From assembly GCA_028282725.1 (NCBI GenBank), contig JANQHF010000115.1, forward strand, positions 1 to 64,000: 64,000 nucleotides of DNA, given 5' to 3'. The DNA comes from Saprospiraceae bacterium (lineage in GTDB: Bacteria; Bacteroidota; Bacteroidia; Chitinophagales; Saprospiraceae). The notes under the pieces were generated by a model. That model made no database searches. It saw only the letters and a program-made list of their open reading frames with translations, and had not been told where the DNA came from. The position numbers and the translations under genes are program-made. Positions 1 to 64,000 of the stretch are shown in pieces; positions within the stretch are counted from its first letter, which is position 1; each line of letters opens with the position of its first letter.

Positions 1-116
1 TCAGCTTCCTTCAACCATACCCTCACGGATATAATCTTGCCGTTCAGCTAATGCTTCCCCTTGCCGGGTGCATAAAGGACTCTCACCTCCAAGTATCTGC
101 CCCATGCCGGGCGCAC
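1..116 (-). mobile_element. Group II intron, 5' end (class C-like), cut by window edge
   Basis: Read on the minus strand, the sequence from 116 downward begins GTGCGCCCGGCATGGG, the GUGYG-type 5' end of a group II intron. It continues with GGAGGTGAGAGTCC and later TTGAAGGAAGC, both of which I recognise from domain I of bacterial group II introns. The first intron base follows directly on the T-run of a Rho-independent terminator at 117-147, the known insertion preference of class C introns. Only the 5' part is inside the window. The reverse transcriptase/maturase and 3' end, if present, lie beyond position 1. The family call rests on the conserved 5' and domain I sequences. The class C assignment is an inference from the insertion site. 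Confidence 0.8.
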
Positions 117-147
117 AAAAAAAAAGGGTGCATCTTATGATACACCC
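117..147 (-). terminator. Rho-independent terminator of the 171-638 gene; intron target
   Basis: On the minus strand a hairpin GGGTGTATC-ATAA-GATGCACCC (147 to 126, one bulged base) is followed by nine T residues (125-117). It lies 24 bases downstream of the stop codon of the beta-barrel gene. A group II intron begins immediately after the T-run. Confidence 0.8.
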
Positions 148-170
148 AAAGTTTTATCCTGTTGATCTAT

Positions 171-638
171 TTAGAAATATACTCCTGCCGCAATTCCAAG
201 AGTTCCTCCGCCTCCTATGATAAACTTAGGTTCCACGAAAAACTCCAAATTGTCGCCTATGGGCATCGTACCATTTACTCCAATATTGATATTGGTACTG
301 TTGCCACCAACGTTGAAACCTAATCCGGTATCCGCACTTACATTGAATATATTAATACCTGCGAATGGTGTAATCCTGAAAGACTCCACATCACCAATGT
401 TGAATCCACTATAATGCACATCCAAATCAAGGGTCCATACAGTGATATCACTTTCAAAATAATAGGTGAAAGAGCCCTGTCCGGCCCAATCTTCATTGAA
501 AGAATAGTGTCCCTTACCTCCGATACCGAAATACGATCCGTCAAATAAAAGGGCCGCCTGTGGACCAAATTTGAACTGTGCAGAACTGGTGAAGGCAAAA
601 GCGCCTACGAATAAGGCAATAGCAAGTATCTTTTTCAT
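171..638 (-). CDS. Secreted outer-membrane beta-barrel-like protein
   Basis: This 155-residue protein starts with a clear signal peptide ([21 protein letters not shown]). The rest alternates glycine-rich and aromatic beta strands, for example residues 30-50 with [11 protein letters not shown] and later [12 protein letters not shown] and [13 protein letters not shown]. It ends in an aromatic residue (GVYF), as expected for small 8-strand outer-membrane barrels of the OmpA/OmpW-like fold common in Bacteroidota. The ATG at 638 directly begins the signal peptide. It is monocistronic, with its own terminator at 117-147, and is divergent from ftsX. The exact function is unknown. A structural or adhesion role in the outer membrane is only inferred. 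Confidence 0.75.
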
Positions 639-809
639 ATACGTCTTATTTTGGTTAATAATAGCACAATTTACATTTTTAGTTGGTCCACTAGTTACCC
701 ATTTTCGGTGATTTTTTTAACAATGTGAGCAAAGGAAGCTGTAAACTTGTACGTTACGTATGCATAATTTTCTAATATTTGCAGCGGATTTCACACTTTC
801 TGTGCCGTT

Positions 810-1634
810 TTGAAAAGGAAAAGAATTATAATGAATGTCATCATTGCCTGGTTGATCGGGACGGCTTTGTCATTGATGATCAAATCGATCACTATGATCA
901 ATGATGTGCAATCCAATACAATATTCATCGCTGAGTTGTCGAAAAACATTCTGCCGGGCCAACGAATAACGGCAGAAAGTCTCGTCGCTGATCTGCCGCA
1001 AATACAGAAGAAATCGGTGGAAATGATCTCCGCTCAAAGGGCTCTCCAAACTATGAAATCAGATATGCCGGAACTGGAGTACTTATCCGACAACCCATTC
1101 AGGGATATTATTACCTTTCAGACAAAAGGATTGTCTAATGCCGGTATTCCCCAGTTGGTTTCCGAACTAAAGGATATTCAAGGGATTGAATCCGTGTACT
1201 ATGATGAGGAATTGATCGAGAGCTTGCCGGGTTCCTTATACCGGATACAAACGGGCTTTTTTGTTATTTCGTTGTTGGTCTTCCTTGGGTCACTGATCGC
1301 ATTGATCCTCAGGATCATCAGGGATCTGAGAACGTATAAGCAAGATATTACGATCATGATTCTTGCAGGTTCGCATGACAGCGCCATACTTGAAGATCGC
1401 CGGGGCTGGTCCATCAAATGGGGTAGTTGGAGCGCGCTAATCGCCGCAATCTTTATGGTTATTAACATCTTGTTTATCAATCAAACATTGCTTCATGATC
1501 TGGAAATTACTTTCTTGCAGAGCCTGATGGCTATTGGTTTTATGATCGTAATTGTGATCATGCTGCACGCTGTGACTACTCATCTTACCATTAAATCTTA
1601 TTTAGCTCAATTAAATCCTAACATCAAATCGTGA
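810..1634 (+). CDS. ftsX: Cell division protein FtsX
   Basis: FtsX is the membrane partner of the ATPase FtsE and controls peptidoglycan hydrolases at the division septum. The 274-residue protein has the FtsX layout. A first membrane helix spans about residues 9-29, followed by an extracytoplasmic domain of about 115 residues containing the PFRDIITF and IESVYYDEELIESL stretches. Three more membrane helices lie at about 148-168, 196-220 and 235-258. It opens the ftsX-DUF3098-uppP-truB gene order typical of Bacteroidota, and it overlaps the next gene by 4 bp. The frame opens at a TTG at 810. An ATG at 831 (MNVIIAWLIG) is an equally possible start that keeps the first helix. A weak TAATATTTG element at 773-781 could be a -7 box. 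Confidence 0.85.
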   Translation: MKRKRIIMNVIIAWLIGTALSLMIKSITMINDVQSNTIFIAELSKNILPGQRITAESLVADLPQIQKKSVEMISAQRALQTMKSDMPELEYLSDNPFRDIITFQTKGLSNAGIPQLVSELKDIQGIESVYYDEELIESLPGSLYRIQTGFFVISLLVFLGSLIALILRIIRDLRTYKQDITIMILAGSHDSAILEDRRGWSIKWGSWSALIAAIFMVINILFINQTLLHDLEITFLQSLMAIGFMIVIVIMLHAVTTHLTIKSYLAQLNPNIKS

Positions 1635-1975
1635 GTACTTCAGGAAAAAAGAAAAAAGTCATCGTTTCCAGTGGCAATAAAAAGTCCAAGACCAAGACTA
1701 TAAGCACTACAAAGAAGAAGATCAAACCTACCGTTTCCCGGAAAAATCGGGTTCCTGCTCAACAAACGGCTATGATCTATGGAAAAAGCAATTTCAAATG
1801 GATGTTCATTGGAATTGCCTTCATTGCCGTTGGTATGTTTTTAATGTCAGGAGGTTCAATGCCAAGTCCTGACGTATGGGATGAAAATCTCATTTATAAT
1901 CATAGAAGGATCACCTTGGCGCCAATTATCATCTTGATCGGGCTTGGGATCGAATTCTATGCAATCTTTAAATAG
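1631..1975 (+). CDS. DUF3098 family small membrane protein
   Basis: This 114-residue protein has a very basic, serine/lysine/threonine-rich N-terminal 50 residues, then two hydrophobic segments (about 55-72, FKWMFIGIAFIAVGMFLMSGG, and about 95-112). The sequence SPDVWDENLIYNHRRITLAPIIILIGLGIEFYAI between them matches the DUF3098 family that sits between ftsX and uppP in Bacteroidota. It starts with GTG at 1631, overlapping the ftsX stop codon, so the two are translationally coupled. Its biochemical role is unknown. The conserved position suggests a link to division or cell-wall synthesis. Confidence 0.8.
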   Translation: MSTSGKKKKVIVSSGNKKSKTKTISTTKKKIKPTVSRKNRVPAQQTAMIYGKSNFKWMFIGIAFIAVGMFLMSGGSMPSPDVWDENLIYNHRRITLAPIIILIGLGIEFYAIFK

Positions 1976-1990
1976 TCTACTCAGAGCTTG

Positions 1991-2788
1991 ATGACGGATA
2001 TCTCACGTTCCTTGATTCTTGGTGTGATCCAGGGTTTGACGGAGTTTCTCCCGGTCAGTAGTAGTGGTCACCTGGAAATTATCAATCATCTCCTGGGATC
2101 GGCCCGGGGTGTTGATTCAGATTTGACTATGGTACTGGTCACACATTTTGGTACCGCCCTGAGCATTTTTTATGTATTCAGAAAAGACATTTATCGCATT
2201 CTTGGTGATCTTCTGAAGTTCCAAAACAATGACAACACACGTCTTGCCTGGGAAATAGTGATCTCCATGATTCCGGCCTTGATTATCGGTTTGGCATTTG
2301 AAGAACAGATAGAATCCATATTTAATGGAGGCATATGGATGGTAGGGTGTGCCCTCATAGTCACAGCCCTCGTACTTTGGCTCACACCCGATACACCGGA
2401 AAATGATGAAATGATCGGTTGGAACAGGGCAGCGATCATAGGTCTGGCCCAGGCGGTTGCCATCATGCCGGGAATATCCAGAAGCGGAATGACCATTGCT
2501 ATTGCATTGATGCTTGGAGTGGGGAAAACAAATGCAGCCCGATTTTCTTTCCTGATGGTCCTGCCGGTAATTGTAGGAAAGATGATACTGGACTTGGTGA
2601 GTGGGGAGTTATTTGCTTCGGGTATTCAGACAATACCGCTATTACTTGCCCTGATCACCTCCTTTTTAGTTGGGGTTATGGCATGCACGTGGATGATTCG
2701 CATCGTAAGGCAATTCAGCCTGAAATACTTTGCCTGGTATTGCCTCGTTATTGGCTTGAGTACGATTGGCATGTATTTTTATGGATAA
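1991..2788 (+). CDS. uppP: Undecaprenyl-diphosphatase UppP/BacA
   Basis: This integral membrane phosphatase converts undecaprenyl diphosphate to the monophosphate, regenerating the lipid carrier for peptidoglycan and other surface polymers. The 265-residue protein carries the family's two signature loops, EFLPVSSSGHLEI near residue 18 and PGISRSGMTI near residue 160, with the expected Glu, Ser, His and Arg residues, among about eight hydrophobic segments. The ATG at 1991 is preferred over the in-frame TTG at 1988. The gene lies in the ftsX-uppP-truB string and overlaps truB by 8 bp. The bacitracin resistance linked to this family follows from its reaction. Confidence 0.92.
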   Translation: MTDISRSLILGVIQGLTEFLPVSSSGHLEIINHLLGSARGVDSDLTMVLVTHFGTALSIFYVFRKDIYRILGDLLKFQNNDNTRLAWEIVISMIPALIIGLAFEEQIESIFNGGIWMVGCALIVTALVLWLTPDTPENDEMIGWNRAAIIGLAQAVAIMPGISRSGMTIAIALMLGVGKTNAARFSFLMVLPVIVGKMILDLVSGELFASGIQTIPLLLALITSFLVGVMACTWMIRIVRQFSLKYFAWYCLVIGLSTIGMYFYG

Positions 2789-3518
2789 TGTAATTAGTAA
2801 AAATCGTAGGCTCACTCAACTGGATCCGGAAGAAGGAGCTGCTGTCCTGATCGATAAACCGATCGATTGGACATCATTTGATGTTGTCAATAAAATCAGA
2901 TACGCGATTCGATATCATCTCGGTGTCAAGAAGTACAAAGTGGGACATGCCGGCACTCTCGACCCTCGGGCCGGTGGACTCCTGATCATTTGCTTCGGAA
3001 AATATACAAAGAGAATTGAAGAACTCATGAATGCTGACAAGTCTTATGAAGCTGTCATCACGCTTGGTGTGGATACTCCGTCTTACGACAGTGAAAGTCT
3101 TCCGCATATTTATTACCCGTATAAAAAAGTGTCAACTGCGGACGTCCAAAATATCATAGAGCATTTTACAGGTGAGCAACAACAATTACCTCCCATGTTT
3201 TCGGCTGTAAAAATAAAGGGGCTTCCGCTTTATAAACTGGCCAGGAAGGGCAAAGAGATAAAGCGAGAGGCACGGACGATTCATATTTCAAAACTCGAAA
3301 TTTCGATTCTGGGCGATCGGCATCTGGGTCTTTCCATTGACTGTTCCAAGGGAACCTATATCCGAAGCCTTGCATATGACATTGGTAAATATTTAGGGAC
3401 AGGGGCTTATCTATTGTCACTCAGACGTACAAGAATCGGAAAATTTACCGTTGAAAATGCCATAGACATCAATGCCTTTATCGATCAATTGAACCACCTC
3501 AAACAAATGGTTGGATAA
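2781..3518 (+). CDS. truB: tRNA pseudouridine(55) synthase TruB
   Basis: TruB makes pseudouridine 55 in the T-loop of most tRNAs. The protein (245 residues from the ATG at 2781) shows the N-terminal 'LIDKPIDWTSFDVVNKIR' region, the catalytic motif GHAGTLDPRAGGLL with the nucleophilic Asp at about residue 58, the QQLPPMFSAVKIKGLPLY loop and the C-terminal CSKGTYIRSLAYDIG motif. The ATG at 2781 overlaps the uppP stop codon region. A TTG at 2766 is possible but adds only five residues. The stop overlaps the gldA start (TAATG), indicating one transcript. Confidence 0.93.
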   Translation: MDNVISKNRRLTQLDPEEGAAVLIDKPIDWTSFDVVNKIRYAIRYHLGVKKYKVGHAGTLDPRAGGLLIICFGKYTKRIEELMNADKSYEAVITLGVDTPSYDSESLPHIYYPYKKVSTADVQNIIEHFTGEQQQLPPMFSAVKIKGLPLYKLARKGKEIKREARTIHISKLEISILGDRHLGLSIDCSKGTYIRSLAYDIGKYLGTGAYLLSLRRTRIGKFTVENAIDINAFIDQLNHLKQMVG

Positions 3519-4369
3519 TGTTGACTGCCCGTTCCATTTCAAAATCATACGGACAACATGTAGTCCTGGATCAAATTGATCTGGAATTGCATCGCGGGCA
3601 AATCGTAGGTCTGCTTGGTCGAAATGGAGCTGGGAAAAGTACCCTGTTGAAAATACTGGCATCTATAAACAGACCAGACCACGGCCATGTTCAATTGGAG
3701 GGGTCTGTGGGTTTCTTGTCTGAAAAAAATCCTCTCTACCCCAATATGTATGTATTGGAATACCTGAAATGGGTGGCAAATGTCCTGGCTCTTGAGCGAC
3801 ATGGCGAGCAGATCGATTGGGTGATCAGCAATGTAGGTCTTGAAGAAGTGACTCATAAAAAGATCAGTCAGTTATCGAAAGGATTCAAACAGAGACTAGG
3901 TCTTGCTACTTCTCTTTTATCTGATCCCGATGTGCTGATCCTGGACGAGCCCATAAACGGATTGGATCCCGTTCAAATTAGCGAATACCGAAACGTTATA
4001 AGGGCTCTTGCAAAAAATAAGGTGATCATACTTTCTTCTCATTTATTACAGGAGATCGAGGCTCTGTGCGATCGCATCCTTTTGATCAGAGATGGAAAGA
4101 TCGTCGAAGACGTCCTGGTTGATCCCGATGGTCAGGAGAAAGAATCGAGGTACACCTTACAGCTGAATCGAGAGATGGATCCTTTGGTATTATTGAATAT
4201 TGAAGGAATTGACTCCGTTCGTCAAAAAGGACAATGTTCTTTTTTGATAACAGTTTCTCCCGGAATGGATATTATAGAGCAATTGTTCGACACGATCGTA
4301 GAAGAGGGCTGTAAAATTATGGAGCTGACCAAAGTCCAGAAATCCCTACAAGAATTGTTTGAACAATGA
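3518..4369 (+). CDS. gldA: Gliding motility ABC transporter ATPase GldA
   Basis: This is the ATP-binding subunit of the GldA-GldF-GldG transporter, which is associated with gliding motility in Bacteroidota. In 283 residues it has Walker A GRNGAGKST (about 33-41), the ABC signature LSKGFKQR (about 123-130), Walker B DVLILDEPINGLDP (about 141-154) and a switch His in LSSHLLQEIE. A C-terminal domain of about 80 residues is typical of GldA. The start ATG overlaps the truB stop, and the stop overlaps gldF. Direct adjacency to gldF and gldG supports the specific name over a generic ABC ATPase. Confidence 0.88.
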   Translation: MLTARSISKSYGQHVVLDQIDLELHRGQIVGLLGRNGAGKSTLLKILASINRPDHGHVQLEGSVGFLSEKNPLYPNMYVLEYLKWVANVLALERHGEQIDWVISNVGLEEVTHKKISQLSKGFKQRLGLATSLLSDPDVLILDEPINGLDPVQISEYRNVIRALAKNKVIILSSHLLQEIEALCDRILLIRDGKIVEDVLVDPDGQEKESRYTLQLNREMDPLVLLNIEGIDSVRQKGQCSFLITVSPGMDIIEQLFDTIVEEGCKIMELTKVQKSLQELFEQ

Positions 4370-5097
4370 TGTTTGGATTGATCAGAAAAGAAATCAATGA
4401 TTTTTGGTCTAACGGATTTGGACTATTCTCAATAGGAATTCTTATTCTCCTTGCATTTTTATTCTTATGGATATTCCCGGATACGTCCTATCCGTCTTAC
4501 GGTCTGGCCGAAGCCGATCTTTACTTCGAATTCATGTCCTACCTGTTGTTGTTTGTCGTCCCTGCGTATTCAGTTGGATTATTGGCCAATGAATACAAAC
4601 ACGGAACCACAGAATTAATACGATCCCTGTCTATACCGTGGAGTAAGATAGTGCTGGCTAAATTTTGCACGGCCATTTTGATTCTTGGTCTCATTTTGGT
4701 GCTTACGGTACCACATTTGATGGTTGTTGATATAGTGGCATCCCGGGAATCAATGCATTTTTCGCAGCGCATTGGGTCCTATGTCGGATTAATCGGTGCC
4801 GGAGCATGTTATGCAGCCATTTCCATTTTAATCACGAGTTATATCGAAGGGGTTATCGCTTCTTTCATCACTTCTGTATTCGTTTGTTTTCTGATACACA
4901 GTGGTCTGAGCATCCTTGCAGAACTACCAATTTTTAGTGGTGGTCCTGACTTCTGGCTGGATCATTTCAGTTTGAATTTTCACACGGATCACTTGGCCAG
5001 GGGGGTACTTCGCTTGTCCTCCATTGTCTATTTCACTTTACTTATCTCATGTAGTATTTGGGCGGCAGCTTTACATCTGAAGTACAAAGAAGTCTAG
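4366..5097 (+). CDS. gldF: Gliding motility ABC transporter permease GldF
   Basis: This inner-membrane subunit partners GldA and GldG. The 243-residue protein has about six hydrophobic segments, starting with FSIGILILLAFLFLWIF, and the ABC-2 permease hallmark ANEYKHGTTELIRSLSIPWSKIVLAKF at about residues 68-94. It starts at overlapping ATG codons (4366 or 4369) inside the end of gldA and ends two bases before the gldG ATG. The order gldA-gldF-gldG places all three subunits in one unit. Confidence 0.87.
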   Translation: MMFGLIRKEINDFWSNGFGLFSIGILILLAFLFLWIFPDTSYPSYGLAEADLYFEFMSYLLLFVVPAYSVGLLANEYKHGTTELIRSLSIPWSKIVLAKFCTAILILGLILVLTVPHLMVVDIVASRESMHFSQRIGSYVGLIGAGACYAAISILITSYIEGVIASFITSVFVCFLIHSGLSILAELPIFSGGPDFWLDHFSLNFHTDHLARGVLRLSSIVYFTLLISCSIWAAALHLKYKEV

Positions 5098-5099
5098 TC

Positions 5100-6782
5100 A
5101 TGAGAAAGAACTCTATACGAAACTTCTTTCTTTACAGCATTTTGATGATGTTGCTCACTTTGTCTGTCATATCCTGGGATAGACAATGGGATCTCACCGC
5201 TGATAAACGGTATACCTTACATCCATTGGTAAAAGAGATGTCTGTGAAGCTACAGGAACCTTTGAACATTACTGTTTACCTGGATGGCAATGTACCTCCT
5301 TCATTTCGAAATTACTTCGACTACCTGGAATACTATATTTCCGAGCTGCGCAGGTATAACCGACGGGTTGGGATCGACTATCGAAATCCCACTGAAGGAG
5401 ATCCTCAGAAAGTGGCGGAATTCAGAACATTTCTTTCAGACCAAGGTATTGAACCCATTCGTCGTCGGGTCAGAACCCAGGACGAATTGAGCCAAAATTT
5501 GCTCTATCCATATATTTCGCTCCACAATAGTGAGGAGTTAGTGTTTATTAATCTGCTGGAACCCCAAATACGGGGTCGGTCCGAAGAAGAAAATTTAATT
5601 GTGAGTCAATTGGCCTTTGAGGGAAAATTCCTTAAAGCTCTTAGAAGACTGGCGACACGCGATCAAACGACCATTCACGTGCTTGGTTTCAAGAAAGATC
5701 TCCTTGCAGAGGGATATAATAGAGATGCACGATTGGGAGGACACCGGTTTATTCCGGGCACTGCCGAGCGTTTACTGGAGCATAGAGATTCATTAGACGG
5801 GGTCCTGGTTGTATTAAAGGGAGATGATTTATCAAGACGGGAATTACTGGCCGTTGATATGGTCAGTGCCGTGGGGAAGCCTGTGATATGGTGCATTGAC
5901 AAGTTTGAAGCAACACTCGATAGCTTGCGTGAGACCGGCAATCACCTTGCTGTAAGCAATGAATACATGGTTGAAGACTACCTGTTCAACCAGGGCATCC
6001 GGATCAGTCCGGGTCTGGTGATGGATCTGCAAAGTAGCCGGATTCCACAAGTGGCTGGAGATGCAGGAAGTAATGCTCGTACAGTCATGTTGCAATACCC
6101 CTTTCATCATCTTTATATTCCGGGAGAGCAAGATTTGCCTATGTCACGGGTAAGCACACCGGTTGCCCTTTATTTTGTGTCACCGATAGAGATATTGTCC
6201 TTTCCGGAGTCCGTCAGCAAATCTCCATTACTGACTACAAGCAGGTATACCCAGGTTAAGACGGGTCCGGCCCTTCTGGATTTCTCATTTCTGAGTGTTG
6301 AACCGGATCCCGATGAATACAACCTTGGGGTTTTGACTACAGGCGTTGTATTGGAAGGGAATGCAAAGCCCTATTTCGAAAATCGGCTGACTCAGGATGA
6401 CGGGGACCTCCTGGCGAAGTTTAATCTGTCTTATGGCGACAATCAAAGATCCTCTGTACATGTGGTAATCGGAGATGCGGATTTTGCCATCCCGCAAGGA
6501 AGTATCAATGGGGGTTTTTACCCGGTGGGCTACAATAATGCAGAACGCTTTATGTATGAAGGCAATGCACAGCTCTTGTCAAATATCTTTGAGTCTCTCC
6601 TTCACGGAAACGAAATCCTTGAGTTATCCAATAAAACCAGTAGCCTGAGCATAATCGATTTACCCAGATATGAAAAAAATGCCCGGTTCTACCAATTTAT
6701 GATTGCTGGTATTCCTTTGATCACCTTATTACTTTTGTACCTGTCGGTTCATTGGTACAGGAAATTCAAATATGCCCGTTAA
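5100..6782 (+). CDS. gldG: Gliding motility protein GldG (ABC auxiliary component)
   Basis: GldG is the large extracytoplasmic component of the GldAFG transporter. From the ATG at 5100 the protein has 560 residues. A membrane anchor lies at about 7-25 (FLYSILMMLLTLSVISW), then 'DLTADKRYTLHPLVKEM', which is the start of the GldG/ABC-auxiliary domain. A long periplasmic part follows with the DGVLVVLKGDDLSRRELLAVDMV and VIGDADFAI stretches. A C-terminal helix spans about 530-550 (FMIAGIPLITLLLLYLSVHWY). Fourteen extra in-frame codons exist upstream but lie inside gldF. The gene overlaps the next one by 11 bp. Confidence 0.88.
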   Translation: MRKNSIRNFFLYSILMMLLTLSVISWDRQWDLTADKRYTLHPLVKEMSVKLQEPLNITVYLDGNVPPSFRNYFDYLEYYISELRRYNRRVGIDYRNPTEGDPQKVAEFRTFLSDQGIEPIRRRVRTQDELSQNLLYPYISLHNSEELVFINLLEPQIRGRSEEENLIVSQLAFEGKFLKALRRLATRDQTTIHVLGFKKDLLAEGYNRDARLGGHRFIPGTAERLLEHRDSLDGVLVVLKGDDLSRRELLAVDMVSAVGKPVIWCIDKFEATLDSLRETGNHLAVSNEYMVEDYLFNQGIRISPGLVMDLQSSRIPQVAGDAGSNARTVMLQYPFHHLYIPGEQDLPMSRVSTPVALYFVSPIEILSFPESVSKSPLLTTSRYTQVKTGPALLDFSFLSVEPDPDEYNLGVLTTGVVLEGNAKPYFENRLTQDDGDLLAKFNLSYGDNQRSSVHVVIGDADFAIPQGSINGGFYPVGYNNAERFMYEGNAQLLSNIFESLLHGNEILELSNKTSSLSIIDLPRYEKNARFYQFMIAGIPLITLLLLYLSVHWYRKFKYAR

Positions 6783-8016
6783 GAATCCCTTTCATATTCT
6801 ACTGATCATCTTGATGGGTCTATGCGTGTTGGTATCATCCGGCCATTCAGTACATGCAAAGAATGAATGGTGGGGATTTTATGGTCATCGATTGATCAAC
6901 AGAATGGCGGTTTTTACCTTGCCCATTGAATTGATACACTTGTTTAAAGGAAATATTGAATTCATAACCGAACATGCCGTTGATCCTGACAAAAGGAGAT
7001 ATTCCGCTAAACTCGAAGCGGTCCGCCATTACATCGATCTGGATCATTGGGGAGTACATCCATTCGAAGAAGTACCACGCTCGTTTACAGAAGCACTTGT
7101 CTATTACAGCCAAATCCATGTAGTAGATAGAGAATCCGGTGATACGCTTCAAACCTGGTCTGATCGTAATGATTGGAACACGATCATCGACCAGGGACGT
7201 AAAAAACAACTATTACAGGAGGTCAATCTCAAACTGTTTGAATGGTTGGATAACGAGTATTTACTGCTACCGGATTCGTGGTTGCCAGTTGATTTTCAAC
7301 CTTCAAATCATCAGTTGATAATCACTGAATATTTTTCGGGTTATGGAATTTTGCCTTATCACTTAGTGATCTATCAAAAACGGTTGACACGGGCTTTTCG
7401 CGATCAGAATTATCCCTTGGTCATTCGATTGAGTACGGAATTAGGACACTACTTATCCGATGCTCATGTGCCGCTCCACACTACAGAGAATTACAATGGA
7501 CAATTAACCGGGCAGGATGGAATACATGCATTTTGGGAAAGTCGGATCCCGGAACTATTCGCTGAAGAAAGCTATGACTTCTTCGTCGGTCGCGCCAAGT
7601 ATATTGAAAACACAGATCAATTCTTCTGGGATATCGTGTTGGAAAGTCATTCCTATGTGAAGGAGGTGCTTGCCCAGGAGTTAATTCTTCGTCGGAAATA
7701 TCAAAAAGACCAACAGTATTGTTTTGAAGAACGGGGGTCCGTTACTGCCCGGCTCGAATGCCCGGCATATGCCAAGGCTTATGAAGAAGCAATGGGAGGA
7801 ATGGTTGAAGAACGTATGAGAAAGTCCATAGCGGCGATAGGCTCGGCATGGTACACCGCGTGGGTTGATGCCGGAAGTCCCCCGGTGAAGCCTGTTTCCG
7901 CTCAGGCAAATTTTGATAAGAATGATTTGATCAGGATTGACAGTATGTCGATTCAAAACGAGGGAACTTTACCATCCAATGAAGGAATCAGAGTACACCT
8001 ACCTGACGATAACTGA
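6772..8016 (+). CDS. Secreted zinc-dependent phospholipase C / S1-P1 nuclease-like protein
   Basis: After a signal peptide (about residues 1-29, ending SVHA) the 414-residue protein begins NEWWGFYGHRLINRMAVFTLP. The N-terminal Trp and later His/Asp residues match the trinuclear zinc site of the phospholipase C/P1 nuclease fold. Further ligands are likely in EAVRHYIDLDHW (about 83-94), LGHYLSDAHVPLHT (about 224-237) and HAFWESRIPE (about 252-261). Such proteins hydrolyse phospholipids or single-stranded nucleic acids; which one applies here cannot be told from sequence. It is co-transcribed downstream of gldG, a neighbourhood I believe recurs in this phylum. It overlaps the next gene by 38 bp if the ATG at 7979 is used there. 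Confidence 0.8.
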   Translation: MPVKNPFHILLIILMGLCVLVSSGHSVHAKNEWWGFYGHRLINRMAVFTLPIELIHLFKGNIEFITEHAVDPDKRRYSAKLEAVRHYIDLDHWGVHPFEEVPRSFTEALVYYSQIHVVDRESGDTLQTWSDRNDWNTIIDQGRKKQLLQEVNLKLFEWLDNEYLLLPDSWLPVDFQPSNHQLIITEYFSGYGILPYHLVIYQKRLTRAFRDQNYPLVIRLSTELGHYLSDAHVPLHTTENYNGQLTGQDGIHAFWESRIPELFAEESYDFFVGRAKYIENTDQFFWDIVLESHSYVKEVLAQELILRRKYQKDQQYCFEERGSVTARLECPAYAKAYEEAMGGMVEERMRKSIAAIGSAWYTAWVDAGSPPVKPVSAQANFDKNDLIRIDSMSIQNEGTLPSNEGIRVHLPDDN

Positions 8017-8632
8017 GGAAGTCGAAGGGATCTATCGAGAAAAGGGAAGCAAATTTATTGCTTACCTGTATCCCGTCACATCGGTGTTGGAGATAGAAGA
8101 CCGGTTGCAAAAAATAAAGGGAGCACATCCCAAAGCCAGACATGTCTGTTATGCATACCGTTTAGGGATTGCGGGTGATCCATTCCGGTTCAACGATGAT
8201 GGAGAGCCATCGGGGACTGCCGGCAGACCCATCTTCAACGAATTGCTCAGCGCAAATATCTCCGATGTACTTTGTACTGCCGTAAGATATTTTGGAGGAA
8301 CAAAATTAGGAGCAAGCGGACTCATTCGAGCATATCAATCTGCTGCAAGGAGCGCTATTGCTGAAATGAATACCAGGAAGATCACGCTTACAAGACCAGT
8401 ATGTATTTTCTTCAAAATTGAACATTTGGGAAAGATTTACCAGATCCTGAAAAACAGAGGTTTTACGAACATCGATTGTCAATATACACCAGAACCTCAA
8501 TGTCTCATCCAGGTACCGCTCTACCAGGTCGGCATCATACGTCGTATGATCCTGGCAGATTATATGGGTACTGTAGTGGAAGACATTACTGATGAATACA
8601 GGAATCCGGAATTGAGGGTAGAGATTGATTAG
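7979..8632 (+). CDS. YigZ/IMPACT family protein
   Basis: This 217-residue protein of the UPF0029/IMPACT family contains the conserved KGSKFIAYLYPV opening, HPKARHVCYAYRLG, DDGEPSGTAGRPI and VRYFGGTKLGASGLIRAY. A C-terminal ferredoxin-like domain follows. The ATG at 7979 gives the usual family length and N-terminus (MKESEYTYLTITEEVEG). A longer reading from 7937 would only add residues coded within the upstream gene. Family members are linked to translation or stress regulation, but the bacterial role is not settled. It closes the overlapping gene string that begins at ftsX. Confidence 0.88.
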   Translation: MKESEYTYLTITEEVEGIYREKGSKFIAYLYPVTSVLEIEDRLQKIKGAHPKARHVCYAYRLGIAGDPFRFNDDGEPSGTAGRPIFNELLSANISDVLCTAVRYFGGTKLGASGLIRAYQSAARSAIAEMNTRKITLTRPVCIFFKIEHLGKIYQILKNRGFTNIDCQYTPEPQCLIQVPLYQVGIIRRMILADYMGTVVEDITDEYRNPELRVEID

Positions 8633-8751
8633 TTTGTATTGACCTATCCCGGAAAAAGAAGAAAGATTTACAACTGACTTTCGGAATGTAACCAAGAAAT
8701 TCTATCTTCCATCTGTTCGACTCTTCAGGTTTAATTGTTAGGACTTTATAT

Positions 8752-9045
8752 ATGAAAGGACTCCGGATACAGTTGATCATTGCCGTTATTTTCATCCTGC
8801 TGAGTTGCAGCGATGGAACACAGACAGTGACCAAGATCAATGAAATCGTAAATTCCGATGATTACGATATTCAAAATGTCGTGATCGAAATAGTGCGGGA
8901 GGGTGGTCAGACCGAAGTCCTTAATTTTCCTAAAGACAGCCTGGTAATCGAGAATCAATATATAAGATCCAATGGTCTTTATGTAAATATTGGATCAGTA
9001 AAGACATTTCGAATTGCAAATAAGACCCTAGAAATAAAACTGTGA
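8752..9045 (+). CDS. Small putative lipoprotein, unknown function
   Basis: This 97-residue protein has a lipoprotein signal: a short basic start, a hydrophobic core (LIIAVIFILL) and a lipobox LLSC with Cys at residue 20. The mature part is acidic and has no domain I recognise. It lies on the same strand between the IMPACT gene and the acyl-CoA ligase, 32 bp before the latter, so it may share its transcript. A real gene is likely because of the signal and the tight spacing. Confidence 0.55.
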   Translation: MKGLRIQLIIAVIFILLSCSDGTQTVTKINEIVNSDDYDIQNVVIEIVREGGQTEVLNFPKDSLVIENQYIRSNGLYVNIGSVKTFRIANKTLEIKL

Positions 9046-9077
9046 ATTGACTCGAACGAATATAGAAATGAACCCAC

Positions 9078-10739
9078 ATGAGTAAGTACAGGTTGTCCTT
9101 TTATGAAAATGAAGCAAAATTGTCCGATCAACCGTTTCTTCGGCAACCTTTCGGCGATCGTTGGGAAACGCATACATGGGCAGAAGTAGGTCAGATGGCC
9201 AGGAAAATAGCCACTGGTCTTCAATCCTTCGGGTTAGGGAAAAGAGCACATATCGGAATCGTCTCCAAAAATTGCCGGGAGTGGATTATAGCAGATTTAG
9301 CCATCATGATGGCTGGTTGTGTATCGGTTCCATTTTACCCGACATTGACATCTGAGCAGATCAATGAAGTATTAAGACTCGGAGACGTCGATGCCCTCTT
9401 CGTAGGAAAGATCGAACCCTGGGAATCAATGAAAGCCGGAATACCTACGGAAATGCCCGTTATACGGTTTCCTCATTATGATGGGAACGCCAGGATTGAA
9501 ATAGGGGAGGACTGGCATGAATTCATGGATCGATTTGATCCAATCGAAGGTGAGGTTGAATTGGATCTTGATGATGTTTGGACCATTGTGTTCACATCAG
9601 GAACAACAGGTACTCCAAAAGGGGTGGTGCATTCCTGGCGTACCCTGGAAAGTACGAAGACAATCACTGAAAGAGATAATAGTCTCCAAATCTCCTTTGA
9701 GGGCGATAATCATTTTTTCTCTTATTTGCCGCTCAATCATATCGCAGAAAGAATCGTTGTCGAAATTATGGGCATGAGCTACGGTGGCACGATTTCTTTT
9801 ACCCAGGATCTTGCTCATTTTGCACAAAATCTGAAGGATGCCCGGCCTACATTATTTTTTGCTGTTCCGCGGATCTGGACAAAATTCCAGATGGGAATTC
9901 TGGCAAAGATGCCACAGGAAAAACTGGATAGAATGCTCCGGCTGCCACTAATCAATCGAATTGTGAAAAAGAAGCTGGTGGCGGGATTGGGACTGGATCG
10001 TGCCAGGGCTGTCCTTACCGGCGCCGCGCCCATGCCGGAAGCCCAGAAGGATTGGTTTCGCAAGATCGGTATCTACATTTTCGAGGGTTATGGGATGACA
10101 GAAAACTGTGCTATTGCGACTTTACTGGAAGGCAAGGACATAAGACCCGGCTCTGTGGGAAAGGCAAGAGTAGGATCAGAAATCAAGATAGATCCCGGGA
10201 CCAGTGAGATCTTATATAAGGCACCCTGGAACATGGTAGGTTATTACAAGGATCCGGAAAAAACAGCGGAAACACTACGGGATGGATGGTTGCATACCGG
10301 TGATGAAGGAAGACTTGACGAAGAGGGATACTTGTTTATCACCGGCAGGGTCAAAGACACGTTCAAGACGTCCAAAGGCAAGTTCATCGTCCCTGCGCCC
10401 ATTGAATGGGAGTTCAGTCACAACAACGATATTGAACAGATCTGCATCGTGGGTCTGGGTTGTCCGCAGCCGATAGCGCTTGTGGTATTGTCAGAAATGG
10501 GCACAACTAAATCACAGGACGAATTGAAAAAAAGTCTGCAAGAGACCCTTGAGGAAGTCAATGCTAAGATGCCTAACTATAGGAAAGTCTCCACCCTGAT
10601 CGTGACGGAGGATGTCTGGTCGGTGGATAATGGTTTGCTCACACCTACTCTTAAAGTCAAACGCAATGTTATGAACCAGAGATACAGGGATCAGTACCTG
10701 CGGTGGCACGAAGATGCGGAATCAGTAGTGTTTGAGTGA
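9078..10739 (+). CDS. Long-chain acyl-CoA synthetase (AMP-forming)
   Basis: This enzyme activates fatty acids with ATP and CoA. The 553-residue protein shows the adenylate-forming motifs in order: VFTSGTTGTPKGVVHS (about 170-185), a substrate loop FFSYLPLNHIAERIV, VPRIWTKFQMGI, EGYGMTENCAIATLL (about 336-350), GWLHTGDEGRLDEEGYLFITGR (about 402-423) and a C-terminal FKTSKGKFIVPAPIE containing the hinge/Lys region. LNHIAER and PRIWTKF are typical of the long-chain (FadD15-like) group. The start ATG at 9078 gives an N-terminus (MSKYRLSFYENEAKLSDQP) fitting the family. It follows a small lipoprotein gene by 32 bp. Confidence 0.88.
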   Translation: MSKYRLSFYENEAKLSDQPFLRQPFGDRWETHTWAEVGQMARKIATGLQSFGLGKRAHIGIVSKNCREWIIADLAIMMAGCVSVPFYPTLTSEQINEVLRLGDVDALFVGKIEPWESMKAGIPTEMPVIRFPHYDGNARIEIGEDWHEFMDRFDPIEGEVELDLDDVWTIVFTSGTTGTPKGVVHSWRTLESTKTITERDNSLQISFEGDNHFFSYLPLNHIAERIVVEIMGMSYGGTISFTQDLAHFAQNLKDARPTLFFAVPRIWTKFQMGILAKMPQEKLDRMLRLPLINRIVKKKLVAGLGLDRARAVLTGAAPMPEAQKDWFRKIGIYIFEGYGMTENCAIATLLEGKDIRPGSVGKARVGSEIKIDPGTSEILYKAPWNMVGYYKDPEKTAETLRDGWLHTGDEGRLDEEGYLFITGRVKDTFKTSKGKFIVPAPIEWEFSHNNDIEQICIVGLGCPQPIALVVLSEMGTTKSQDELKKSLQETLEEVNAKMPNYRKVSTLIVTEDVWSVDNGLLTPTLKVKRNVMNQRYRDQYLRWHEDAESVVFE

Positions 10740-10791
10740 TTTCTGGGTCGTATCAATGGAGACGTTGATAAACTTTTCTTAAAAAATCTAG

Positions 10792-11354
10792 ATGAAAGAT
10801 TGGAGTAAATTCTTACGGCTGTTTCTATGTTCTTATGTGATGTTCACATTGTCTTGTACATCTTCATGAGGCAATGCTTCGAAATCGATCTCGATGAAGA
10901 TTCATAATAAGGAAATTAAGGGATCTTCTTTTGTGTCGGTACCCGAGATCCATATACGGGACCACTTTTTGAAGGATCAGAGGCACGGAATTTTATTTTT
11001 TTCAATATCCTGGTATTGACGGATCGCCCGGAATCCGAGAATGCTACCAATTGGGTATTCTCAAGGAATTATCCGCATCATTTTTGCCAGGGCCGACGAC
11101 AAACCAGCATTGGGAATGTAGATTGGATTGCTATGCATCTGGCATCGCAGGAAAAATTAGCAGTCGTTAATATGAAGTATTTTAATCTTGAATTTGGTGA
11201 GACTATTTTGGTTGCTCCTCAAAAGGACGGAAGTATTCGCTTTCTGCAAGTCGATTTGCCCAATGCCTCTACCAATAGTATAGATGGACATGTCAGTGAC
11301 CTGGCACAAAGAGGAGATGTTATCTCATTTTTTTCGGCGGATTCCAATATTTGA
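10792..11354 (+). pseudogene. Broken secreted lipoprotein gene
   Basis: The ATG at 10792 encodes a good lipoprotein signal (MKDWSKFLRLFLCSYVMFTLSC) that runs into a TGA at 10867. The same frame then continues with IHNKEIKGSSFVSVPEIHIRD to a second stop near 11017. A different frame, open from 11016 to 11354, encodes NVDWIAMHLASQEKLAVVNM and LEFGETILVAPQKDG, a stretch of ordered, protein-like sequence. The simplest reading is one former lipoprotein gene with a nonsense mutation and a frameshift. I recall similar 'DW..A..NM..F.L..G.TILIAP..DGS' sequences in uncharacterised secreted Bacteroidota proteins but cannot name the family. The alternative is a real 112-residue gene at 11016. Confidence 0.5.
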
Positions 11355-11375
11355 AACAAGCACATACGCTCAAGT

Positions 11376-11402
11376 CATCACCCAACTTAAAGTTGGGTGA
11401 TG
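11376..11402. repeat. REP-like hairpin repeat, copy 1
   Basis: A near-perfect palindrome, CATCACCCAACTT and AAGTTGGGTGATG around a single A, lies between the broken lipoprotein gene (plus) and the 3' end of an S74-domain gene (minus). Related hairpins occur at 14899, about 30931, 31152, 31384, 43344 and 43591. In this convergent position it could end transcription from both sides. Confidence 0.75.
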
Positions 11403-11421
11403 CACCCACCAGCACGCATTT

Positions 11422-12273
11422 TCATTTTTTCTCTAATGCCAATAGTCGTTCTTCATGTTGCTCAATGATTTGCTGTTGCGCTCGAATGATCTCCTGCTGT
11501 TCCTGGATGGCTTTGGTCAGGATTGGGATCAATCCAATGTAATTGATGCCTTTAATTTCTACCTGTTGATGTTCTGTTAAAGAATCATCTTCATAGAAAT
11601 CATGCAAGCTTGTCTGAACCAGGTCGGGCAGTACTTTTTCCAATTCCTGGGCGACAAATCCGTATTGCGGGCCTTCCGCCAGTGCGAGATGTTTGATATT
11701 GGTCTTATGGTGATAAGTCCTCGGTCTTAGCTTTTGAACCATGTTCAGGGCGCTTTTGAAATCCTGGATATCAGATTTGAATCGACCATCAGATGCGCTG
11801 GTCAGGGCGCCTGAATACCAAAGATTTCCGGAACAATAAACACCCCAATGGCCGTTGGCGGCTATTCCGGCATATCCTCTTACACCATATCTGTTGTCAT
11901 TTCCATTCGTTGCCCAACCGCTTACTCCATATCGAGGTCCTGTTCCATTTCCGTTTGAAAGTCCAAATAAACCCCATCCTTCCGAATTAGGTTCATTCCT
12001 TTGTGCTCTTAGTGTTATTGAGCTATGCCAGTTAATTCCAAATCCAGCATTAGGCTCTTCATCATTGATGTGCACCACTCTGTTGCTACCATTGGCCATT
12101 AGTTGTAGCTCACCATCGTCGTCCATCCGAAATCCAAATATTTCCGTGCCATCATTAGACCTGAAAGTAAGTTGGGAGTTGCCTTCGGACACAGCTTGTA
12201 ATTCTTGTGTAATTTGGGCATGGATTCCCGTCGAGAAAGAGCAGATTAAAAAGAGGTGGGTAAAGTGTTTCAT
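11422..12273 (-). CDS. Secreted protein with C-terminal S74 (intramolecular chaperone) domain, copy A
   Basis: This 283-residue protein has a signal peptide (to about residue 19, GIHAQ) and an N-terminal stretch (ITQELQAVSEGNSQLTFRSNDG) shared with its neighbour. Gly/Asn-rich repeats follow (RYGVSGWATNGNDNRYGVRGYAG). The C-terminal peptidase S74 domain begins at LTSASDGRFKSDIQDF and runs through YGFVAQELEKVLPDLV to a coiled coil (QEQQEIIRAQQQIIEQHEERLLALEKK). S74 domains trimerise fibre-like proteins and may self-cleave at the Ser in ASDGRFK. A surface fibre or adhesin role is inferred. The gene is a tandem paralogue of 12330-13169, 56 bp apart. Confidence 0.8.
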   Translation of the reverse strand: MKHFTHLFLICSFSTGIHAQITQELQAVSEGNSQLTFRSNDGTEIFGFRMDDDGELQLMANGSNRVVHINDEEPNAGFGINWHSSITLRAQRNEPNSEGWGLFGLSNGNGTGPRYGVSGWATNGNDNRYGVRGYAGIAANGHWGVYCSGNLWYSGALTSASDGRFKSDIQDFKSALNMVQKLRPRTYHHKTNIKHLALAEGPQYGFVAQELEKVLPDLVQTSLHDFYEDDSLTEHQQVEIKGINYIGLIPILTKAIQEQQEIIRAQQQIIEQHEERLLALEKK

Positions 12274-12329
12274 GAGTCTGATTTTAATTGATGAAGCAGA
12301 AAATACGAATTACTGGGTGATAAGAACAA

Positions 12330-13169
12330 TTAATCGATACGCTTTTCAAGTGTTTCAATTCTCTGAAGTAGGTTTTCGATGATTTCCTGCTGTTCCTGGA
12401 GAGCCTTGGTCAGGATGGGTATCAGACCCACTGTATTTATGCTCTTGATTTCTATTTTTTCAGCCGGGTCATCGGGACTTTCTGAGACAACATTATGCAG
12501 ATCCGTATGCACCAATTCAGGAAATATCTTTTCCATTTCCTGGGCAATGAAGCCATATTGTTGATTCGCAGGAAGATGTATTCCTTTTATATTTTGTTTG
12601 AATGAATACGAACTTGGGTTGAGTCGCATGATTTGATGTAATGTCGGTTTCAAACTTTTAGTTTGCCTTTTCAGGCGACTATCAGATACGCTTGTCAGTG
12701 AACCGGTATACCAGAGATTCCCATTGCAGTAAACACCCCATCGTCCATTTCCGGTTGCAGCACTCCCATAGACTCCATAGCGGTTACCAGAAGTACCTCC
12801 TGCAAATCCATATACACCATACCGATCACCCGTTCCGGTGCCAAAAGCTGAAGAACGGACTCCATGGCGAGTGTTGTCGGTGTTTTCGCCATTGACTATA
12901 TAAAAGGAAATCGTAGATAGCGGGGCTAAATTGCCCAGAGCAATATGTTGGTTAGCATCAGAAATTCTTAATGCCTGGTCAGTGCTATTTGCTAAAATTT
13001 TGAGATCCCCGTCATTATCAACCCTGAAATCAAATACCTCAGTTCCATCATTGGATCTCAGCCTTTGTTGGGCATCGCCATTTGAACGGGCCTGCAGTTC
13101 TTGAGTGGTCTGGGACCATGCCGATACAATGACAAAGCCACAGATCAGTGCAATTATCAATTTTTTCAT
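12330..13169 (-). CDS. Secreted protein with C-terminal S74 (intramolecular chaperone) domain, copy B
   Basis: This 279-residue paralogue of the gene at 11422-12273 has the same order. It starts with a signal peptide (to about 19) and TTQELQARSNGDAQQRLRSNDGTEVFDFRVDNDGDL, then glycine-rich repeats (RYGVYGFAGGTSGNRYGVYGSAA), the S74 domain from LTSVSDSRLKRQTK through YGFIAQEMEKIFPELV, and a terminal coiled coil. The middle repeats differ from copy A while both ends are conserved. This pattern is common in fibre proteins that vary their exposed part. It lies directly downstream of deoD on the same strand but is separated from it by a 46-bp palindrome. Confidence 0.8.
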   Translation of the reverse strand: MKKLIIALICGFVIVSAWSQTTQELQARSNGDAQQRLRSNDGTEVFDFRVDNDGDLKILANSTDQALRISDANQHIALGNLAPLSTISFYIVNGENTDNTRHGVRSSAFGTGTGDRYGVYGFAGGTSGNRYGVYGSAATGNGRWGVYCNGNLWYTGSLTSVSDSRLKRQTKSLKPTLHQIMRLNPSSYSFKQNIKGIHLPANQQYGFIAQEMEKIFPELVHTDLHNVVSESPDDPAEKIEIKSINTVGLIPILTKALQEQQEIIENLLQRIETLEKRID

Positions 13170-13215
13170 CGTAAATTGGTTTAAGTGAAAAGATCTTTTC
13201 CACTCTTAATTTACG
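13170..13215. promoter_or_regulatory. Nested palindrome between deoD and S74 gene
   Basis: The intergenic region is almost entirely an inverted repeat: CGTAAATT (13170-13177) pairs with AATTTACG (13208-13215), with AAAAGATCTTTT at its centre. It follows the deoD stop codon and abuts the start codon of the S74 gene. It could be a terminator of deoD lacking a classic T-run, or an operator for the S74 gene. Confidence 0.45.
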
Positions 13216-13217
13216 GA

Positions 13218-13922
13218 TTATTCAGGAACAATCTCGAAAGCCAATCTCATCATGTCCATGTAGGACTGTTCTCTTTCTTTTGCCGATGAAGATTTGCCTG
13301 TAATAATATTATCACTTACTGTAAGGATGGAAAGTGCTTTAATGCCATACCTGGCTGCCAGCGTATAGAGAACAGAAGTTTCCATTTCCACACCTAGCAC
13401 TCCATGTTTTATCCATTTTTCCCAGCGATGCTCCACGTCATCATAAAAGGTGTCAGAGCTGAAGATGCCACCGGTATGAACATTCAGATTTTCGCTTTTC
13501 ACTTGTTCATATGCCCGGATCAAGAGTCCAAAGTCCGGAAGAGGTGCATAGTCCTGGCCGTCAAAATATCTTCTGTTCATATTGGTGTCACTGGAGGCTC
13601 CCAATGCAAGGATGATCTCTCCAAGCCCAATATGTCCTTGAATACTCCCGCATGTACCTACCCGGACGATACATTCTACATCGTAGGAGTGGACGAGTTC
13701 GTGAACATAAATCGCCGTAGTTGGGATGCCCATACCAGTACCTTGAATAGACACTCTTTTTCCATTGTAAAATCCGGTATATCCGTACATTCCCCTGACT
13801 TCATTGTAGCAGGAGACGTTTTCCAGCAGAGTCCTTGCAGTATGTCTTGCCCGCAGTGGATCACCCGAAATCAGTACGGATTTTGCAATTTCACCTGGCT
13901 CAGCCCCAATGTGGATACTCAT
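13218..13922 (-). CDS. deoD: Purine nucleoside phosphorylase DeoD
   Basis: DeoD splits purine (deoxy)ribonucleosides with phosphate into base and (deoxy)ribose 1-phosphate. The 234-residue protein has the hexameric DeoD-type features: MSIHIGAEPGEIAKSVLISGDPLRA with the phosphate-binding Gly/Arg, VRVGTCGSIQ (about 86-95), VEMETSVLYTLAARYG (about 178-193) and the catalytic-loop TVSDNIITGKSSSAKEREQ with its Asp. It is divergent from a second nucleoside phosphorylase and near deoC, supporting a deoxynucleoside catabolic role. Confidence 0.93.
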   Translation of the reverse strand: MSIHIGAEPGEIAKSVLISGDPLRARHTARTLLENVSCYNEVRGMYGYTGFYNGKRVSIQGTGMGIPTTAIYVHELVHSYDVECIVRVGTCGSIQGHIGLGEIILALGASSDTNMNRRYFDGQDYAPLPDFGLLIRAYEQVKSENLNVHTGGIFSSDTFYDDVEHRWEKWIKHGVLGVEMETSVLYTLAARYGIKALSILTVSDNIITGKSSSAKEREQSYMDMMRLAFEIVPE

Positions 13923-13991
13923 AATTTCTTAATAAATTCTGTTTACATTGTGTTGCCTGCTATTTAAAATTACAATTACCCTTCCAATTTT

Positions 13992-14876
13992 ATGTCTGAA
14001 CAAATATTTCACCCATCTGAGCTCATTCTCAATGAAGATGGCACGATCTATCATTTGGCCGTCGCAAGAGAACACATAGCAGACACGATTATCATCGTAG
14101 GCGACCAGGGAAGGGTAGACAAGATCAGTCGGTACTTTGACCGGATCGAATGCAAAAGAAGCAACCGGGAATTCGAAACACATACCGGCACTTTCAATGG
14201 CAAAAGATTGAGTGTCATGTCCACTGGAATCGGTACGGACAACATTGATATTTTTATGAATGAGTTGGACGCTGTGGTCAATATCGATTTTGGACAAAGG
14301 AAGAAATCATCGGTCCTAAAAAGTTTGAAGATCATTCGCCTGGGTACTACCGGGGCGATTCATGAGGACATCCCTGTGGGAAGCTTCATCATTTCCAGGT
14401 ATGGTCTTGGTTTTGACGGTCTTCTCCATTTCTATAAGCGAAAGGAAGAACAGACCAATTTTGAGCTTGCTCAAAAAATTGAGAGACATCTTGATCTTCC
14501 CACAGGACTTTCCAAACCCTACGTGGTCGAGGCATCAGATAAAATTATTTCCTTTCTTGGAAAAGATATGGTACGTGGTATCACTGCTACAGCTCCTGGG
14601 TTCTATGGCCCCCAGGATCGGAAACTTCGCTTACAACCTGCAATTGACACTTTATTCAAACGACTACAATCATTTGAATATCAAGGTGATAGGATTACTA
14701 ACTTTGAAATGGAGACTTCGGCACTATATGCCTTAGGCTCCTTACTGGGACATCAATGCTGTACCTGCTGTGTGGCCCTGGCAAACCGGGCGAATGGCAC
14801 TTTTATAGAAGATCATGATGCCGCTGTAGATGGATTGATCCGTGTTGTACTGGAGCGGATCACCGAAATGGATTAA
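13992..14876 (+). CDS. Uridine phosphorylase-like nucleoside phosphorylase
   Basis: This 294-residue member of the PNP/UDP phosphorylase superfamily has VGDQGRVDKISRYFD at the N-terminus, VMSTGIGTDNIDIFMNELDAV (about 76-96), IIRLGTTGAIHEDIPVGSFIIS (about 115-136) and NFEMETSALYALGSLLGH (about 240-257), the ribose-binding Glu-Met-Glu motif. The length and the TDNIDI loop fit the uridine-phosphorylase branch found in Bacteroidota better than DeoD. It is divergently transcribed from deoD with a 69-bp shared promoter region. Pyrimidine nucleosides are the likely substrate. Confidence 0.8.
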   Translation: MSEQIFHPSELILNEDGTIYHLAVAREHIADTIIIVGDQGRVDKISRYFDRIECKRSNREFETHTGTFNGKRLSVMSTGIGTDNIDIFMNELDAVVNIDFGQRKKSSVLKSLKIIRLGTTGAIHEDIPVGSFIISRYGLGFDGLLHFYKRKEEQTNFELAQKIERHLDLPTGLSKPYVVEASDKIISFLGKDMVRGITATAPGFYGPQDRKLRLQPAIDTLFKRLQSFEYQGDRITNFEMETSALYALGSLLGHQCCTCCVALANRANGTFIEDHDAAVDGLIRVVLERITEMD

Positions 14877-14898
14877 CTGCCGGTTATCCGCTTCAACT

Positions 14899-14925
14899 CA
14901 TCACCCAACTAAAAGCTGAGTGATG
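14899..14925. repeat. REP-like hairpin repeat, copy 2
   Basis: The hairpin CATCACCCAACT-AAA-AGCTGAGTGATG has one mismatch in the stem. It sits between the converging 3' ends of the uridine phosphorylase-like and aldehyde dehydrogenase genes, so it may work as a two-way terminator. It is the same family as 11376-11402. Confidence 0.7.
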
Positions 14926-14966
14926 AGGCCAACCTCAATCATTCAAAATCCAACATTCAAAACTGA

Positions 14967-17354
14967 TCACTCCCCATACGGAATCCAGATATTCTTGACT
15001 TGGGTACACCTCCGAAGAAATTCTTCTCCCTCGCCCTGGTTACTTTTGATCCAATCCCTTGTTTTGCCATGACTGACCCAGGTGCGCTTCATATTTTCGG
15101 CAGAGATGACTTCGATTTGTTTACTGGTCTCGCGATTTCCGAAATACCACAAGCCGTCGACATCATCGTGACTGGCCAGCACCATTGCCAGTTCATTGGA
15201 AGGCCCAGTTACAATGTTAATGGTGCCGGCAGGTACATCGGAAGTTTCGATCACCTGATAAAAATCAGTTGTGGAAAGCGGATGTTGTTCCGAAGGAATG
15301 ACTACAACATTATTGCCCATAGCAATGGCGGGCAGGACGAGTGATAGCATACCGAGAAGAGGGGCTTCATTGGGACATATGATGCCCATCACACCCAGGG
15401 GCTCGGGCATGGCCAGGGTTACATTCCTGTATGTGGTATCATGCACCAGACCGTCATATTTATCAGCATAAGCGGCATAGTAATAAATACGATCAAGAGA
15501 TTGTTCAAACTCCCTTTGCGCTAATTTGGTGGTAGCCTTCGTTTGCATCCTGATCCTGCTCACAAATTCATCTTCACGTGCGGAGAGGTTTTCAGCCAGG
15601 TAGAAAAGAACCTGGGCACGGGCATGGCCTGTTCGCCTGACCCATCCTGTTGCCTTATGTGCTGCTTCCACTGCGTTCCTGATGTCCTTGCGGTTTCCAA
15701 GACCGACTTCCGCACCACTGCCATTGGAAGAATAGACTGAATAGCTATAACCACCATCAGGTCTTACTTGCTTACCTCCAATAAACATTTTAGCCGTCCG
15801 GTCAATTCCGGGTGTTCCATTGAACCTCGATGCCGTTTTCTTATCGGACCGGCCATCCTCTCTTGCAGGTGCGGATCCCAATTGACGTTCAATCCTGGGT
15901 TTGACATATTCATACAATCCTTCCTTTCCTCCTTCCCGTCCAAATCCCGATTCCCGGTAACCACCAAATCCTGAGGCGGCATCGAATACATTGGTGCTAT
16001 TGATCCAAACCGTTCCCGCCTTGACCTTAGGAGCAATGTCCATCGCAAGATTGATATTTTCTGTCCAGATGCTGGCGGCCAGTCCATATCTCGTATTATT
16101 GGCAAGTTTCACCGCTTCGGCATGTGTTCGAAATGTCATCGCTACGAGTACCGGGCCAAATATTTCGACCTGCGCAATCGTCGAGGAAGGAGAGACATTT
16201 GTAAACAGACTGGGCGGATAAAAATATCCATCCTTGGGACATGCCCAGGGGGGTTGCCACAACGTACTCCCTTCTTTCTGTCCTAGTTTTACCAGCGCGT
16301 CTATGGTCTCCAATTGTACCGGTGCCACGATGGCACCGATATCCGTATTCTTATCCAGGGCATCACCCACCCTAAGGCGTTCCATTCTTTTCTTGATCTT
16401 TCGATACAGTCTGTCAGCTACACTTTCCTGGATCAGCAATCGTGAACCCGCACAACAGACTTGTCCCTGGTTGAACCAGATAGCGTCCACAATACCTTCC
16501 ACAACACTGTCTAAATCGGCATCATCAAAAACAATAAATGGTGATTTTCCACCCAATTCGAGCGATAACTTCTTCCCGCTTCCTGCCGTCTTTCGCCTGA
16601 TGATCCGTCCGACCTCCGTTGATCCCGTAAAAGCGATCTTCGCTATCCCCGGATGATCAACTATATATGAACCGGTTTTTCCGTCCCCGGTAACAATATT
16701 TACAACACCTGGCGGCAATCCAATCTGTGTGCAGATATCGGCAAACAAGAGTGCTGTCAATGAAGTAAACTCTGCAGGTTTTAAGACAACGGTATTGCCC
16801 ATTGCCAGGGCAGGAGCTATCTTCCAGGCAAGCATCAGAAGCGGGAAATTCCACGGAATAATCTGACCGACGACCCCAAGTGGCTCATAATCTTTCAATA
16901 CGTTTTCTTTCAGGGCTGCCCAACCGGCATGATGATAGAAGTGCCGGGCCACCAATGGAATGTCTATATCTCTTGATTCCCGGATGGGTTTTCCATTATC
17001 CAGAGATTCCAATACTGCGAACAGCCTTGAATTCTTTTGCACTTGCCTTGCAATGGCATATAAAAAACGGGCTCGTCCGTAATCTCCAAGATCCTGCCAG
17101 CTCTTTAATGCATCGGAGGCAGCCTGAACCGCTTTGTCGACATCTTTTTTTCCTGCTTGTGCCACCCTGGCCAATTTCTCCCTATTGGAAGGGTTAATAC
17201 TGTCAAAATATTTCGATGTCGTTGGTTTATCCCATTTGCCGTTAATATAGAGCAGGCATCTTCGATTACGGGCTTCAAGCCATTCTTGAGCCTGATCATC
17301 CCGCTCAGGAGCCGGCCCATAATCCATTGATTTATATATCGTTTTGACCTTCAT
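14967..17354 (-). CDS. Double-domain aldehyde dehydrogenase (second domain lacks catalytic Cys)
   Basis: The 795-residue protein contains two aldehyde dehydrogenase units. Domain 1 (about residues 30-490) is complete: PWNFPLLMLAWKIAPALAMGN, FTGSTEVGRIIRR, LELGGKSPFIVFDDADLD with the general-base Glu, and NQGQVCCAGSRLL with the catalytic Cys, then the IFGPVLVAMTFRTHAEA motif. Domain 2 (about 510-795) has CPNEAPLLGMLSLVLPAIAMGN and the Rossmann part but is short and lacks an equivalent of the Cys loop, so it looks catalytically dead. Immediately downstream of deoC in the same direction, it probably oxidises the acetaldehyde released by deoxyribose-phosphate aldolase. This substrate is inferred from context. 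Confidence 0.87.
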   Translation of the reverse strand: MKVKTIYKSMDYGPAPERDDQAQEWLEARNRRCLLYINGKWDKPTTSKYFDSINPSNREKLARVAQAGKKDVDKAVQAASDALKSWQDLGDYGRARFLYAIARQVQKNSRLFAVLESLDNGKPIRESRDIDIPLVARHFYHHAGWAALKENVLKDYEPLGVVGQIIPWNFPLLMLAWKIAPALAMGNTVVLKPAEFTSLTALLFADICTQIGLPPGVVNIVTGDGKTGSYIVDHPGIAKIAFTGSTEVGRIIRRKTAGSGKKLSLELGGKSPFIVFDDADLDSVVEGIVDAIWFNQGQVCCAGSRLLIQESVADRLYRKIKKRMERLRVGDALDKNTDIGAIVAPVQLETIDALVKLGQKEGSTLWQPPWACPKDGYFYPPSLFTNVSPSSTIAQVEIFGPVLVAMTFRTHAEAVKLANNTRYGLAASIWTENINLAMDIAPKVKAGTVWINSTNVFDAASGFGGYRESGFGREGGKEGLYEYVKPRIERQLGSAPAREDGRSDKKTASRFNGTPGIDRTAKMFIGGKQVRPDGGYSYSVYSSNGSGAEVGLGNRKDIRNAVEAAHKATGWVRRTGHARAQVLFYLAENLSAREDEFVSRIRMQTKATTKLAQREFEQSLDRIYYYAAYADKYDGLVHDTTYRNVTLAMPEPLGVMGIICPNEAPLLGMLSLVLPAIAMGNNVVVIPSEQHPLSTTDFYQVIETSDVPAGTINIVTGPSNELAMVLASHDDVDGLWYFGNRETSKQIEVISAENMKRTWVSHGKTRDWIKSNQGEGEEFLRRCTQVKNIWIPYGE

Positions 17355-17392
17355 GCTATCATTTTGCTATTTATCAATTCATTATGATTGGA

Positions 17393-18346
17393 TCAGGATA
17401 CCGGATGTCGATAAGCGGCAGAGTATCTTCCGGTCACATGATGTTCCAACTGCCGTTCAATATCGCCGAGCAGACTGCTGGCTCCGAATCGGAATAGCTC
17501 CTTATTGAGCCATTCATCACCCAATTCCTCCTTCATTAATATAAGCCAGAGTAATGCTTCCTTTGCCTTCCTGATCCCTCCTGCGGGTTTAAAACCGATT
17601 TTAAAATTCGTCAAGTCCTCATATTCACGGATGCATCTCGTCATGACCAGGCCCACAGGCAAGATGGCATTTACGCTTTCCTTCCCGGTACTCGTCTTGA
17701 TAAAATCCGAGCCTGCCATCATACACACCATACTGGCCTTGGCTACATTGGTGAGCGTGGATAATTCTCCGGTGGCAAGGATGGATTTCATATGTGCAGG
17801 TCCGCAGGCATCCCTGAAATCCTTTACTTCCCTATACAGTTTTCGCCAATTGGCATTGAGCACATAAGCCCGGCTGATCACAATATCGATTTCAGAAGCC
17901 CCGGCTTTCACGGAGGATTCAATTTCTTTCAATTTTTGCCGATGAGAAATTTGTCCGGCCGGAAATCCCGTAGAGACAGCTGCGACAGGTATATTGCTTC
18001 CACCGAGTTCTTCGATGGCAGTCTTGACGAGGTTATGATAGACGCATACGGCTCCCACGGTCAAACCAATATCCTCGACGCCCATGGCTGCAAGGATATC
18101 TCTTCTAACGGGGTTTTGAGCCTTGGCGCACAGTCTCCGTACATTCCCGGGAGTATCGTCTCCAGCCAATGTCGTCAGATCAATACACGAAACAGCGCGC
18201 AGGAGCCATGCAGCTTGCCAGTCCTTCTTAATGGATCTTCTCTTGGTCAGGGTGCTCGCCCTTCTCTCTACGGCACTTTTGTTGATCCTGGTCCATTTGA
18301 TCAGGTCAATATCAAGTGGAATTCCACCATTTCTTTTTACTGCCAT
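17393..18346 (-). CDS. deoC: Deoxyribose-phosphate aldolase DeoC (long, eukaryote-like type)
   Basis: DeoC cleaves 2-deoxyribose 5-phosphate into glyceraldehyde 3-phosphate and acetaldehyde. The 317-residue protein has SEIDIVISRAYVL with the catalytic Asp, KSILATGELSTLTNVAKA with a conserved Lys, and GSDFIKTSTGKESVNA, whose first Lys (about residue 218) forms the Schiff base. FKPAGGIRKAKEALLWLIL follows. Length and N-terminal extension fit the longer DERA type also found in animals. It is followed by the double aldehyde dehydrogenase gene 38 bp downstream. A TATCTTTG -7 box lies 32 bp upstream of the ATG. Confidence 0.92.
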   Translation of the reverse strand: MAVKRNGGIPLDIDLIKWTRINKSAVERRASTLTKRRSIKKDWQAAWLLRAVSCIDLTTLAGDDTPGNVRRLCAKAQNPVRRDILAAMGVEDIGLTVGAVCVYHNLVKTAIEELGGSNIPVAAVSTGFPAGQISHRQKLKEIESSVKAGASEIDIVISRAYVLNANWRKLYREVKDFRDACGPAHMKSILATGELSTLTNVAKASMVCMMAGSDFIKTSTGKESVNAILPVGLVMTRCIREYEDLTNFKIGFKPAGGIRKAKEALLWLILMKEELGDEWLNKELFRFGASSLLGDIERQLEHHVTGRYSAAYRHPVS

Positions 18347-18377
18347 GATTCAAATTTGACTTTATTGAATGATGGCT

Positions 18378-18385
18378 CAAAGATA
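18378..18385 (-). promoter_or_regulatory. Probable -7 promoter element of deoC operon
   Basis: Minus-strand TATCTTTG matches the Bacteroidota -7 consensus TAnnTTTG exactly. It ends 32 bases upstream of the deoC start codon, giving a leader of about 25 bases. No convincing -33 TTG is visible. Confidence 0.5.
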
Positions 18386-18483
18386 CTTCTTTGATTCCGC
18401 ATGAATTCGAAACAAAACATTTAACAAATTCCCTGAAGCAATCGATTCAACTTGTTTATCTTTCTCGGATCCATCACCTAAAT

Positions 18484-19821
18484 ATGAACAAAAGAACATT
18501 TATTCAATCCGCTTCGATCCTGGCCGCGGGAGCAGTAGTCACTCCATGGTCATCTTGTAAACAAAAACCTATGGATCCATTGAAAAATTGGGCCGGCAAC
18601 CTCGCTTATAGCACCGGAGATGTCCGGTATCCGGAAAGCCTGGATGAGATCGTTGACATCGTCAGGAGTTCCAGGAAAATAAAGTCTCTGGGTTCTCAAC
18701 ATAGCTTTAGTGCCATCGCAGACAGCGCGCACAGACAGATTTCAATGAAGAAGATCAATAGCGTTATCGAGCTGGATGAGCAACGCAATACCATAACTGT
18801 TGGTGCAGGGATCCGATATGGTGATTTCTGTGAATTTCTTGACGCACGAGGCTATGCCTTGCATAACCTTGCATCGCTTCCTCACATCTCTGTTGCCGGA
18901 GCTTGTGCTACAGCCACACACGGGTCAGGCAGGAAGAACGGAAGTCTTAGTACAGCTATTCGTGCTGTTGAGATCGTCAAAGCTAATGGCGATGTTGTAA
19001 CAATCGATGCCTTGGATCCTTCCTTCCCTGCGGTCACAGTAGCCTTGGGAGCTTTGGGTGTCATATCAAAAGTGACCCTGGAAGTCCTTCCGAATTTTCA
19101 AATGACGCAGGTGGTTTACCGCAATATGCCTGTCGATGAGCTCATGGAAAACTTTGAGGCCGTGATGTCCGGGGGATACAGCGTCAGCTTATTTACGGAT
19201 TGGCAGGATGGCAAGGTGAGTGAAGTGTGGATCAAGGAGGCTAATGAACAAGACAATACAACAGCTCCCAGTGAATATTATGGGGCCATCCTGGCTGAAA
19301 AGAATCTACATCCGATCGAAGACCATTCACCGGAAAATTGTACAGAACAAATGGGTAAATTGGGCACCTGGTATGAACGTCTGCCACATTTTAAAATGGG
19401 TTTTACGCCGAGCAGTGGAGAAGAGCTGCAATCCGAATATTTTGTGGCATTCGAACACGGAGCCGAAGCCATGGCTGCCATCGAAAAAATGAGAGAAGCC
19501 ATCTTTCCACATTTGTATATTTCGGAAGTGCGTTCGATTGCAGCTGACAACTACTGGATGAGCCCATTCTATGAGAAGGATTGCGTGGCCATCCATTTTA
19601 CCTGGAAACCCCATTGGCCCGAAGTTCAAAAACTATTGCCTGGTATCGAATCCGCATTGGCTCCTTTCGATGTGCTTCCTCACTGGGGAAAGTTGAATTC
19701 AATCGAACCTTCCATCCTGCAATCGAGAATCAAAAGACTGGCCGATTTCAAAGAATTGATGAGCGACTATGATCCGGAAGGCAAGTTCATGAACAAATAC
19801 CTCAAGCAGAAGCTGTTTTGA
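18484..19821 (+). CDS. FAD-linked oxidase of the alditol/aldonolactone oxidase family
   Basis: From the ATG at 18484 the protein has 445 residues and starts with a Tat-like or lipoprotein-like export signal (MNKRTFIQSASILAAGAVVTPWSSC). The PCMH-type FAD domain follows, with DVRYPESLDEIVDIVR, IKSLGSQHSFSAIADS (FAD-attachment His region), ITVGAGIRYGDFCEFLD and SVAGACATATHGSGRKNGSL. The C-terminal half ends with DVLPHWGKLNS and YDPEGKFMNKYL, matching D-arabinono-1,4-lactone/alditol oxidases. The actual sugar or polyol substrate is unknown. It is divergent from deoC. A near-consensus TATCTTTC at 18457-18464 could be its -7 box. Confidence 0.85.
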   Translation: MNKRTFIQSASILAAGAVVTPWSSCKQKPMDPLKNWAGNLAYSTGDVRYPESLDEIVDIVRSSRKIKSLGSQHSFSAIADSAHRQISMKKINSVIELDEQRNTITVGAGIRYGDFCEFLDARGYALHNLASLPHISVAGACATATHGSGRKNGSLSTAIRAVEIVKANGDVVTIDALDPSFPAVTVALGALGVISKVTLEVLPNFQMTQVVYRNMPVDELMENFEAVMSGGYSVSLFTDWQDGKVSEVWIKEANEQDNTTAPSEYYGAILAEKNLHPIEDHSPENCTEQMGKLGTWYERLPHFKMGFTPSSGEELQSEYFVAFEHGAEAMAAIEKMREAIFPHLYISEVRSIAADNYWMSPFYEKDCVAIHFTWKPHWPEVQKLLPGIESALAPFDVLPHWGKLNSIEPSILQSRIKRLADFKELMSDYDPEGKFMNKYLKQKLF

Positions 19822-19935
19822 GATTCAGGCAATGGAAAGGCCAAAGAATACACGTTTACAGATCAAGATGTAAAGTGTAGAGAAGCCGGATCGTCAATAA
19901 ATTCATATTAAGGATTTATATAATCCATAGAGGTG

Positions 19936-19943
19936 TATATTTG
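19936..19943 (+). promoter_or_regulatory. Probable -7 promoter element of DUF1599 operon
   Basis: TATATTTG matches the TAnnTTTG consensus and lies 13 bases before the TTG at 19957 and 25 bases before an in-frame GTG at 19969. The short distance to 19957 argues slightly for the GTG start. Confidence 0.5.
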
Positions 19944-19956
19944 CACACTAATTTGA

Positions 19957-20517
19957 TTGTATACAGACGTGACCACTCGGGAATCATTCGACAAATACCT
20001 GTCACATTGCAGAGATATATTCCTCAAAAAGAATGAAGACTATGGCACTTCATGGCGGGTCTTGCGACCAGAATCTCTGACCGATCAGATCCTTATCAAA
20101 ATTTCCCGGCTGAGATCCGTTGATGAAAAAGGCGAACAAAAGGTTAATGATCCCCTCGACGGAGAATTTTTTGGCCTGATCAACTATTCTATTATGGCGT
20201 TGATTCAGATGAATATGGGTACTGAGGCAGGGCCTGAAATGTCTTTGGATAACCTGAAAAGAGAATATGATGGTCAGGTCCAAAAGGCAAGGGCATTGCT
20301 CGTCCAAAAAAATCACGACTACGGGGAAGCATGGAAGATGATGAGACTATCGAGTATTATAGACATCATCCTGATGAAGGTCCACCGGATCAAGAGCATC
20401 GAGGAGAAAAACGGGGTGACTCTTATTTCCGAGGGTATTGATGCAAATTACCTGGATATTATCAACTACTGCATATTCGGCCTGGTCAAATTAGAAGAAC
20501 AAAATGTAGAAGAATGA
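19957..20517 (+). CDS. DUF1599 domain protein
   Basis: This 186-residue protein consists of two similar halves. Each has a motif 'K..DYG.(S/A)W..(L/M)R..S..D.ILIK..R..S.(D/E)E' (about residues 25-58 and 114-148) followed by LI.Y...AL or IINYCIFGLV. This internal duplication is the DUF1599 (nucleotide modification associated) pattern seen in Bacteroidota. Some relatives are associated with nucleotide or DNA-base metabolism, but no reaction is established. Start is TTG at 19957 or GTG at 19969. The stop overlaps the next ATG (ATGA), so the two are coupled. Confidence 0.85.
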   Translation: MYTDVTTRESFDKYLSHCRDIFLKKNEDYGTSWRVLRPESLTDQILIKISRLRSVDEKGEQKVNDPLDGEFFGLINYSIMALIQMNMGTEAGPEMSLDNLKREYDGQVQKARALLVQKNHDYGEAWKMMRLSSIIDIILMKVHRIKSIEEKNGVTLISEGIDANYLDIINYCIFGLVKLEEQNVEE

Positions 20518-21995
20518 CATTAAGCACTCTTTTGTTTTATGTGGCAATCGCCGCCGTTATTTTGACGTTGCTGGTATACTTTGTCTTCAAAAAAAAGGAT
20601 TCGTGGGTCATGTCTTTTCTCCAGAATTACTGTGGGGCATTATTCGTATTCTCGGGATGGGTAAAGGCGGTTGATCCGTTGGGTACTGCATACAAAATGG
20701 AGCAGTACTTTGATCAATTTGAATCTGTTTTTGCAGCGACCTGGTTTGGTTTCCTGGCTCCAATATTCCCCATCCTGTCCACCTATGCAGTGGGATTTTC
20801 TGTTTTTATGATCATTTTCGAAATCGTCTTGGGAATCATGCTGATTATGGGACATAAACCCAAATTCACAGCATGGGCATTCCTGCTCCTCGTTCTCTTT
20901 TTTACCTTTCTTACGGGCTTTACATTTCTCACGGGGTATGTCCCTGGTGAAGTCAACTTCTTTGATATTGGCAACTGGGCTGCCTATGACAAGAACAACA
21001 TGAAGGTGACCGATTGTGGTTGTTTTGGAGACTTTATCAAGTTGGAACCCAAGGTGTCATTTTTGAAGGATATAGTTCTTCTTGTTCCTGGTTTTATTTT
21101 CCTTTTTGGTTGGAAGAGGATGCACACATTGTTTTCCAGGACGGTGCGAAATGTGCTCACCTCTTTGATCACACTGGGTTTGTTGTATTACTGTGCAAGC
21201 AATTTCATGTGGGATATTCCTCATAAGGACTTCAGACCTTTCAAGAAAGGAAGGGATATTGCAGAGCAAAAAAGACTGGAGGATGAAGCCATGGCCAATA
21301 TTCAAATTCTGGCGTACGAGGTTGAAAACAAGTCAACCGGTGAGAAAAAAACCATTCCGTATGAAGAATACCTGAAGACGTTTCAGCAATATCCATCGGA
21401 GAAATGGAATCTGGAACAGGTATATTCCGAGCCTGTCATGACAACGACCAAGATCGCTGAATTCGATGTGATGGACAACGATGGATATTCCATGAATGAA
21501 GACATCCTGAATTCAGAAGGTCCTTTGATCTTTATAATAGCGCATAAGCTGTATGGGGACGGAAGCCCGAGTACACGTATTGCGAGGGATACATTTTATA
21601 CCGTCGATACGATTTTCCAAAGAGATGGTTCGGTAAAACTGGAGCGTTCCATTTCGCGCATCGATGAAAGAACGGAATCTTATATCGACTACCAGTGGAA
21701 GGATTATTATACAAAGAGATATACCGAGGTGGTGCTGCCTTTTATTCAGAAGGCAAGAGCTGAAAATATTCCGGTAATTGCCGCAATCGGAGGTGCCGAT
21801 TATGAACAAATCCTGGATTTAAAGGAAGACCTGGACATGGATATTTCCTATGGTATGGCGGACGATATCCTGCTTAAGACCATCGTCCGGTCCAATCCCG
21901 GTGTAGTATTAATGGATAGGGGTAAACTTGTAGATAAGTGGCACTATAAAAAATTACCATCATTTGAAGATGTCAAAGCTTCTTATTTACAATAG
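20514..21995 (+). CDS. BT_3928-family DoxX/MauE-like membrane protein
   Basis: The 493-residue protein has an N-terminal membrane domain of several helices (about 5-26, 45-60, 80-105, 112-135) with 'FSGWVKAVDPLGTAYKMEQYFDQFE', typical of the DoxX/MauE-like BT_3928 family. It also has a conserved Cys pair in VTDCGCFGDFIKLEP (about residue 165). A soluble C-terminal part of about 250 residues contains GPLIFIIAHKLYGD and a TlpA-like layout. Adjacent DUF1599 is its usual partner. A role in redox or electron-carrier handling in the envelope is inferred from the MauE-like Cys motif and is not proven. Confidence 0.8.
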   Translation: MTLSTLLFYVAIAAVILTLLVYFVFKKKDSWVMSFLQNYCGALFVFSGWVKAVDPLGTAYKMEQYFDQFESVFAATWFGFLAPIFPILSTYAVGFSVFMIIFEIVLGIMLIMGHKPKFTAWAFLLLVLFFTFLTGFTFLTGYVPGEVNFFDIGNWAAYDKNNMKVTDCGCFGDFIKLEPKVSFLKDIVLLVPGFIFLFGWKRMHTLFSRTVRNVLTSLITLGLLYYCASNFMWDIPHKDFRPFKKGRDIAEQKRLEDEAMANIQILAYEVENKSTGEKKTIPYEEYLKTFQQYPSEKWNLEQVYSEPVMTTTKIAEFDVMDNDGYSMNEDILNSEGPLIFIIAHKLYGDGSPSTRIARDTFYTVDTIFQRDGSVKLERSISRIDERTESYIDYQWKDYYTKRYTEVVLPFIQKARAENIPVIAAIGGADYEQILDLKEDLDMDISYGMADDILLKTIVRSNPGVVLMDRGKLVDKWHYKKLPSFEDVKASYLQ

Positions 21996-22013
21996 ATAAG
22001 TGGTAAAATATTA

Positions 22014-22021
22014 TACCTTTG
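22014..22021 (+). promoter_or_regulatory. Probable -7 promoter element of nusB
   Basis: TACCTTTG fits TAnnTTTG exactly, 28 bases before the nusB ATG, in a very AT-rich intergenic stretch of 54 bp. No clear -33 TTG is present. Confidence 0.55.
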
Positions 22022-22049
22022 TTATATATATAGATTTTTAAATATATAG

Positions 22050-22985
22050 ATGTTAAGTAGAAGGAGCGTACGCATAAAAGCGATGCAGTTGCTCTTCTCT
22101 GTCAATAGGGATCAGCAATTAGAAATTGACGAGGCTAAGAAGAGGTACTGGGCATCTATTGAGGACACCTACCGGCTATTCATTCTCAATCTTCTTGTAC
22201 TGATCAAAGTGACCAAAACGGCCCAGGCCGATCAGAAAAAGCGAAGTGCAAAGCGTCTTCCTTCAGAGTCAGACAAGATTTTCACGGATAAAGTGTACAA
22301 CAATTCCCTGATCAAAAATCTGGAGCAAAACAAGATCCTGAAAAAAAAGGTCGGAGAACTGGATTACGAGGAAAGTGTCAATGGGGAGTACTGCGAAAAG
22401 ATCTATTACGAATTTTCAAAGTCAGAAGCGTACGAATCATATATATCCAAAGATTCAGCACGGAAAGATCATCTCGACATTTTACTGGAATTATACCGAT
22501 TTTGCCGTCAGCATGATTTCTTCAATGAAATCATGGAGGACCATTACGGGACCTGGCAGGATGACAAGAGCGTTGTGATCGGATCTGTGAAAAAAACACT
22601 GAAACGGCTGCCTGAAATGGAAGATGAATTTCTCAATGAATATTTTCCTTCAGACGAGACGGTCAACGAGTTCGGATTCCAACTTTTTGAAAAAACCTTG
22701 ACCGAAGATCATTCTCTTTTAGAACACATCGAACCCACGCTTAAAAATTGGGACAGCGAGCGGCTTGCCATCATCGATATGATCCTTTTAAAAATGGCCA
22801 TTTCCGAATTCCTGTTCTTTGAGAGTATCCCCACCAAGGTGACGGTGAATGAATACGTGGATATCGCAAAAAATTATAGCACTGCCAAAAGCAAAGATTT
22901 CATCAATGGAGTTCTGGACAGGATCATGAAGGATCTGCTCGAACAAGGATTGGTTAAAAAGTCCGGGAGGGGATTGGTCGAGTAG
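22050..22985 (+). CDS. nusB: Transcription antitermination factor NusB
   Basis: NusB binds boxA RNA with NusE (S10) to promote rRNA transcription. The 311-residue protein starts [19 protein letters not shown], has a long charged middle and ends with the conserved C-terminal NusB helices: [56 protein letters not shown] in pieces (about residues 230-290). It is about twice the length of the E. coli protein because of a central insertion, which is normal for Bacteroidota. It begins 28 bp after a good -7 box, and guaA follows after a single base. Confidence 0.9.
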
Positions 22986-22986
22986 T

Positions 22987-24528
22987 ATGATACATGAATC
23001 CGGCATAGTACATATCCTTGATTTTGGTTCTCAATATACCCAACTCATAGCACGGCGAATTCGCGAACTGAATATATTTTGCGAGATCCGTCCTTATAAC
23101 ACGGATCCTGGTTCCCTGAAAAATCCAAAAGCCATCGTGCTTTCGGGAAGTCCTAGTTCTGTCAATGGTGAATGTCGTCTGGACGTGGATATCAAGGCTC
23201 TTGCGAAATTGGCACCGGTCCTGGGAATTTGCTACGGAGCCCAATATATTGCCGATATCTACGGTGGACATGTGGCGAAGGCCGAAAAAAGAGAGTACGG
23301 CAAGGCCTGGATCCATGCTACAAAGGAGAGTCCCCTCTTTCACGGGGTTTCCTCTTCGAGCCAGGTCTGGATGTCTCATGCAGATACCATCCTTATACTG
23401 CCCGATGAATTCGAAATCATTGGCAACACGGATTCCATACCCATTGGTGCGTTCACCTATACACGGGAAACGCATCCCATATATGGTATTCAGTTTCATC
23501 CTGAGGTAACACATTCACTTGAGGGAAGTACGATATTGAAGAATTTTCTCGTTGATATATGCGGTTGCACACAGGACTGGACCCCGGATTCATTTATCGA
23601 GGAAACGATAGACGAAATAAGAGAAACAGTAGGGGACCAGAAAGTATTGCTTGGCATATCCGGTGGAGTGGATTCCACCGTTGCTGCCATGCTCATTCAC
23701 AGGGCCATTGGAGATCAACTCACTTCTTTTTTCATCAACAATGGAGTCCTGCGTAAGAATGAATATTCTGAAGTGCTGACCAACTACAAAAATCTTGGGT
23801 TGAATGTCAATGGTATAAATGCCAGTGATCAGTTCCTCGATGGCCTGGAAGGAATTTCCGATCCTGAGCAGAAACGAAAGATCATTGGCAAGACGTTTAT
23901 CGATGTATTCCTTGCAGAGGCAAATAAATTGGCGGATATCCAATGGTTAGCCCAAGGAACGATTTACCCCGATGTTATCGAATCGGTCAGTGTCAATGGA
24001 CCTTCTGCTACCATCAAGTCGCATCACAATGTGGGAGGCTTGCCGGACTATCTCCATTTAAAGTTGCTCGAACCCTTGCGGATGCTGTTTAAGGATGAGG
24101 TCAGGAAGGTGGGGTTTGCGCTGGGATTGCCTTCCCGTTTTGTGGAAAGACACCCATTTCCGGGACCTGGTTTAGCCATTAGGGTGTTGGGAGAAATATC
24201 AAGGGAAAAGGTGAAATTGTGCCAGGAGGCAGATTATATCTACCTCTCCCTGTTGAAAAAGCATGGTTGGTATGACCGGATTTGGCAAGCCGGAGCCATC
24301 CTGTTGCCTGTTAGAAGTGTCGGAGTCATGGGAGATGAAAGAACTTATGAGTATACTTGTGCACTAAGAGCTGTAAATTCCAAGGATGGAATGACTGCCG
24401 AATGGACAGTTATTCCTTACGAACTGCTTGCCGAAATATCAAACGAAATAATAAATTCAGTAAAAGGGATAAACCGGGTCGTTTATGATATCAGTACCAA
24501 ACCTCCGGCAACTATTGAATGGGAATAA
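22987..24528 (+). CDS. guaA: GMP synthase (glutamine-hydrolysing)
   Basis: GuaA converts XMP to GMP using glutamine and ATP. The 513-residue protein has a class I amidotransferase domain ([29 protein letters not shown] with the catalytic Cys at about residue 80, and [11 protein letters not shown]). The ATP-pyrophosphatase P-loop [16 protein letters not shown] comes next (about 219-234), then the dimerisation domain with [15 protein letters not shown]. All expected motifs are intact. It shares a transcript with nusB, and its 3' end overlaps the next lipoprotein gene by 44 bp if that gene starts at 24485. Confidence 0.96.
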
Positions 24529-25858
24529 GCAGCTGTTGATTATAGTAAGCTGCAGCATGATCCTTGGTTGTGCTACTACTACTCCGGTCGCCTCAGACTG
24601 CGAATTACTGGATAAGAATGAAAACACCCAACCGGTAGAGGTCATAGAAAAGATAGAGGTAGATACCATTTCATGGACCTTTACATCGGAAGAGGAAGAA
24701 CCGCCCATCAGCGCAGAAACAAAGGTTGCGGCCTATTCTCTTGAGAAAGTAAATAAGGAATACTACAGGATTGCATTGCTCTTGCCTATGCGAATCGAGC
24801 AGGTCATTCCTACGATGGATGTGAACAACAAAAAGTTTGCAGATTTCTATGCGGGTTTGAAATTGGCTGCACGGGAATCTTCTGATGTCAGGGCTCATAT
24901 CAAGGTGTATTATACAAACAGGAGTGAAGCCCGGGTCAATGAAATCATCAGGGATATGAATATGGATCTGCCAGATGTGATCATTGGTCCCTATGAGACA
25001 AAATTGATTTCTCGTCTGGCTGATTTTGCTCTTGAAAACAGGGTGCCTTTGATCAGTCCATGGAAGTCAAATACAAGCATTACTGATGACAACTTGTTTT
25101 ACCTGCAAATGAGGCCCGGTATCGAGCACTACTATCAGCGAATCGTCGACCATGTGAACTATAATTTTGACAGGGCAGAAGTGGCAATTCTGCAGAGACC
25201 TGGCGGCGTCGACCAGGCAAAAACCTCATTGGTGGAAAAGATCAACCAGGAATTGTCCACCCTGCCGGTTGTTCAACCATATTCTGTGATTGATGTCGAA
25301 CTCGATTCGTTGATGGACGCTGAAGCCAACGTATTTGATACGCTGCTGCAACAGGAATATAAAGCATTCATCCTGCCTCATTTCTCATCGAGAGATGAAT
25401 CCTTCGTGTATTCCTGTCTGAGAAAGATGTACGGAGAAAAGAACGAGCGCGATTTGTTTGTTTATACCATGCCTATAGCGCTCAACTCTGATCGCGTTGA
25501 TATCAATATTCTCAAAAATCTCGACATTCGGGCGGCAGAATTCAGGTTTCCGGATCCACAGGACAGTGATGTTATCAAATTCAAAGAGCGCTTTCACAAT
25601 CGATACGGTTGGTTGCCAAGCGAGGATTCCTATTATGGGTATGACTTAATGGCCTTCGTCCTGTACGGATTAAAAAATCACGGGCAATATTTTCATTATT
25701 TTATGAAAGATGAAGATCTCGATCTTATGCAGATGAAGGTCAACGTGGGTCTTTACTACAAGGATTCGGAAGAAGAACAGCCGGATTTTCTGGTCAACCG
25801 GCATTTGTACATCATCGAATACGAAAAGGACCATTTTGTCATCAATGATATCCGGTAA
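24485..25858 (+). CDS. Lipoprotein with periplasmic-binding (type 1) fold, LpoA/ABC-substrate-binding-like
   Basis: The 457-residue protein has a lipoprotein signal ([13 protein letters not shown], Cys near residue 29) and then an acidic linker. A type 1 periplasmic-binding domain follows: [72 protein letters not shown], and [18 protein letters not shown]. Relatives are annotated as amino-acid ABC binding proteins or penicillin-binding-protein activators. The lack of a nearby transporter favours an envelope-assembly role, but this is inference. The ATG at 24485 overlaps guaA; a TTG at 24515 would also keep the signal. The stop overlaps the next ATG (TAATG). Confidence 0.75.
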
Positions 25859-26481
25859 TGGGTATTTTACCCAAGCGTTTGGAGCGATTCAAATCGGTCA
25901 TCTCCAGGCGTCAGTTGGATCTGACGGTCATCCTGGAAAATGTTCATGATCCTCATAATATCGGGGCGGTTTTAAGGACATGTGATTCAGTGGGTATTGC
26001 CGAAATATTTGTGGTGTACACAGATCCCCGCCTCCGGGAACGGGGCATAGAGGTCGGGCATAAGAGCTCTTCCGGTACGAGGCAGTGGATCGATATCAAT
26101 TACTTCGAATCGTTAAGTGATTGTTTTGGACAAGTACGGAGCCACTACGAGAGGATCTATTGTACCCGGTTAGATGAGCAGGCAGTTTCATTGTATGATC
26201 TCGACCTGACACATTCCTGTGCCCTGCTATTTGGAAACGAACACGATGGTGTTACCACAGAAGCCAGTCAATTGGTGGATGCTAACTTTGTGATTCCACA
26301 GGTCGGTTTTGTTAACAGCCTGAATATCTCAGTGGCCTGTGCGGTAAGTCTGTATGAAGCATTTCGCCAACGTAAAGACATGGGATTATATGATATGGAG
26401 TTTGGCAAGAGGGAAACAGATCATTCAATGATGGATAAATTCACGGACATCCATAGATCCAAAAAGTTGAAAGGGAAGTAA
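25858..26481 (+). CDS. SpoU/TrmH-family RNA 2'-O-methyltransferase
   Basis: This 207-residue SPOUT methyltransferase has motif 1 LENVHDPHNIGAVLRTCDSVGI (about 22-43) with the conserved Asn and Arg, motif 2 LLFGNEHDGVT (about 122-132) and motif 3 IPQVGFVNSLNISVACAVSLYEAFRQR (about 144-170). The size and the 'GV' before the DANFVIP segment fit TrmH (tRNA Gm18) rather than RlmB, which has an extra N-terminal domain. The ATG overlaps the upstream stop codon, so it is co-translated with the lipoprotein gene. Confidence 0.88.
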   Translation: MGILPKRLERFKSVISRRQLDLTVILENVHDPHNIGAVLRTCDSVGIAEIFVVYTDPRLRERGIEVGHKSSSGTRQWIDINYFESLSDCFGQVRSHYERIYCTRLDEQAVSLYDLDLTHSCALLFGNEHDGVTTEASQLVDANFVIPQVGFVNSLNISVACAVSLYEAFRQRKDMGLYDMEFGKRETDHSMMDKFTDIHRSKKLKGK

Positions 26482-26589
26482 TAACTATCCAAAGAAACAT
26501 CAGATGATACCTGCCTTGAATTGTGACAATTTATTGTAGGTGAATATTTCATAAAGTAAATGCGAGCATGGTATTCATAGTGGCTGTTC

Positions 26590-27026
26590 TTGATCATAAC
26601 CCTTGCCTTTTTAACAAGAAAGGGCGTTCAATATGTGGAGCTTCGATCACTGCAAACGGAAGGATTTCAATTATTTGACATCGAAGCAGGAGATCGCGAA
26701 GTGAGGTCGATGAGGCTTGGTGCAAATTTATCTCTTCCCACCTTGCTCTTCATACACGGAGGGACAGGATATCCTGATATGATGTTTTCTCACTGTTATG
26801 ACAAGCCATTACTTTCTGATTTTAATATTGTCCGGTATGACCAGAGTGGTTCGGGACTATCAAAAGGTCCGGATATTGTTCTGTCTGAATTGACCATGGA
26901 ATACTTAGAAATTATTGAGGCCTGACAAAGGAATTCATTTTATTTGAAAAGTCTGGTCATGTGCCCAACTATAAGGAGCCGGTCAAATTTCATAATACCT
27001 CACGCTCCATTACAGTGCAACTCTGA
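26590..27026 (+). pseudogene. Alpha/beta hydrolase relic with large internal deletion
   Basis: An open stretch from 26590 to 26925 encodes the front of an alpha/beta hydrolase: LFIHGGTGYPD (oxyanion loop) and NIVRYDQSGSGLSKGP, typical of the proline iminopeptidase-like group. It ends soon after at LTMEYLEIIEA. In another frame, 26931-27026 encodes EFILFEKSGHVPNYKEPVKF, the C-terminal catalytic-His segment of the same fold. The nucleophile elbow and lid, roughly 150-180 residues by comparison with the family, are missing. This is the scar of an internal deletion with a frame change, so no active product is expected. Confidence 0.7.
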
Positions 27027-27093
27027 ATTGATTATTTGCTGTTCTAAATGCAGTGTTGCGAAAAAGACCAATTGGTTCGGTGTCCGGGGATTC

Positions 27094-28065
27094 TTACATT
27101 TTTGAAAGCTTTGCGTATGAGTTGGTCAATGTTTCATGTGGATCAGGTGCCAGATCTCTTTCCAAATAGTAGTGTTGAACACCGGATTTTTTGGCCTGTT
27201 TGACAATCGAAGCTACGTCCAAAACGCCATCTCCCGGATCTGCCATATTTGGAAAAATAGCCATCCATTGGTCGGGTGTGCCTCCATCCCCGGAAAATCG
27301 CACGGGAACACTGGCGTCTTTCAAATGCAATAGTTTGAAATGATTGGGATAAGACTTTAAATATTCCAGGGGATCTGCTCCGGCAGCACTCATCCAAAAA
27401 ATATCCAATTCAAACTTTACCACATCCGGATCAGTGTGTTCCAGCAGGAAGTTCATGGGTATCTCTCCATTCATTTCGATATGTTCATAGCCGTGATTAT
27501 GATAAGCAAATTGCATCCCGTGGGACTTCATTTGACTACCAAAAGCATTGAATTGTTCGCAGAGCAGCTTGTAGTCGTCCAATGAACTTCTTCCTTCCAT
27601 AATGGCGGGAATGATCAGGTATTTGGTATCTAATTTGGCAGCTTCATCTAGCATGGGTGCCATTTGATTTTGCAGGGTCAATAAATCTGTATGCATGGAA
27701 GGTGCAGAAAGACCATATTCCCGAAGCATGGAAGCTACCTCTTCAGTTGAGAAACCGTAGAAGGCATTTTGATTCAAACCCATCATCCCCTTCATCATTT
27801 CCCATTGTTGGATTGTAGTAGGGTCGCTAAATGAATAGGGCCCGAAGAATTCCACTTCCCGGTATCCGATCTCACTCAGTTGGCGCAATGTACCTTTCAG
27901 GTCTTTTTCCACCAGGGAGGGAATGGTGAATAGTTGCACACCCAGGGGAATATCATCAAACAGGTCTGAATTGGATGTGCGGATACTGTCCTCCAGGGCA
28001 GAAGAAAATGATGCCAGACCACCCATCACCAGGGAGGAATATTTAATCAATTGACGACGATTCAT
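27094..28065 (-). CDS. Sugar phosphate isomerase/epimerase-like TIM-barrel protein
   Basis: From the ATG at 28065 the protein has 323 residues and begins with a Tat-type signal (MNRRQLIKYSSLVMGGLASF). The rest is a xylose-isomerase-like TIM barrel: GVQLFTIPSLVEKDLKGTLRQLSEIGYREVEFFG, PSMHTDLLT, FAYHNHGYEH (metal-binding His), FELDIFWMSAAGADP, FKLLHLKDAS and YYLERDLAPDP. These match the AP_endonuc_2 superfamily of sugar or inositol isomerases and epimerases. The substrate is unknown. It is a single gene, divergent from the K+ channel gene. Confidence 0.82.
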   Translation of the reverse strand: MNRRQLIKYSSLVMGGLASFSSALEDSIRTSNSDLFDDIPLGVQLFTIPSLVEKDLKGTLRQLSEIGYREVEFFGPYSFSDPTTIQQWEMMKGMMGLNQNAFYGFSTEEVASMLREYGLSAPSMHTDLLTLQNQMAPMLDEAAKLDTKYLIIPAIMEGRSSLDDYKLLCEQFNAFGSQMKSHGMQFAYHNHGYEHIEMNGEIPMNFLLEHTDPDVVKFELDIFWMSAAGADPLEYLKSYPNHFKLLHLKDASVPVRFSGDGGTPDQWMAIFPNMADPGDGVLDVASIVKQAKKSGVQHYYLERDLAPDPHETLTNSYAKLSKM

Positions 28066-28170
28066 ATTCAATACTTTCTTCTCAATATCCGAATAAAATT
28101 CGATTGATTAAAGTCCAGGTGATGAGAAGGCCATTACTAGAATCCGGATTTTAAGAATTATTTTCACGGA

Positions 28171-29190
28171 ATGATCAGGGGGCAATTGAAAAACTTTGTA
28201 TTGGCGATCGCAATGGCCTTGTTGAGTATTGTGGTTGGGACGAGTGGATACATGTTCATCGAGGGCTATGACTTGCTCAGTGCCTTTTACATGTCCATTA
28301 TCACGATTTCCACGGTCGGGTTTACTGAAGTGTTTGAATTGTCAAAAACAGGCAGGTTGTTCACTTCGTTTTACATCATTTTCAATTTGGCTATTTTTGC
28401 CTACGTCATTTCGGTTTTTACTACTTTTTTATTTGAAGGAAAACTGAGATCGATATTGTTCAGAATGAAGGATTACAGGGACATTAAGAAATTGAATAAC
28501 CACATCATCGTTTGCGGGTATGGGCGCAATGGTATGAAGGCGTGTGAAGAGCTCTTGAGGGAAGGCAGGGAGTTTGTCGTGATCGAAAGAGATGTAGAGG
28601 TCAGAGATGCTCTACCGGCAGATACCGAGTTTATCATGCTGATCGGTGATGCCACCCTGGATCATACCTTACTCGCTGCAGGTATTAAAAAGGCAAGTCA
28701 GATCATTATCGCTACTCCCGGTGATGCTGATAATGTTTTCATAACCTTGACGGCCAGGGAATTGAATCCTGAAATCCGGATCATCAGCCGGGCCTCTGAG
28801 TCCCAGACCGAGCCCAAACTCTACAGGGCAGGTGCTGATCACGTCATCATGCCGGATCATGTCGGAGGAATGTTCATGGCTCAGTTGGTCACCAAACCGG
28901 TCATTATCGAATTCCTGGATCTATTGACCGGCCGTGGCCGTGATCGCGAAAAATATCATCTCGAATCCTTCAGTTACCATGACCTGAAGGCAGAATTCCG
29001 CAATAAGACCTTAAAGGATTTGGATATCAAGAGACTGACCGGAGCTACCGTCATCGCCGCCAAGGACAATGTCAAAGGGCTGATTCCGAATCCTCCCGAA
29101 GATACATTTATCGGCGAGGATGATACGGTCATTCTTCTGTGTTCTGAGAATAATAAAGATAATGTCAGCCGGATTTTGATGGGTTCCTGA
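28171..29190 (+). CDS. Potassium channel with RCK (TrkA-N/TrkA-C) domains
   Basis: The 339-residue protein has two membrane helices (about 10-30 and 66-90) around a pore loop with the selectivity sequence TISTVGFTEV, a variant of the canonical TVGYGD. A Rossmann TrkA-N domain follows (HIIVCGYGRNGMKACEELL at about 110-128, then VIERD and LIGDATLDHTLLAAGIKKA). A TrkA-C domain ends the protein (about 255-339). The layout equals MthK/Kch-type channels gated by cytoplasmic ligands. The FTE filter is seen in some prokaryotic channels, so K+ selectivity is likely but not assured. Confidence 0.87.
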   Translation: MIRGQLKNFVLAIAMALLSIVVGTSGYMFIEGYDLLSAFYMSIITISTVGFTEVFELSKTGRLFTSFYIIFNLAIFAYVISVFTTFLFEGKLRSILFRMKDYRDIKKLNNHIIVCGYGRNGMKACEELLREGREFVVIERDVEVRDALPADTEFIMLIGDATLDHTLLAAGIKKASQIIIATPGDADNVFITLTARELNPEIRIISRASESQTEPKLYRAGADHVIMPDHVGGMFMAQLVTKPVIIEFLDLLTGRGRDREKYHLESFSYHDLKAEFRNKTLKDLDIKRLTGATVIAAKDNVKGLIPNPPEDTFIGEDDTVILLCSENNKDNVSRILMGS

Positions 29191-29272
29191 CGACATTTCC
29201 CGGGGCTCCGATCTTTGATTTCAGCCAATTCTCACCTTATCTGTGTATTTTTAAAGGATTCAAAGCCACTTC

Positions 29273-30844
29273 ATGAATACGCCCAGCATTTTTAACGACG
29301 TCCTGGGACCTGTGATGCGCGGTCCTTCTTCATCACATTGTGCAGCTTCCCTGCGTGTGGGACGACTGTGCCGGGATCTGATGGATGGCAATATCAAAAG
29401 TGTCCTGATCGAATTTGATCCCGGTGGATCTTTGGCGACCACCCATGAAGCCCAGGGTTCGGATATGGGACTATTTGGAGGATTCCTGGGCTGGGAAGCG
29501 CATGATGAACGGTTGCAGGATGCATCCGAACATATTGCCCTGGCAGGCATTGATATTGCTTTTGAATTGAATGAACTGGAAGAAAAACATCCAAACACCT
29601 ATAAGATCACTCTGAGCAATGATGTGGAGTCTCGTCAGTTGATTGCCATATCGACCGGAGGTGGAATGATTGAGGTGATTGAGGTAGATGGAGCCGGGGT
29701 GAACATGGATGGGGGAGTCTTTGAGACACTGGTATACACGAATGACACCAAAGCCGTGCATGATTATGTAATGAAAGCCATTCCGCACGAGGAGGTAGTG
29801 ATACATGAAGGAAGTCTTCAATATGTACAGATCAAGACGGTGCAGGCCATTGATACCGTCTTCCTGAAAGAAATCAAAAATATTGAGGGTGTATCGATGA
29901 TCCGGGTACTACATCCTGTCTTGCCCATATTATCAAGCAAAAACATTGAAGTACCATTCATCACCTGTGATGAGATGATGGCCTTTAATAGAGAAAGGCA
30001 ACTGGAATTGTGGGAATTGGCCCTTGAATACGAATGCATGAGAGGCGGAATATCGAGAGAAGCCGTCCTCGCCAAGATGAAGGACATTCACGACATTATG
30101 AAGACTTCAATCGTTACCGGTCTGAGAGGCACCGAGTACGAAGACCGCATCCTGGGCCCTCAATCCCTGAAATTCAAGGAAATGCTGGAGGGCAACCGGT
30201 TGATCGATGGAGGAGCCGTCCTGAATCGGATTGTCCTATATGTTTCGGCCATCATGGAAGTAAAGAGTTCGATGGGCGTCATCGTTGCCGCGCCTACTGC
30301 GGGTTCGTGCGGAGCGATGCCTGGTGCTGTTTTGGCCGTGGTGGATGCATTGGGCATTTCCGAAGAGGAGGCGATCAAGGCGTTGCTGGTGGCTGGATTG
30401 ATCGGAGTCTTTATTGCGGCACGATCGACCTTTGCGGCGGAAGTAGGTGGCTGCCAGGCAGAATGCGGATCAGGAGCAACGATGGCTGCGGCGGCCATCG
30501 TCGGATTGGCAGGGGGAACTTTACATCAGCAAATCTGTGCTGCATCGATGGCCTTGCAAAGCAGTCTGGGCATGATCTGCGACCCGATCGGCAATAGGGT
30601 AGAGGCCCCTTGTCTGAACCGCAATGTGATGGCCGCTTCGAATGCCTTGTCTTGTGCAAATATGGCTCTTGCCGATTACGATCATTTGATTCCACTGGAT
30701 CAGGTGATCGAGACAATGTATGATGTCGGCAATAGTATTCCGAATACATTGCGTTGCACCAATTTAGGTGGTCTTTCGATTACACCGGCAGCAAAGGAAA
30801 TTGAAGCTAAGTTGGGTCAGCAGGTTTTTTATAAGAATTGTTAA
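29273..30844 (+). CDS. sdaA: L-serine ammonia-lyase, iron-sulfur dependent (single chain)
   Basis: This enzyme deaminates L-serine to pyruvate using a [4Fe-4S] cluster. In 523 residues the N-terminal beta domain has the diagnostic VLGPVMRGPSSSHCAASLR. A central ACT-like part is followed by the alpha domain with APTAGSCGAMPGAVLAVVDALG, EVGGCQAECGSGATMAAAAIV and DPIGNRVEAPCLNRN, which supply the cluster cysteines. All are present. The gene is alone and followed by the repeat array at 30850-31480. Confidence 0.92.
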   Translation: MNTPSIFNDVLGPVMRGPSSSHCAASLRVGRLCRDLMDGNIKSVLIEFDPGGSLATTHEAQGSDMGLFGGFLGWEAHDERLQDASEHIALAGIDIAFELNELEEKHPNTYKITLSNDVESRQLIAISTGGGMIEVIEVDGAGVNMDGGVFETLVYTNDTKAVHDYVMKAIPHEEVVIHEGSLQYVQIKTVQAIDTVFLKEIKNIEGVSMIRVLHPVLPILSSKNIEVPFITCDEMMAFNRERQLELWELALEYECMRGGISREAVLAKMKDIHDIMKTSIVTGLRGTEYEDRILGPQSLKFKEMLEGNRLIDGGAVLNRIVLYVSAIMEVKSSMGVIVAAPTAGSCGAMPGAVLAVVDALGISEEEAIKALLVAGLIGVFIAARSTFAAEVGGCQAECGSGATMAAAAIVGLAGGTLHQQICAASMALQSSLGMICDPIGNRVEAPCLNRNVMAASNALSCANMALADYDHLIPLDQVIETMYDVGNSIPNTLRCTNLGGLSITPAAKEIEAKLGQQVFYKNC

Positions 30845-30849
30845 GGACG

Positions 30850-31480
30850 GAGGACGATAGACGGAGCGACTAAATGTCGGTTCGACATCGCTAAACTATA
30901 TTTAATTGACCCTGTCACGAGTGGGAGGATGCATCCCAGCTTTAAGAATGGGTGATGACTTGAGTCAGGTTGGCGGTGTATTAAAGTCATTGGTCATTGG
31001 TCTTTAGTCTTTGGCTGTCCACCCGCTTATAAGCACCCTTGTAAAACAAATCAGACCAATCAACGAATTAAAACCTCTAAAGACCACTAAGACCCATCGG
31101 GGCGAAATATCTGTAGTTCCGGGTAGGTGCGCACCACGCCACCCTGGGCGCCAGCTTTAAGAATGGGTGATAGCTTGAGGCGGGTTGGTGGCGTATTAAA
31201 GTCATTGGTCATTGGTCTTTAGTCTTTTGGTTGTCCACCCGCGTAAGCGCTCATGCAAAACGAATCAAATCAATCAACGAATCAAAACTTCCAAAGGCCA
31301 CAAAGCCCCATCGGGGCGAAATATCTGTAGTTCCGGGTAGGTGCGCACCACGCCACCCTGGGCGCCTGTCCCGAGTGGGAGGATGCATCACCCAGCTTTA
31401 AGAATGGGTGATGACTTGAGTCAGGTTGGCGGCGTATTAAAGCCATTGGTCATTGGTCTTTAGTTTTTGGTAGATTTTGA
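30850..31480. repeat. Tandem composite non-coding repeat, about three units
   Basis: Three copies of a composite unit occur in tandem. The shared core 'cagctttaagaatgggtga' starts at 30937, 31152 and 31393 (periods 215 and 241 bp). The shorter period is explained by loss of the 'gtgggaggatgcatcacc' part in the second unit. Each unit carries a CATCACCC/GGGTGATG half-hairpin and the stretch 'attaaagtcattggtcatt'. Between them, two near-identical 'cccatcggggcgaaatat' blocks lie at 31096 and 31311. No open frame covers it. The same family recurs at 43256-43690 and, decayed, at 49098-49314. Confidence 0.8.
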
Positions 31481-31559
31481 GGTAAACAAATAAACGCCAA
31501 GAATGTGGAGCGGCTGTATCTAGTGCATGATAGCTACTTACAAAAATTGAGCTGGACAA

Positions 31560-32204
31560 TCAATATTCAATTACCAACGGCAATTCCCTGAATTCCACAA
31601 CCTTTCCTTGCCTTGCCCGATCAAATGTAAGCGTCAAACTATGATGTACGTCCTTCTGAAAACGGATATTGGATGAGCTGGTGATGATTTCCGTAAACCG
31701 GCTTAGAAAGTCAGGACTTGGAATACCAAAGGTCACTTTTGTCAACCTTTCAATGCCTGACGGATGATGTTTAGGTTCCTGAGCTGTATGCTCCAGGGTA
31801 GAGGGCAGACGACATGTCCAGGGCAAGTAAGGATGCTCTTTGTTTGTGATGATGTCGAATGAATGGCCATTAGGTAAATAGTCAGGTTGATATTTCAAAC
31901 AACCTTCAAATAATTTATCGGTATCAGTCGTATGTACCAAACAAAGTCCGAAAGGTGAGGACCCATTGATTTGATGATTGGCTCGCTCCCATAATTTGGT
32001 CGGTGCCGTGGTTGGACTTTTGATTTCACTTCTATTATACACCCATGCAATTTCCAGGAAGAAGTTTTGAAAATAGAATTTCCGGTTTCTGGTTCCCTGT
32101 CCGGGATGGATTCGACTACTCCCTTCTGTCAATCCGAAATGGATGAGTTCGTCGGCTTCTTTTCCTTGATGATTGGAAAATATGAAGATGTGGTCGGTTT
32201 GCAT
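31560..32204 (-). CDS. VOC/glyoxalase-like domain protein
   Basis: The 214-residue protein resembles the glyoxalase-like (Glyoxalase_3/VOC) group. The N-terminal strand HIFIFSNHQGKEADELIHFGLTEGSSRIHPGQGTRNRKF is followed by the ligand-like Glu in FFLEIAWV (about residue 50), and the second half is a similar beta-alpha repeat. No reaction can be assigned. It is the first gene after the tandem repeat array and converges with sdaA. Confidence 0.65.
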   Translation of the reverse strand: MQTDHIFIFSNHQGKEADELIHFGLTEGSSRIHPGQGTRNRKFYFQNFFLEIAWVYNRSEIKSPTTAPTKLWERANHQINGSSPFGLCLVHTTDTDKLFEGCLKYQPDYLPNGHSFDIITNKEHPYLPWTCRLPSTLEHTAQEPKHHPSGIERLTKVTFGIPSPDFLSRFTEIITSSSNIRFQKDVHHSLTLTFDRARQGKVVEFRELPLVIEY

Positions 32205-32288
32205 TGGGTTTGTGTTGGGAGTAACTTTGAATGATATACGACTGTGCGATGTATGTCCTCATAACCACTGTTGCCGATCTTGATTTAA

Positions 32289-34133
32289 TTACCCGATAGC
32301 TTTGATAATTCTCTGTTCGTTTATAATTACATCTTTCATTAATAACATATGAGGGAACTCTTTTAATTTTCTATTCCCCTTAAAAGCATTAAGAATGTCG
32401 ATTAAGGACTCAGCCCGAATTAAACTTAAGTTTAAAACATAATCTTTTTCAGTTTCATTGATAAAGTCATCGCTAAATTCAGGTGCTATCAATAATGTCT
32501 TTACTACATGGAAATCTTCCTTTTCCAAAAGTTGTTTATAGGCGTTTATTTGTCGGAATACTGAGCTGAACTTGTTATAGCCGCTTTCTTTGACTGTCTT
32601 ACATTCAATTACTATTACTTCTTTGTCAGCAACTTTTAATAAAATGTCTACTTTATTTTTAGTGGTATTAATCGATTTTCGTAATTGCTCATCTACGTTG
32701 AGTCCTAAATCAAAAAATATTTTCTTTGTTAATTCTTCAAACTTGTTTCCAATGTCTACTTCCTTTATCCTAATTCCATTTTCCTTAAGCTTAATGAGAT
32801 TTCTAAATGCTATATCTACATAGTTTTCAAGTTCAATATTCTTGGAATCCTTATAACTGTTTAAGATATTTAGAACTTCATTGCCTCTTATAGACACATC
32901 GAATTTTTCACAAAATTTTTTGAGTTCTGATTCTTCAAATATTTCCAACACGTCTCTCGGTTTAATGTTGTAGTCTAGTAATAAACTTGGATTTGAAACT
33001 TCTTCTTTTTGAAGCTCAAATTCATTTCTAAGTACAGAGTTTGTCCTTTTGAGGACAATACTGAGGTCTTCAAGTAATCTCTCGTAACCATCAATTGATA
33101 TGCCAACTTTTTCATCTTTTTCTATTTCATTAAAGTATGCAACAAGATTGTCTATCTTTAAGTCAATTGTTGTTCCTTTTAGATGTGTAATATTTAAGCC
33201 TTTTTCAACCAAGTTGTTTATCCGTTCCTTCTTCTTTGTAAGGTTAGTGCCATCTTTATGAATATCAAATTTCAGTATATTGCGAATTCCGATACCTTCA
33301 TTTATGATAGCTCTGATTTTATCTCTCTTTTCTAGTCTTCGATTAATTCCATGTTTTTTAGCGATGAGATTTAGTTCAGGATCTCTAATCAATCGAAGTA
33401 TTCTTTTCAAATATTTATCAGCAACTTCTTTGTTTCGATACCTTCTTAATAGTCTAACAAATTCATCTGGTACGTAGATCGTTAAGTTCTTTTTTGAGTA
33501 TAATATTATTCCGGACGATTTTAAGAGCTCGATAATTTCTTCGAGTTGTAAAGTTTTAAGAGGTAGTACTGAATAATTTAGAAGCTTAATTTCTTCTTGT
33601 GATAGGTCGAAATTATGTGCCAATAAATTCAAAATAGACTTTTCATCTACTGTAATCTTTGACTCTTGATTATTGTCTTTATCATTGTTATATGCAACAT
33701 CTACACAATTACGATAAATGATGAAATCTCTCATTCTTGTATCTACTTCTGTTAAATCTTTACCCGCTATTTCAGATTTTAGAGTTCTAAGTTTTGATTT
33801 AATGTTTCGAATTTCCTTTTCGTATAGTTTTCCCAACCATTCTCTTGACATAATACAGTTTCCGTCTCTAATTAGTATGTCAATCAATATATCTAATTGA
33901 GATACTGATTGACTTAACTCGGTTTCGAGGTATACATAGTATTCGGTACTTATTAATGAGAATACTTTGCTGAATAGATGACTATCAAGATTCTTTAAAT
34001 TGAAGTCAGAACTCAATAATTTATCAACTTCTCGATAATTTTTAGGTCTCTCCGATATTATTTTGACTACAATCTTAGCAAAAGAAGTTTTCTCAATTGT
34101 GTTTAGTTTGTCTAGGATCTTTTCAAGTTTCAT
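32289..34133 (-). CDS. Putative PD-(D/E)xK endonuclease, AT-rich
   Basis: The 614-residue protein is mostly lysine- and leucine-rich alpha-helical sequence with no motif I know up to about residue 460. The C-terminal part then shows a PD-(D/E)xK nuclease pattern: KFEELTKKIFFDLGLNV, TKNKVDILLKVADKEVIVIECKTVK (metal-binding Asp, then Glu-x-Lys, near residues 495-510) and FRQINAYKQLL. The C-terminus is a Rossmann-like tail (VKTLLIAPEFSDDFI). Codons are strikingly AT-rich compared with the genes on either side, a sign of recent transfer. No methylase is adjacent. A defence or restriction role (for example a Mrr-like nuclease for modified DNA) is an inference from the fold only. Confidence 0.65.
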   Translation of the reverse strand: MKLEKILDKLNTIEKTSFAKIVVKIISERPKNYREVDKLLSSDFNLKNLDSHLFSKVFSLISTEYYVYLETELSQSVSQLDILIDILIRDGNCIMSREWLGKLYEKEIRNIKSKLRTLKSEIAGKDLTEVDTRMRDFIIYRNCVDVAYNNDKDNNQESKITVDEKSILNLLAHNFDLSQEEIKLLNYSVLPLKTLQLEEIIELLKSSGIILYSKKNLTIYVPDEFVRLLRRYRNKEVADKYLKRILRLIRDPELNLIAKKHGINRRLEKRDKIRAIINEGIGIRNILKFDIHKDGTNLTKKKERINNLVEKGLNITHLKGTTIDLKIDNLVAYFNEIEKDEKVGISIDGYERLLEDLSIVLKRTNSVLRNEFELQKEEVSNPSLLLDYNIKPRDVLEIFEESELKKFCEKFDVSIRGNEVLNILNSYKDSKNIELENYVDIAFRNLIKLKENGIRIKEVDIGNKFEELTKKIFFDLGLNVDEQLRKSINTTKNKVDILLKVADKEVIVIECKTVKESGYNKFSSVFRQINAYKQLLEKEDFHVVKTLLIAPEFSDDFINETEKDYVLNLSLIRAESLIDILNAFKGNRKLKEFPHMLLMKDVIINEQRIIKAIG

Positions 34134-34371
34134 TTATGTTGCTTTTTCATTTCTCATGATCTGTAACTTGTCAATATAAGTGCCTTTTGTCGCTTTATTT
34201 ATACATTAGGCCCTCACTGATGTGTAATCGACTCTTGCTTTACATATCCCATGCTCATTTACAACCCACGTTATTCTTAAATTATCTATTCGGAGAGAAT
34301 AGTAAGTTAGAAAGGATGAAGGAAATAACCAAACCGGCAGGCTCTTTGAGTGGGAGACTACCGGTATTGGA

Positions 34372-34405
34372 AACGACCGCTTCGCTCTGAGCGAAAACGG
34401 TCGTT
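34372..34405. terminator. Long stem-loop after the PSD-like gene
   Basis: AACGACCG (34372-34379) and CGGTCGTT (34398-34405) form the outer stem, with TTCGCTC/GAGCGAA extending it inside. It lies 3 bases beyond the stop codon of the minus-strand gene at 34409. A terminator is likely, though no long T-run follows. Confidence 0.6.
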
Positions 34406-34408
34406 ATA

Positions 34409-35761
34409 CTACTTCGGCTTGGCAATTATGGTGCCCATAGGCGTGGGCTTTGGGTCATTGCGATGCTGTACAGCATCGATTGCCCATTTTTCAAGGGTCA
34501 CCTTGTCCTTCTGGAAAAGCATCATGTGCGTCGAACCGCCAAACTCAAAATGTCCGATTTCAGCGCCTCGCTTAATCGGTACCGGATCATCCCCTTCATT
34601 TACGATATATTCCGAATTAATGACACATGTGGAGACCTCTACCATGCCAATACAAATAAGGCCTACGTATCCGCATTGCTCGTGCTCAAAAATAAAGATA
34701 GCACGAGCAGCTACGTGACCGAGATAAGGTTGCGACTCCGTACCTTCCCATGTGCCCTGGTTTTCACCCTGGCCCGGTCGTTGCGCAAAATAGGTGCCCG
34801 GCTGCACCCATGAGCAAACGATATGGCCATCAAGTGGTGCATTCCAGCGGTGATAGTGCGTTGCAGAAAGAAATCCCTGATAAATTTGACCACCCCCGAA
34901 CAGCTTAGCCCATTGTCTTTCACCTGCAAAAAGGTCCAATAGCGAGTAGTTGACGTCTTTGATCCAAAACTCTGTTTCAAGCGCTACGTTATTTGAATAC
35001 TGCCACGGTGTTGTTTCACAACCGATATCTACCACTTCCGGTGGTCCCTGGAATGGGCGCGCTCCCGGTACGAACTTCCGGATGAAGAAAGAGTTCCAGG
35101 AGTCATATCCATATGCGGGTTGGCTCGTATCCTTCTCCATCTGATCCCAGACACCGGCCGCCCAGGCAGCCTTGGATATCCAGGAACCCGGTTTTTCCGG
35201 ATCGTTGATGTCGAGTTTGTCAAGGGACGGGCTGCTCTTTAGGAAGGTATTCCACGCATCCAGTACTTTCTTAAATTGACCATTGAAAGTCGTATCGTGA
35301 AAGAGGGCAAGTCCTGCTTCAGTAGCCATTGAAACGGCCAGCAAGCCGTTCAGGGGAGTACCGACCATGGCCGTCTCGTTGAATGAAGGAGAGGTCGTTA
35401 TGATTTCATTGATGACCTCAAACAGATGATCGTAACCTTCCAGCCAAATGACATCTCCATCAGCCTGGATCTCTTGCCTCGTTTTCTCATCCAGGCTTTT
35501 GACAAAATCATTTGATTGTTCGATCATCAAATTGACCCACATGCGATATACGCTGTGATGGGTGATCCAATTCTTAAAGTCCTGCATTTCCGGTATCATC
35601 GGGGTGAGGGTACCGTCTAACTTCTTTTGTGCAATATGTTTGCGCAGTGGGATCAAATAGTTGGCAGTGGCCCATACACGGTTGGGCACCCAAAAGCCCA
35701 TCTGGATGGGATCGGCATTTTCGAGGGTGAGCAACCCGGAAGTTTGTGTTGAAGAATCCAT
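34409..35761 (-). CDS. Phosphatidylserine decarboxylase-like protein
   Basis: From the ATG at 35761 the protein has 450 residues. The N-terminal half (about 20-190, with WITHHSVYRMWVNLMIEQSNDF and NGLLAVSMATEAGLALFHD) matches the phosphatidylserine-decarboxylase-associated domain. The C-terminal half is a decarboxylase domain with NSFFIRKFVPGARPF, LSATHYHRWNAPLDGHI and EIGHFEFGGSTHMMLF. The GGST replaces the classic LGST self-cleavage site that makes the pyruvoyl group. No membrane helix or signal is seen, so it may be a soluble relative acting on a small molecule such as an amino-acid derivative. The longer GTG start at 35803 is less likely. Confidence 0.8.
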   Translation of the reverse strand: MDSSTQTSGLLTLENADPIQMGFWVPNRVWATANYLIPLRKHIAQKKLDGTLTPMIPEMQDFKNWITHHSVYRMWVNLMIEQSNDFVKSLDEKTRQEIQADGDVIWLEGYDHLFEVINEIITTSPSFNETAMVGTPLNGLLAVSMATEAGLALFHDTTFNGQFKKVLDAWNTFLKSSPSLDKLDINDPEKPGSWISKAAWAAGVWDQMEKDTSQPAYGYDSWNSFFIRKFVPGARPFQGPPEVVDIGCETTPWQYSNNVALETEFWIKDVNYSLLDLFAGERQWAKLFGGGQIYQGFLSATHYHRWNAPLDGHIVCSWVQPGTYFAQRPGQGENQGTWEGTESQPYLGHVAARAIFIFEHEQCGYVGLICIGMVEVSTCVINSEYIVNEGDDPVPIKRGAEIGHFEFGGSTHMMLFQKDKVTLEKWAIDAVQHRNDPKPTPMGTIIAKPK

Positions 35762-36436
35762 GAAAAATATTTTTGGTTGAATAAATGGTTTACCCTTAAT
35801 CACGTACCTGCCTGAAATAGTGAACCGAGGAACAGCTAAATGCCGCTTGTCCTCATTTGACCACCACAGTGCCGCTGTGCTCTTCTTTCACAAAGATTCA
35901 TTCAGGGCATACGGTACATGCTTATTTCACAGAGGGGATATTTTGAATAATGATCTTAATTCGGAGAGATTAGAAAAGTAGCAAAACTTGCGATCATTTC
36001 AAAATATTGACTTAAAAAATTGAATGGTATTGCGAATTCGTCAGCCGATATTGCCAAATAGTCAATGAAGAGGCTTGTCGATTGCTAAATAGCATGCATT
36101 GAACTTTTACAGACAGTATTGCATCTCGCCAAATGGGATCAGGACTCAACTTTGTAAACTGAAGCTGCCATGGCCGCAGACAGACGGGGCCAAAGTCCCA
36201 ACAATACGATATGGTGTCTCTAGTCTTCATCTCACAGGACATTACTTCTATATTACTGTTCATCCCTAAAGGCCCCGGATCAATCATTGAAGGAATTTGA
36301 TGCATTGACAGAAGGTCGTCATACTGGGTTAAAATGTCTAAATTGGACGACTCATGATGTCTTGGTTATCTGCTAGGCTTACCCTCCTTTTACAAGATGT
36401 CATATATCATTGTAAAAATCTTCAAGTAATTGAAAA
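35762..36436. other. Intergenic stretch with no recognised gene
   Basis: This 675-bp stretch lies between the divergent decarboxylase-like gene and the 993-residue gene. A 97-codon minus-strand open frame at 36012-36305 has no protein-like order or motif, and I saw no RNA gene or strong repeat. It presumably holds the two promoters. Confidence 0.5.
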
Positions 36437-39418
36437 ATGGAAGAGATATTTCGATTCATGGTGGTGAAAGCACCGGATGTAAATAATTTGGGTGAAACAA
36501 TCACTCTTCACGATCCGGCTGACGAGCCCGAAGGTCAAAGACTCGAAGAGATCGCAGATACAGGAAAGATAATTACAGATCCAGGTGAATCCACATTTGG
36601 TCAGAGGCTCTTATCATTCCGCAACCATGCAATGGAACAACCTGTTGAACTTCTTGATCCCTCCAATCTCATAAAATCCAGATTTGGCCTGTCTGCCAAA
36701 GATTTGACAGACCGTGATGATTGGAAAATTGAAATGAAAAAACTCGAATACGGTTTATTAGCTGGAAAATTCCTCGGAGGAAAGGCACGCATGCACATAC
36801 AGCAGACAGGTGAAGTACTTCTTGCTGGCAAGGCTATTGAATATGTAGTTAAATCAGAAGATGTGTCATCAGAACAGTTCATCAGGAAGTTGAATGCTTC
36901 ATTCATTATTCCTTCTTCCATGCAAAAATCCGCTAGAGATAATTCTGAGACAGCTGAGATCGAACGTAAGTCTGACTTTCAGAAAAAGAAAAGTAAAGCC
37001 TTCGAACAAGCCAAATCTTTGTTGATATCCAAGAAAGAACTCAACCGTGCATTCGATCATTTATCCACAGTACCTCATTCACATTTAAGAACTTCTTCGG
37101 AAGAACAGAATGAAACTATTCAAAACAACGAAAATTCAACTCAAAGTCCTGGCATTGTCAGAAGGGTTTTTCGCTCGATTGGTATTATAAGAGAGGACGA
37201 TTTGAACACACAGGTGATGCAGCCTGGTACACCGTCTCAGCGAGATAATAGGGTGATGCTTACGGAAGAAGGGATCAATACCATACCGGAAAGCACGATG
37301 GAAGTATTAACTAAAACCGGCATTGATCCAGGGAAAACGGCAATTGAAGAAATTACGAGTAGAATATCCAATCAACAAAAACGAATAAACAATGAGGTCT
37401 CGATGTTATTGCGGCCATTCACTGCTAACACATATAATTTGGCAGTGGGCAAGCAATCGATCATGTTGTCTGTCCCTAATATGAAACCCAGTAGCTCTGT
37501 AATGGCTCCGCTGTATGATGTGATGAACGAAGCCAATTGGCACAATCCTCCCGATGAATGGTTGCCTGAACCTGAATCAGGCCCGGACCCCCGGGTAGAT
37601 TGTACTCCGAGCAACCTGATTCCTTCCGGCATAGGAAGATTATTGGTCATTCGACAACAATTGGTCCGGTATGAACGTAGAGACATATCTCATGTCGAGA
37701 ATGTACTCGAGCGTGAGCACCGTACCCGGGACCATAACCGGCGGATTACAACGGAAGAAGTTTTTGTTCGTGAAGTGGAAACCGAAATAACAGAGGAACG
37801 AAATCTCCAAAGTACAGATCGGTTCCAACTTGCTTCGGAATCGTCCAAGGCGATCAACGATCAAATGGAATCGAAAGGAGAGCTCAGCGTCAGTGGAAAA
37901 TATGGACCAACTGTTGAGTTCGAAGCAAACACAAGTGTTGTAATCAATAATTCAACTCAGCGAAGTGACAGGGTTGCCCAGGAATTTGCGCAGGAGGTAA
38001 TTGAGCATGCTGTAAATCGTATATCAGAACGTGTCAGAGAAGAGCGAACGCTGCGCATCGTGGAGGAGTTCGAAGAACGGAATCATCACGGATTTATCAA
38101 CGAAAGTGGTGAAAAGATTATTGGGATCTACCAATGGTTAGAAAAGATTTATGAGGCCCAAATCTATGACTATGGGCAGCGAACACTTTACGACCTCATT
38201 GTGCCGGAACCGGCTGCCTTCTATATTGCTGCCTTCCAATCTCAAAATGGCAACACGAAAGCAAGACTTGTCAAACCGAGGGAATTTAATGTTCCACCCA
38301 TGTCCATTACAGAAGACAAGTACGACGATTATATAGCCGAATATGGGGCAACCGATGTATCCCCTCCGCCAAAGCTCTATACCACTGTTGCTCATAGCTT
38401 TAATTCTGCCAGAGAGCAAGAATGGGAAGAAGCACGAATAGTGCAGAGTGCAGATATTTCCATTCCTTCCGGATATGAAGTGATCAAAGGCTGGATTAAC
38501 GTTCAGTTTACGGGAAATAAAGATGTAAAATCTTCTGTGGACATATTTCTGGGCAGGAAAAAACACTATTTTGATTTTTCGAAATCTTCGCACAGATCGT
38601 TTAATATGCCCAGTGAATCGGGAAAAATTCCCACGGGTTTACATGCATATAAGGTGAGTTCTGTCACAGCTACTATTGAATTGCTTTGTCGTCGGACCGC
38701 AACTACAATGAATCAATGGCGTCTCGATACGCATGAACGGATAGTAACGGCCTACCAACAGCGACTTTCAGAATACAATGCTGAACAAGACAGGCTTGCA
38801 TTTGAAGTGGGAGAACAGATCAGGGGGCAGAGTCCTGCTGCCAACAGAAAATTGGAAGCAATTGAGTTAAAACGAGCGGCCATTTCTTTGATGACAAACG
38901 GACGGGTACTTTACGATGCTATTGATTTGGACAGTGACAACATACCTTTCGTTGATACGACTGCAGCTCGAGAGGCTGAACCAGTCATTCGCTTCCTCGA
39001 ACAGGCATTTGAGTGGGAGAACTTGAATTATTTGTTCTATCCTTATTTCTGGGGTCGAAAAGAGCCTTACTGGAAACAAAAAGTATTGTATGAGGATGTG
39101 GACCCTGCCTTTGCCAATTTTATTAAGGCGGGAGCTTCAAAGGTGCAATTAGCAGTGAGACCGGGATTTGAAAATGCTGTCGATCATTTCATGAAGACAT
39201 GCGAACCTTGGAATGGGGGAGAATTGCCCACTATAACGGATGATACCTTCGTAGCTTTTATTGATGAACAAAAAAGTCAATTAGGCGCACCAGGAAATGA
39301 AGTCCCTGTAGGTGCCCCATGGGAAGTGAGAATACCGACCAACCTTGTAATCTTGAAATCCAACAGTGATTTACCCAAATGGCGTAAGGAAGGGCAAAAT
39401 TGGGTAGAGGATGACTAG
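36437..39418 (+). CDS. Large protein of unknown function (993 aa)
   Basis: No signal peptide or membrane helix is visible, so a cytoplasmic or non-classically exported product is expected. Residues 1-330 are mixed, with charged helices (RKSDFQKKKSKAFEQAKSL). Residues about 405-560 are extremely rich in Glu and Arg, with RYERRDISHVENVLEREHR, TEEVFVREVETEITEERN, and RISERVREERTLRIVEEFEER, separated by a beta-like segment SVSGKYGPTVEFEANTSVVIN. Around 565-600 comes IYQWLEKIYEAQIYDYGQRT followed by LIVPEPAAFYIAAFQ, which has the look of a strongly conserved module. The end is alpha-helical. I believe similar large uncharacterised proteins exist elsewhere but cannot name a family. The next gene follows after 49 bp on the same strand. 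Confidence 0.8.
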   Translation: MEEIFRFMVVKAPDVNNLGETITLHDPADEPEGQRLEEIADTGKIITDPGESTFGQRLLSFRNHAMEQPVELLDPSNLIKSRFGLSAKDLTDRDDWKIEMKKLEYGLLAGKFLGGKARMHIQQTGEVLLAGKAIEYVVKSEDVSSEQFIRKLNASFIIPSSMQKSARDNSETAEIERKSDFQKKKSKAFEQAKSLLISKKELNRAFDHLSTVPHSHLRTSSEEQNETIQNNENSTQSPGIVRRVFRSIGIIREDDLNTQVMQPGTPSQRDNRVMLTEEGINTIPESTMEVLTKTGIDPGKTAIEEITSRISNQQKRINNEVSMLLRPFTANTYNLAVGKQSIMLSVPNMKPSSSVMAPLYDVMNEANWHNPPDEWLPEPESGPDPRVDCTPSNLIPSGIGRLLVIRQQLVRYERRDISHVENVLEREHRTRDHNRRITTEEVFVREVETEITEERNLQSTDRFQLASESSKAINDQMESKGELSVSGKYGPTVEFEANTSVVINNSTQRSDRVAQEFAQEVIEHAVNRISERVREERTLRIVEEFEERNHHGFINESGEKIIGIYQWLEKIYEAQIYDYGQRTLYDLIVPEPAAFYIAAFQSQNGNTKARLVKPREFNVPPMSITEDKYDDYIAEYGATDVSPPPKLYTTVAHSFNSAREQEWEEARIVQSADISIPSGYEVIKGWINVQFTGNKDVKSSVDIFLGRKKHYFDFSKSSHRSFNMPSESGKIPTGLHAYKVSSVTATIELLCRRTATTMNQWRLDTHERIVTAYQQRLSEYNAEQDRLAFEVGEQIRGQSPAANRKLEAIELKRAAISLMTNGRVLYDAIDLDSDNIPFVDTTAAREAEPVIRFLEQAFEWENLNYLFYPYFWGRKEPYWKQKVLYEDVDPAFANFIKAGASKVQLAVRPGFENAVDHFMKTCEPWNGGELPTITDDTFVAFIDEQKSQLGAPGNEVPVGAPWEVRIPTNLVILKSNSDLPKWRKEGQNWVEDD

Positions 39419-39467
39419 GTATTCGATCCACCATCTCCAATATGGCTTTATTGCTGAGTAAGAGAAT

Positions 39468-40610
39468 ATGACTGCAACATTCAGGTTAGAAGGAAAGGAT
39501 GTTCTTGATGTATCTGTAAGAAGGTATAACAGGACTCGAGAAGCCTTTACCATTAAAGTCGGCAAGGAAAAAACTCCTCCTGGACAAAGTACAAGAACAT
39601 TTGTAGGATACCCGACGATATTTCATGCTCTCGCTGTGGCAAGCCAATTGACAACGGTCGGTCTTATCATTCAGTTTTATCGAACAGGCAAGTCCAAAAC
39701 AAAAATGACGGGAGCACGTGGTACCGACCTGATCGGAAGATTTCATGTATTCAACAGCAATCAGAAAAAACATAGCGTCCAGCCGAATTATGATTCAATC
39801 TTAATGGAACCACGTAGATTACCTTTTCTCTCGATAAGGGTTGCCAATATGGTGAGACCCATATCTACTAAGAGTTGGATCGAAAGGCAGAAGAGGATAA
39901 AAAACGATGAAGATCGCGTCCTTATGATACGAGACTTTATGAGCCTGGAATCCCGGGAAATTAACATCATGCGTTCAACGGACATGGCCAAAATCGGTGT
40001 TATTAACTATGATCCATTACTTACAAGGGCTAATGGAGAAGGCGGAATTGTTGAGTTACCTTGTTCCAATAAAAAGAGTGCCTTGCCAGACCCGACTATG
40101 TCTATTGGTCCAAAGGCATTTAATACTAATACTCCAATAACTGCAATGATGACGATCATTCATGAGGCCACTCATGTTCTTCAAGCAGTGCGCACCATCG
40201 CCCTGGTAAGATTATGGAGAGAGACTGATGACAAGAATTTTTCCTATTGGCTACAAAAATCATGGGACAATAAAGAGATATCCTTTGAGGACTTTCAGTT
40301 AGCAGAAGAGCAATGTAAGGGAGGAAACAGCACGCATCAGATACTAGCTATTTTGGAGGCTTTTACATTTGGTTATCATAATCTTTCCAAAGCCATGTTA
40401 GGAAAGAATGGAGTGATATGGCATCAATTATACTTATTCAATTTGTATTGGACAGGCATTCATAGAGATATTGCATCGAGTATCATCAGTCGTCTCAAAT
40501 ATTATATAAATGCACTTGATAGAGATCACCAGCGTGCTTTAAAAGATCAATTAGTAGTAAGGAAAAATCGAAATGAAAGATTTGCCGAAGCTTTATTGGA
40601 AAAGTTGTGA
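39468..40610 (+). CDS. Putative HExxH metallopeptidase, unknown family
   Basis: The 380-residue protein has a zinc-peptidase motif in MTIIHEATHVLQAVR, with the HEATH core at residues 232-236. A possible third ligand is Glu in ILAILEAFTFGYHN, about 60 residues later, as in gluzincins, within a helical C-terminal half. The N-terminal 220 residues are beta-rich (TFRLEGKDVLDVSVRRYNR) and unrecognised. No export signal is seen. HEATH-type motifs occur in effector-like peptidases (for example DUF4157-type), but the rest does not obviously match. It sits 49 bp after the 993-residue gene and probably belongs to the same transcript. Confidence 0.75.
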   Translation: MTATFRLEGKDVLDVSVRRYNRTREAFTIKVGKEKTPPGQSTRTFVGYPTIFHALAVASQLTTVGLIIQFYRTGKSKTKMTGARGTDLIGRFHVFNSNQKKHSVQPNYDSILMEPRRLPFLSIRVANMVRPISTKSWIERQKRIKNDEDRVLMIRDFMSLESREINIMRSTDMAKIGVINYDPLLTRANGEGGIVELPCSNKKSALPDPTMSIGPKAFNTNTPITAMMTIIHEATHVLQAVRTIALVRLWRETDDKNFSYWLQKSWDNKEISFEDFQLAEEQCKGGNSTHQILAILEAFTFGYHNLSKAMLGKNGVIWHQLYLFNLYWTGIHRDIASSIISRLKYYINALDRDHQRALKDQLVVRKNRNERFAEALLEKL

Positions 40611-40632
40611 AGCCTCGATAATCAGTCAACAA

Positions 40633-41271
40633 TTAAGCTTGAGCTTGTTTATACGAGGATGCTCTTTTGGAATGAAATTTCTTTGTTCCACCCTTCAACA
40701 ACTCAACACCCGTAATGGCCGTCCACCCGAATACGACTGCAAAGACCAATCGGTGGGTCATGGGCATAGACCAAAGATCTACCACCAAACCGGCAATTGC
40801 AGCCACCAGAATAATGGCACTGATACTTGCTCTGCGCTGAATTGATCTTCCCAATCTTGGCTTATACGACAACCTGGCCAGTCCGAACATCCAGAATGCA
40901 AGACCAAGACAAATGGCTACGATGTGTGCTTTCGAAACAGCAGATGCTTCGTTCATTTTATCAACCGGGATTGCGGTGAATGCGAATCCCAATCCAAAAA
41001 GACTCAACAAAATGCCGGCAAGCCTGTCCTCCACGATGCGACCATACTGTATCCCGAAGAACATGAGCAGGATTCCAACCATGAAAAAACCAATGACATT
41101 CCACCATATTGCATTGGGCTCACCGATTGCACCGAGATAACTTATGTAATCCTGAAAAAAATCAAATTCAGGATGGAGGGTGCCAAAGAGGAGCAAGGCT
41201 GCAGCAAAGAGCAGGACCGCCGAGATGCCGGCTATCCCTGCTCTCCTGTTTATGGTAGGATCAATGGCCAC
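40633..41271 (-). CDS. DUF998 family membrane protein
   Basis: This 212-residue protein has about six membrane helices and the DUF998 layout: AGISAVLLFAAALLLFGTLHPEFDFFQDYISYLGAIGEPNAIWWNVIGFF in pieces at residues 12-60, and ALARLS-type loops later. The conserved Asp-Tyr-Ile-Ser-Tyr-Leu-Gly sequence after the first helix is diagnostic. The function is unknown. It is the last gene of a four-gene minus-strand operon (dioxygenase-like, YceI, SRPBCC, DUF998) that interrupts the plus-strand accessory genes. Confidence 0.8.
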   Translation of the reverse strand: MAIDPTINRRAGIAGISAVLLFAAALLLFGTLHPEFDFFQDYISYLGAIGEPNAIWWNVIGFFMVGILLMFFGIQYGRIVEDRLAGILLSLFGLGFAFTAIPVDKMNEASAVSKAHIVAICLGLAFWMFGLARLSYKPRLGRSIQRRASISAIILVAAIAGLVVDLWSMPMTHRLVFAVVFGWTAITGVELLKGGTKKFHSKRASSYKQAQA

Positions 41272-41283
41272 TGCTTCTTATTT

Positions 41284-41823
41284 CTACTCCTCGCAAATGG
41301 CCCTGACCTTCTCCAAGGCCTTTGGCCATGCTTCCAGAAAGTATTCTTTGTATTCGCTAAATGTATCCGACTCCACCAGGAGCTTCGTCCCACCTCCTTC
41401 TTCCAGAAGGGTATAATTTTCCCGTGCCCCTTTTATGGTTTCGATATCCTCGCCTTCGGTGATTTCTTTGCCGTCCCGTATATAACCGAAATGTTCCAGA
41501 CCTATATATGTATTTGCCCGATTCTCCCGCACTTTGCTCAGCATGCCCATGATCTTTCCATTTTCGTCCTTGGAAAGGAATCGCATCGTAGATCCCGGTT
41601 CCCAGGTCCCCTCAAAATAGGAAGTTGGGCCGAATGGTTTTGTCCACTCTTGAAAGTGATCGCTATCAATGATCACCCTGTAGACAATCTCAGGACTGGC
41701 TTCAATAGATATATTAAATTGGAGTCTTTCCATTTGGGTATTTACCTGTGCTTGCGAATGGTGGGTCAGATAAATCGTTGTAACCAACCAGAAAATGATC
41801 AATGAAAAGGTTCTTGTAAGCAT
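41284..41823 (-). CDS. Secreted SRPBCC-domain protein
   Basis: From the ATG at 41823 this 179-residue protein has a signal-like N-terminus (MLTRTFSLIIFWLVTTIYLTHHSQAQ) and an SRPBCC/AHSA1-type helix-grip fold. The SRPBCC features are ISIEASPEIVYRVIIDSDHFQEWTKPFGP, a central WEPGSTMRFLSKDENG, and the long C-terminal helix KEYFLEAWPKALEKVRAICEE. Such folds bind hydrophobic ligands. An ATG at 41850 would extend it by nine residues. The gene lies 12 bp before the DUF998 gene and 97 bp after YceI. Confidence 0.8.
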   Translation of the reverse strand: MLTRTFSLIIFWLVTTIYLTHHSQAQVNTQMERLQFNISIEASPEIVYRVIIDSDHFQEWTKPFGPTSYFEGTWEPGSTMRFLSKDENGKIMGMLSKVRENRANTYIGLEHFGYIRDGKEITEGEDIETIKGARENYTLLEEGGGTKLLVESDTFSEYKEYFLEAWPKALEKVRAICEE

Positions 41824-41920
41824 GTGACGATACGTTAGAGTGTTGAACATCTAAGATACAACGATCATACATTTGTTTTATCACAGGGTGCTCGGTCATT
41901 CGCGAAGATATGTGACTAGT

Positions 41921-42562
41921 TTAAAGACTATTTTTCAATCGTAGCTGTATGGTCAATTCTATATCTCTATCGACCAAGGTCTTGTCGATCCAATTTCCTT
42001 CGTATGCAATATTCCATTCGAAGCGATCAAATTTGAAAGTTGTCGCAAAACTGCTTCCATCAGAGAAGGACATAAATTCTATATTTTTTGTGACATCCTT
42101 AATAGTCAGGTTACCACGAACCTTGCGATTTCCTCCATCTAACTCTGCAATATCGGTAATGGAAAATCTTGCAGTTGGATACTCCTCTACATCAAAAAAG
42201 TCATCACTCCTGAGATGGTTTTTCAAATTTCGCCTTGGAATTGTCTCGTGCGCAGGCATGTCCGTTACTTCTATGGAAGCCATATCCACAATGAAATTTC
42301 CTCCCTCGAGGTTACCATTGTCCACCAGGAGATATGCTGATTTAAACTGAATGTCTCCTTCATGTTTTCCCGCCCCACGCATTTTTGTTCCTTTCCACGA
42401 TATTTTGGATTGAGTCAAATCGATGTGCAAGGTATCGACCCTGGATGGAGCATCAGGAACCTGATCTTCTTCCGCAACGATTGCGCTTTGGATATCGGAT
42501 TTATGATTACATGCAATCGACAACAGCAAAAGAATGATCAGACCGGGTAAAATTCTAATCAT
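41921..42562 (-). CDS. YceI-family lipoprotein
   Basis: The 213-residue protein has a lipobox (LLLLSIAC, Cys at residue 18) and a YceI lipocalin-like beta barrel: SKISWKGTKMRGAGKHEGDIQFKSA, GNFIVDMASIEVTDM, HLRSDDFFDVEEYPTARFSITDI and GNLTIKDVTKNIEF. YceI proteins bind isoprenoid or similar lipids in the periplasm. Its ATG overlaps the stop of the dioxygenase-like gene, so the two are co-translated. Confidence 0.9.
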   Translation of the reverse strand: MIRILPGLIILLLLSIACNHKSDIQSAIVAEEDQVPDAPSRVDTLHIDLTQSKISWKGTKMRGAGKHEGDIQFKSAYLLVDNGNLEGGNFIVDMASIEVTDMPAHETIPRRNLKNHLRSDDFFDVEEYPTARFSITDIAELDGGNRKVRGNLTIKDVTKNIEFMSFSDGSSFATTFKFDRFEWNIAYEGNWIDKTLVDRDIELTIQLRLKNSL

Positions 42563-43199
42563 AGTTCGGAATGTTCAACCCCAATATGATATCCCGATGT
42601 ACGGACATGATACCATTTTTCAGGCTTGGCCGTACGATGCCCGAACCACCCCGGTTTTTGAGATTTCCTCTTTCCTCTTTTGTCAATAAGGGATCATCAT
42701 CAAAGAAATATGAATCTATATAGTATTCATTCTTGTCTGGTTCCTTCAAGGTAATGTGAACATGCTCTGGCTCTCTCCCGTCCGGATAGGCAGCTGGGCG
42801 GAAGGTGTAAAAAGCAAATTTGCCATCTATCCCTGTTTTGGCCCAGCCCCTTATGTAGCCATGACGTCGTGCCCAGCCCTTTTCATCACCTCTGGTTTCA
42901 TAAATCCCGTTTCGGTTTGTGTGGTAAACGTAAATGATAACATCCTCTGCAGGTGTTTGCCTGTCCGGCTGGAATACGGTACCTGCTATGAACAGTTTAT
43001 GTTCGGATCGTTCGAAATTGGGCAAGGTATCAAGAGGGGTCAAAGTTCTGTTGCCGTATTCGTATATCGCTTCACAACCTTCGCACGGTCCTCCTACCTT
43101 TTTTTGATTAGGTGAAGTCGATCTTTCTTGTCCGGTGCACGATGAAAATCCCAATAAGATGGTTGTCAGAAAGAGTATTGTGCTTTTTAGACCAGGCAT
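42555..43199 (-). CDS. Intradiol dioxygenase-like lipoprotein
   Basis: This 214-residue lipoprotein (signal TTILLGFSSC, Cys at 21) has an intradiol ring-cleavage dioxygenase-type beta sandwich. LFIAGTVFQPDRQTPAEDVIIYVYHTN carries the first Tyr, ARRHGYIRGWAKTGIDGKFAFYTFRPAAYPDGREPEHVHITL follows with the second Tyr and His pair, and IDSYFFDDDP comes after. The iron ligands Tyr, Tyr, His, His can all be found. Lipidated versions are common in Bacteroidota, and their true substrates are unknown. It heads the four-gene minus-strand operon. Confidence 0.85.
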   Translation of the reverse strand: MPGLKSTILFLTTILLGFSSCTGQERSTSPNQKKVGGPCEGCEAIYEYGNRTLTPLDTLPNFERSEHKLFIAGTVFQPDRQTPAEDVIIYVYHTNRNGIYETRGDEKGWARRHGYIRGWAKTGIDGKFAFYTFRPAAYPDGREPEHVHITLKEPDKNEYYIDSYFFDDDPLLTKEERGNLKNRGGSGIVRPSLKNGIMSVHRDIILGLNIPNYD

Positions 43200-43255
43200 T
43201 TTCGTTACAATTTACAGTTTTGGCGCACATTATTGCAATCAAGAATTGTGACAAA

Positions 43256-43690
43256 ATAGGACGGTAGACGATGGACGGATCGACTAAATGGCGGTTCGAC
43301 ATCGCTAAATTATACTAAATTGACCCTGCCTTGAGTGGGAGGATGCATCACCCAGCTTTAAGAATGGGTGATGACTTGAGACGGGTAGGCGGCGTATTAA
43401 AGTCATTGGTCTTTAGCCTTTGGCTGAAAGATTATACGCTATATCGGTGAAAGTAGTGCCACAAAGGCACTAAGGCACAAAGGAATCTTAATAAACAAAT
43501 CCACCCATAAATTCATAAACACCCTTGACCCCATCGGGGTCACATATAGTTAAACTATATTAAATTGACCCTGCCTCGAGTGGGAGGATGCATCACCCAG
43601 CTTTAAGCATGGGTGATGACTTGAGGCGGGTTGGCGGCGTATTAAAGTCATTGGTCATTGGGCTTTAGCCTTTGGCTGTCCACCCGCATG
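43256..43690. repeat. Composite non-coding repeat, two tandem units
   Basis: Two units carry the same core as at 30850-31480. 'gtgggaggatgcatcaccca' and 'ctttaag.atgggtgatgacttgag' occur with a period of 245 bp (core starts 43353 and 43598). The leading stretch 'cgactaaatggcggttcgac' is also shared with about 30868. CATCACCCAGCTTTAA/GGGTGATG hairpins are complete in both units. The array fills the divergent gap between the dioxygenase-like gene and the glycosylase-like gene. Confidence 0.8.
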
Positions 43691-43726
43691 CAAGCACTCT
43701 TGTAAAACAAATGAAAACCAATAAAA

Positions 43727-43788
43727 CCCATCAACAAATCGACCCATCAACAAATCGACCCATCAACAAATCGACCCATCAACAAATT
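43727..43788. repeat. 16-bp tandem repeat, 3.9 copies
   Basis: The unit cccatcaacaaatcga is repeated exactly three times from 43727, followed by a 13- to 14-base partial copy. It lies about 110 bp upstream of the glycosylase-like gene start and next to the larger composite repeat. Confidence 0.9.
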
Positions 43789-43896
43789 TGCATACTTAAA
43801 ATTGAACATTTTATCGTCCCGGGCTCAGATTTATTTAATTTCTTAAGCGAGGCAATAGGTTTTTTCAGTAACTTATAAGCACTACAATCAAAGAAT

Positions 43897-45708
43897 ATGT
43901 CTTATCAATCTTACTGGACTAACCGGGGATTTCCCTGGGAACATGATCCAGGTCCTCCAAAAAATCTAAGCTGGGTCCGCTTATTTTCGGAAACACCGAA
44001 TTATCGGGGTATTTCCAAGGCTGTTTTTCCGAGAGAAAAATTTCGCTGGCATTTCGGGCCAATGTACTACCGGGGAAGACTTAAAAAGAATGAGGTCAAA
44101 GTACTTGTGGTCGGTCAGGAAGGAGCCCAGGATGAATCCCTGTCTCACCGGTCCTTTACAGGAGGCACAGGAGGCAGAATGCAATATTTCTTGCGGGTAT
44201 TGGGTATTGATCACCACTACCTCTTTCTCAACACGTTTACCTATCCAATCTTTGGACAATACGGATCCAAAAAAATCAAATGGCTTGCACAAAACCCGGA
44301 TTCTCCGATTGCACAACAGCGATTTGAAATATTTGATTATGCCCTTGAGAAAAATGATCTCAAATTGGTAGTTGCAGTTGGAGAAGCTGCCAAGCAAACA
44401 GTAATGAACTGGGTGCTGAGCCGGGGCGGTACTGTCCCAGGGGGCACGGATGATTTAAGCACGGCTACGGGTCAGTTTCTGGACCCGATGACAAAAGTTG
44501 TCGGAGTGATGCATCCGGGCGGGGCAACAAAGGGAGGAAAGAAGCAGAAGATCGTAGCGAGTTTCCAGGCAGCCATTGACAATATCAAAGCATGGATCAA
44601 TGCCGATCCAACCTGGTTGCCTGTGGATAGCGGAATGACCCGTGACCTGGACCAACCGTATAAATACAAGAACTGGCCGATTCCGTTCAAAGATTTTTCC
44701 CTGGGCACCTGTATGCGTTTGGGAAGAAGATCTACATCCAGTAATCGCTTTGATAATCAAAGATCGATTCAAATCTTTTCGGCCAATGGAAAATACAGAC
44801 CACAGGAGAGGTTGGTCTATTCCGGATTGTCCAATGGTTCGGACGAAGGCTATACTCAAGGTCCTGGCGACTACCCGTACGAACCACCCGTTCATGATTA
44901 TTTGGATTATGATCAGGGGCCGACTGCAAGTTTTGCAAGAATCGTCATGGGAGGGCAGAATGGTTATGAGTGGCCGGATTTTAAAAGCCTTGGTGTGACG
45001 TCAGATCCTTCATTTGGGTATATATGCTCATACCGGGGAAGACCGGGAAGAGCTACCTTCCTGATCCTTGCCGACCAGCAGTCGCATGATGATCTCTTTA
45101 CCATGAGAGCGTTAACCGGGAATTCCGGTCAGAGAATGCAGGCCTACTTAAAGGCTGCTGGTATCGATGAAAGCTATTGCATCATCAGAACGCTACCGGT
45201 CGATACCTTGGATCTGTCTTATGCAAAGAGGAAGCAAATCATCGATGATGCACAAGTACAAAAGGTGCTGACAAGAGTGATCGATAAAGTCCTGGATTAT
45301 GAAGATGTAAAAGTGATCCTGACCTTTGGTTCCCTGGCTAAGTATTTCTGGGATCAAGCCACCATAACCATTACCAAGCCTGTCGTGCATTTGAAAGCGT
45401 GGCGTCAGCCCGGGGCCAAGACAGATTGGATCAATGGATTCAACCAATTGCAAAATGCACAATACGGTAAGGACGTGACACCAACGTGGCAGTATAATGG
45501 TGAAAGAGAGCAAATACCAAGATATGACCTGCCTTATGGAGTGCTGAGATGGCAAGGGTCTTCCGGTAATAGAAGCCAACGCCCAAAGGATGTGACAGGC
45601 AGGTGGAGTCCTAATTATTACAAGTGGTTTGTACCGGACTGGGTATATGATCTCCGCCCCGAACCTATGAGTGCATCCGAACGAGCTGCGATACAACTAA
45701 TGCCCTAA
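43897..45708 (+). CDS. Protein with two uracil-DNA-glycosylase-like halves
   Basis: The 603-residue protein seems to contain two UDG-superfamily domains. Domain 1 (about residues 65-245) has VKVLVVGQEGAQDE (motif 1 position, near 73), SFTGGTGGRMQYFLRVLGI, LVVAVGEAAKQTV and VVGVMHPGGATKGG (motif 2, His206). Domain 2 (about 385-530) has the same order in degenerate form: ATFLILADQQSHDD, ALTGNSGQRMQAYLKAAGI, VKVILTFGSLAKYF and VVHLKAW, without the His-Pro. Domain 1 could be active and domain 2 structural. UDGs remove uracil or damaged bases, but the residues here differ from the classic families, so base-excision activity is unproven. It is followed 16 bp later by the amidohydrolase gene, probably in one operon. 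Confidence 0.7.
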   Translation: MSYQSYWTNRGFPWEHDPGPPKNLSWVRLFSETPNYRGISKAVFPREKFRWHFGPMYYRGRLKKNEVKVLVVGQEGAQDESLSHRSFTGGTGGRMQYFLRVLGIDHHYLFLNTFTYPIFGQYGSKKIKWLAQNPDSPIAQQRFEIFDYALEKNDLKLVVAVGEAAKQTVMNWVLSRGGTVPGGTDDLSTATGQFLDPMTKVVGVMHPGGATKGGKKQKIVASFQAAIDNIKAWINADPTWLPVDSGMTRDLDQPYKYKNWPIPFKDFSLGTCMRLGRRSTSSNRFDNQRSIQIFSANGKYRPQERLVYSGLSNGSDEGYTQGPGDYPYEPPVHDYLDYDQGPTASFARIVMGGQNGYEWPDFKSLGVTSDPSFGYICSYRGRPGRATFLILADQQSHDDLFTMRALTGNSGQRMQAYLKAAGIDESYCIIRTLPVDTLDLSYAKRKQIIDDAQVQKVLTRVIDKVLDYEDVKVILTFGSLAKYFWDQATITITKPVVHLKAWRQPGAKTDWINGFNQLQNAQYGKDVTPTWQYNGEREQIPRYDLPYGVLRWQGSSGNRSQRPKDVTGRWSPNYYKWFVPDWVYDLRPEPMSASERAAIQLMP

Positions 45709-45724
45709 TCAAACATATAGAACC

Positions 45725-48700
45725 ATGGCCAAAATTGACTGGAAAGAAGATGTTAAATATTCGATTCGGGGAAGGGTGGTCACCATGAATGGAGAATCTA
45801 AGACACATGATGACGGAATCATCTATATAGAAGGCGATACGATTGTCCATGTTCAGAATGCCAATCTCACAGCTCCGGATGGATGAAGGAAAACAGCGAC
45901 AATCAATGCGGGAGGCACAATTTTCCCGGGTATGATCGAGCTCCATAATCATCTTGCCTATAACATTATTCCTTGCTGGGATGTGCCGAAAACATTCAAA
46001 AACCGGGATCAATGGAGACGTCATGATGACTATACTAAAAAGATGACCGGCCCCTTGCGGATCCTTGGGAGTATTGATGGATATCTGCAGGCCATAGTGA
46101 GATTTACAGAGTGCAAACTTCTTTTCTCCGGGGTCACATCATCACAGGGCATCACCCTGGCTGCGAGTCCCAAAATCAGGTCATTGTATAAAGGCCTGGT
46201 ACGCAATGTCGAACAAACTTTGGACAAAGATCTGCCTGGTGCAAAGACGAAGATTGCTGATGTCAAAAAAGCTTCAGATTTGATGAAGCAGCTCGATAAA
46301 AAGAAGACTTATATTTTACACCTGGCGGAAGGCATACCGGAATCTGCCAATAAACATTTCAAGGCATTGAAATTTCCCAATTCCTCACGATGGGCGATCA
46401 ATGAATATCTGGCCGGAATCCATGCGGTAGGACTCTTTCCAGACGATTATAAAATCCTTGCGCAAAACGGTGGTAACATTGTCTGGAGTCCATTGTCCAA
46501 CCTGTTATTGTATGGACAGACAACCGACATCGCCCTGGCGAAGAGCGAAGGGATCAACCTGGCGATCGGTTCTGACTGGAGCCCAAGCGGAAGTAAAAAT
46601 TTGCTGAATGAAATCAAAGTAGCAAAACTGTACAGTGATGCTGCCAATGATTTGTTCACAAATGAAGAGCTTGTAAGAATGGTTACGACCCAACCCGCTC
46701 AAATACTACAATGGCAAGACAAAGCAGGATCCATTGAGCCGGGTAAAAAGGCAGACCTCTTCGTAATCAGGGGGAAATCGGGAGATGAGTACGAACAGTT
46801 CGTCAATTGTCGTGAAAAAGATATCCATTGGGTACTGATCGGGGGCATACCCCGGTTTGGAATTTCCAGGCTCATGGATAAGTTCACCGGGAGAAAAGAA
46901 ACGCTTAGGATCAAAAAACTAAAAAGAAAACTCTACCTGGATATAGACGATCAGGATAATGCAATTGATTTGAATGTAGGTTTTAAAACAGCAGAAAGCA
47001 AGTTAAAACAAGGATTGAAAAAACTTCCGCAGTTGGCCGTGCAATATGAAAACCAGGCAAACGCATTTGCCATGGGTGCATCGGGTTCGGCTATGGACGG
47101 GACAGCGAGAAGGATGAACTGGGTCATCGAACATGATCATATGGATCATGAAGGTTCGTGCGGACGACACCATATTCCTTTTGAAGGTGAAGAAACCACC
47201 ACGGAAACGATGAATGCCGCATTTGTCCAGGGAGCTACTCCCTTATCTCAACAGGTCGATAAAATGCTACTCGATGTAAGCAATGTCGAGGATGATGCAT
47301 TCTATTTTAAGGGTCTGGCGCGTCAGAAAAATCTGCCTGAACATATGAAGATCGGACTGCCTCTGTTCTATGATCGAGAAATCAATGTCAACGATGCAGA
47401 ACGGTATAAGGTAGAAATCAGCGAGAAGGAAAAGAGCAGTTTTAACGAGGTATATTCTTTGAAATCCTTTCTTCAGAGTCCGGGGTTTCTTACGATCAAT
47501 GACAAGCTCAATATCATTGATCAGGCTACCACCATACTGAATGAGGCATACGTCCATTTAATCCAGAAAAATGCCTTATATGCCACGAATCCCGTAGAAC
47601 ATTTGAGGGTGCTGAGAATGGAATTGCTCAATAGTGATGAGGAAATTACTGAGCTTGGTTTTCACCGGAGAATGATAGAAATATTTACAAGCCTGAGGGA
47701 CTTACATACGCTCTACCAATTACCCGAGCCCTTTGCAAGCAAGGTGGCATATCTACCATTCTTCATGGAAATGTATCAGGACAAAGAGAATGAAAAATTC
47801 ATTGTTTCCAAGATTATTGGGAAAAAGAAGGTCGGGCAGTTCGAAGAGGGAGTGGAGGTGACCCATTGGAATGGTACACCGATCTATGAGGCCGTCTATG
47901 CCAATGGACGAAACTATGCAGGTAGTAATGAAGCTGCGCGATTCGCCAGAGGTTTGGATTCCATGACCTTCAGGCCTCTGTCGGTCATGCTCCCTCCTCA
48001 AAGTGAATGGGTAAACCTGTCATTTAATAGCAAGAAGGGGAAGAAGGCAAACAAAAGATTTCAATGGAAGGTCGGATCGCAGTTTGACTTGAGCAAGTTG
48101 AAAGTTGAAGATTTATCGGACGCTGATTCCCTGGGTTTGGCTGACGGACATGACTATCAGTCTAGTGTCGTCCAGGACACCAAGAGAATGTTTTTTGCAA
48201 GAGAGATCATACCTAAGAGTCCGGCATTGTTAAGAAAGGGAATGGTCAAACCCGGAGATGAATTTATCTTAACCAAAAAACCATTTAATCATTTTTTTAA
48301 AGCAAGGAAGATTCCGATGAGCCAACCTTCTATTGGATATATCCGGGTCTATTCCTTCAATCATCCCAACCACCTGGAGATCGCCCGGGAATTTGAGAGA
48401 TTGATCGGTGCAACCAATTCGTCTAAACTCATCATTGACCTGAGGAATAATCCGGGTGGAAATATTCTGGCGGCGGAATTTATGTTGCAGGTGTTATCCA
48501 ACAAGCGCATCAAGCCTCAAAATGCACAATTTGTAAATTCCAACCTCAGCCAATTCATTTGTGACAGGCATTCCCCTTCTCAAGTCTATAGTGGTCTGAA
48601 TTTCGAGCAGTGGAATAGTACCCTCAAGTCCATACGGACAACGGGAGCCAACTTTTCTGTCGGGTACCCGATCACACCCACTAAAGACATGCACAAGTTT

Positions 48701-49093
48701 GTTGCAAAAAAGCCATTTGAGTGCGTACTGATTACCGATGCGCTTTGCTATAGTGCAAGTGATATTTTTGCATCGGGATTCAAGGATAACGGGATCGGAA
48801 AGATCCTGGGCATTGCCAAAAATACAGGTGCAGGAGGAGCAAACGTCTGGTCGCTCTCCACCATATATCATTTATCAAAAACTGATAAGGGAGGCTCGGA
48901 CTTTGTCAATTTGTTACCCCACGGAGCTGATATAAAGGTGGCAGTAAGAAGAATGATCCGTTCCGGTGAAAGCGCCGGTATTCCTCTGGAAGATCTTGGC
49001 GTACAACCCGATGAAATCCATCAAATGACAAGGGCTGATCTTCTGGAATCCAATAAGGACTTGATTAGAAAGGCAATTTCAATGATTTCTTGA
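45725..49093 (+). CDS. Amidohydrolase-S41 protease fusion, interrupted by an in-frame TGA
   Basis: The frame from the ATG at 45725 encodes 1,122 codons but contains TGA at codon 54 (45884-45886); downstream it is open to 49093. Residues 14-53 form the usual N-terminal beta sandwich (IRGRVVTMNGE, IIYIEGDTIVHV). PGMIELHNHL carries the metal His residues 74 and 76. Further amidohydrolase motifs are ILHLAEG, IVWSPLSNLLLYG, NLAIGSDWSPSG and PGKKADLFVIRG (to about 360). From about 640 an S41 protease follows: TSLRDLHTLYQLPEPF, VTHWNGTPIYEAV, LIIDLRNNPGGNILAAEF and ALCYSASDIFASGFKDNG with the nucleophile Ser near 1010. If TGA stops translation, the product could restart only at 45932, losing the first beta strands. 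No signal peptide is seen. Confidence 0.75.
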
Positions 49094-49097
49094 TTAG

Positions 49098-49314
49098 ACG
49101 GTAGATGGAAGACGGTGAACTGTCGACGGCGGTTGAAGAATCATCGCACAACTTTTTAGACTGAGCATGTCTTTAGATTTACTCATTAGGGTTATTCTTA
49201 CCGAATAAACAAATAAACGATTCAACAGTCATTGGTTGATAGTCCATTTTAATGAGCATGTCTAGATAGTCAAGTGATGCCCCCTCCCGCATGCAAGCGC
49301 TCATGCAAAACCAA
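49098..49314. repeat. Decayed copy of the composite repeat
   Basis: The gap holds fragments seen in the other arrays: 'agacggtagatggaagacgg', 'cagtcattggttgatagtc' and 'ccgcatgcaagcgctcatgc', the last matching about 43685 and 31240. The hairpin core is missing. It lies at the end of the accessory block. Confidence 0.6.
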
Positions 49315-50805
49315 TTAATCCTTTGTCCTCTTTACGACCCATCGATTCAGGAAGATCAGGATCGATAAGACAATTCCCCACTGTACCAGGCAGGTCATAA
49401 TGCTGGAAATTTCAAAAGGATCGTACCAATAAGTATGACCTCCACTGGTAATGAGCAACCAAGTCAACAGGACAATGGAAGCCGTAGGAACAAAGAATTT
49501 GATCACGATGTCCCAAAGCATACCGGGCTGGATATCTTCGCGGTTTCTACTTATGATTTCTTTACGGATTCTTTGCGTTCCAAATCGGATCATGGCAAAG
49601 GCACAAAACCCTCCGGCAATCATCAGGGATAGCCCCCATACGAAGTCCTGGTTGGCCAAAACATTAAGATTAACAGCAGACGGGATACCGACAAGATAGG
49701 ATATGCCTACGATGACAATGATGGCTACAGGACGTCTCATGCCTCCGTCAACAAAAGTCCTTGTCGTCATTTCCAATTGGGCAATCATTGAAGAAAAGCC
49801 AGCAAGGGCCAGGCCAAGGAAGAAGAGAATGGTCAAATATTTACCAAACAGGATCTTTTCGAATAATTGAGGCATCCAGATAAAGGTCAATCCGGTAGAT
49901 GCAGGGCCGCTATTTTGCATGACATCCAGGATTTCTTCGTGTGTATTGCCCATGTTCGTTTGCATGATGGCAAAACAGGTACCAAAGATCATGAGTGCGC
50001 AAATCATTGAAATTATATTGTTGCCGACCGCTGTAATAATGGCATTCTTAACAATTCCAAATTTCATTTGCATATATGCCCCATATGTGATAAAAAGTCC
50101 CCAACCTGCACCGGTATCCCAGGCATTTTGCGTAAGAGCGGCAACCCACAGCGCCGGATCTCCCATTTGGCCCCAATCTACCGTAAAGAGATAGCTCATC
50201 CCGTGTCCGGCTCCATTAAGGGTCAATGACTTGATAAGGGCAATGATCAGGATGATGAGCAGGGTGGGCATCAACCAGCGGTTTATTTTTTCGATCCTCG
50301 AAATGCCCTTCCAAATAGCAAGAGATCCTAAGATCATTACAAGTCCATGAGTTGCCAGAGGCCATGCCCCCGTTTGATAGTGTTCCCACGTCTGCATAGC
50401 AGCTTCAGTGGAAATGGGATTCGCATGAAGAATGGAATGGACAAAGTAATAGACACACCAACCCAGGACTACGGAATAGAAAAACGTGATTGCTGCTCCT
50501 ACAAAGACCATGAACGAGCCCATCCATGCAAATCGTTCTCCCGCAGATTGTAAGATGGTCCCGACCACACCTTTTCGATTATACATTCCGAGTGCATATT
50601 CACCAATGATCAGCGGTATACTCCAGATGAAAAGGAAGAGCACCCAAATGATCAGGAATGCTCCGGCGCCGTCATCACTTCCGTTTTGTGCAACAATCCG
50701 TGGAAAACGCCAGATGTTTCCCGTCCCTATGGCTACCCCCAACGCACTCAGCAGGAATCCCCATCTTGATGAAAACCGTTGACCCTGTTGATTGGAAGTG
50801 GACAT
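49315..50805 (-). CDS. Sodium-dependent symporter of the NSS/SNF family
   Basis: The protein is 496 residues long from the ATG at 50805, which gives MSTSNQQGQRFSSRWGFLLSALGVAIGTGNIWRFP. GTGNIWRFP is the sodium and substrate site signature of helix 1. About eleven to twelve membrane helices follow, including FFYSVVLGWCVYYFVHSI and GAGWGLFITYGAYM. NSS members import amino acids or related amines with Na+. The exact substrate is unknown. The frame is open further upstream to 50886, but those residues are not membrane-protein-like. Confidence 0.9.
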   Translation of the reverse strand: MSTSNQQGQRFSSRWGFLLSALGVAIGTGNIWRFPRIVAQNGSDDGAGAFLIIWVLFLFIWSIPLIIGEYALGMYNRKGVVGTILQSAGERFAWMGSFMVFVGAAITFFYSVVLGWCVYYFVHSILHANPISTEAAMQTWEHYQTGAWPLATHGLVMILGSLAIWKGISRIEKINRWLMPTLLIILIIALIKSLTLNGAGHGMSYLFTVDWGQMGDPALWVAALTQNAWDTGAGWGLFITYGAYMQMKFGIVKNAIITAVGNNIISMICALMIFGTCFAIMQTNMGNTHEEILDVMQNSGPASTGLTFIWMPQLFEKILFGKYLTILFFLGLALAGFSSMIAQLEMTTRTFVDGGMRRPVAIIVIVGISYLVGIPSAVNLNVLANQDFVWGLSLMIAGGFCAFAMIRFGTQRIRKEIISRNREDIQPGMLWDIVIKFFVPTASIVLLTWLLITSGGHTYWYDPFEISSIMTCLVQWGIVLSILIFLNRWVVKRTKD

Positions 50806-50882
50806 GGATTGTTGGTCTGATGCCTGAATGTAGGCAGAAAGATGGAAATATCCTGTGACAGGGGGGGTATACCCCTTGCTCA

Positions 50883-51590
50883 TCAATCATCAACAGTCTT
50901 AAACAAGTAGCCTACACCTTTGAGCGTAACAATTTCAACTCCAGCTTCTTTTTTAAAGATCTTCCTCAGCCTATTGATATAGACATCCAGGTTTCTGGAG
51001 TTAAAATATGAATCATCTCCCCATAAATTCATAAGGATATCCTTTCGCAGGGTCTTATCATTTCTTTGATGGCAAAGCATTTCCAGCAGCATGGATTCGC
51101 GATAGGATAGTTTTATATGTTCCGATTCGTTTTTCAATTCCTGAAGCTTTGGTAAAAAGTGATATTTTCCAATTTTAAAAACTGCTTCAGACCTTCCCTT
51201 GAGGGGTTGACCTCTCACAATTTGCATCAAATTATGGATCCTTACAATCAACTCTTCTACGCTGAAGGGCTTTCGGATGTAATCATTACCTCCCGATTCA
51301 AATCCTTCAAGAACATCTTTAGTTTGTGTCTTCGCAGTCAGGAAAATTATAGGAATGTTGGTATCCAGTTTTCTAATTTCCTTCGCAGCGTGATATCCAT
51401 CCATCCTGGGCATCATGATATCCAGTACACAAATCTGAGGCTGACGACTTTTAAAAAGTTCAACTGCCTCATATCCATCACGAGCCATTAGAACATCAAA
51501 CTTTCGGCTTGTCAGACTTTCACTGACTATGCGTCCCAGAGACTCCTCGTCTTCCGCATAAAGTATTCTGATCCCGGATTCCTTCACCAT
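50883..51590 (-). CDS. OmpR-family response regulator
   Basis: From the ATG at 51590 the protein has 235 residues: a receiver domain (IRILYAEDEESLGRIVSESL with the acidic pair, ICVLDIMMPRMDGYHAAKEIR with the phosphoacceptor Asp near 52, IIFLTAKTQ and YIRKPFSVEELIVRI with the conserved Lys), then a winged-helix DNA-binding domain ending in LRKIFKKEAGVEIVTLKGVGYLF. It overlaps the sensor kinase stop by one base (TAATG). Its likely binding site is the pair of 12-bp direct repeats at 53089-53121. Confidence 0.93.
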   Translation of the reverse strand: MVKESGIRILYAEDEESLGRIVSESLTSRKFDVLMARDGYEAVELFKSRQPQICVLDIMMPRMDGYHAAKEIRKLDTNIPIIFLTAKTQTKDVLEGFESGGNDYIRKPFSVEELIVRIHNLMQIVRGQPLKGRSEAVFKIGKYHFLPKLQELKNESEHIKLSYRESMLLEMLCHQRNDKTLRKDILMNLWGDDSYFNSRNLDVYINRLRKIFKKEAGVEIVTLKGVGYLFKTVDD

Positions 51591-53038
51591 TATACCTGTG
51601 CTTTCGTTTGAAGCGGAAAACAAATTTTAAATCTTGTCAATCCATTTTTTGATTCCAGGTCGATCGTGCCGCCGTGTTGTTCAACCAAAGATTTGGTATA
51701 GTGCAGTCCGAGACCATAACCTTTGACATCATGAACATTTGCTGATGGAATTCTAAAGAATTTTTCAAATATCCTGTTTTTGTATTCATCCGGTATAACC
51801 GGACCATCATTTGAAATTTGTACGACCGCACTGCCGTTTTCCTGGAAAACCCCGATGTCTATCTTGCCTCCATTTGCTCCATATTTGTTTGCATTGTCGA
51901 TAAGATTATAAAATACGCTTTGAATACTTCTTGGATCGCCATTGATAATATTCGGGCAATCACTATTCTGAAATCGCAGGGTTTGATTTTTTCTTTCGAT
52001 ACCAATATTCAAATTGTCTATGGTCGTACTGATTACATCACACAAATCGACTGATTCAAAATGACTGATCACCTGTGGATTTTCCAATTTTGAGAGATTC
52101 ATGATTTGATCCACCATGCCGGTCAACTTATAGAGTTCGGACTTTGATAGTTCCAGGTATTCATTCGCTTTCTCTTGATCATTCATCACATTGAAATCTT
52201 TTAGTGCTTCCAGGGCAACATGAACGACCGAAATGGGTGTTTTGAATTCGTGCGTAATATTGCTTATAAAATCATCCTTCAGGGAAGCCAGATTTCTTTC
52301 CTTGATCAGACTTCGATAAATAAAAATAAATGCCGAGGCGATGGCAATGAACAGAAAGATGCCAAGGATGAATTCATCGATCATCCGGTCAAAGACGGTA
52401 CCTTCATAATTTTCGACTACAGCAGCATATTCGTTTGTACCCAGGAAGAGATTGCCCAGCGATCCTTCTTTGGTCAGAAACGCACCCTCAAAAATTGAAT
52501 CGCTATCAGGGTTTTCCACAACGCGAAATTGCAACTTGGTCAAACTGGATTGACCACTTGTACTGTCCAATAAGGAAGCCAGGTTTTCCCGGGTGGTATT
52601 AAAATCAATAATTACTGATGAATCTATATCAAAGGACATCGTATGTCTGGCTGTTGCATTGATGGCAAGCGATATATTTTCAGCAGTATCCAGCATTCTT
52701 TTTAAAGAAGTAATGATTTCTACCGTTTTGGATTCGAGCAAGGTGTCTTCGATCTCTGACTGGGCTTCAAAGACAAGGACCCTCCTCGTGTTGGTATCCG
52801 GAGGATTATTTTCATGGACCCATGCATTTCTTTCAGAATGAAATATGTCATGATGCATTCTTTTGCTGATAAAGAGCCTGTCATTCGCCTCTTCCAGGGC
52901 ATTAAAAAAGACAACATTCGCTTCGGCTTTCAGACCTTCCAATTCGCGATGATAGACTCCTCGCAACCATGAAATTATAAACAGGGCTAATAGTAATAAA
53001 CTTGCTGCAATGCCTAATATTTCCCGACTTCTTTTCAT
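51590..53038 (-). CDS. Sensor histidine kinase
   Basis: From the ATG at 53038 the kinase has 482 residues: a membrane helix (ILGIAASLLLLALFIISWL, about 6-24), an extracytoplasmic sensor region of about 210 residues, a second helix (FILGIFLFIAIASAFIFIYRSL) and a HisKA domain with DDFISNITHEFKTPISVVH. The ATPase domain carries NLIDNANKYG (N box), FEKFFRI and GYGLGLHYTKSLVEQHGG. A GTG at 53110 extends the frame but would lie inside the presumed operator region. It is co-translated with the response regulator and is divergent from the GLPGLI/beta-barrel operon. Confidence 0.92.
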   Translation of the reverse strand: MKRSREILGIAASLLLLALFIISWLRGVYHRELEGLKAEANVVFFNALEEANDRLFISKRMHHDIFHSERNAWVHENNPPDTNTRRVLVFEAQSEIEDTLLESKTVEIITSLKRMLDTAENISLAINATARHTMSFDIDSSVIIDFNTTRENLASLLDSTSGQSSLTKLQFRVVENPDSDSIFEGAFLTKEGSLGNLFLGTNEYAAVVENYEGTVFDRMIDEFILGIFLFIAIASAFIFIYRSLIKERNLASLKDDFISNITHEFKTPISVVHVALEALKDFNVMNDQEKANEYLELSKSELYKLTGMVDQIMNLSKLENPQVISHFESVDLCDVISTTIDNLNIGIERKNQTLRFQNSDCPNIINGDPRSIQSVFYNLIDNANKYGANGGKIDIGVFQENGSAVVQISNDGPVIPDEYKNRIFEKFFRIPSANVHDVKGYGLGLHYTKSLVEQHGGTIDLESKNGLTRFKICFPLQTKAQV

Positions 53039-53088
53039 TTCTGATTTCAAATGTATTCCATACTTCGTGCACTTTTTTCCTTCATTAA

Positions 53089-53121
53089 CCTTAATTAACG
53101 TTTCATCCACCTTGATTAACG
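53089..53121. promoter_or_regulatory. Probable response-regulator operator (12-bp direct repeats)
   Basis: ccttaattaacg (53089-53100) and ccttgattaacg (53110-53121) are 11/12 identical and start exactly 21 bp apart, two helical turns, as expected for a head-to-tail OmpR-family dimer. A partial third copy, cattaacc, lies at 53083-53090. The site lies between the kinase and the GLPGLI gene, about 22 bp upstream of the -7 box at 53143. Confidence 0.6.
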
Positions 53122-53142
53122 CAAGTCATGCAAAGAGGCTGT

Positions 53143-53150
53143 TACTTTTG
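53143..53150 (+). promoter_or_regulatory. Probable -7 promoter element of GLPGLI/beta-barrel operon
   Basis: TACTTTTG matches TAnnTTTG. The direct repeats at 53089-53121 would then lie at about -68 to -36, a typical activator position. The start codon is at 53317, leaving an untranslated leader of about 160 bases. Confidence 0.5.
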
Positions 53151-53182
53151 AAGTGAAATTAAATTGTAGGTTTTCTTCTTTA

Positions 53183-53268
53183 AGGAGTGAATCTTAAACG
53201 AAACTCTCCTGTTTGAGCTGCTTGAAAGCAAGCAGCTTGCCAGGTTTGCCTGACATACCATCTATGTC
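53183..53268 (+). promoter_or_regulatory. Structured 5' leader with consecutive hairpins
   Basis: Consecutive stem-loops occur. AGGAG pairs with CTCCT (53183-53210). A perfect 9-bp stem AGCTGCTTG/CAAGCAGCT with an AAAG loop spans 53216-53237. CAGG/CCTG spans 53241-53252, and GACATA/TATGTC with loop CCATC spans 53252-53268. No T-run follows. A regulatory or stabilising leader is possible. It matches no riboswitch class I know. Confidence 0.4.
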
Positions 53269-53316
53269 GGCTTACCTTAATAAAACTGATTACAGACACA
53301 AACAAAATTGAATCAT

Positions 53317-54081
53317 ATGAGAACTTTTGTCATCACTCTGATATTCATCCTTCCGATTTTACTCTTTGGTCAAAAAGAAGGATCTGTAACCTACATGGAG
53401 ACTACGAAACTGGAAATAGAATTACCAGATGAAATGAAGGAAATGATGAAGGATTTTCCGACGGAAAGGACTTCGGAAAAGGTATTGTATTTTAAAGACA
53501 AAGTTTCTCTGTACAAAAATAGTGATCGCAAAGGTGCCAATGAAGATACGGAAATGGAACATGCCGGAGGTGGAATGCATTTCAAATTCAAGATGTCCGA
53601 ACCTGATAACCGTACCTACAATGATTATGCGTCCAGACAGTATACTTCAAAAAAGGATTTGCTTGGAAAGACATTCATTATAGAAGATGAGATGGGTAAG
53701 TATAACTGGAAGTTGGGTAGCGACAAAAGGAGGATTCTGGATCACGTTTGTATGAATGCGACCGCACAACCGGACGAAGAAACTGAAGTAGTAGCATGGT
53801 TTACCACAGAAATACCGGTTTCGATGGGCCCCTCTTCCTACCATGGTTTGCCCGGAATGATCCTCGCCGTGGAAATCAATGAGAACGATCAGATTATTGT
53901 GGCAAAAGAGGTCAGTTTAGGTGCTATTGAAAAAGACAAAATCGAACGACCATCTAAAGGAAAGAAAGTGAACCAGGCGGAATTTGATAAGATCCGGGAA
54001 GAAAAAATGGAGGAAATGGGTGCTAAATCCGGTGGCCGGGGAGTGAAAGTCATCACACATACGCGTCGATCGAACGGATAA
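53317..54081 (+). CDS. GLPGLI family secreted protein
   Basis: From the ATG at 53317 the protein has 254 residues with a signal peptide (MRTFVITLIFILPILLFGQ). The core includes VSLYKNSDRKGANED, YTSKKDLLGKTFIIEDEMGKYNWKL and the eponymous HGLPGMILAVEIN motif, defining the GLPGLI family of Bacteroidota periplasmic proteins. It ends with a basic, charged tail. Function is unknown. It is followed 38 bp later by the outer-membrane beta-barrel gene, its usual partner, and is probably controlled by the divergent two-component system. Confidence 0.9.
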   Translation: MRTFVITLIFILPILLFGQKEGSVTYMETTKLEIELPDEMKEMMKDFPTERTSEKVLYFKDKVSLYKNSDRKGANEDTEMEHAGGGMHFKFKMSEPDNRTYNDYASRQYTSKKDLLGKTFIIEDEMGKYNWKLGSDKRRILDHVCMNATAQPDEETEVVAWFTTEIPVSMGPSSYHGLPGMILAVEINENDQIIVAKEVSLGAIEKDKIERPSKGKKVNQAEFDKIREEKMEEMGAKSGGRGVKVITHTRRSNG

Positions 54082-54119
54082 TACCGCAATCCACATTCTT
54101 CAATTTTATAACTGGTACA

Positions 54120-56927
54120 ATGAAAACCTTTGTCCAAATATTGGGGGTATGCCTGTTGGGTAGTTTCTACACCTTGAATGTAAATGCCCAAAATCATGTA
54201 ATCGAAGGACGAATTGTAAATCTTGGCGGGAGTCCAATGGAAGCGGCAAGTGTAGTTGCCCTTGCAGCAACGGATTCGGTTTTACTAGGATTCGCCATTA
54301 CCGATGAAAAAGGGAGGTTTAGGATCCTTGACCTGCCGTCGGGTAATGCCATTGTCAAAGCCAGTTTCCTAGGCTATGAAGATGCCTTTGTGGATGTGTT
54401 TATTGAAGAAGATACGAGGAAAAGCATCTTGGAGGATGTCATCATGAATGAATCGGATAATCGGCTGGAAGAGGTTACGATTAAGGCCTACCAGATCCCT
54501 GTGCGCATCAAGAAAGACACGATCGTCTATAATGCGGGAGCTTTCAAGACTGCTCCCAATGCAGCAGTAGAGGATCTTTTGAAGAAGATGCCCGGTATTG
54601 AGGTGAATAAACAAGGGCAAATCAAGGCACAGGGCGAAACGGTCAACCAGGTCTTAGTAGAAGGAAAAGAGTTTTTTGGTACCGACCCGAAAGTAGCTAC
54701 CAAAAATTTACCGGCTGATGCTGTGGACAAAGTCCAGGTCTTTGACAAACAATCTGAAATGGCCGAGTTTTCAGGAATTGAAGATGGCCAGGAACAAAAG
54801 ACCATTAACCTTCAATTAAAGGAAGATCGCAAGAGTGGTCAGTTTGGCAACTATTCGGCAGGATATGGAACGAAGGATCGGTTTGAAGGAAAATTCAACA
54901 TCAACAGGTTTGGAAAAGAAACCCAGATTTCTGGCATCGGTATGGCCAATAATATCAATGACCAGGGATTTTCCATCATGGAATATATCGACTTCATGGG
55001 AGGCCTCAGCAGTATGATGAGTTCAGGGGGAGGTATTCGCATCAGTTCTGATGACCTGGGTGTTCCATTGGCATTCGGAGGAGGGCAGGGTTTTGTCCGG
55101 ACCATTTCGGGCGGGCTGAATTTCAACAGGGATTTTTCAAAGAATACCGAGTTGAATTCCAGCTATTTTTATAGTCAGATCAAAAATGATATCGAGCGGA
55201 CTTCGTTACGGGAGACGCTATTAACCCGGAATAACTTCTCGACTTCTGAATCGAGCACAACCGAATCGAAGAGTTCGGGTCATACGGTCAATTTCAAATT
55301 AGCCAATAAAATAGATACGTCACAATGGATCACGGTTCGTGGAAGTCTAGCCTATAATGATGGATTTACGAATTCAAGTTCTCAAAGTGTGATCAGTGGG
55401 AATGAGGGCGGTACTGAGACAGAACAATTGGTGGATGCAGCGTCGAATGGTGATCGATTGACGTATAATTTTACTGTTGATTACAATCGAAGAATTGGAA
55501 AGAAAAGTCGGATTTTCTCGGCGAGTGGGAATATATCCAATCGGAATGACGAAAATGAAGCCTTCCTCAACTCCATAGGACTCTACAGCGGGCAAAATGG
55601 CAATCAAATCGCTGAAGCAATTGATCAGCGACAATTATTTGACAATGACCAAATGAATTACAGGGTCTCAGCTTCCTATACCGAGCCCCTGGGCAATCGG
55701 CAATATCTGACTACCAATTATTCACGACAGAATTATGGTAATTCGTTGGTAAAGGATTTTTACGATATCGTTTTTAGTCCGAATCGCACCGAGGTGATCA
55801 ATGATCAACTCAGTCAGAATTACGACCGGCAATATATCTATGACCGGATCGGAACGAATTACAAATTGAATCGAAAGAAGTACAATCTCTCCGTGGGTGT
55901 TCAGTATCAGTCTTCAAGGTTGAACGGCCGGTTAAATAATAATGGAGATGAGATCAGGAAATCGTTTCAGTATTTTTTACCGAATCTACGATTCAACTAT
56001 GAGTTTGCAAACTCCAGGAATCTCACCCTGACCTATCGCACCAATATCCGTGAACCTTCGCTCGAGCAATTGCAACCACTGGTAGATAATACGAATCCAT
56101 TGAGCATCTATATAGGGAATCCGGAATTGCAACCGGAGTATCGACATAATGTCAATGTTCACTACATGTCGTACAGTGCCTTCAATGATATTACCCTATT
56201 CCTGTCCGTTGACGGAATATTGACGAGAGACAAGATCGCGAATGCCCAAAGCATTGATGATCAGTTTGTTCAGACAACTACTCCCATTAATGTCCGTCGC
56301 GACTACATCCTGAGTGATTATTTGTCCTTCTCTGCACCTCTGAATTTCCTTGGGGTGAAATTAAACTTGCAACAGGAGTTAAACTTTAACCGTGGGATTC
56401 TATTTGTAAATACACAAGAAAACAAGGTAAATCGCTGGGATACCTCATTTGATTTGAGTCTTGATAATCGAAAAAAGGAAGTATGGGATGTCAGGGTAGG
56501 AGCGAACATTCGATACAACAATACCCAGTATTCTGAAAACGATGATTTGAACCAGGATTTTACGGAAATAACCTATTATACCGACCTCACCGGAGAATTT
56601 ATGAATGGATGGTTTTTATCCACATCTTTTGATTTTACAAAATACTCGGATGAGTCATTTGGCTCACAGACGGATTTGCCTTTGTGGCGGGCCTCCATAT
56701 CAAAGGGCTTCCTCAAGGGACAAAAGGGACAGCTGAAATTGTCCATCTACGACATACTTGATCGCAACCTGGGTATATCCCGGTCCAGTAATCTTAATTT
56801 TCTGGAGGAAACAAGGGTTACTTCCTTATCCCGCTATCTCATGTTGACGTTCTCGTTCAACTTTGCTGGCTTCGGTGCGAAAAAGGATGGCGTGTTTCAC
56901 ATTGAAACCAATCGAAGAAGAAGGTAA
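54120..56927 (+). CDS. Outer-membrane beta-barrel protein with CarboxypepD_reg-like domain (TonB-receptor-like)
   Basis: The 935-residue protein has a signal peptide (to about residue 24) and then a carboxypeptidase-regulatory-like beta domain (HVIEGRIVNLGGSPMEAASVVALA, about 25-105). A plug-like region follows (YQIPVRIKKDTIVYNAGAF, LLKKMPGIEVNKQGQIKAQG, DAVDKVQVFDKQSEMAEFSGI). The C-terminal barrel of about 700 residues ends in FNFAGFGAKKDGVFHIETN. The sequence fits the outer-membrane beta-barrel family (OMP_b-brl_3) rather than a classical SusC. No obvious TonB box is visible. Paired with GLPGLI and a two-component system, it may sense or import a specific compound such as a metal or peptide. 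Confidence 0.9.
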   Translation: MKTFVQILGVCLLGSFYTLNVNAQNHVIEGRIVNLGGSPMEAASVVALAATDSVLLGFAITDEKGRFRILDLPSGNAIVKASFLGYEDAFVDVFIEEDTRKSILEDVIMNESDNRLEEVTIKAYQIPVRIKKDTIVYNAGAFKTAPNAAVEDLLKKMPGIEVNKQGQIKAQGETVNQVLVEGKEFFGTDPKVATKNLPADAVDKVQVFDKQSEMAEFSGIEDGQEQKTINLQLKEDRKSGQFGNYSAGYGTKDRFEGKFNINRFGKETQISGIGMANNINDQGFSIMEYIDFMGGLSSMMSSGGGIRISSDDLGVPLAFGGGQGFVRTISGGLNFNRDFSKNTELNSSYFYSQIKNDIERTSLRETLLTRNNFSTSESSTTESKSSGHTVNFKLANKIDTSQWITVRGSLAYNDGFTNSSSQSVISGNEGGTETEQLVDAASNGDRLTYNFTVDYNRRIGKKSRIFSASGNISNRNDENEAFLNSIGLYSGQNGNQIAEAIDQRQLFDNDQMNYRVSASYTEPLGNRQYLTTNYSRQNYGNSLVKDFYDIVFSPNRTEVINDQLSQNYDRQYIYDRIGTNYKLNRKKYNLSVGVQYQSSRLNGRLNNNGDEIRKSFQYFLPNLRFNYEFANSRNLTLTYRTNIREPSLEQLQPLVDNTNPLSIYIGNPELQPEYRHNVNVHYMSYSAFNDITLFLSVDGILTRDKIANAQSIDDQFVQTTTPINVRRDYILSDYLSFSAPLNFLGVKLNLQQELNFNRGILFVNTQENKVNRWDTSFDLSLDNRKKEVWDVRVGANIRYNNTQYSENDDLNQDFTEITYYTDLTGEFMNGWFLSTSFDFTKYSDESFGSQTDLPLWRASISKGFLKGQKGQLKLSIYDILDRNLGISRSSNLNFLEETRVTSLSRYLMLTFSFNFAGFGAKKDGVFHIETNRRRR

Positions 56928-56940
56928 TGGTCATAAGTTT

Positions 56941-56959
56941 TGTCTCGCTCCATGAGACA
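56941..56959. terminator. Short hairpin between convergent genes
   Basis: TGTCTC-GCTCCAT-GAGACA forms a 6-bp stem with TTTT just before it (56937-56940) and ATTT soon after. It sits between the beta-barrel gene (plus) and the S41 protease gene (minus). Weak, but the only hairpin in the 43-bp gap. Confidence 0.4.
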
Positions 56960-56970
56960 TCATTTCAAAT

Positions 56971-57966
56971 CTAATCCCCCCGAAACCATTTGATTGCTGC
57001 GGATATTGCCGCTTCATCGAATTCTTCAGTAGAACATTCTTTGCAATCAACTTCGAGATCCGGAATAATGGAACCTCCATACACCTTTCCTGTCCGATCT
57101 GCATAAATGGCACCTGTCAGGAAGAGCATTGCCTTGTCAGACAGGGGAAAAGTTTGATTTGCCGTAGTCGCACCCTGAGAAGGCTTTCCAATAAAGACTG
57201 AATTCGGGATGCCACGCAAGGCAACAGCCAGAGCTTCTCCTGAACTAATTGTGAATTCATTGATCAGGACGGCAACTTTTAAGTCGGGTGATGTAGAACA
57301 TGTATCCAGTGATTCAATATTTAAAATACTGTTTTCATCAAATAGCAATTCATATTCACCAAGAACCCAGGCTGTACTATCTCCGGGAGAGCGATGGAAA
57401 TATCCTACAATTCCCTTCCCAATTACCGGCTGAGTGCCGAGCATCATTGGATACATATTCCCGCCATAATCACGGGTCAGATCTACAATAAGATAATTGG
57501 GCTCCCGATTCAGGAGATTACAGAGTGCATCTCTGATCGCTGTAGTTTCGGCCAAGAGTTCTTCCGGTTCTTGAGCACCAATACTGGGAATTCTGATAAA
57601 GGCAGTATTAGGGTTGACCATCCTGGTGACCAATTTGGATTCCGGGTAGGTAGTACCGTCAGACCAGGATGTCTTTTTCCCTTGATAATACAGGAAAGAA
57701 TGACCATCATTCACTTCCTGAATCAGTGAATCTATGAGCGCATATGCAGATGACTGACTGCTGATGGTATCTCTTATTGGAAGAAACCTTGCCTTCAACT
57801 CATCCCAATCAATGGAGTCCTTTCGAATGCTGTTTTCCTCAAAAAGTTGTAGTGCACTATCAAACATTTCTGCTCCTGTTGATGATTCCTGGGCAATGGC
57901 AGGATTTGCACAAAATGAGATCATGCAAAGACTCAGTATCAAATAATCCAAGATCAAAAAACGCAT
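56971..57966 (-). CDS. Secreted S41-family peptidase
   Basis: From the ATG at 57966 the protein has 331 residues with a signal peptide (MRFLILDYLILSLCMISFCANPAIAQ). The tail-specific protease core follows: LIQEVNDGHSFLYY, NTAFIRIPSIGAQ, YLIVDLTRDYGGNMYPMM and VLINEFTISSGEALAVALRGIPNSVFIGKPSQGATTANQ in pieces. The nucleophile Ser lies in ISSGEA, and no PDZ domain is obvious. It cleaves proteins in the periplasm or outside; substrates are unknown. A TATCTTCG box (minus strand, 57983-57990) may be its promoter. The frame extends to 58035 without signal-like sequence. Confidence 0.85.
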   Translation of the reverse strand: MRFLILDYLILSLCMISFCANPAIAQESSTGAEMFDSALQLFEENSIRKDSIDWDELKARFLPIRDTISSQSSAYALIDSLIQEVNDGHSFLYYQGKKTSWSDGTTYPESKLVTRMVNPNTAFIRIPSIGAQEPEELLAETTAIRDALCNLLNREPNYLIVDLTRDYGGNMYPMMLGTQPVIGKGIVGYFHRSPGDSTAWVLGEYELLFDENSILNIESLDTCSTSPDLKVAVLINEFTISSGEALAVALRGIPNSVFIGKPSQGATTANQTFPLSDKAMLFLTGAIYADRTGKVYGGSIIPDLEVDCKECSTEEFDEAAISAAIKWFRGD

Positions 57967-58107
57967 AATATAAAATTGGGGGCGAAGATAATATTCCTGT
58001 GAAATTGTAAAAGGTACATATTTACCGAAAAGCAAACGATGGAATCATCAGCCTTGGTATGGAATTCAATTGGGAGTGCCTATATTTCTTCAAAACGAGT
58101 TTATACT

Positions 58108-58471
58108 TCAAGACAGCATTCCCCCGGAAATCCCAAAGTAGGCGAAGGACAGTACAAAAAGCGCTGTCCGGACAATCTTGCGCCACAAGTTTTGACGGCA
58201 GAGTTGAGAACTGGCTATTGTAAAAATATTCAGGGATCAGAAGATTTGTGAAACGACAACAATGAGCTGTTCGATCATCAGGGGCATAACCACGTAGGAT
58301 ATTTGTCTCACATAAATGCGATGCCGACTGACCAGATGGGTAATGGGCAAATGAAGGATAGATCACTAAGTCAACCAACCATATCAATATCATCAACTCA
58401 AAGTCCGGCAGCAATCGAACGGTCAGTAAATCCACGATTAAAATGCTCTGGTAACCCTGATTATCGATCAA
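58108..58471 (-). pseudogene. Frameshifted small membrane protein relic
   Basis: The minus strand encodes, in successive frames, three pieces that fit one small membrane protein: MILIWLVDLVIYPSFAHYP, then HRIYVRQISYVVMPLMIEQL, then LWRKIVRTALFVLSFAYF before a stop near 58108. The pattern 'LIWLVQ.V.YP.F ... R.I..VV.P.M..Q ... R..W' is one I recognise from an uncharacterised family of about 150 residues. At least two frameshifts separate the parts, and the 149-codon frame through the region is an accident of the middle part. The remaining 58472-58616 shows nothing. Confidence 0.55.
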
Positions 58472-58616
58472 TATTCATAGGCCGGTTAACCAAATCAGAA
58501 GATCAACTATAACCTTTACATTTTGAACAAGTAATGAACACTAGTTTGAAACCGTATCCGATCTACCGGATTCAATCCGATGTCAGTCGTGCAATTTTCA
58601 TTGGCTTCCGCGACAT

Positions 58617-59765
58617 CTATTTCCTGTATAATTGATTGGCTCCCTGCAGGAACATAATATTACACTGGGGCAGACCAGGCGAGCTGTCACAGTCTTTAAT
58701 CGTTGCTGTAAATACACTGCCACGTTTTGCATGAAATCCCGGACCTAGTTTAATAAAGTCGCCTGCCCTGAATATGCCTGCTGAGAATTGGTTGAAATCA
58801 ACAATTCCGATTCCCCCTGCCTGGATCACTGATTTTATTGGAACAGCGATCACGTCGGGAGGGTCGAAGACCACATTATTGATAAAGATATTGTTCTGGC
58901 AATTTTCAGTACAATTCTGAGCGGTGTAGTTATTCCCCGTTATGAATTTATTGGTAGAGATATGACAGATGACGGGTACCAGATTGATTCCGTTGATGAA
59001 ACCACCCACCGTATCAAAAGGATTTGAGAGATTATTGGGGATGGCAACTTCAAAATGTAAATGAGGGCCACTGGCACAACCAATATCACTTTCTATACCA
59101 ATGGGTGTGCCGGCACAGATGGTCTCACCTACAAACCTTCCAAAACCATTCGGTGGTGATGCGGATGTTGACCATTGAGCCATATGTGAATATTTGGTCC
59201 ACTCCCCGTTGGGATGGGAGATCCAAACATAGTTGTTGTTGTCGCAAACGCCCTGTGAATCATTGTTGGAATCCTCGATCCATTCGATCACCCCGTCCTC
59301 GGCTGCAACGAGGGTATAGGGCCCTCCGCCGGTGCCGTTGATGTCAACCCTGCTGTTGACAGGTGCATGACGCATATGATCCCTGCCTACGAAGACATTT
59401 GTGCCATTGGCATAAGCAATTCTATAAATTCCCTGTGAAGGTTTACATTGAAGGACACGTATATAATTGTTTTTGGTTTCCGTATCACTTCCATTGGCAT
59501 TTGTAGCCATCAGGGTCACATTGTAGTTTCCCACTGTGTTGTATGTTATACTCGGTTGCTGTACGTTGGAATTATTCGGAGTCCCACCCGGAAGCGTCCA
59601 GCTCCATGAAGTTGGATTGTTGGTTGTTGAATCCGAAAATGTAACTGCATTTCCCACACAGACACGGGTTATGTTTGCGCGGAAATCTGCATTTGGTATT
59701 TGGGAAAGAGTTTTCCCCGGACAGGCAACGATGACCAGGAAGATGAGTGATATCAGGAATTTCAT
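58617..59765 (-). CDS. Secreted PKD-domain M23-type endopeptidase-like protein
   Basis: The 382-residue protein has a signal peptide (to about 21, LSQ) and a PKD domain (about 25-110: VCVGNAVTFSDSTTNNPTSWSWTLPGG, NVTLMATNANGSDTETK). A peptidase M23/lysostaphin-like domain follows, with RHAPVNSRVDI as the likely first metal His and Asp, VWISHPNGEWTKYSHM, and CASGPHLHFEV with the catalytic HxH. The C-terminal part of about 120 residues is Cys-rich and ends with FIKLGPGFHAKRGS, a stretch common in Bacteroidota secreted proteins. Peptidoglycan or a cell-surface peptide is the likely substrate, judged from the M23 fold only. Confidence 0.85.
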   Translation of the reverse strand: MKFLISLIFLVIVACPGKTLSQIPNADFRANITRVCVGNAVTFSDSTTNNPTSWSWTLPGGTPNNSNVQQPSITYNTVGNYNVTLMATNANGSDTETKNNYIRVLQCKPSQGIYRIAYANGTNVFVGRDHMRHAPVNSRVDINGTGGGPYTLVAAEDGVIEWIEDSNNDSQGVCDNNNYVWISHPNGEWTKYSHMAQWSTSASPPNGFGRFVGETICAGTPIGIESDIGCASGPHLHFEVAIPNNLSNPFDTVGGFINGINLVPVICHISTNKFITGNNYTAQNCTENCQNNIFINNVVFDPPDVIAVPIKSVIQAGGIGIVDFNQFSAGIFRAGDFIKLGPGFHAKRGSVFTATIKDCDSSPGLPQCNIMFLQGANQLYRK

Positions 59766-59777
59766 GACCGAATATTG

Positions 59778-61016
59778 TTAATGTTTCAATTCTTCCAACT
59801 CCGATTTAATCTGTTCGTTTTCCTTTTTGAGTTGAATGACATATAAGGTCAATTCTTCGATCTTTTGCATCATAATACGTTGCATATTCCCCAATTCGAG
59901 CCCTTCTTCCTCGAGTTGTGCGGCACTTGGTACTCCTGGTAAATGACCCAATTGGTTGATTTGGGCTTCGAGGCTAGCCAAACTGGGCAGGGGATAGTCA
60001 TGAGCAAATACGTAGTCCGGCCAACCCTCGCTTAATTCCACCATCACTTCTTCACAGATGGTCCTGCCATCGACAGCCAATTTATATCCGGCAGGAATGG
60101 TTTCAATTCCTATTGCAACTGCTTCTGCCGCCCCGTCAAGCATGAGAATGGGATTATTGGAGGAGCCATCGTCATCAAAAACAAGCTTGTTGGCACCGGC
60201 TACCCAACCCGGTTCTGATGCTCCAATCAACCAATCGTTTGTCAAGTCATTTGTATTCGTAATCTTAATTTGCCAACTGTTGTCCTGTACGGTCAGCTTC
60301 CTGTTGGCCTCTCCCGAGGAGGCGCCAATCGCAACATTGCCTGCAGAGCTTCCATGCTGTAAATATAGGGTTGAAGCATTGCTACCATTTCTTGCCAGGA
60401 TCTCATTGTTGTCCATTCCGATATTTTCACCTCCGGTACTGCCCATAAGCAGATATCCCCCACTAGTTGATGTGACATCTGTTCCGTTGGTTATAGTCAG
60501 TTTCACGGGAGCAAAAAATCCACCGACGCCTACATTGCCATCTGTTATATTCAAATATGTGCTTCCGGCGTTTGCACCCGGTTGAATAAAGAGAGGGGCG
60601 GCATTCGCACCATTGCGTGCAAGGATTTCATTCTTGTCCAATGCGAGGTTGGCACCGCTGGAGTTACCCAGGACCAATACACCACTTCCATTCCCAAGGG
60701 AAGCTTCAGTGCCTTCAAGCAGGGAAAGCGTACCCGAATTTCCGATTCTCAGATTTTCATCGCCATTCGTATTAAAATTGTCAAGGGCATCGAAGATTTT
60801 GAAGACACCGCCATCATTGACAAGCCTCCAATCAGTGCCGGAAAACTGACTACCTCTGATTAATTCAAGACCGGAATCGTTGTTATTGGTGGAATGGATA
60901 ACACCAAATTGGTTTCCGTTACCTTCTACATAAAAATTCCGTATTTGGGAGTTGAGAAGATTAATTTGCCATGAGGCAAATAGGCCAATTATAAGTATGA
61001 TTTTGATTGATTTCAT
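59778..61016 (-). CDS. Secreted surface repeat protein, C-terminal coiled coil
   Basis: The 412-residue protein has a signal peptide (to about 24, LNSQ) and Gly/Asn-rich beta repeats (SGTLSLLEGTEASLGNGSGVLVLGNSSGANLALDKNEILARNG in pieces). The repeat NEILARNG(A/S)NA occurs twice. A conserved C-terminal region AGYKLAVDGRTICEEVMVELSEGWPDYVFAHDY and HLPGVPSA is followed by a coiled coil with KIEELTLYVIQLKKENEQIKSELEELK. This ending is widespread in Bacteroidota fibre or sheath-like proteins and resembles the S74 group without its autocleavage site. It is 12 bp upstream of the M23 gene on the same strand. TAATTTTG at 61047-61054 is its likely -7 box. Confidence 0.82.
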   Translation of the reverse strand: MKSIKIILIIGLFASWQINLLNSQIRNFYVEGNGNQFGVIHSTNNNDSGLELIRGSQFSGTDWRLVNDGGVFKIFDALDNFNTNGDENLRIGNSGTLSLLEGTEASLGNGSGVLVLGNSSGANLALDKNEILARNGANAAPLFIQPGANAGSTYLNITDGNVGVGGFFAPVKLTITNGTDVTSTSGGYLLMGSTGGENIGMDNNEILARNGSNASTLYLQHGSSAGNVAIGASSGEANRKLTVQDNSWQIKITNTNDLTNDWLIGASEPGWVAGANKLVFDDDGSSNNPILMLDGAAEAVAIGIETIPAGYKLAVDGRTICEEVMVELSEGWPDYVFAHDYPLPSLASLEAQINQLGHLPGVPSAAQLEEEGLELGNMQRIMMQKIEELTLYVIQLKKENEQIKSELEELKH

Positions 61017-61046
61017 GGTGAGATATTTTAAAATATAAATCTATAT

Positions 61047-61054
61047 CAAAATTA
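61047..61054 (-). promoter_or_regulatory. Probable -7 promoter element of the surface protein gene
   Basis: Minus-strand TAATTTTG matches TAnnTTTG and ends 30 bases before the ATG at 61016, in an AT-rich intergenic region of 118 bp. Confidence 0.5.
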
Positions 61055-61134
61055 AATAATAAAATTAAGGAGTTTTATAGATGGATATCGACTTTCTATC
61101 ACCTGTCGTTAAGATACAGGACGCATGAAAAGAG

Positions 61135-61950
61135 TCACTTCAGGTCGCGGATCACCGAGTGGATCATGTTCATTGTACTCAATTGACCCAGGGAAATAAA
61201 CTTGATCAACCTTTGTTCTTTGAGTCCAAGAAATTTCATGATTTGTTTGGGGTTCATTCCCTCCAGATAGGCTTCTTTGACCTTACCATAAAAGTCCTCG
61301 AGGAAATTCAGTTTATTGGCCAGACGTTGCTTTGCATTCTTAGAGACAGGCTGATGATGGCAAAATAGTACAGTAAAATCTAGTGTAAGCAGCATGTCTA
61401 TGGATTGAATTTGTTCACCCATATTCTCCGTCCTCATAAAAGCACGTATATAATCATGAACGAAGAGGTCGCCAGGAAACAGCCAACCTCTATTGGCTTC
61501 GTACAGACTGATTTGGTCGGCGGCATGACCAGGCGTATGAAATACCTGAAATGAATAACTATCGGTTTTGATCGGAACGCTCATGTCGATTGGCAATATA
61601 CGGGCGGCCTTGTTTTGGCCCCAGGAGACAAGCCGGGCTGGTTCTATCCTGGGAGGTGATAGCATGATTTCACAACATAGAGATGAGCCGTATGCATTGA
61701 TCCCTTTAGATTTCTTAATCAATTCCACGTTACCCGAATGATCTTCGTGATGATGCGTCAAAATGATTTTATCGATGTCTTCCTCCTGGAGTATCTCAAC
61801 AAATTCACGTCCTACCAATGGCTGTCCTGTATCAATCAACAGGCCATCTACCAAAAAGCTGTATACATATACGTTGGGCTTGCCTAAGATATTGGAACCC
61901 AACTTGAAAAGCCGGACATCCTCAATGCACGAGCGGGATAGATGATTCAA
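61135..61950 (-). CDS. MBL-fold metallo-hydrolase
   Basis: The 271-residue protein has the metallo-beta-lactamase motif THHHEDHSGN (about 65-74), VFHTPGHAADQIS (about 134-146), GWLFPGDLFVHDY (with the bridging Asp) and FCHHQP (final His). All zinc ligands are present. A helical C-terminal tail of about 75 residues (KQRLANKLNFLEDFYGKVKEAYLEGM) resembles the LACTB2/hydrolase group. No export signal is seen. Substrates may be thioesters or nucleic acid-derived, but this cannot be set. It stands between surface and glycoside hydrolase genes. Confidence 0.85.
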   Translation of the reverse strand: MNHLSRSCIEDVRLFKLGSNILGKPNVYVYSFLVDGLLIDTGQPLVGREFVEILQEEDIDKIILTHHHEDHSGNVELIKKSKGINAYGSSLCCEIMLSPPRIEPARLVSWGQNKAARILPIDMSVPIKTDSYSFQVFHTPGHAADQISLYEANRGWLFPGDLFVHDYIRAFMRTENMGEQIQSIDMLLTLDFTVLFCHHQPVSKNAKQRLANKLNFLEDFYGKVKEAYLEGMNPKQIMKFLGLKEQRLIKFISLGQLSTMNMIHSVIRDLK

Positions 61951-61974
61951 TATGCAATGAATGACTTTGTTACA

Positions 61975-63063
61975 TCAGGGATTTCCGGATGCAAATATTT
62001 TTGTTGAGATCTTTTTCTTCCAACGTTCGGTAATCAGTGGACTGGTTTGCATGCGGGCATCAACCTCCTGGAAATGAGGATTATCAAACCACATTCTATG
62101 CGATTTCCAGTTACAGTTGATATAGCTGACAGCCTTCACCACATCCTGATTATTCTCGATGGCAGAAAAGAACGGGACAAACCATTCATTCCATGCACGT
62201 TCGGCATGGTGATCATTGGACAAGACTAGAGGGATGGTCTTTCCGTCCTCCTTAACCGTAAGGCTACCGATGGTGGGGGTAGCCTCGGCGATAAATACAG
62301 GTTTTCCTTTTTTCCGCGCAAAATCAATCATTTGCTCATCTTGCCATCGAGCGAAAAAAGAGTATCCGCACCAATCCACGTATTCATCCCCAGGATACCA
62401 TGATTCCAGGAGGTCATGAGGTTCGTCAAATCCGTGGGATTGCCATACATAGGCGACATTGTCAATACCCATCTCATCATACCGGTCTTTGATTCTTTTG
62501 TAAGCTTTGATATAACTCTCCCTGTCATAATTATTCCAGGGACCATGAAATTCATAACCGATCCTCAAAAATACTGGTCTCGGCGCCAGGGACTTCAGCC
62601 AGTGGCCAAACCGATCGATCATCTCGCCATGTTCGCCATTTGCAATTTTTCTGTCATGACCACCGGTCATCCAAAATCCTATTGCCAACATGAGGTCATC
62701 AAAATCAGGATCTTCCAATTGCGCGCTCATATTGTTGTCACTGTCGCCCCAGTCGTCCGTCGTCCAGATGCCGTCCAAGCCTTTCATCGTGTATCCAAAT
62801 GATTCGGCTCCCGGACTGATACCCGTATACATTGTAAAACCATCGGGTTTGGGAAAATGATCGAGATACCCATCATTATACGGTGCATCCAGACCACCGA
62901 TGGCTTCTAATTCCTGTCCGATGAAGAGTAGGCAGTGGCCATCTGCCGGTTCAAATTTTGCCAGATCTATTTCTTGATTTTGTGGTAACTCTAATTTACT
63001 GTCACTTCCGACCTTACAGCCGAGAAGAAGAAATACGGCAAATACTGGTATAATCTGTTTCAT
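61975..63063 (-). CDS. Lipoprotein glycoside hydrolase, GH26-like
   Basis: This 362-residue lipoprotein (AVFLLLGC, Cys at 16) has a TIM-barrel glycosidase: DGFTMYTGISPG, PVFLRIGYEFHGPWN (acid/base Glu, about 175), YVWQSHG, DEYVDWCGYSFFA and KPVFIAEATPT (likely nucleophile Glu, about 260). The two-Glu pattern with HGPWN fits clan A family 26 (beta-mannanase type), but the exact family is uncertain. It is 6 bp downstream of a family 43-like gene in the same direction, suggesting joint breakdown of plant or algal polysaccharide. Confidence 0.8.
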   Translation of the reverse strand: MKQIIPVFAVFLLLGCKVGSDSKLELPQNQEIDLAKFEPADGHCLLFIGQELEAIGGLDAPYNDGYLDHFPKPDGFTMYTGISPGAESFGYTMKGLDGIWTTDDWGDSDNNMSAQLEDPDFDDLMLAIGFWMTGGHDRKIANGEHGEMIDRFGHWLKSLAPRPVFLRIGYEFHGPWNNYDRESYIKAYKRIKDRYDEMGIDNVAYVWQSHGFDEPHDLLESWYPGDEYVDWCGYSFFARWQDEQMIDFARKKGKPVFIAEATPTIGSLTVKEDGKTIPLVLSNDHHAERAWNEWFVPFFSAIENNQDVVKAVSYINCNWKSHRMWFDNPHFQEVDARMQTSPLITERWKKKISTKIFASGNP

Positions 63064-63069
63064 TAAGAA

Positions 63070-64000
63070 TTAATTCAATTCAATATAGCGAAACCATAAG
63101 AAGTCGGCATGCTTGCGATGCCCCGTGAGGTCCTGACAACAGATCCCAACAAAGCTGCCGGTAAATGCAGGCCGATAACGTGGACTTCCTTCACGTACGT
63201 AATCATCAGAAAGAATGCTTGCATCCAGGGTCTTTCCAACATTGATCCATTGGTCATTTGTATATGAATAATAAAATCGCAACTTTTCCCTGTCAATCGT
63301 TAGTTTTAATTGAACAACGTGACCAGAGTAAATCCTGATTGGATCGTGCAGGATGTCCTGCATATGATAATTGTCACAGGCAGTAATCTGGAGGTACCTG
63401 GTCTCCTCTTCTTCATCACCCATCAGATATATGTAATACCAATGCCCCGTGTTGTAGTATGCTACGAGACCCCCCATTTGCTGAAATGACGTGGGCTGAA
63501 AATCCACAGCTGTAGACACTTCAATATGAAATGATTGGACCCTCCGGGCGATTAAACTTTGTTCATGAAGAGAACAAAGTGATTCTCTTCCATACATCCG
63601 CAATGCATCTTCTCTGGCAGTCAGGTCCAACCACGACGATTTCATTGGTACTCTTAAAGATTGAAAAGCCATGTCAAGATGCTTTCCACCGAAATCGCAG
63701 AAATGTGTACAATTGAATTCCCGGGTGATACCGTCATCACTTTTTATGCCGACTCTTGCCCTGGGAGTTTTTGACCCGCTTTTTGTCACCAACCAATCAT
63801 CAGTCCGCCATTCCATTTGCTCGATAGCAGTTTCTCTTCCAAGGGTGCATCGACCTAGAGTTGACAAGGGTCTTCCCACGAGAAATACGGCGTACCAATC
63901 CCCAGATTCCGTTTCGACCAAATCTGCATGACCTGCTTTTTGCAATGGCGCAGCAGGATCTTCCCTGGAAGTTATGATCGGATTGTCGGGATGCAAATCA
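63070..64000 (-). CDS. Glycoside hydrolase family 43-like beta-xylosidase, C-terminal part (cut by window)
   Basis: This is the C-terminal 310 residues of a larger protein; the true start lies beyond 64000. It shows GHADLVETESGDWYAVFLVGRPL, typical of GH43 beta-xylosidase/arabinosidase (the catalytic domain's last blades), and then a concanavalin-like C-terminal domain (FQSLRVPMKSSWLDLTAREDALRMYGRESL, QMGGLVAYYNTGHWYYIYLMGDEEE, LRFYYSYTNDQW). It releases xylose or arabinose from oligosaccharides, according to the family. It forms an operon with the downstream GH26-like gene. Confidence 0.85.
   Translation of the reverse strand, partial: DLHPDNPIITSREDPAAPLQKAGHADLVETESGDWYAVFLVGRPLSTLGRCTLGRETAIEQMEWRTDDWLVTKSGSKTPRARVGIKSDDGITREFNCTHFCDFGGKHLDMAFQSLRVPMKSSWLDLTAREDALRMYGRESLCSLHEQSLIARRVQSFHIEVSTAVDFQPTSFQQMGGLVAYYNTGHWYYIYLMGDEEEETRYLQITACDNYHMQDILHDPIRIYSGHVVQLKLTIDREKLRFYYSYTNDQWINVGKTLDASILSDDYVREGSPRYRPAFTGSFVGICCQDLTGHRKHADFLWFRYIELN

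What the first reader, a model, noticed from the sequence alone, without database searches (positions are those of the whole stretch)
1..147. Group IIC-like intron caught exactly at a transcription terminator
On the minus strand the order is gene stop, hairpin, nine T residues, then GTGCGCCCGG and typical group II domain I sequence. Insertion directly after a terminator stem is the signature of class C introns. Only the 5' 116 bases are in the window.
Basis: partly seen in the sequence, partly recalled or inferred. Interest (0 to 1): 0.55.

Follow-up and report, generated by a model that had tools for sequence, protein, structure and literature searches.

The report
Terminator-hugging mobile intron with capped tail
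The end of this window is the start of a self-splicing mobile intron that copies itself right behind gene terminators, an already known habit, but the introns of this lineage carry an unusual conserved knob on the domain that holds the splicing branch point.

Summary
On the minus strand, window 116..1 is the 5' end of a group IIC intron, directly behind a 9-bp terminator hairpin and nine T. The window starts at the end of contig C24, so the rest of this copy is not assembled. The same genome holds ten 5' junctions with ten different flanks, all directly behind a strong hairpin, plus nine 3' junctions. One copy (contig C94) encodes a class C-like reverse transcriptase/maturase without endonuclease domain. 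Another (C104) has lost the ORF, so trans-mobilisation is likely but inferred. All of this is a known kind of element.

The less expected part is domain VI. In this genome and at least six others of its family the domain is about 70-73 nt rather than 30-52 nt. It ends in a nearly invariant cap, CCUUUGCGG-N3-CCGYAGGU-YUAAA, on a stem that changes by compensation. A variant cap sits on an intron whose maturase belongs to a separate lineage. Rfam's domain V/VI model misses or under-scores the capped introns. I found no description of the cap, but only open papers were searched. Its function is unknown; a handle that positions domain VI is a hypothesis.

The parts
171..638 (-). 155-aa ORF (small secreted beta-rich protein by eye) whose terminator is the insertion site; stop codon at 173..171
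   Evidence: ORF list; no Pfam match
126..147 (-). intrinsic terminator hairpin GGGTGTATC-ATAA-GATGCACCC
   Evidence: terminator scan; fold -15.0 kcal/mol, 0 of 300 shuffles as low
117..125 (-). run of nine T = 5' exon end (insertion-site side)
   Evidence: sequence
1..116 (-). first 116 nt of a group IIC intron (5' splice site GTGCGCCCGG, start of domain I); cut by the contig end at position 1
   Evidence: ten copies in the genome; 95% identical to the C104 copy over window 1-126, which scores 131.5 bits to RF02001

Best explanation
The stretch is the 5' end of one copy of a group IIC mobile intron, an RNA enzyme plus reverse transcriptase/maturase, that has spread to at least ten places in this genome by inserting directly behind transcription terminators. 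Shown from sequence: the 5' end, the hairpin + T-rich sites, one complete maturase gene (C94), one ORF-less copy (C104), the 3' end with domain V, a bulged A in domain VI, and ...CTACTCGAT at the 3' end. Inferred from the known biology of class C introns: the spliced lariat with its maturase reverse-splices into terminator DNA, is copied to cDNA using a replication-fork primer, and ORF-less copies are moved in trans by the C94 protein. Shown from sequence: domain VI of this lineage carries an extra conserved bulged stem-loop (cap). Inferred, weakly: the cap gives domain VI a docking point that positions the branch A.
For: Ten 5' junctions, ten different flanks. All ten have a hairpin of -15.0 to -21.6 kcal/mol in the last 45 nt, 0 of 300 shuffles as low in each. 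Flanking genes include the rpoC end, katG and tRNA-Pro. RF02001 134 bits and RF01998 52.5 bits on C94. Maturase: RVT_1 + GIIM only, TIGR04416 390 bits against cut-off 300. PDB bits: GsI-IIC 402, 7uim 335, 5hhj 296, LtrA 141, 6me0 115. Nine 3' junctions with flank. C94 copy about 1915 nt; C104 copy about 667 nt. Class C insertion after terminators is in print (PMC4424553, PMC8919778, passages). Cap: 19 of 22 pattern hits in 398 family genomes sit on a domain V; stem covariation 17 pairs against 8.1 shuffled, 0 of 500 as high.
Against: No single contig carries one copy from 5' to 3' end, so full introns are inferred from matching pieces; C94 and C104 stop 9 nt after domain V. The window copy could have or lack the ORF. 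No empty site was found for the window locus: the related genomes matched the neighbouring genes, not the ORF next to the intron. EBS1-IBS1 pairing was not resolved. Splicing and mobility are not testable here. The relation of the cap to domain II is suggestive only (13 of 22 plain introns have a GNRA hairpin in domain II, 0 of 5 capped or contig-cut copies, not independent).
Confidence: 0.94

Rival explanations
1. The ten copies are dead remnants of an old burst: only 5' and 3' pieces remain and none is mobile now.
For: No copy is assembled end to end; in two related genomes the capped piece looks degenerate (G013 broken 3' half; G508 odd domain V).
Against: C94 has an intact 448-aa maturase with YADD; the other copies are 94-98% identical to the window over the matched parts; the contig breaks are what a short-read assembler does at repeats, with shared 99-nt contig ends.
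Confidence: 0.1
2. The element is a group II intron of another class that landed behind terminators by chance or by a related habit.
For: The Rfam D1-D4 models do not name the class; terminator-side insertion is also reported for IEP types g6, U1 and U2 (PMC8919778, passages).
Against: Ten of ten sites behind hairpins; GsI-IIC scores 2.8 times LtrA and 3.5 times 6me0; no endonuclease domain.
Confidence: 0.04
3. The cap is not a functional module; it is only a lineage marker inherited in a few related introns.
For: All capped genomes lie in one family; exact-cap sequences are few (11 distinct capped domain VI counted, one of them the variant).
Against: The arms just below the cap are 40-43% alike while the cap parts are 93-100% alike over seven representative sequences; an intron with a maturase from a separate branch has the cap with a compensatory change, GCC/GGC for GCGG/CCGY.
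Confidence: 0.3

Closest known systems
Class C (group IIC) introns such as B.h.I1, and the GsI-IIC intron RT (PDB 6ar1)
   Same: Insertion directly behind terminators, maturase without endonuclease domain, domain I-V sequence; best PDB relative
   Different: Domain VI is 70-73 nt with a conserved cap, instead of the plain 30-52 nt hairpin of the relatives compared here
Ta.it.I1 group IIC intron (PMC7161350, passages read)
   Same: Class C; [quoted passage not shown]
   Different: No such cap mentioned in the passages I read; domain II there carries a pi tetraloop, while the copies C94, C104, L035 and L036 have a short domain II without a GNRA hairpin
Thermosynechococcus elongatus intron family (PMC2882425, passages read)
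   Same: ORF-containing and ORF-less copies spread together; ORF-less ones driven by a maturase in trans
   Different: Those are not terminator-targeted class C introns (recalled); here trans action is inferred only

Membership tests
group IIC (class C) intron | Domain I-IV sequence and structure of a group II intron | tested here: met
   RF02001 134 and 131.5 bits, RF01998 52.5 and 49.9 bits on C94 and C104; window piece alone 20 bits, below gathering
group IIC (class C) intron | Maturase with RT and X domains, no endonuclease domain | tested here: met
   RVT_1 and GIIM are the only Pfam matches
group IIC (class C) intron | Maturase belongs to the class C clade | tested here: inconclusive
   PDB scores rank IIC proteins first; no tree with curated references of all classes was built
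group IIC (class C) intron | Insertion directly behind terminator (or attC) hairpins | tested here: met
   10 of 10 5' flanks
group IIC (class C) intron | Domain V and domain VI with bulged A at the 3' end | tested here: met
   Nine 3' junctions, bulged A in the folds; but Rfam RF00029 is below gathering (23.2 bits) and finds nothing genome-wide
group IIC (class C) intron | EBS1-IBS1 and EBS3-IBS3 exon recognition | not tested
   A loop AUCUCUAAAG could pair with the T-rich exon end by eye, not computed
group IIC (class C) intron | Splicing and mobility | not testable with these tools
   needs an assay
group IIC (class C) intron | Short plain domain VI hairpin, as in the relatives compared | tested here: not met
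   70-73 nt against 30-52 nt; I treat this as a variation seen among the sequences compared, not as a published defining feature

The most novel reading that the evidence does not exclude
The cap on domain VI is a separate RNA module that is shared between introns with distantly related maturases inside one bacterial family. It replaces the missing RNA contacts of class C introns, by docking domain VI onto the ribozyme, its maturase or a host factor, so that the branch A is positioned and copies can be served by another intron's maturase.
Probability: 0.3. Interest if true: 0.6.

Novelty: new variant of a known kind. Interest (0 to 1): 0.38.

Why it matters
The insertion habit is textbook, so the window finding itself adds one more well-behaved family of class C introns, with ten copies that break the assembly of a Bacteroidota genome. 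The cap matters because class C introns are thought to lack the RNA contacts that move domain VI between the two splicing steps (PMC7161350). A conserved extra element on exactly that domain gives a test of how the switch can be made. The standard domain V/VI model also under-scores or misses this lineage, so its copies, ORF-less ones above all, are easily overlooked.

Tried and rejected
Empty-site test for the window locus: related genomes (60 searched, 6 with a match including the own genome) matched the neighbouring genes, not the ORF beside the intron. It led nowhere.

Domain II as partner of the cap: GNRA hairpins of 4 or more pairs in 13 of 22 plain introns and 0 of 5 capped or contig-cut copies; rows with unknown domain VI (11) were left out of that comparison, 2 of them with such a hairpin. 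Not independent, so not claimed.

Terminator sites in relatives: a start motif was found in 26 of 51 loci examined, out of 58 fetched; I dropped 4 as misplaced (L035, L036, L048, L086). Of the other 22, by eye 13 follow a hairpin and T run, 2 have a hairpin with a weak T run (L055, L079) and 7 do not (L046, L065, L067, L070, L071, L072, L085).

Cap in viral contigs: 29 contigs hold the pattern, none beside a domain V or intron end, so taken as chance. In the family search 3 of 22 hits (G426, G303, G646) are not at a domain V, and the reversed control pattern gave 16 hits in the same genomes by my count of the table.

Rows left out of the cap alignment A1: G013, whose 3' half is broken, and the L209 variant (found later). 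G508 is included although its domain V looks degenerate.

Whether the cap is one clade on the maturase tree: 43 rows, label needs 2 changes; L209 is a long branch, so its place is unsure. The maturases of the exact-cap copies in G508, G607 and G457 C9 are missing or only a fragment. The Saprospiraceae name comes from two records whose contig lengths equal those of capped genomes (56000 for L035/G372, 11106 for L036/G580).

Searches for print; CCUUUGCGG in 0 papers, group II intron with Saprospir in 1 paper, a ribosomal protein tree paper by its title. The 2007 PNAS paper on terminator insertion is not held; I know it from the reference list of PMC4424553 and from recall.

Full report
What is in the window. 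On the minus strand a 155-aa ORF ends at 173..171, followed by a 9-bp hairpin at 147..126, nine T at 125..117, and GTGCGCCCGGCATGGGGCAG... from 116 to 1. Window base 1 is the first base of contig C24 of an assembly of 5,061,129 bases in 139 contigs, so the rest of this copy is not in hand. Rfam on the window alone finds group-II-D1D4-3 at 32..1 with 20 bits, below the gathering score of 32, cut at the end.

The other copies settle the identity. The 147 bases match ten places in the genome: C24 (the window), C28, C4, C104, C94, C131, C109, C65, C110 and C40. Each begins with GTGCGCCCGGCATG after a different flank. Eight of the ten matches lie within about 160 bases of a contig end, C104 about 0.6 kb and C94 about 1.9 kb from one, as expected when repeats stop an assembler. 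In all ten, the last 45 nt before the intron fold at -15.0 to -21.6 kcal/mol and 0 of 300 shuffles of each is as low. In the same flanks, 2000 control 45-mers average -6.6, with the 1% point at -16.3; so the window's own -15.0 is the weakest of the ten and a little above that 1% point. The T-rich tail ends at the intron but is not always pure T (for example TTTTAT, TTTTTTC, TTTCTATTT). Upstream genes include the end of rpoC on C94 and a catalase/peroxidase on C104, and tRNA-Pro on C65.

One copy carries the maturase. C94 reads from the 5' end through domains I-IV (RF02001 134 bits, RF01998 52.5 bits), a 448-aa ORF and domain V to 9 nt beyond it. The protein has RVT_1 and GIIM and no endonuclease domain, and matches TIGR04416 at 390 bits, cut-off 300. 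Among solved proteins the best are the group IIC enzyme GsI-IIC (402 bits) and 7uim (335), against 141 for LtrA and 115 for 6me0. That 7uim, 5hhj and 5hhl are class C is recalled.

One copy has lost the ORF. C104 reads from its 5' flank to the same point after domain V in 605 nt; with the 3' end seen on other contigs an intron is about 667 nt, against about 1915 nt for C94. C55 and C132 share the ORF-less sequence before domain V, so at least two 3' ends belong to that form. The window copy shares ATTATATCCGTGAGG with C104, C28 and C4, and the others share ATCATACTCGTAAGG with C94 as far as they reach. Whether the window copy has the ORF cannot be told. ORF-less introns in bacteria usually live beside a related maturase that may act in trans (PMC4424553, passages; PMC2882425, passages). 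That is the likely state here, inferred.

The 3' ends. Eleven places match the last 200 nt of the C94 copy and eleven match a domain V/VI query. Two of these are the 5'-side pieces on C94 and C104; nine run through domain VI to ...TCTACTCGAT and then differ from each other. With the ten 5' junctions there are at least ten insertions.

Domain VI is unusual. After domain V, this genome has GTAAAAGTAGAACATACT-CCTTTGCGGGTTCCCGTAGGTCTAAA-AGATTGTTTTACTTTACTCTACTCGAT. Most relatives have a plain hairpin of 30 to 52 nt. The closest maturase relatives, L035 and L036, titled Saprospiraceae, have a stem of different sequence under the same cap. A pattern for the cap hit 3 of 396 genomes of the order, 11 of 398 of the family with a slightly wider pattern, and 1 of 395 of the phylum with a longer pattern, the own genome only. 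In the family search 19 of 22 hits, in 8 genomes, lie directly behind a domain V; the 3 others, in 3 genomes, do not. One of the 8 (G013) has a broken 3' half, so seven genomes including this one keep the whole exact cap.

Structure of the cap. Seven representative sequences all fold into a long stem with a CCU/AGG + UU bulge + GCGG/CCGY hairpin and a 3' unpaired UYUAAA; the energies lie 3.6 to 7.1 standard deviations below shuffles. On 11 distinct rows and 30 pairs, 93.6% of cells pair (82.8% shuffled), 17 pairs have a change on both sides (8.1 shuffled, 0 of 500 as high), and slid versions pair at 42-52%. These changes lie in the stem; in the cap itself 6 of 7 pairs never vary and 1 varies on one side, so in those rows covariation supports the stem, and the cap rests on conservation. 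Between seven sequences the arms below the cap are 40 and 43% alike, the cap parts 100 and 93%. A looser pattern over all loci held (1.6 Mb, both strands) gave 11 distinct matches, all behind a domain V. One of them, on L209, changes both sides of the upper cap helix (GCC/GGC). Capped domain VI is 70-73 nt (11 distinct, the L209 variant included), plain 30-52 nt (37 distinct, some near-copies from one genome); G508 and G013 fell outside that count.

Spread of the cap. In a 43-row maturase tree C94, L035 and L036 form one supported group, while L209 falls with Bacillaceae proteins (99/97); the cap label needs two changes. L209 is a long branch, so this is a lead. The exact-cap copy on G457 C9 ends in a fragment resembling the L209/L211 type rather than the C94 type, which points the same way. 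Plain introns also occur in the family (for example L051, L052 and L210), so the host does not impose the cap.

Annotation. Rfam's domain V/VI model RF00029 finds nothing in this whole genome at E 0.001 and 23.2 bits on the C55 3' end (gathering 40). Of the loci given, 7 of 8 plain ones (L037, L038, L039, L041, L045, L047, L049; not L052) pass gathering. None of 5 capped ones does (L035 31.4, L194 38.9, no listed match for L036, L025 or L195, the last cut within domain V).

How it probably works. Class C introns insert behind terminators and use replication-fork primers because they lack the endonuclease (PMC4424553, passages), and they are thought to do little harm there (PMC8919778, passages). 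They lack the eta-eta' contact and need the maturase to position domain VI (PMC7161350, passages). A conserved element on domain VI could supply a contact to RNA, maturase or host factor. This is a hypothesis: no partner was found, and the domain II comparison is only suggestive.

Verdict. The added domain VI variant is what is worth a second look.

Noticed in passing
L154 (G001:C61:2400-3858), also L095: In a genome of the same genus an ORF-less group II intron ends in CTACTCGAT and is followed at once by a second copy of the same intron start (GTGTGCCTGGCATG): a head-to-tail tandem insertion.
   Followed up: partly
L012 (G000:C78) and L013 (G000:C101): Two more reverse transcriptase genes of this genome each sit beside a Cas1 gene (170 and 220 bits) and a Cas6b-like gene (the L012 one slightly below the Pfam cut-off): likely RT-Cas1-Cas6 CRISPR adaptation loci.
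   Followed up: partly
L014 (G000:C2:48783-52280): A fourth, shorter reverse transcriptase ORF (282 aa) of unassigned type.
   Followed up: no
G000:C94 both ends: The first and last 99 bases of contig C94 are the same intron stretch in the same direction, so the contig looks circular in the assembly graph although it carries rpoC; most likely a repeat artefact.
   Followed up: no
L193 (G508:C209, about 590-760, minus strand): A 3' intron fragment with what looks like an inserted hairpin inside domain V, yet an intact domain VI cap.
   Followed up: no
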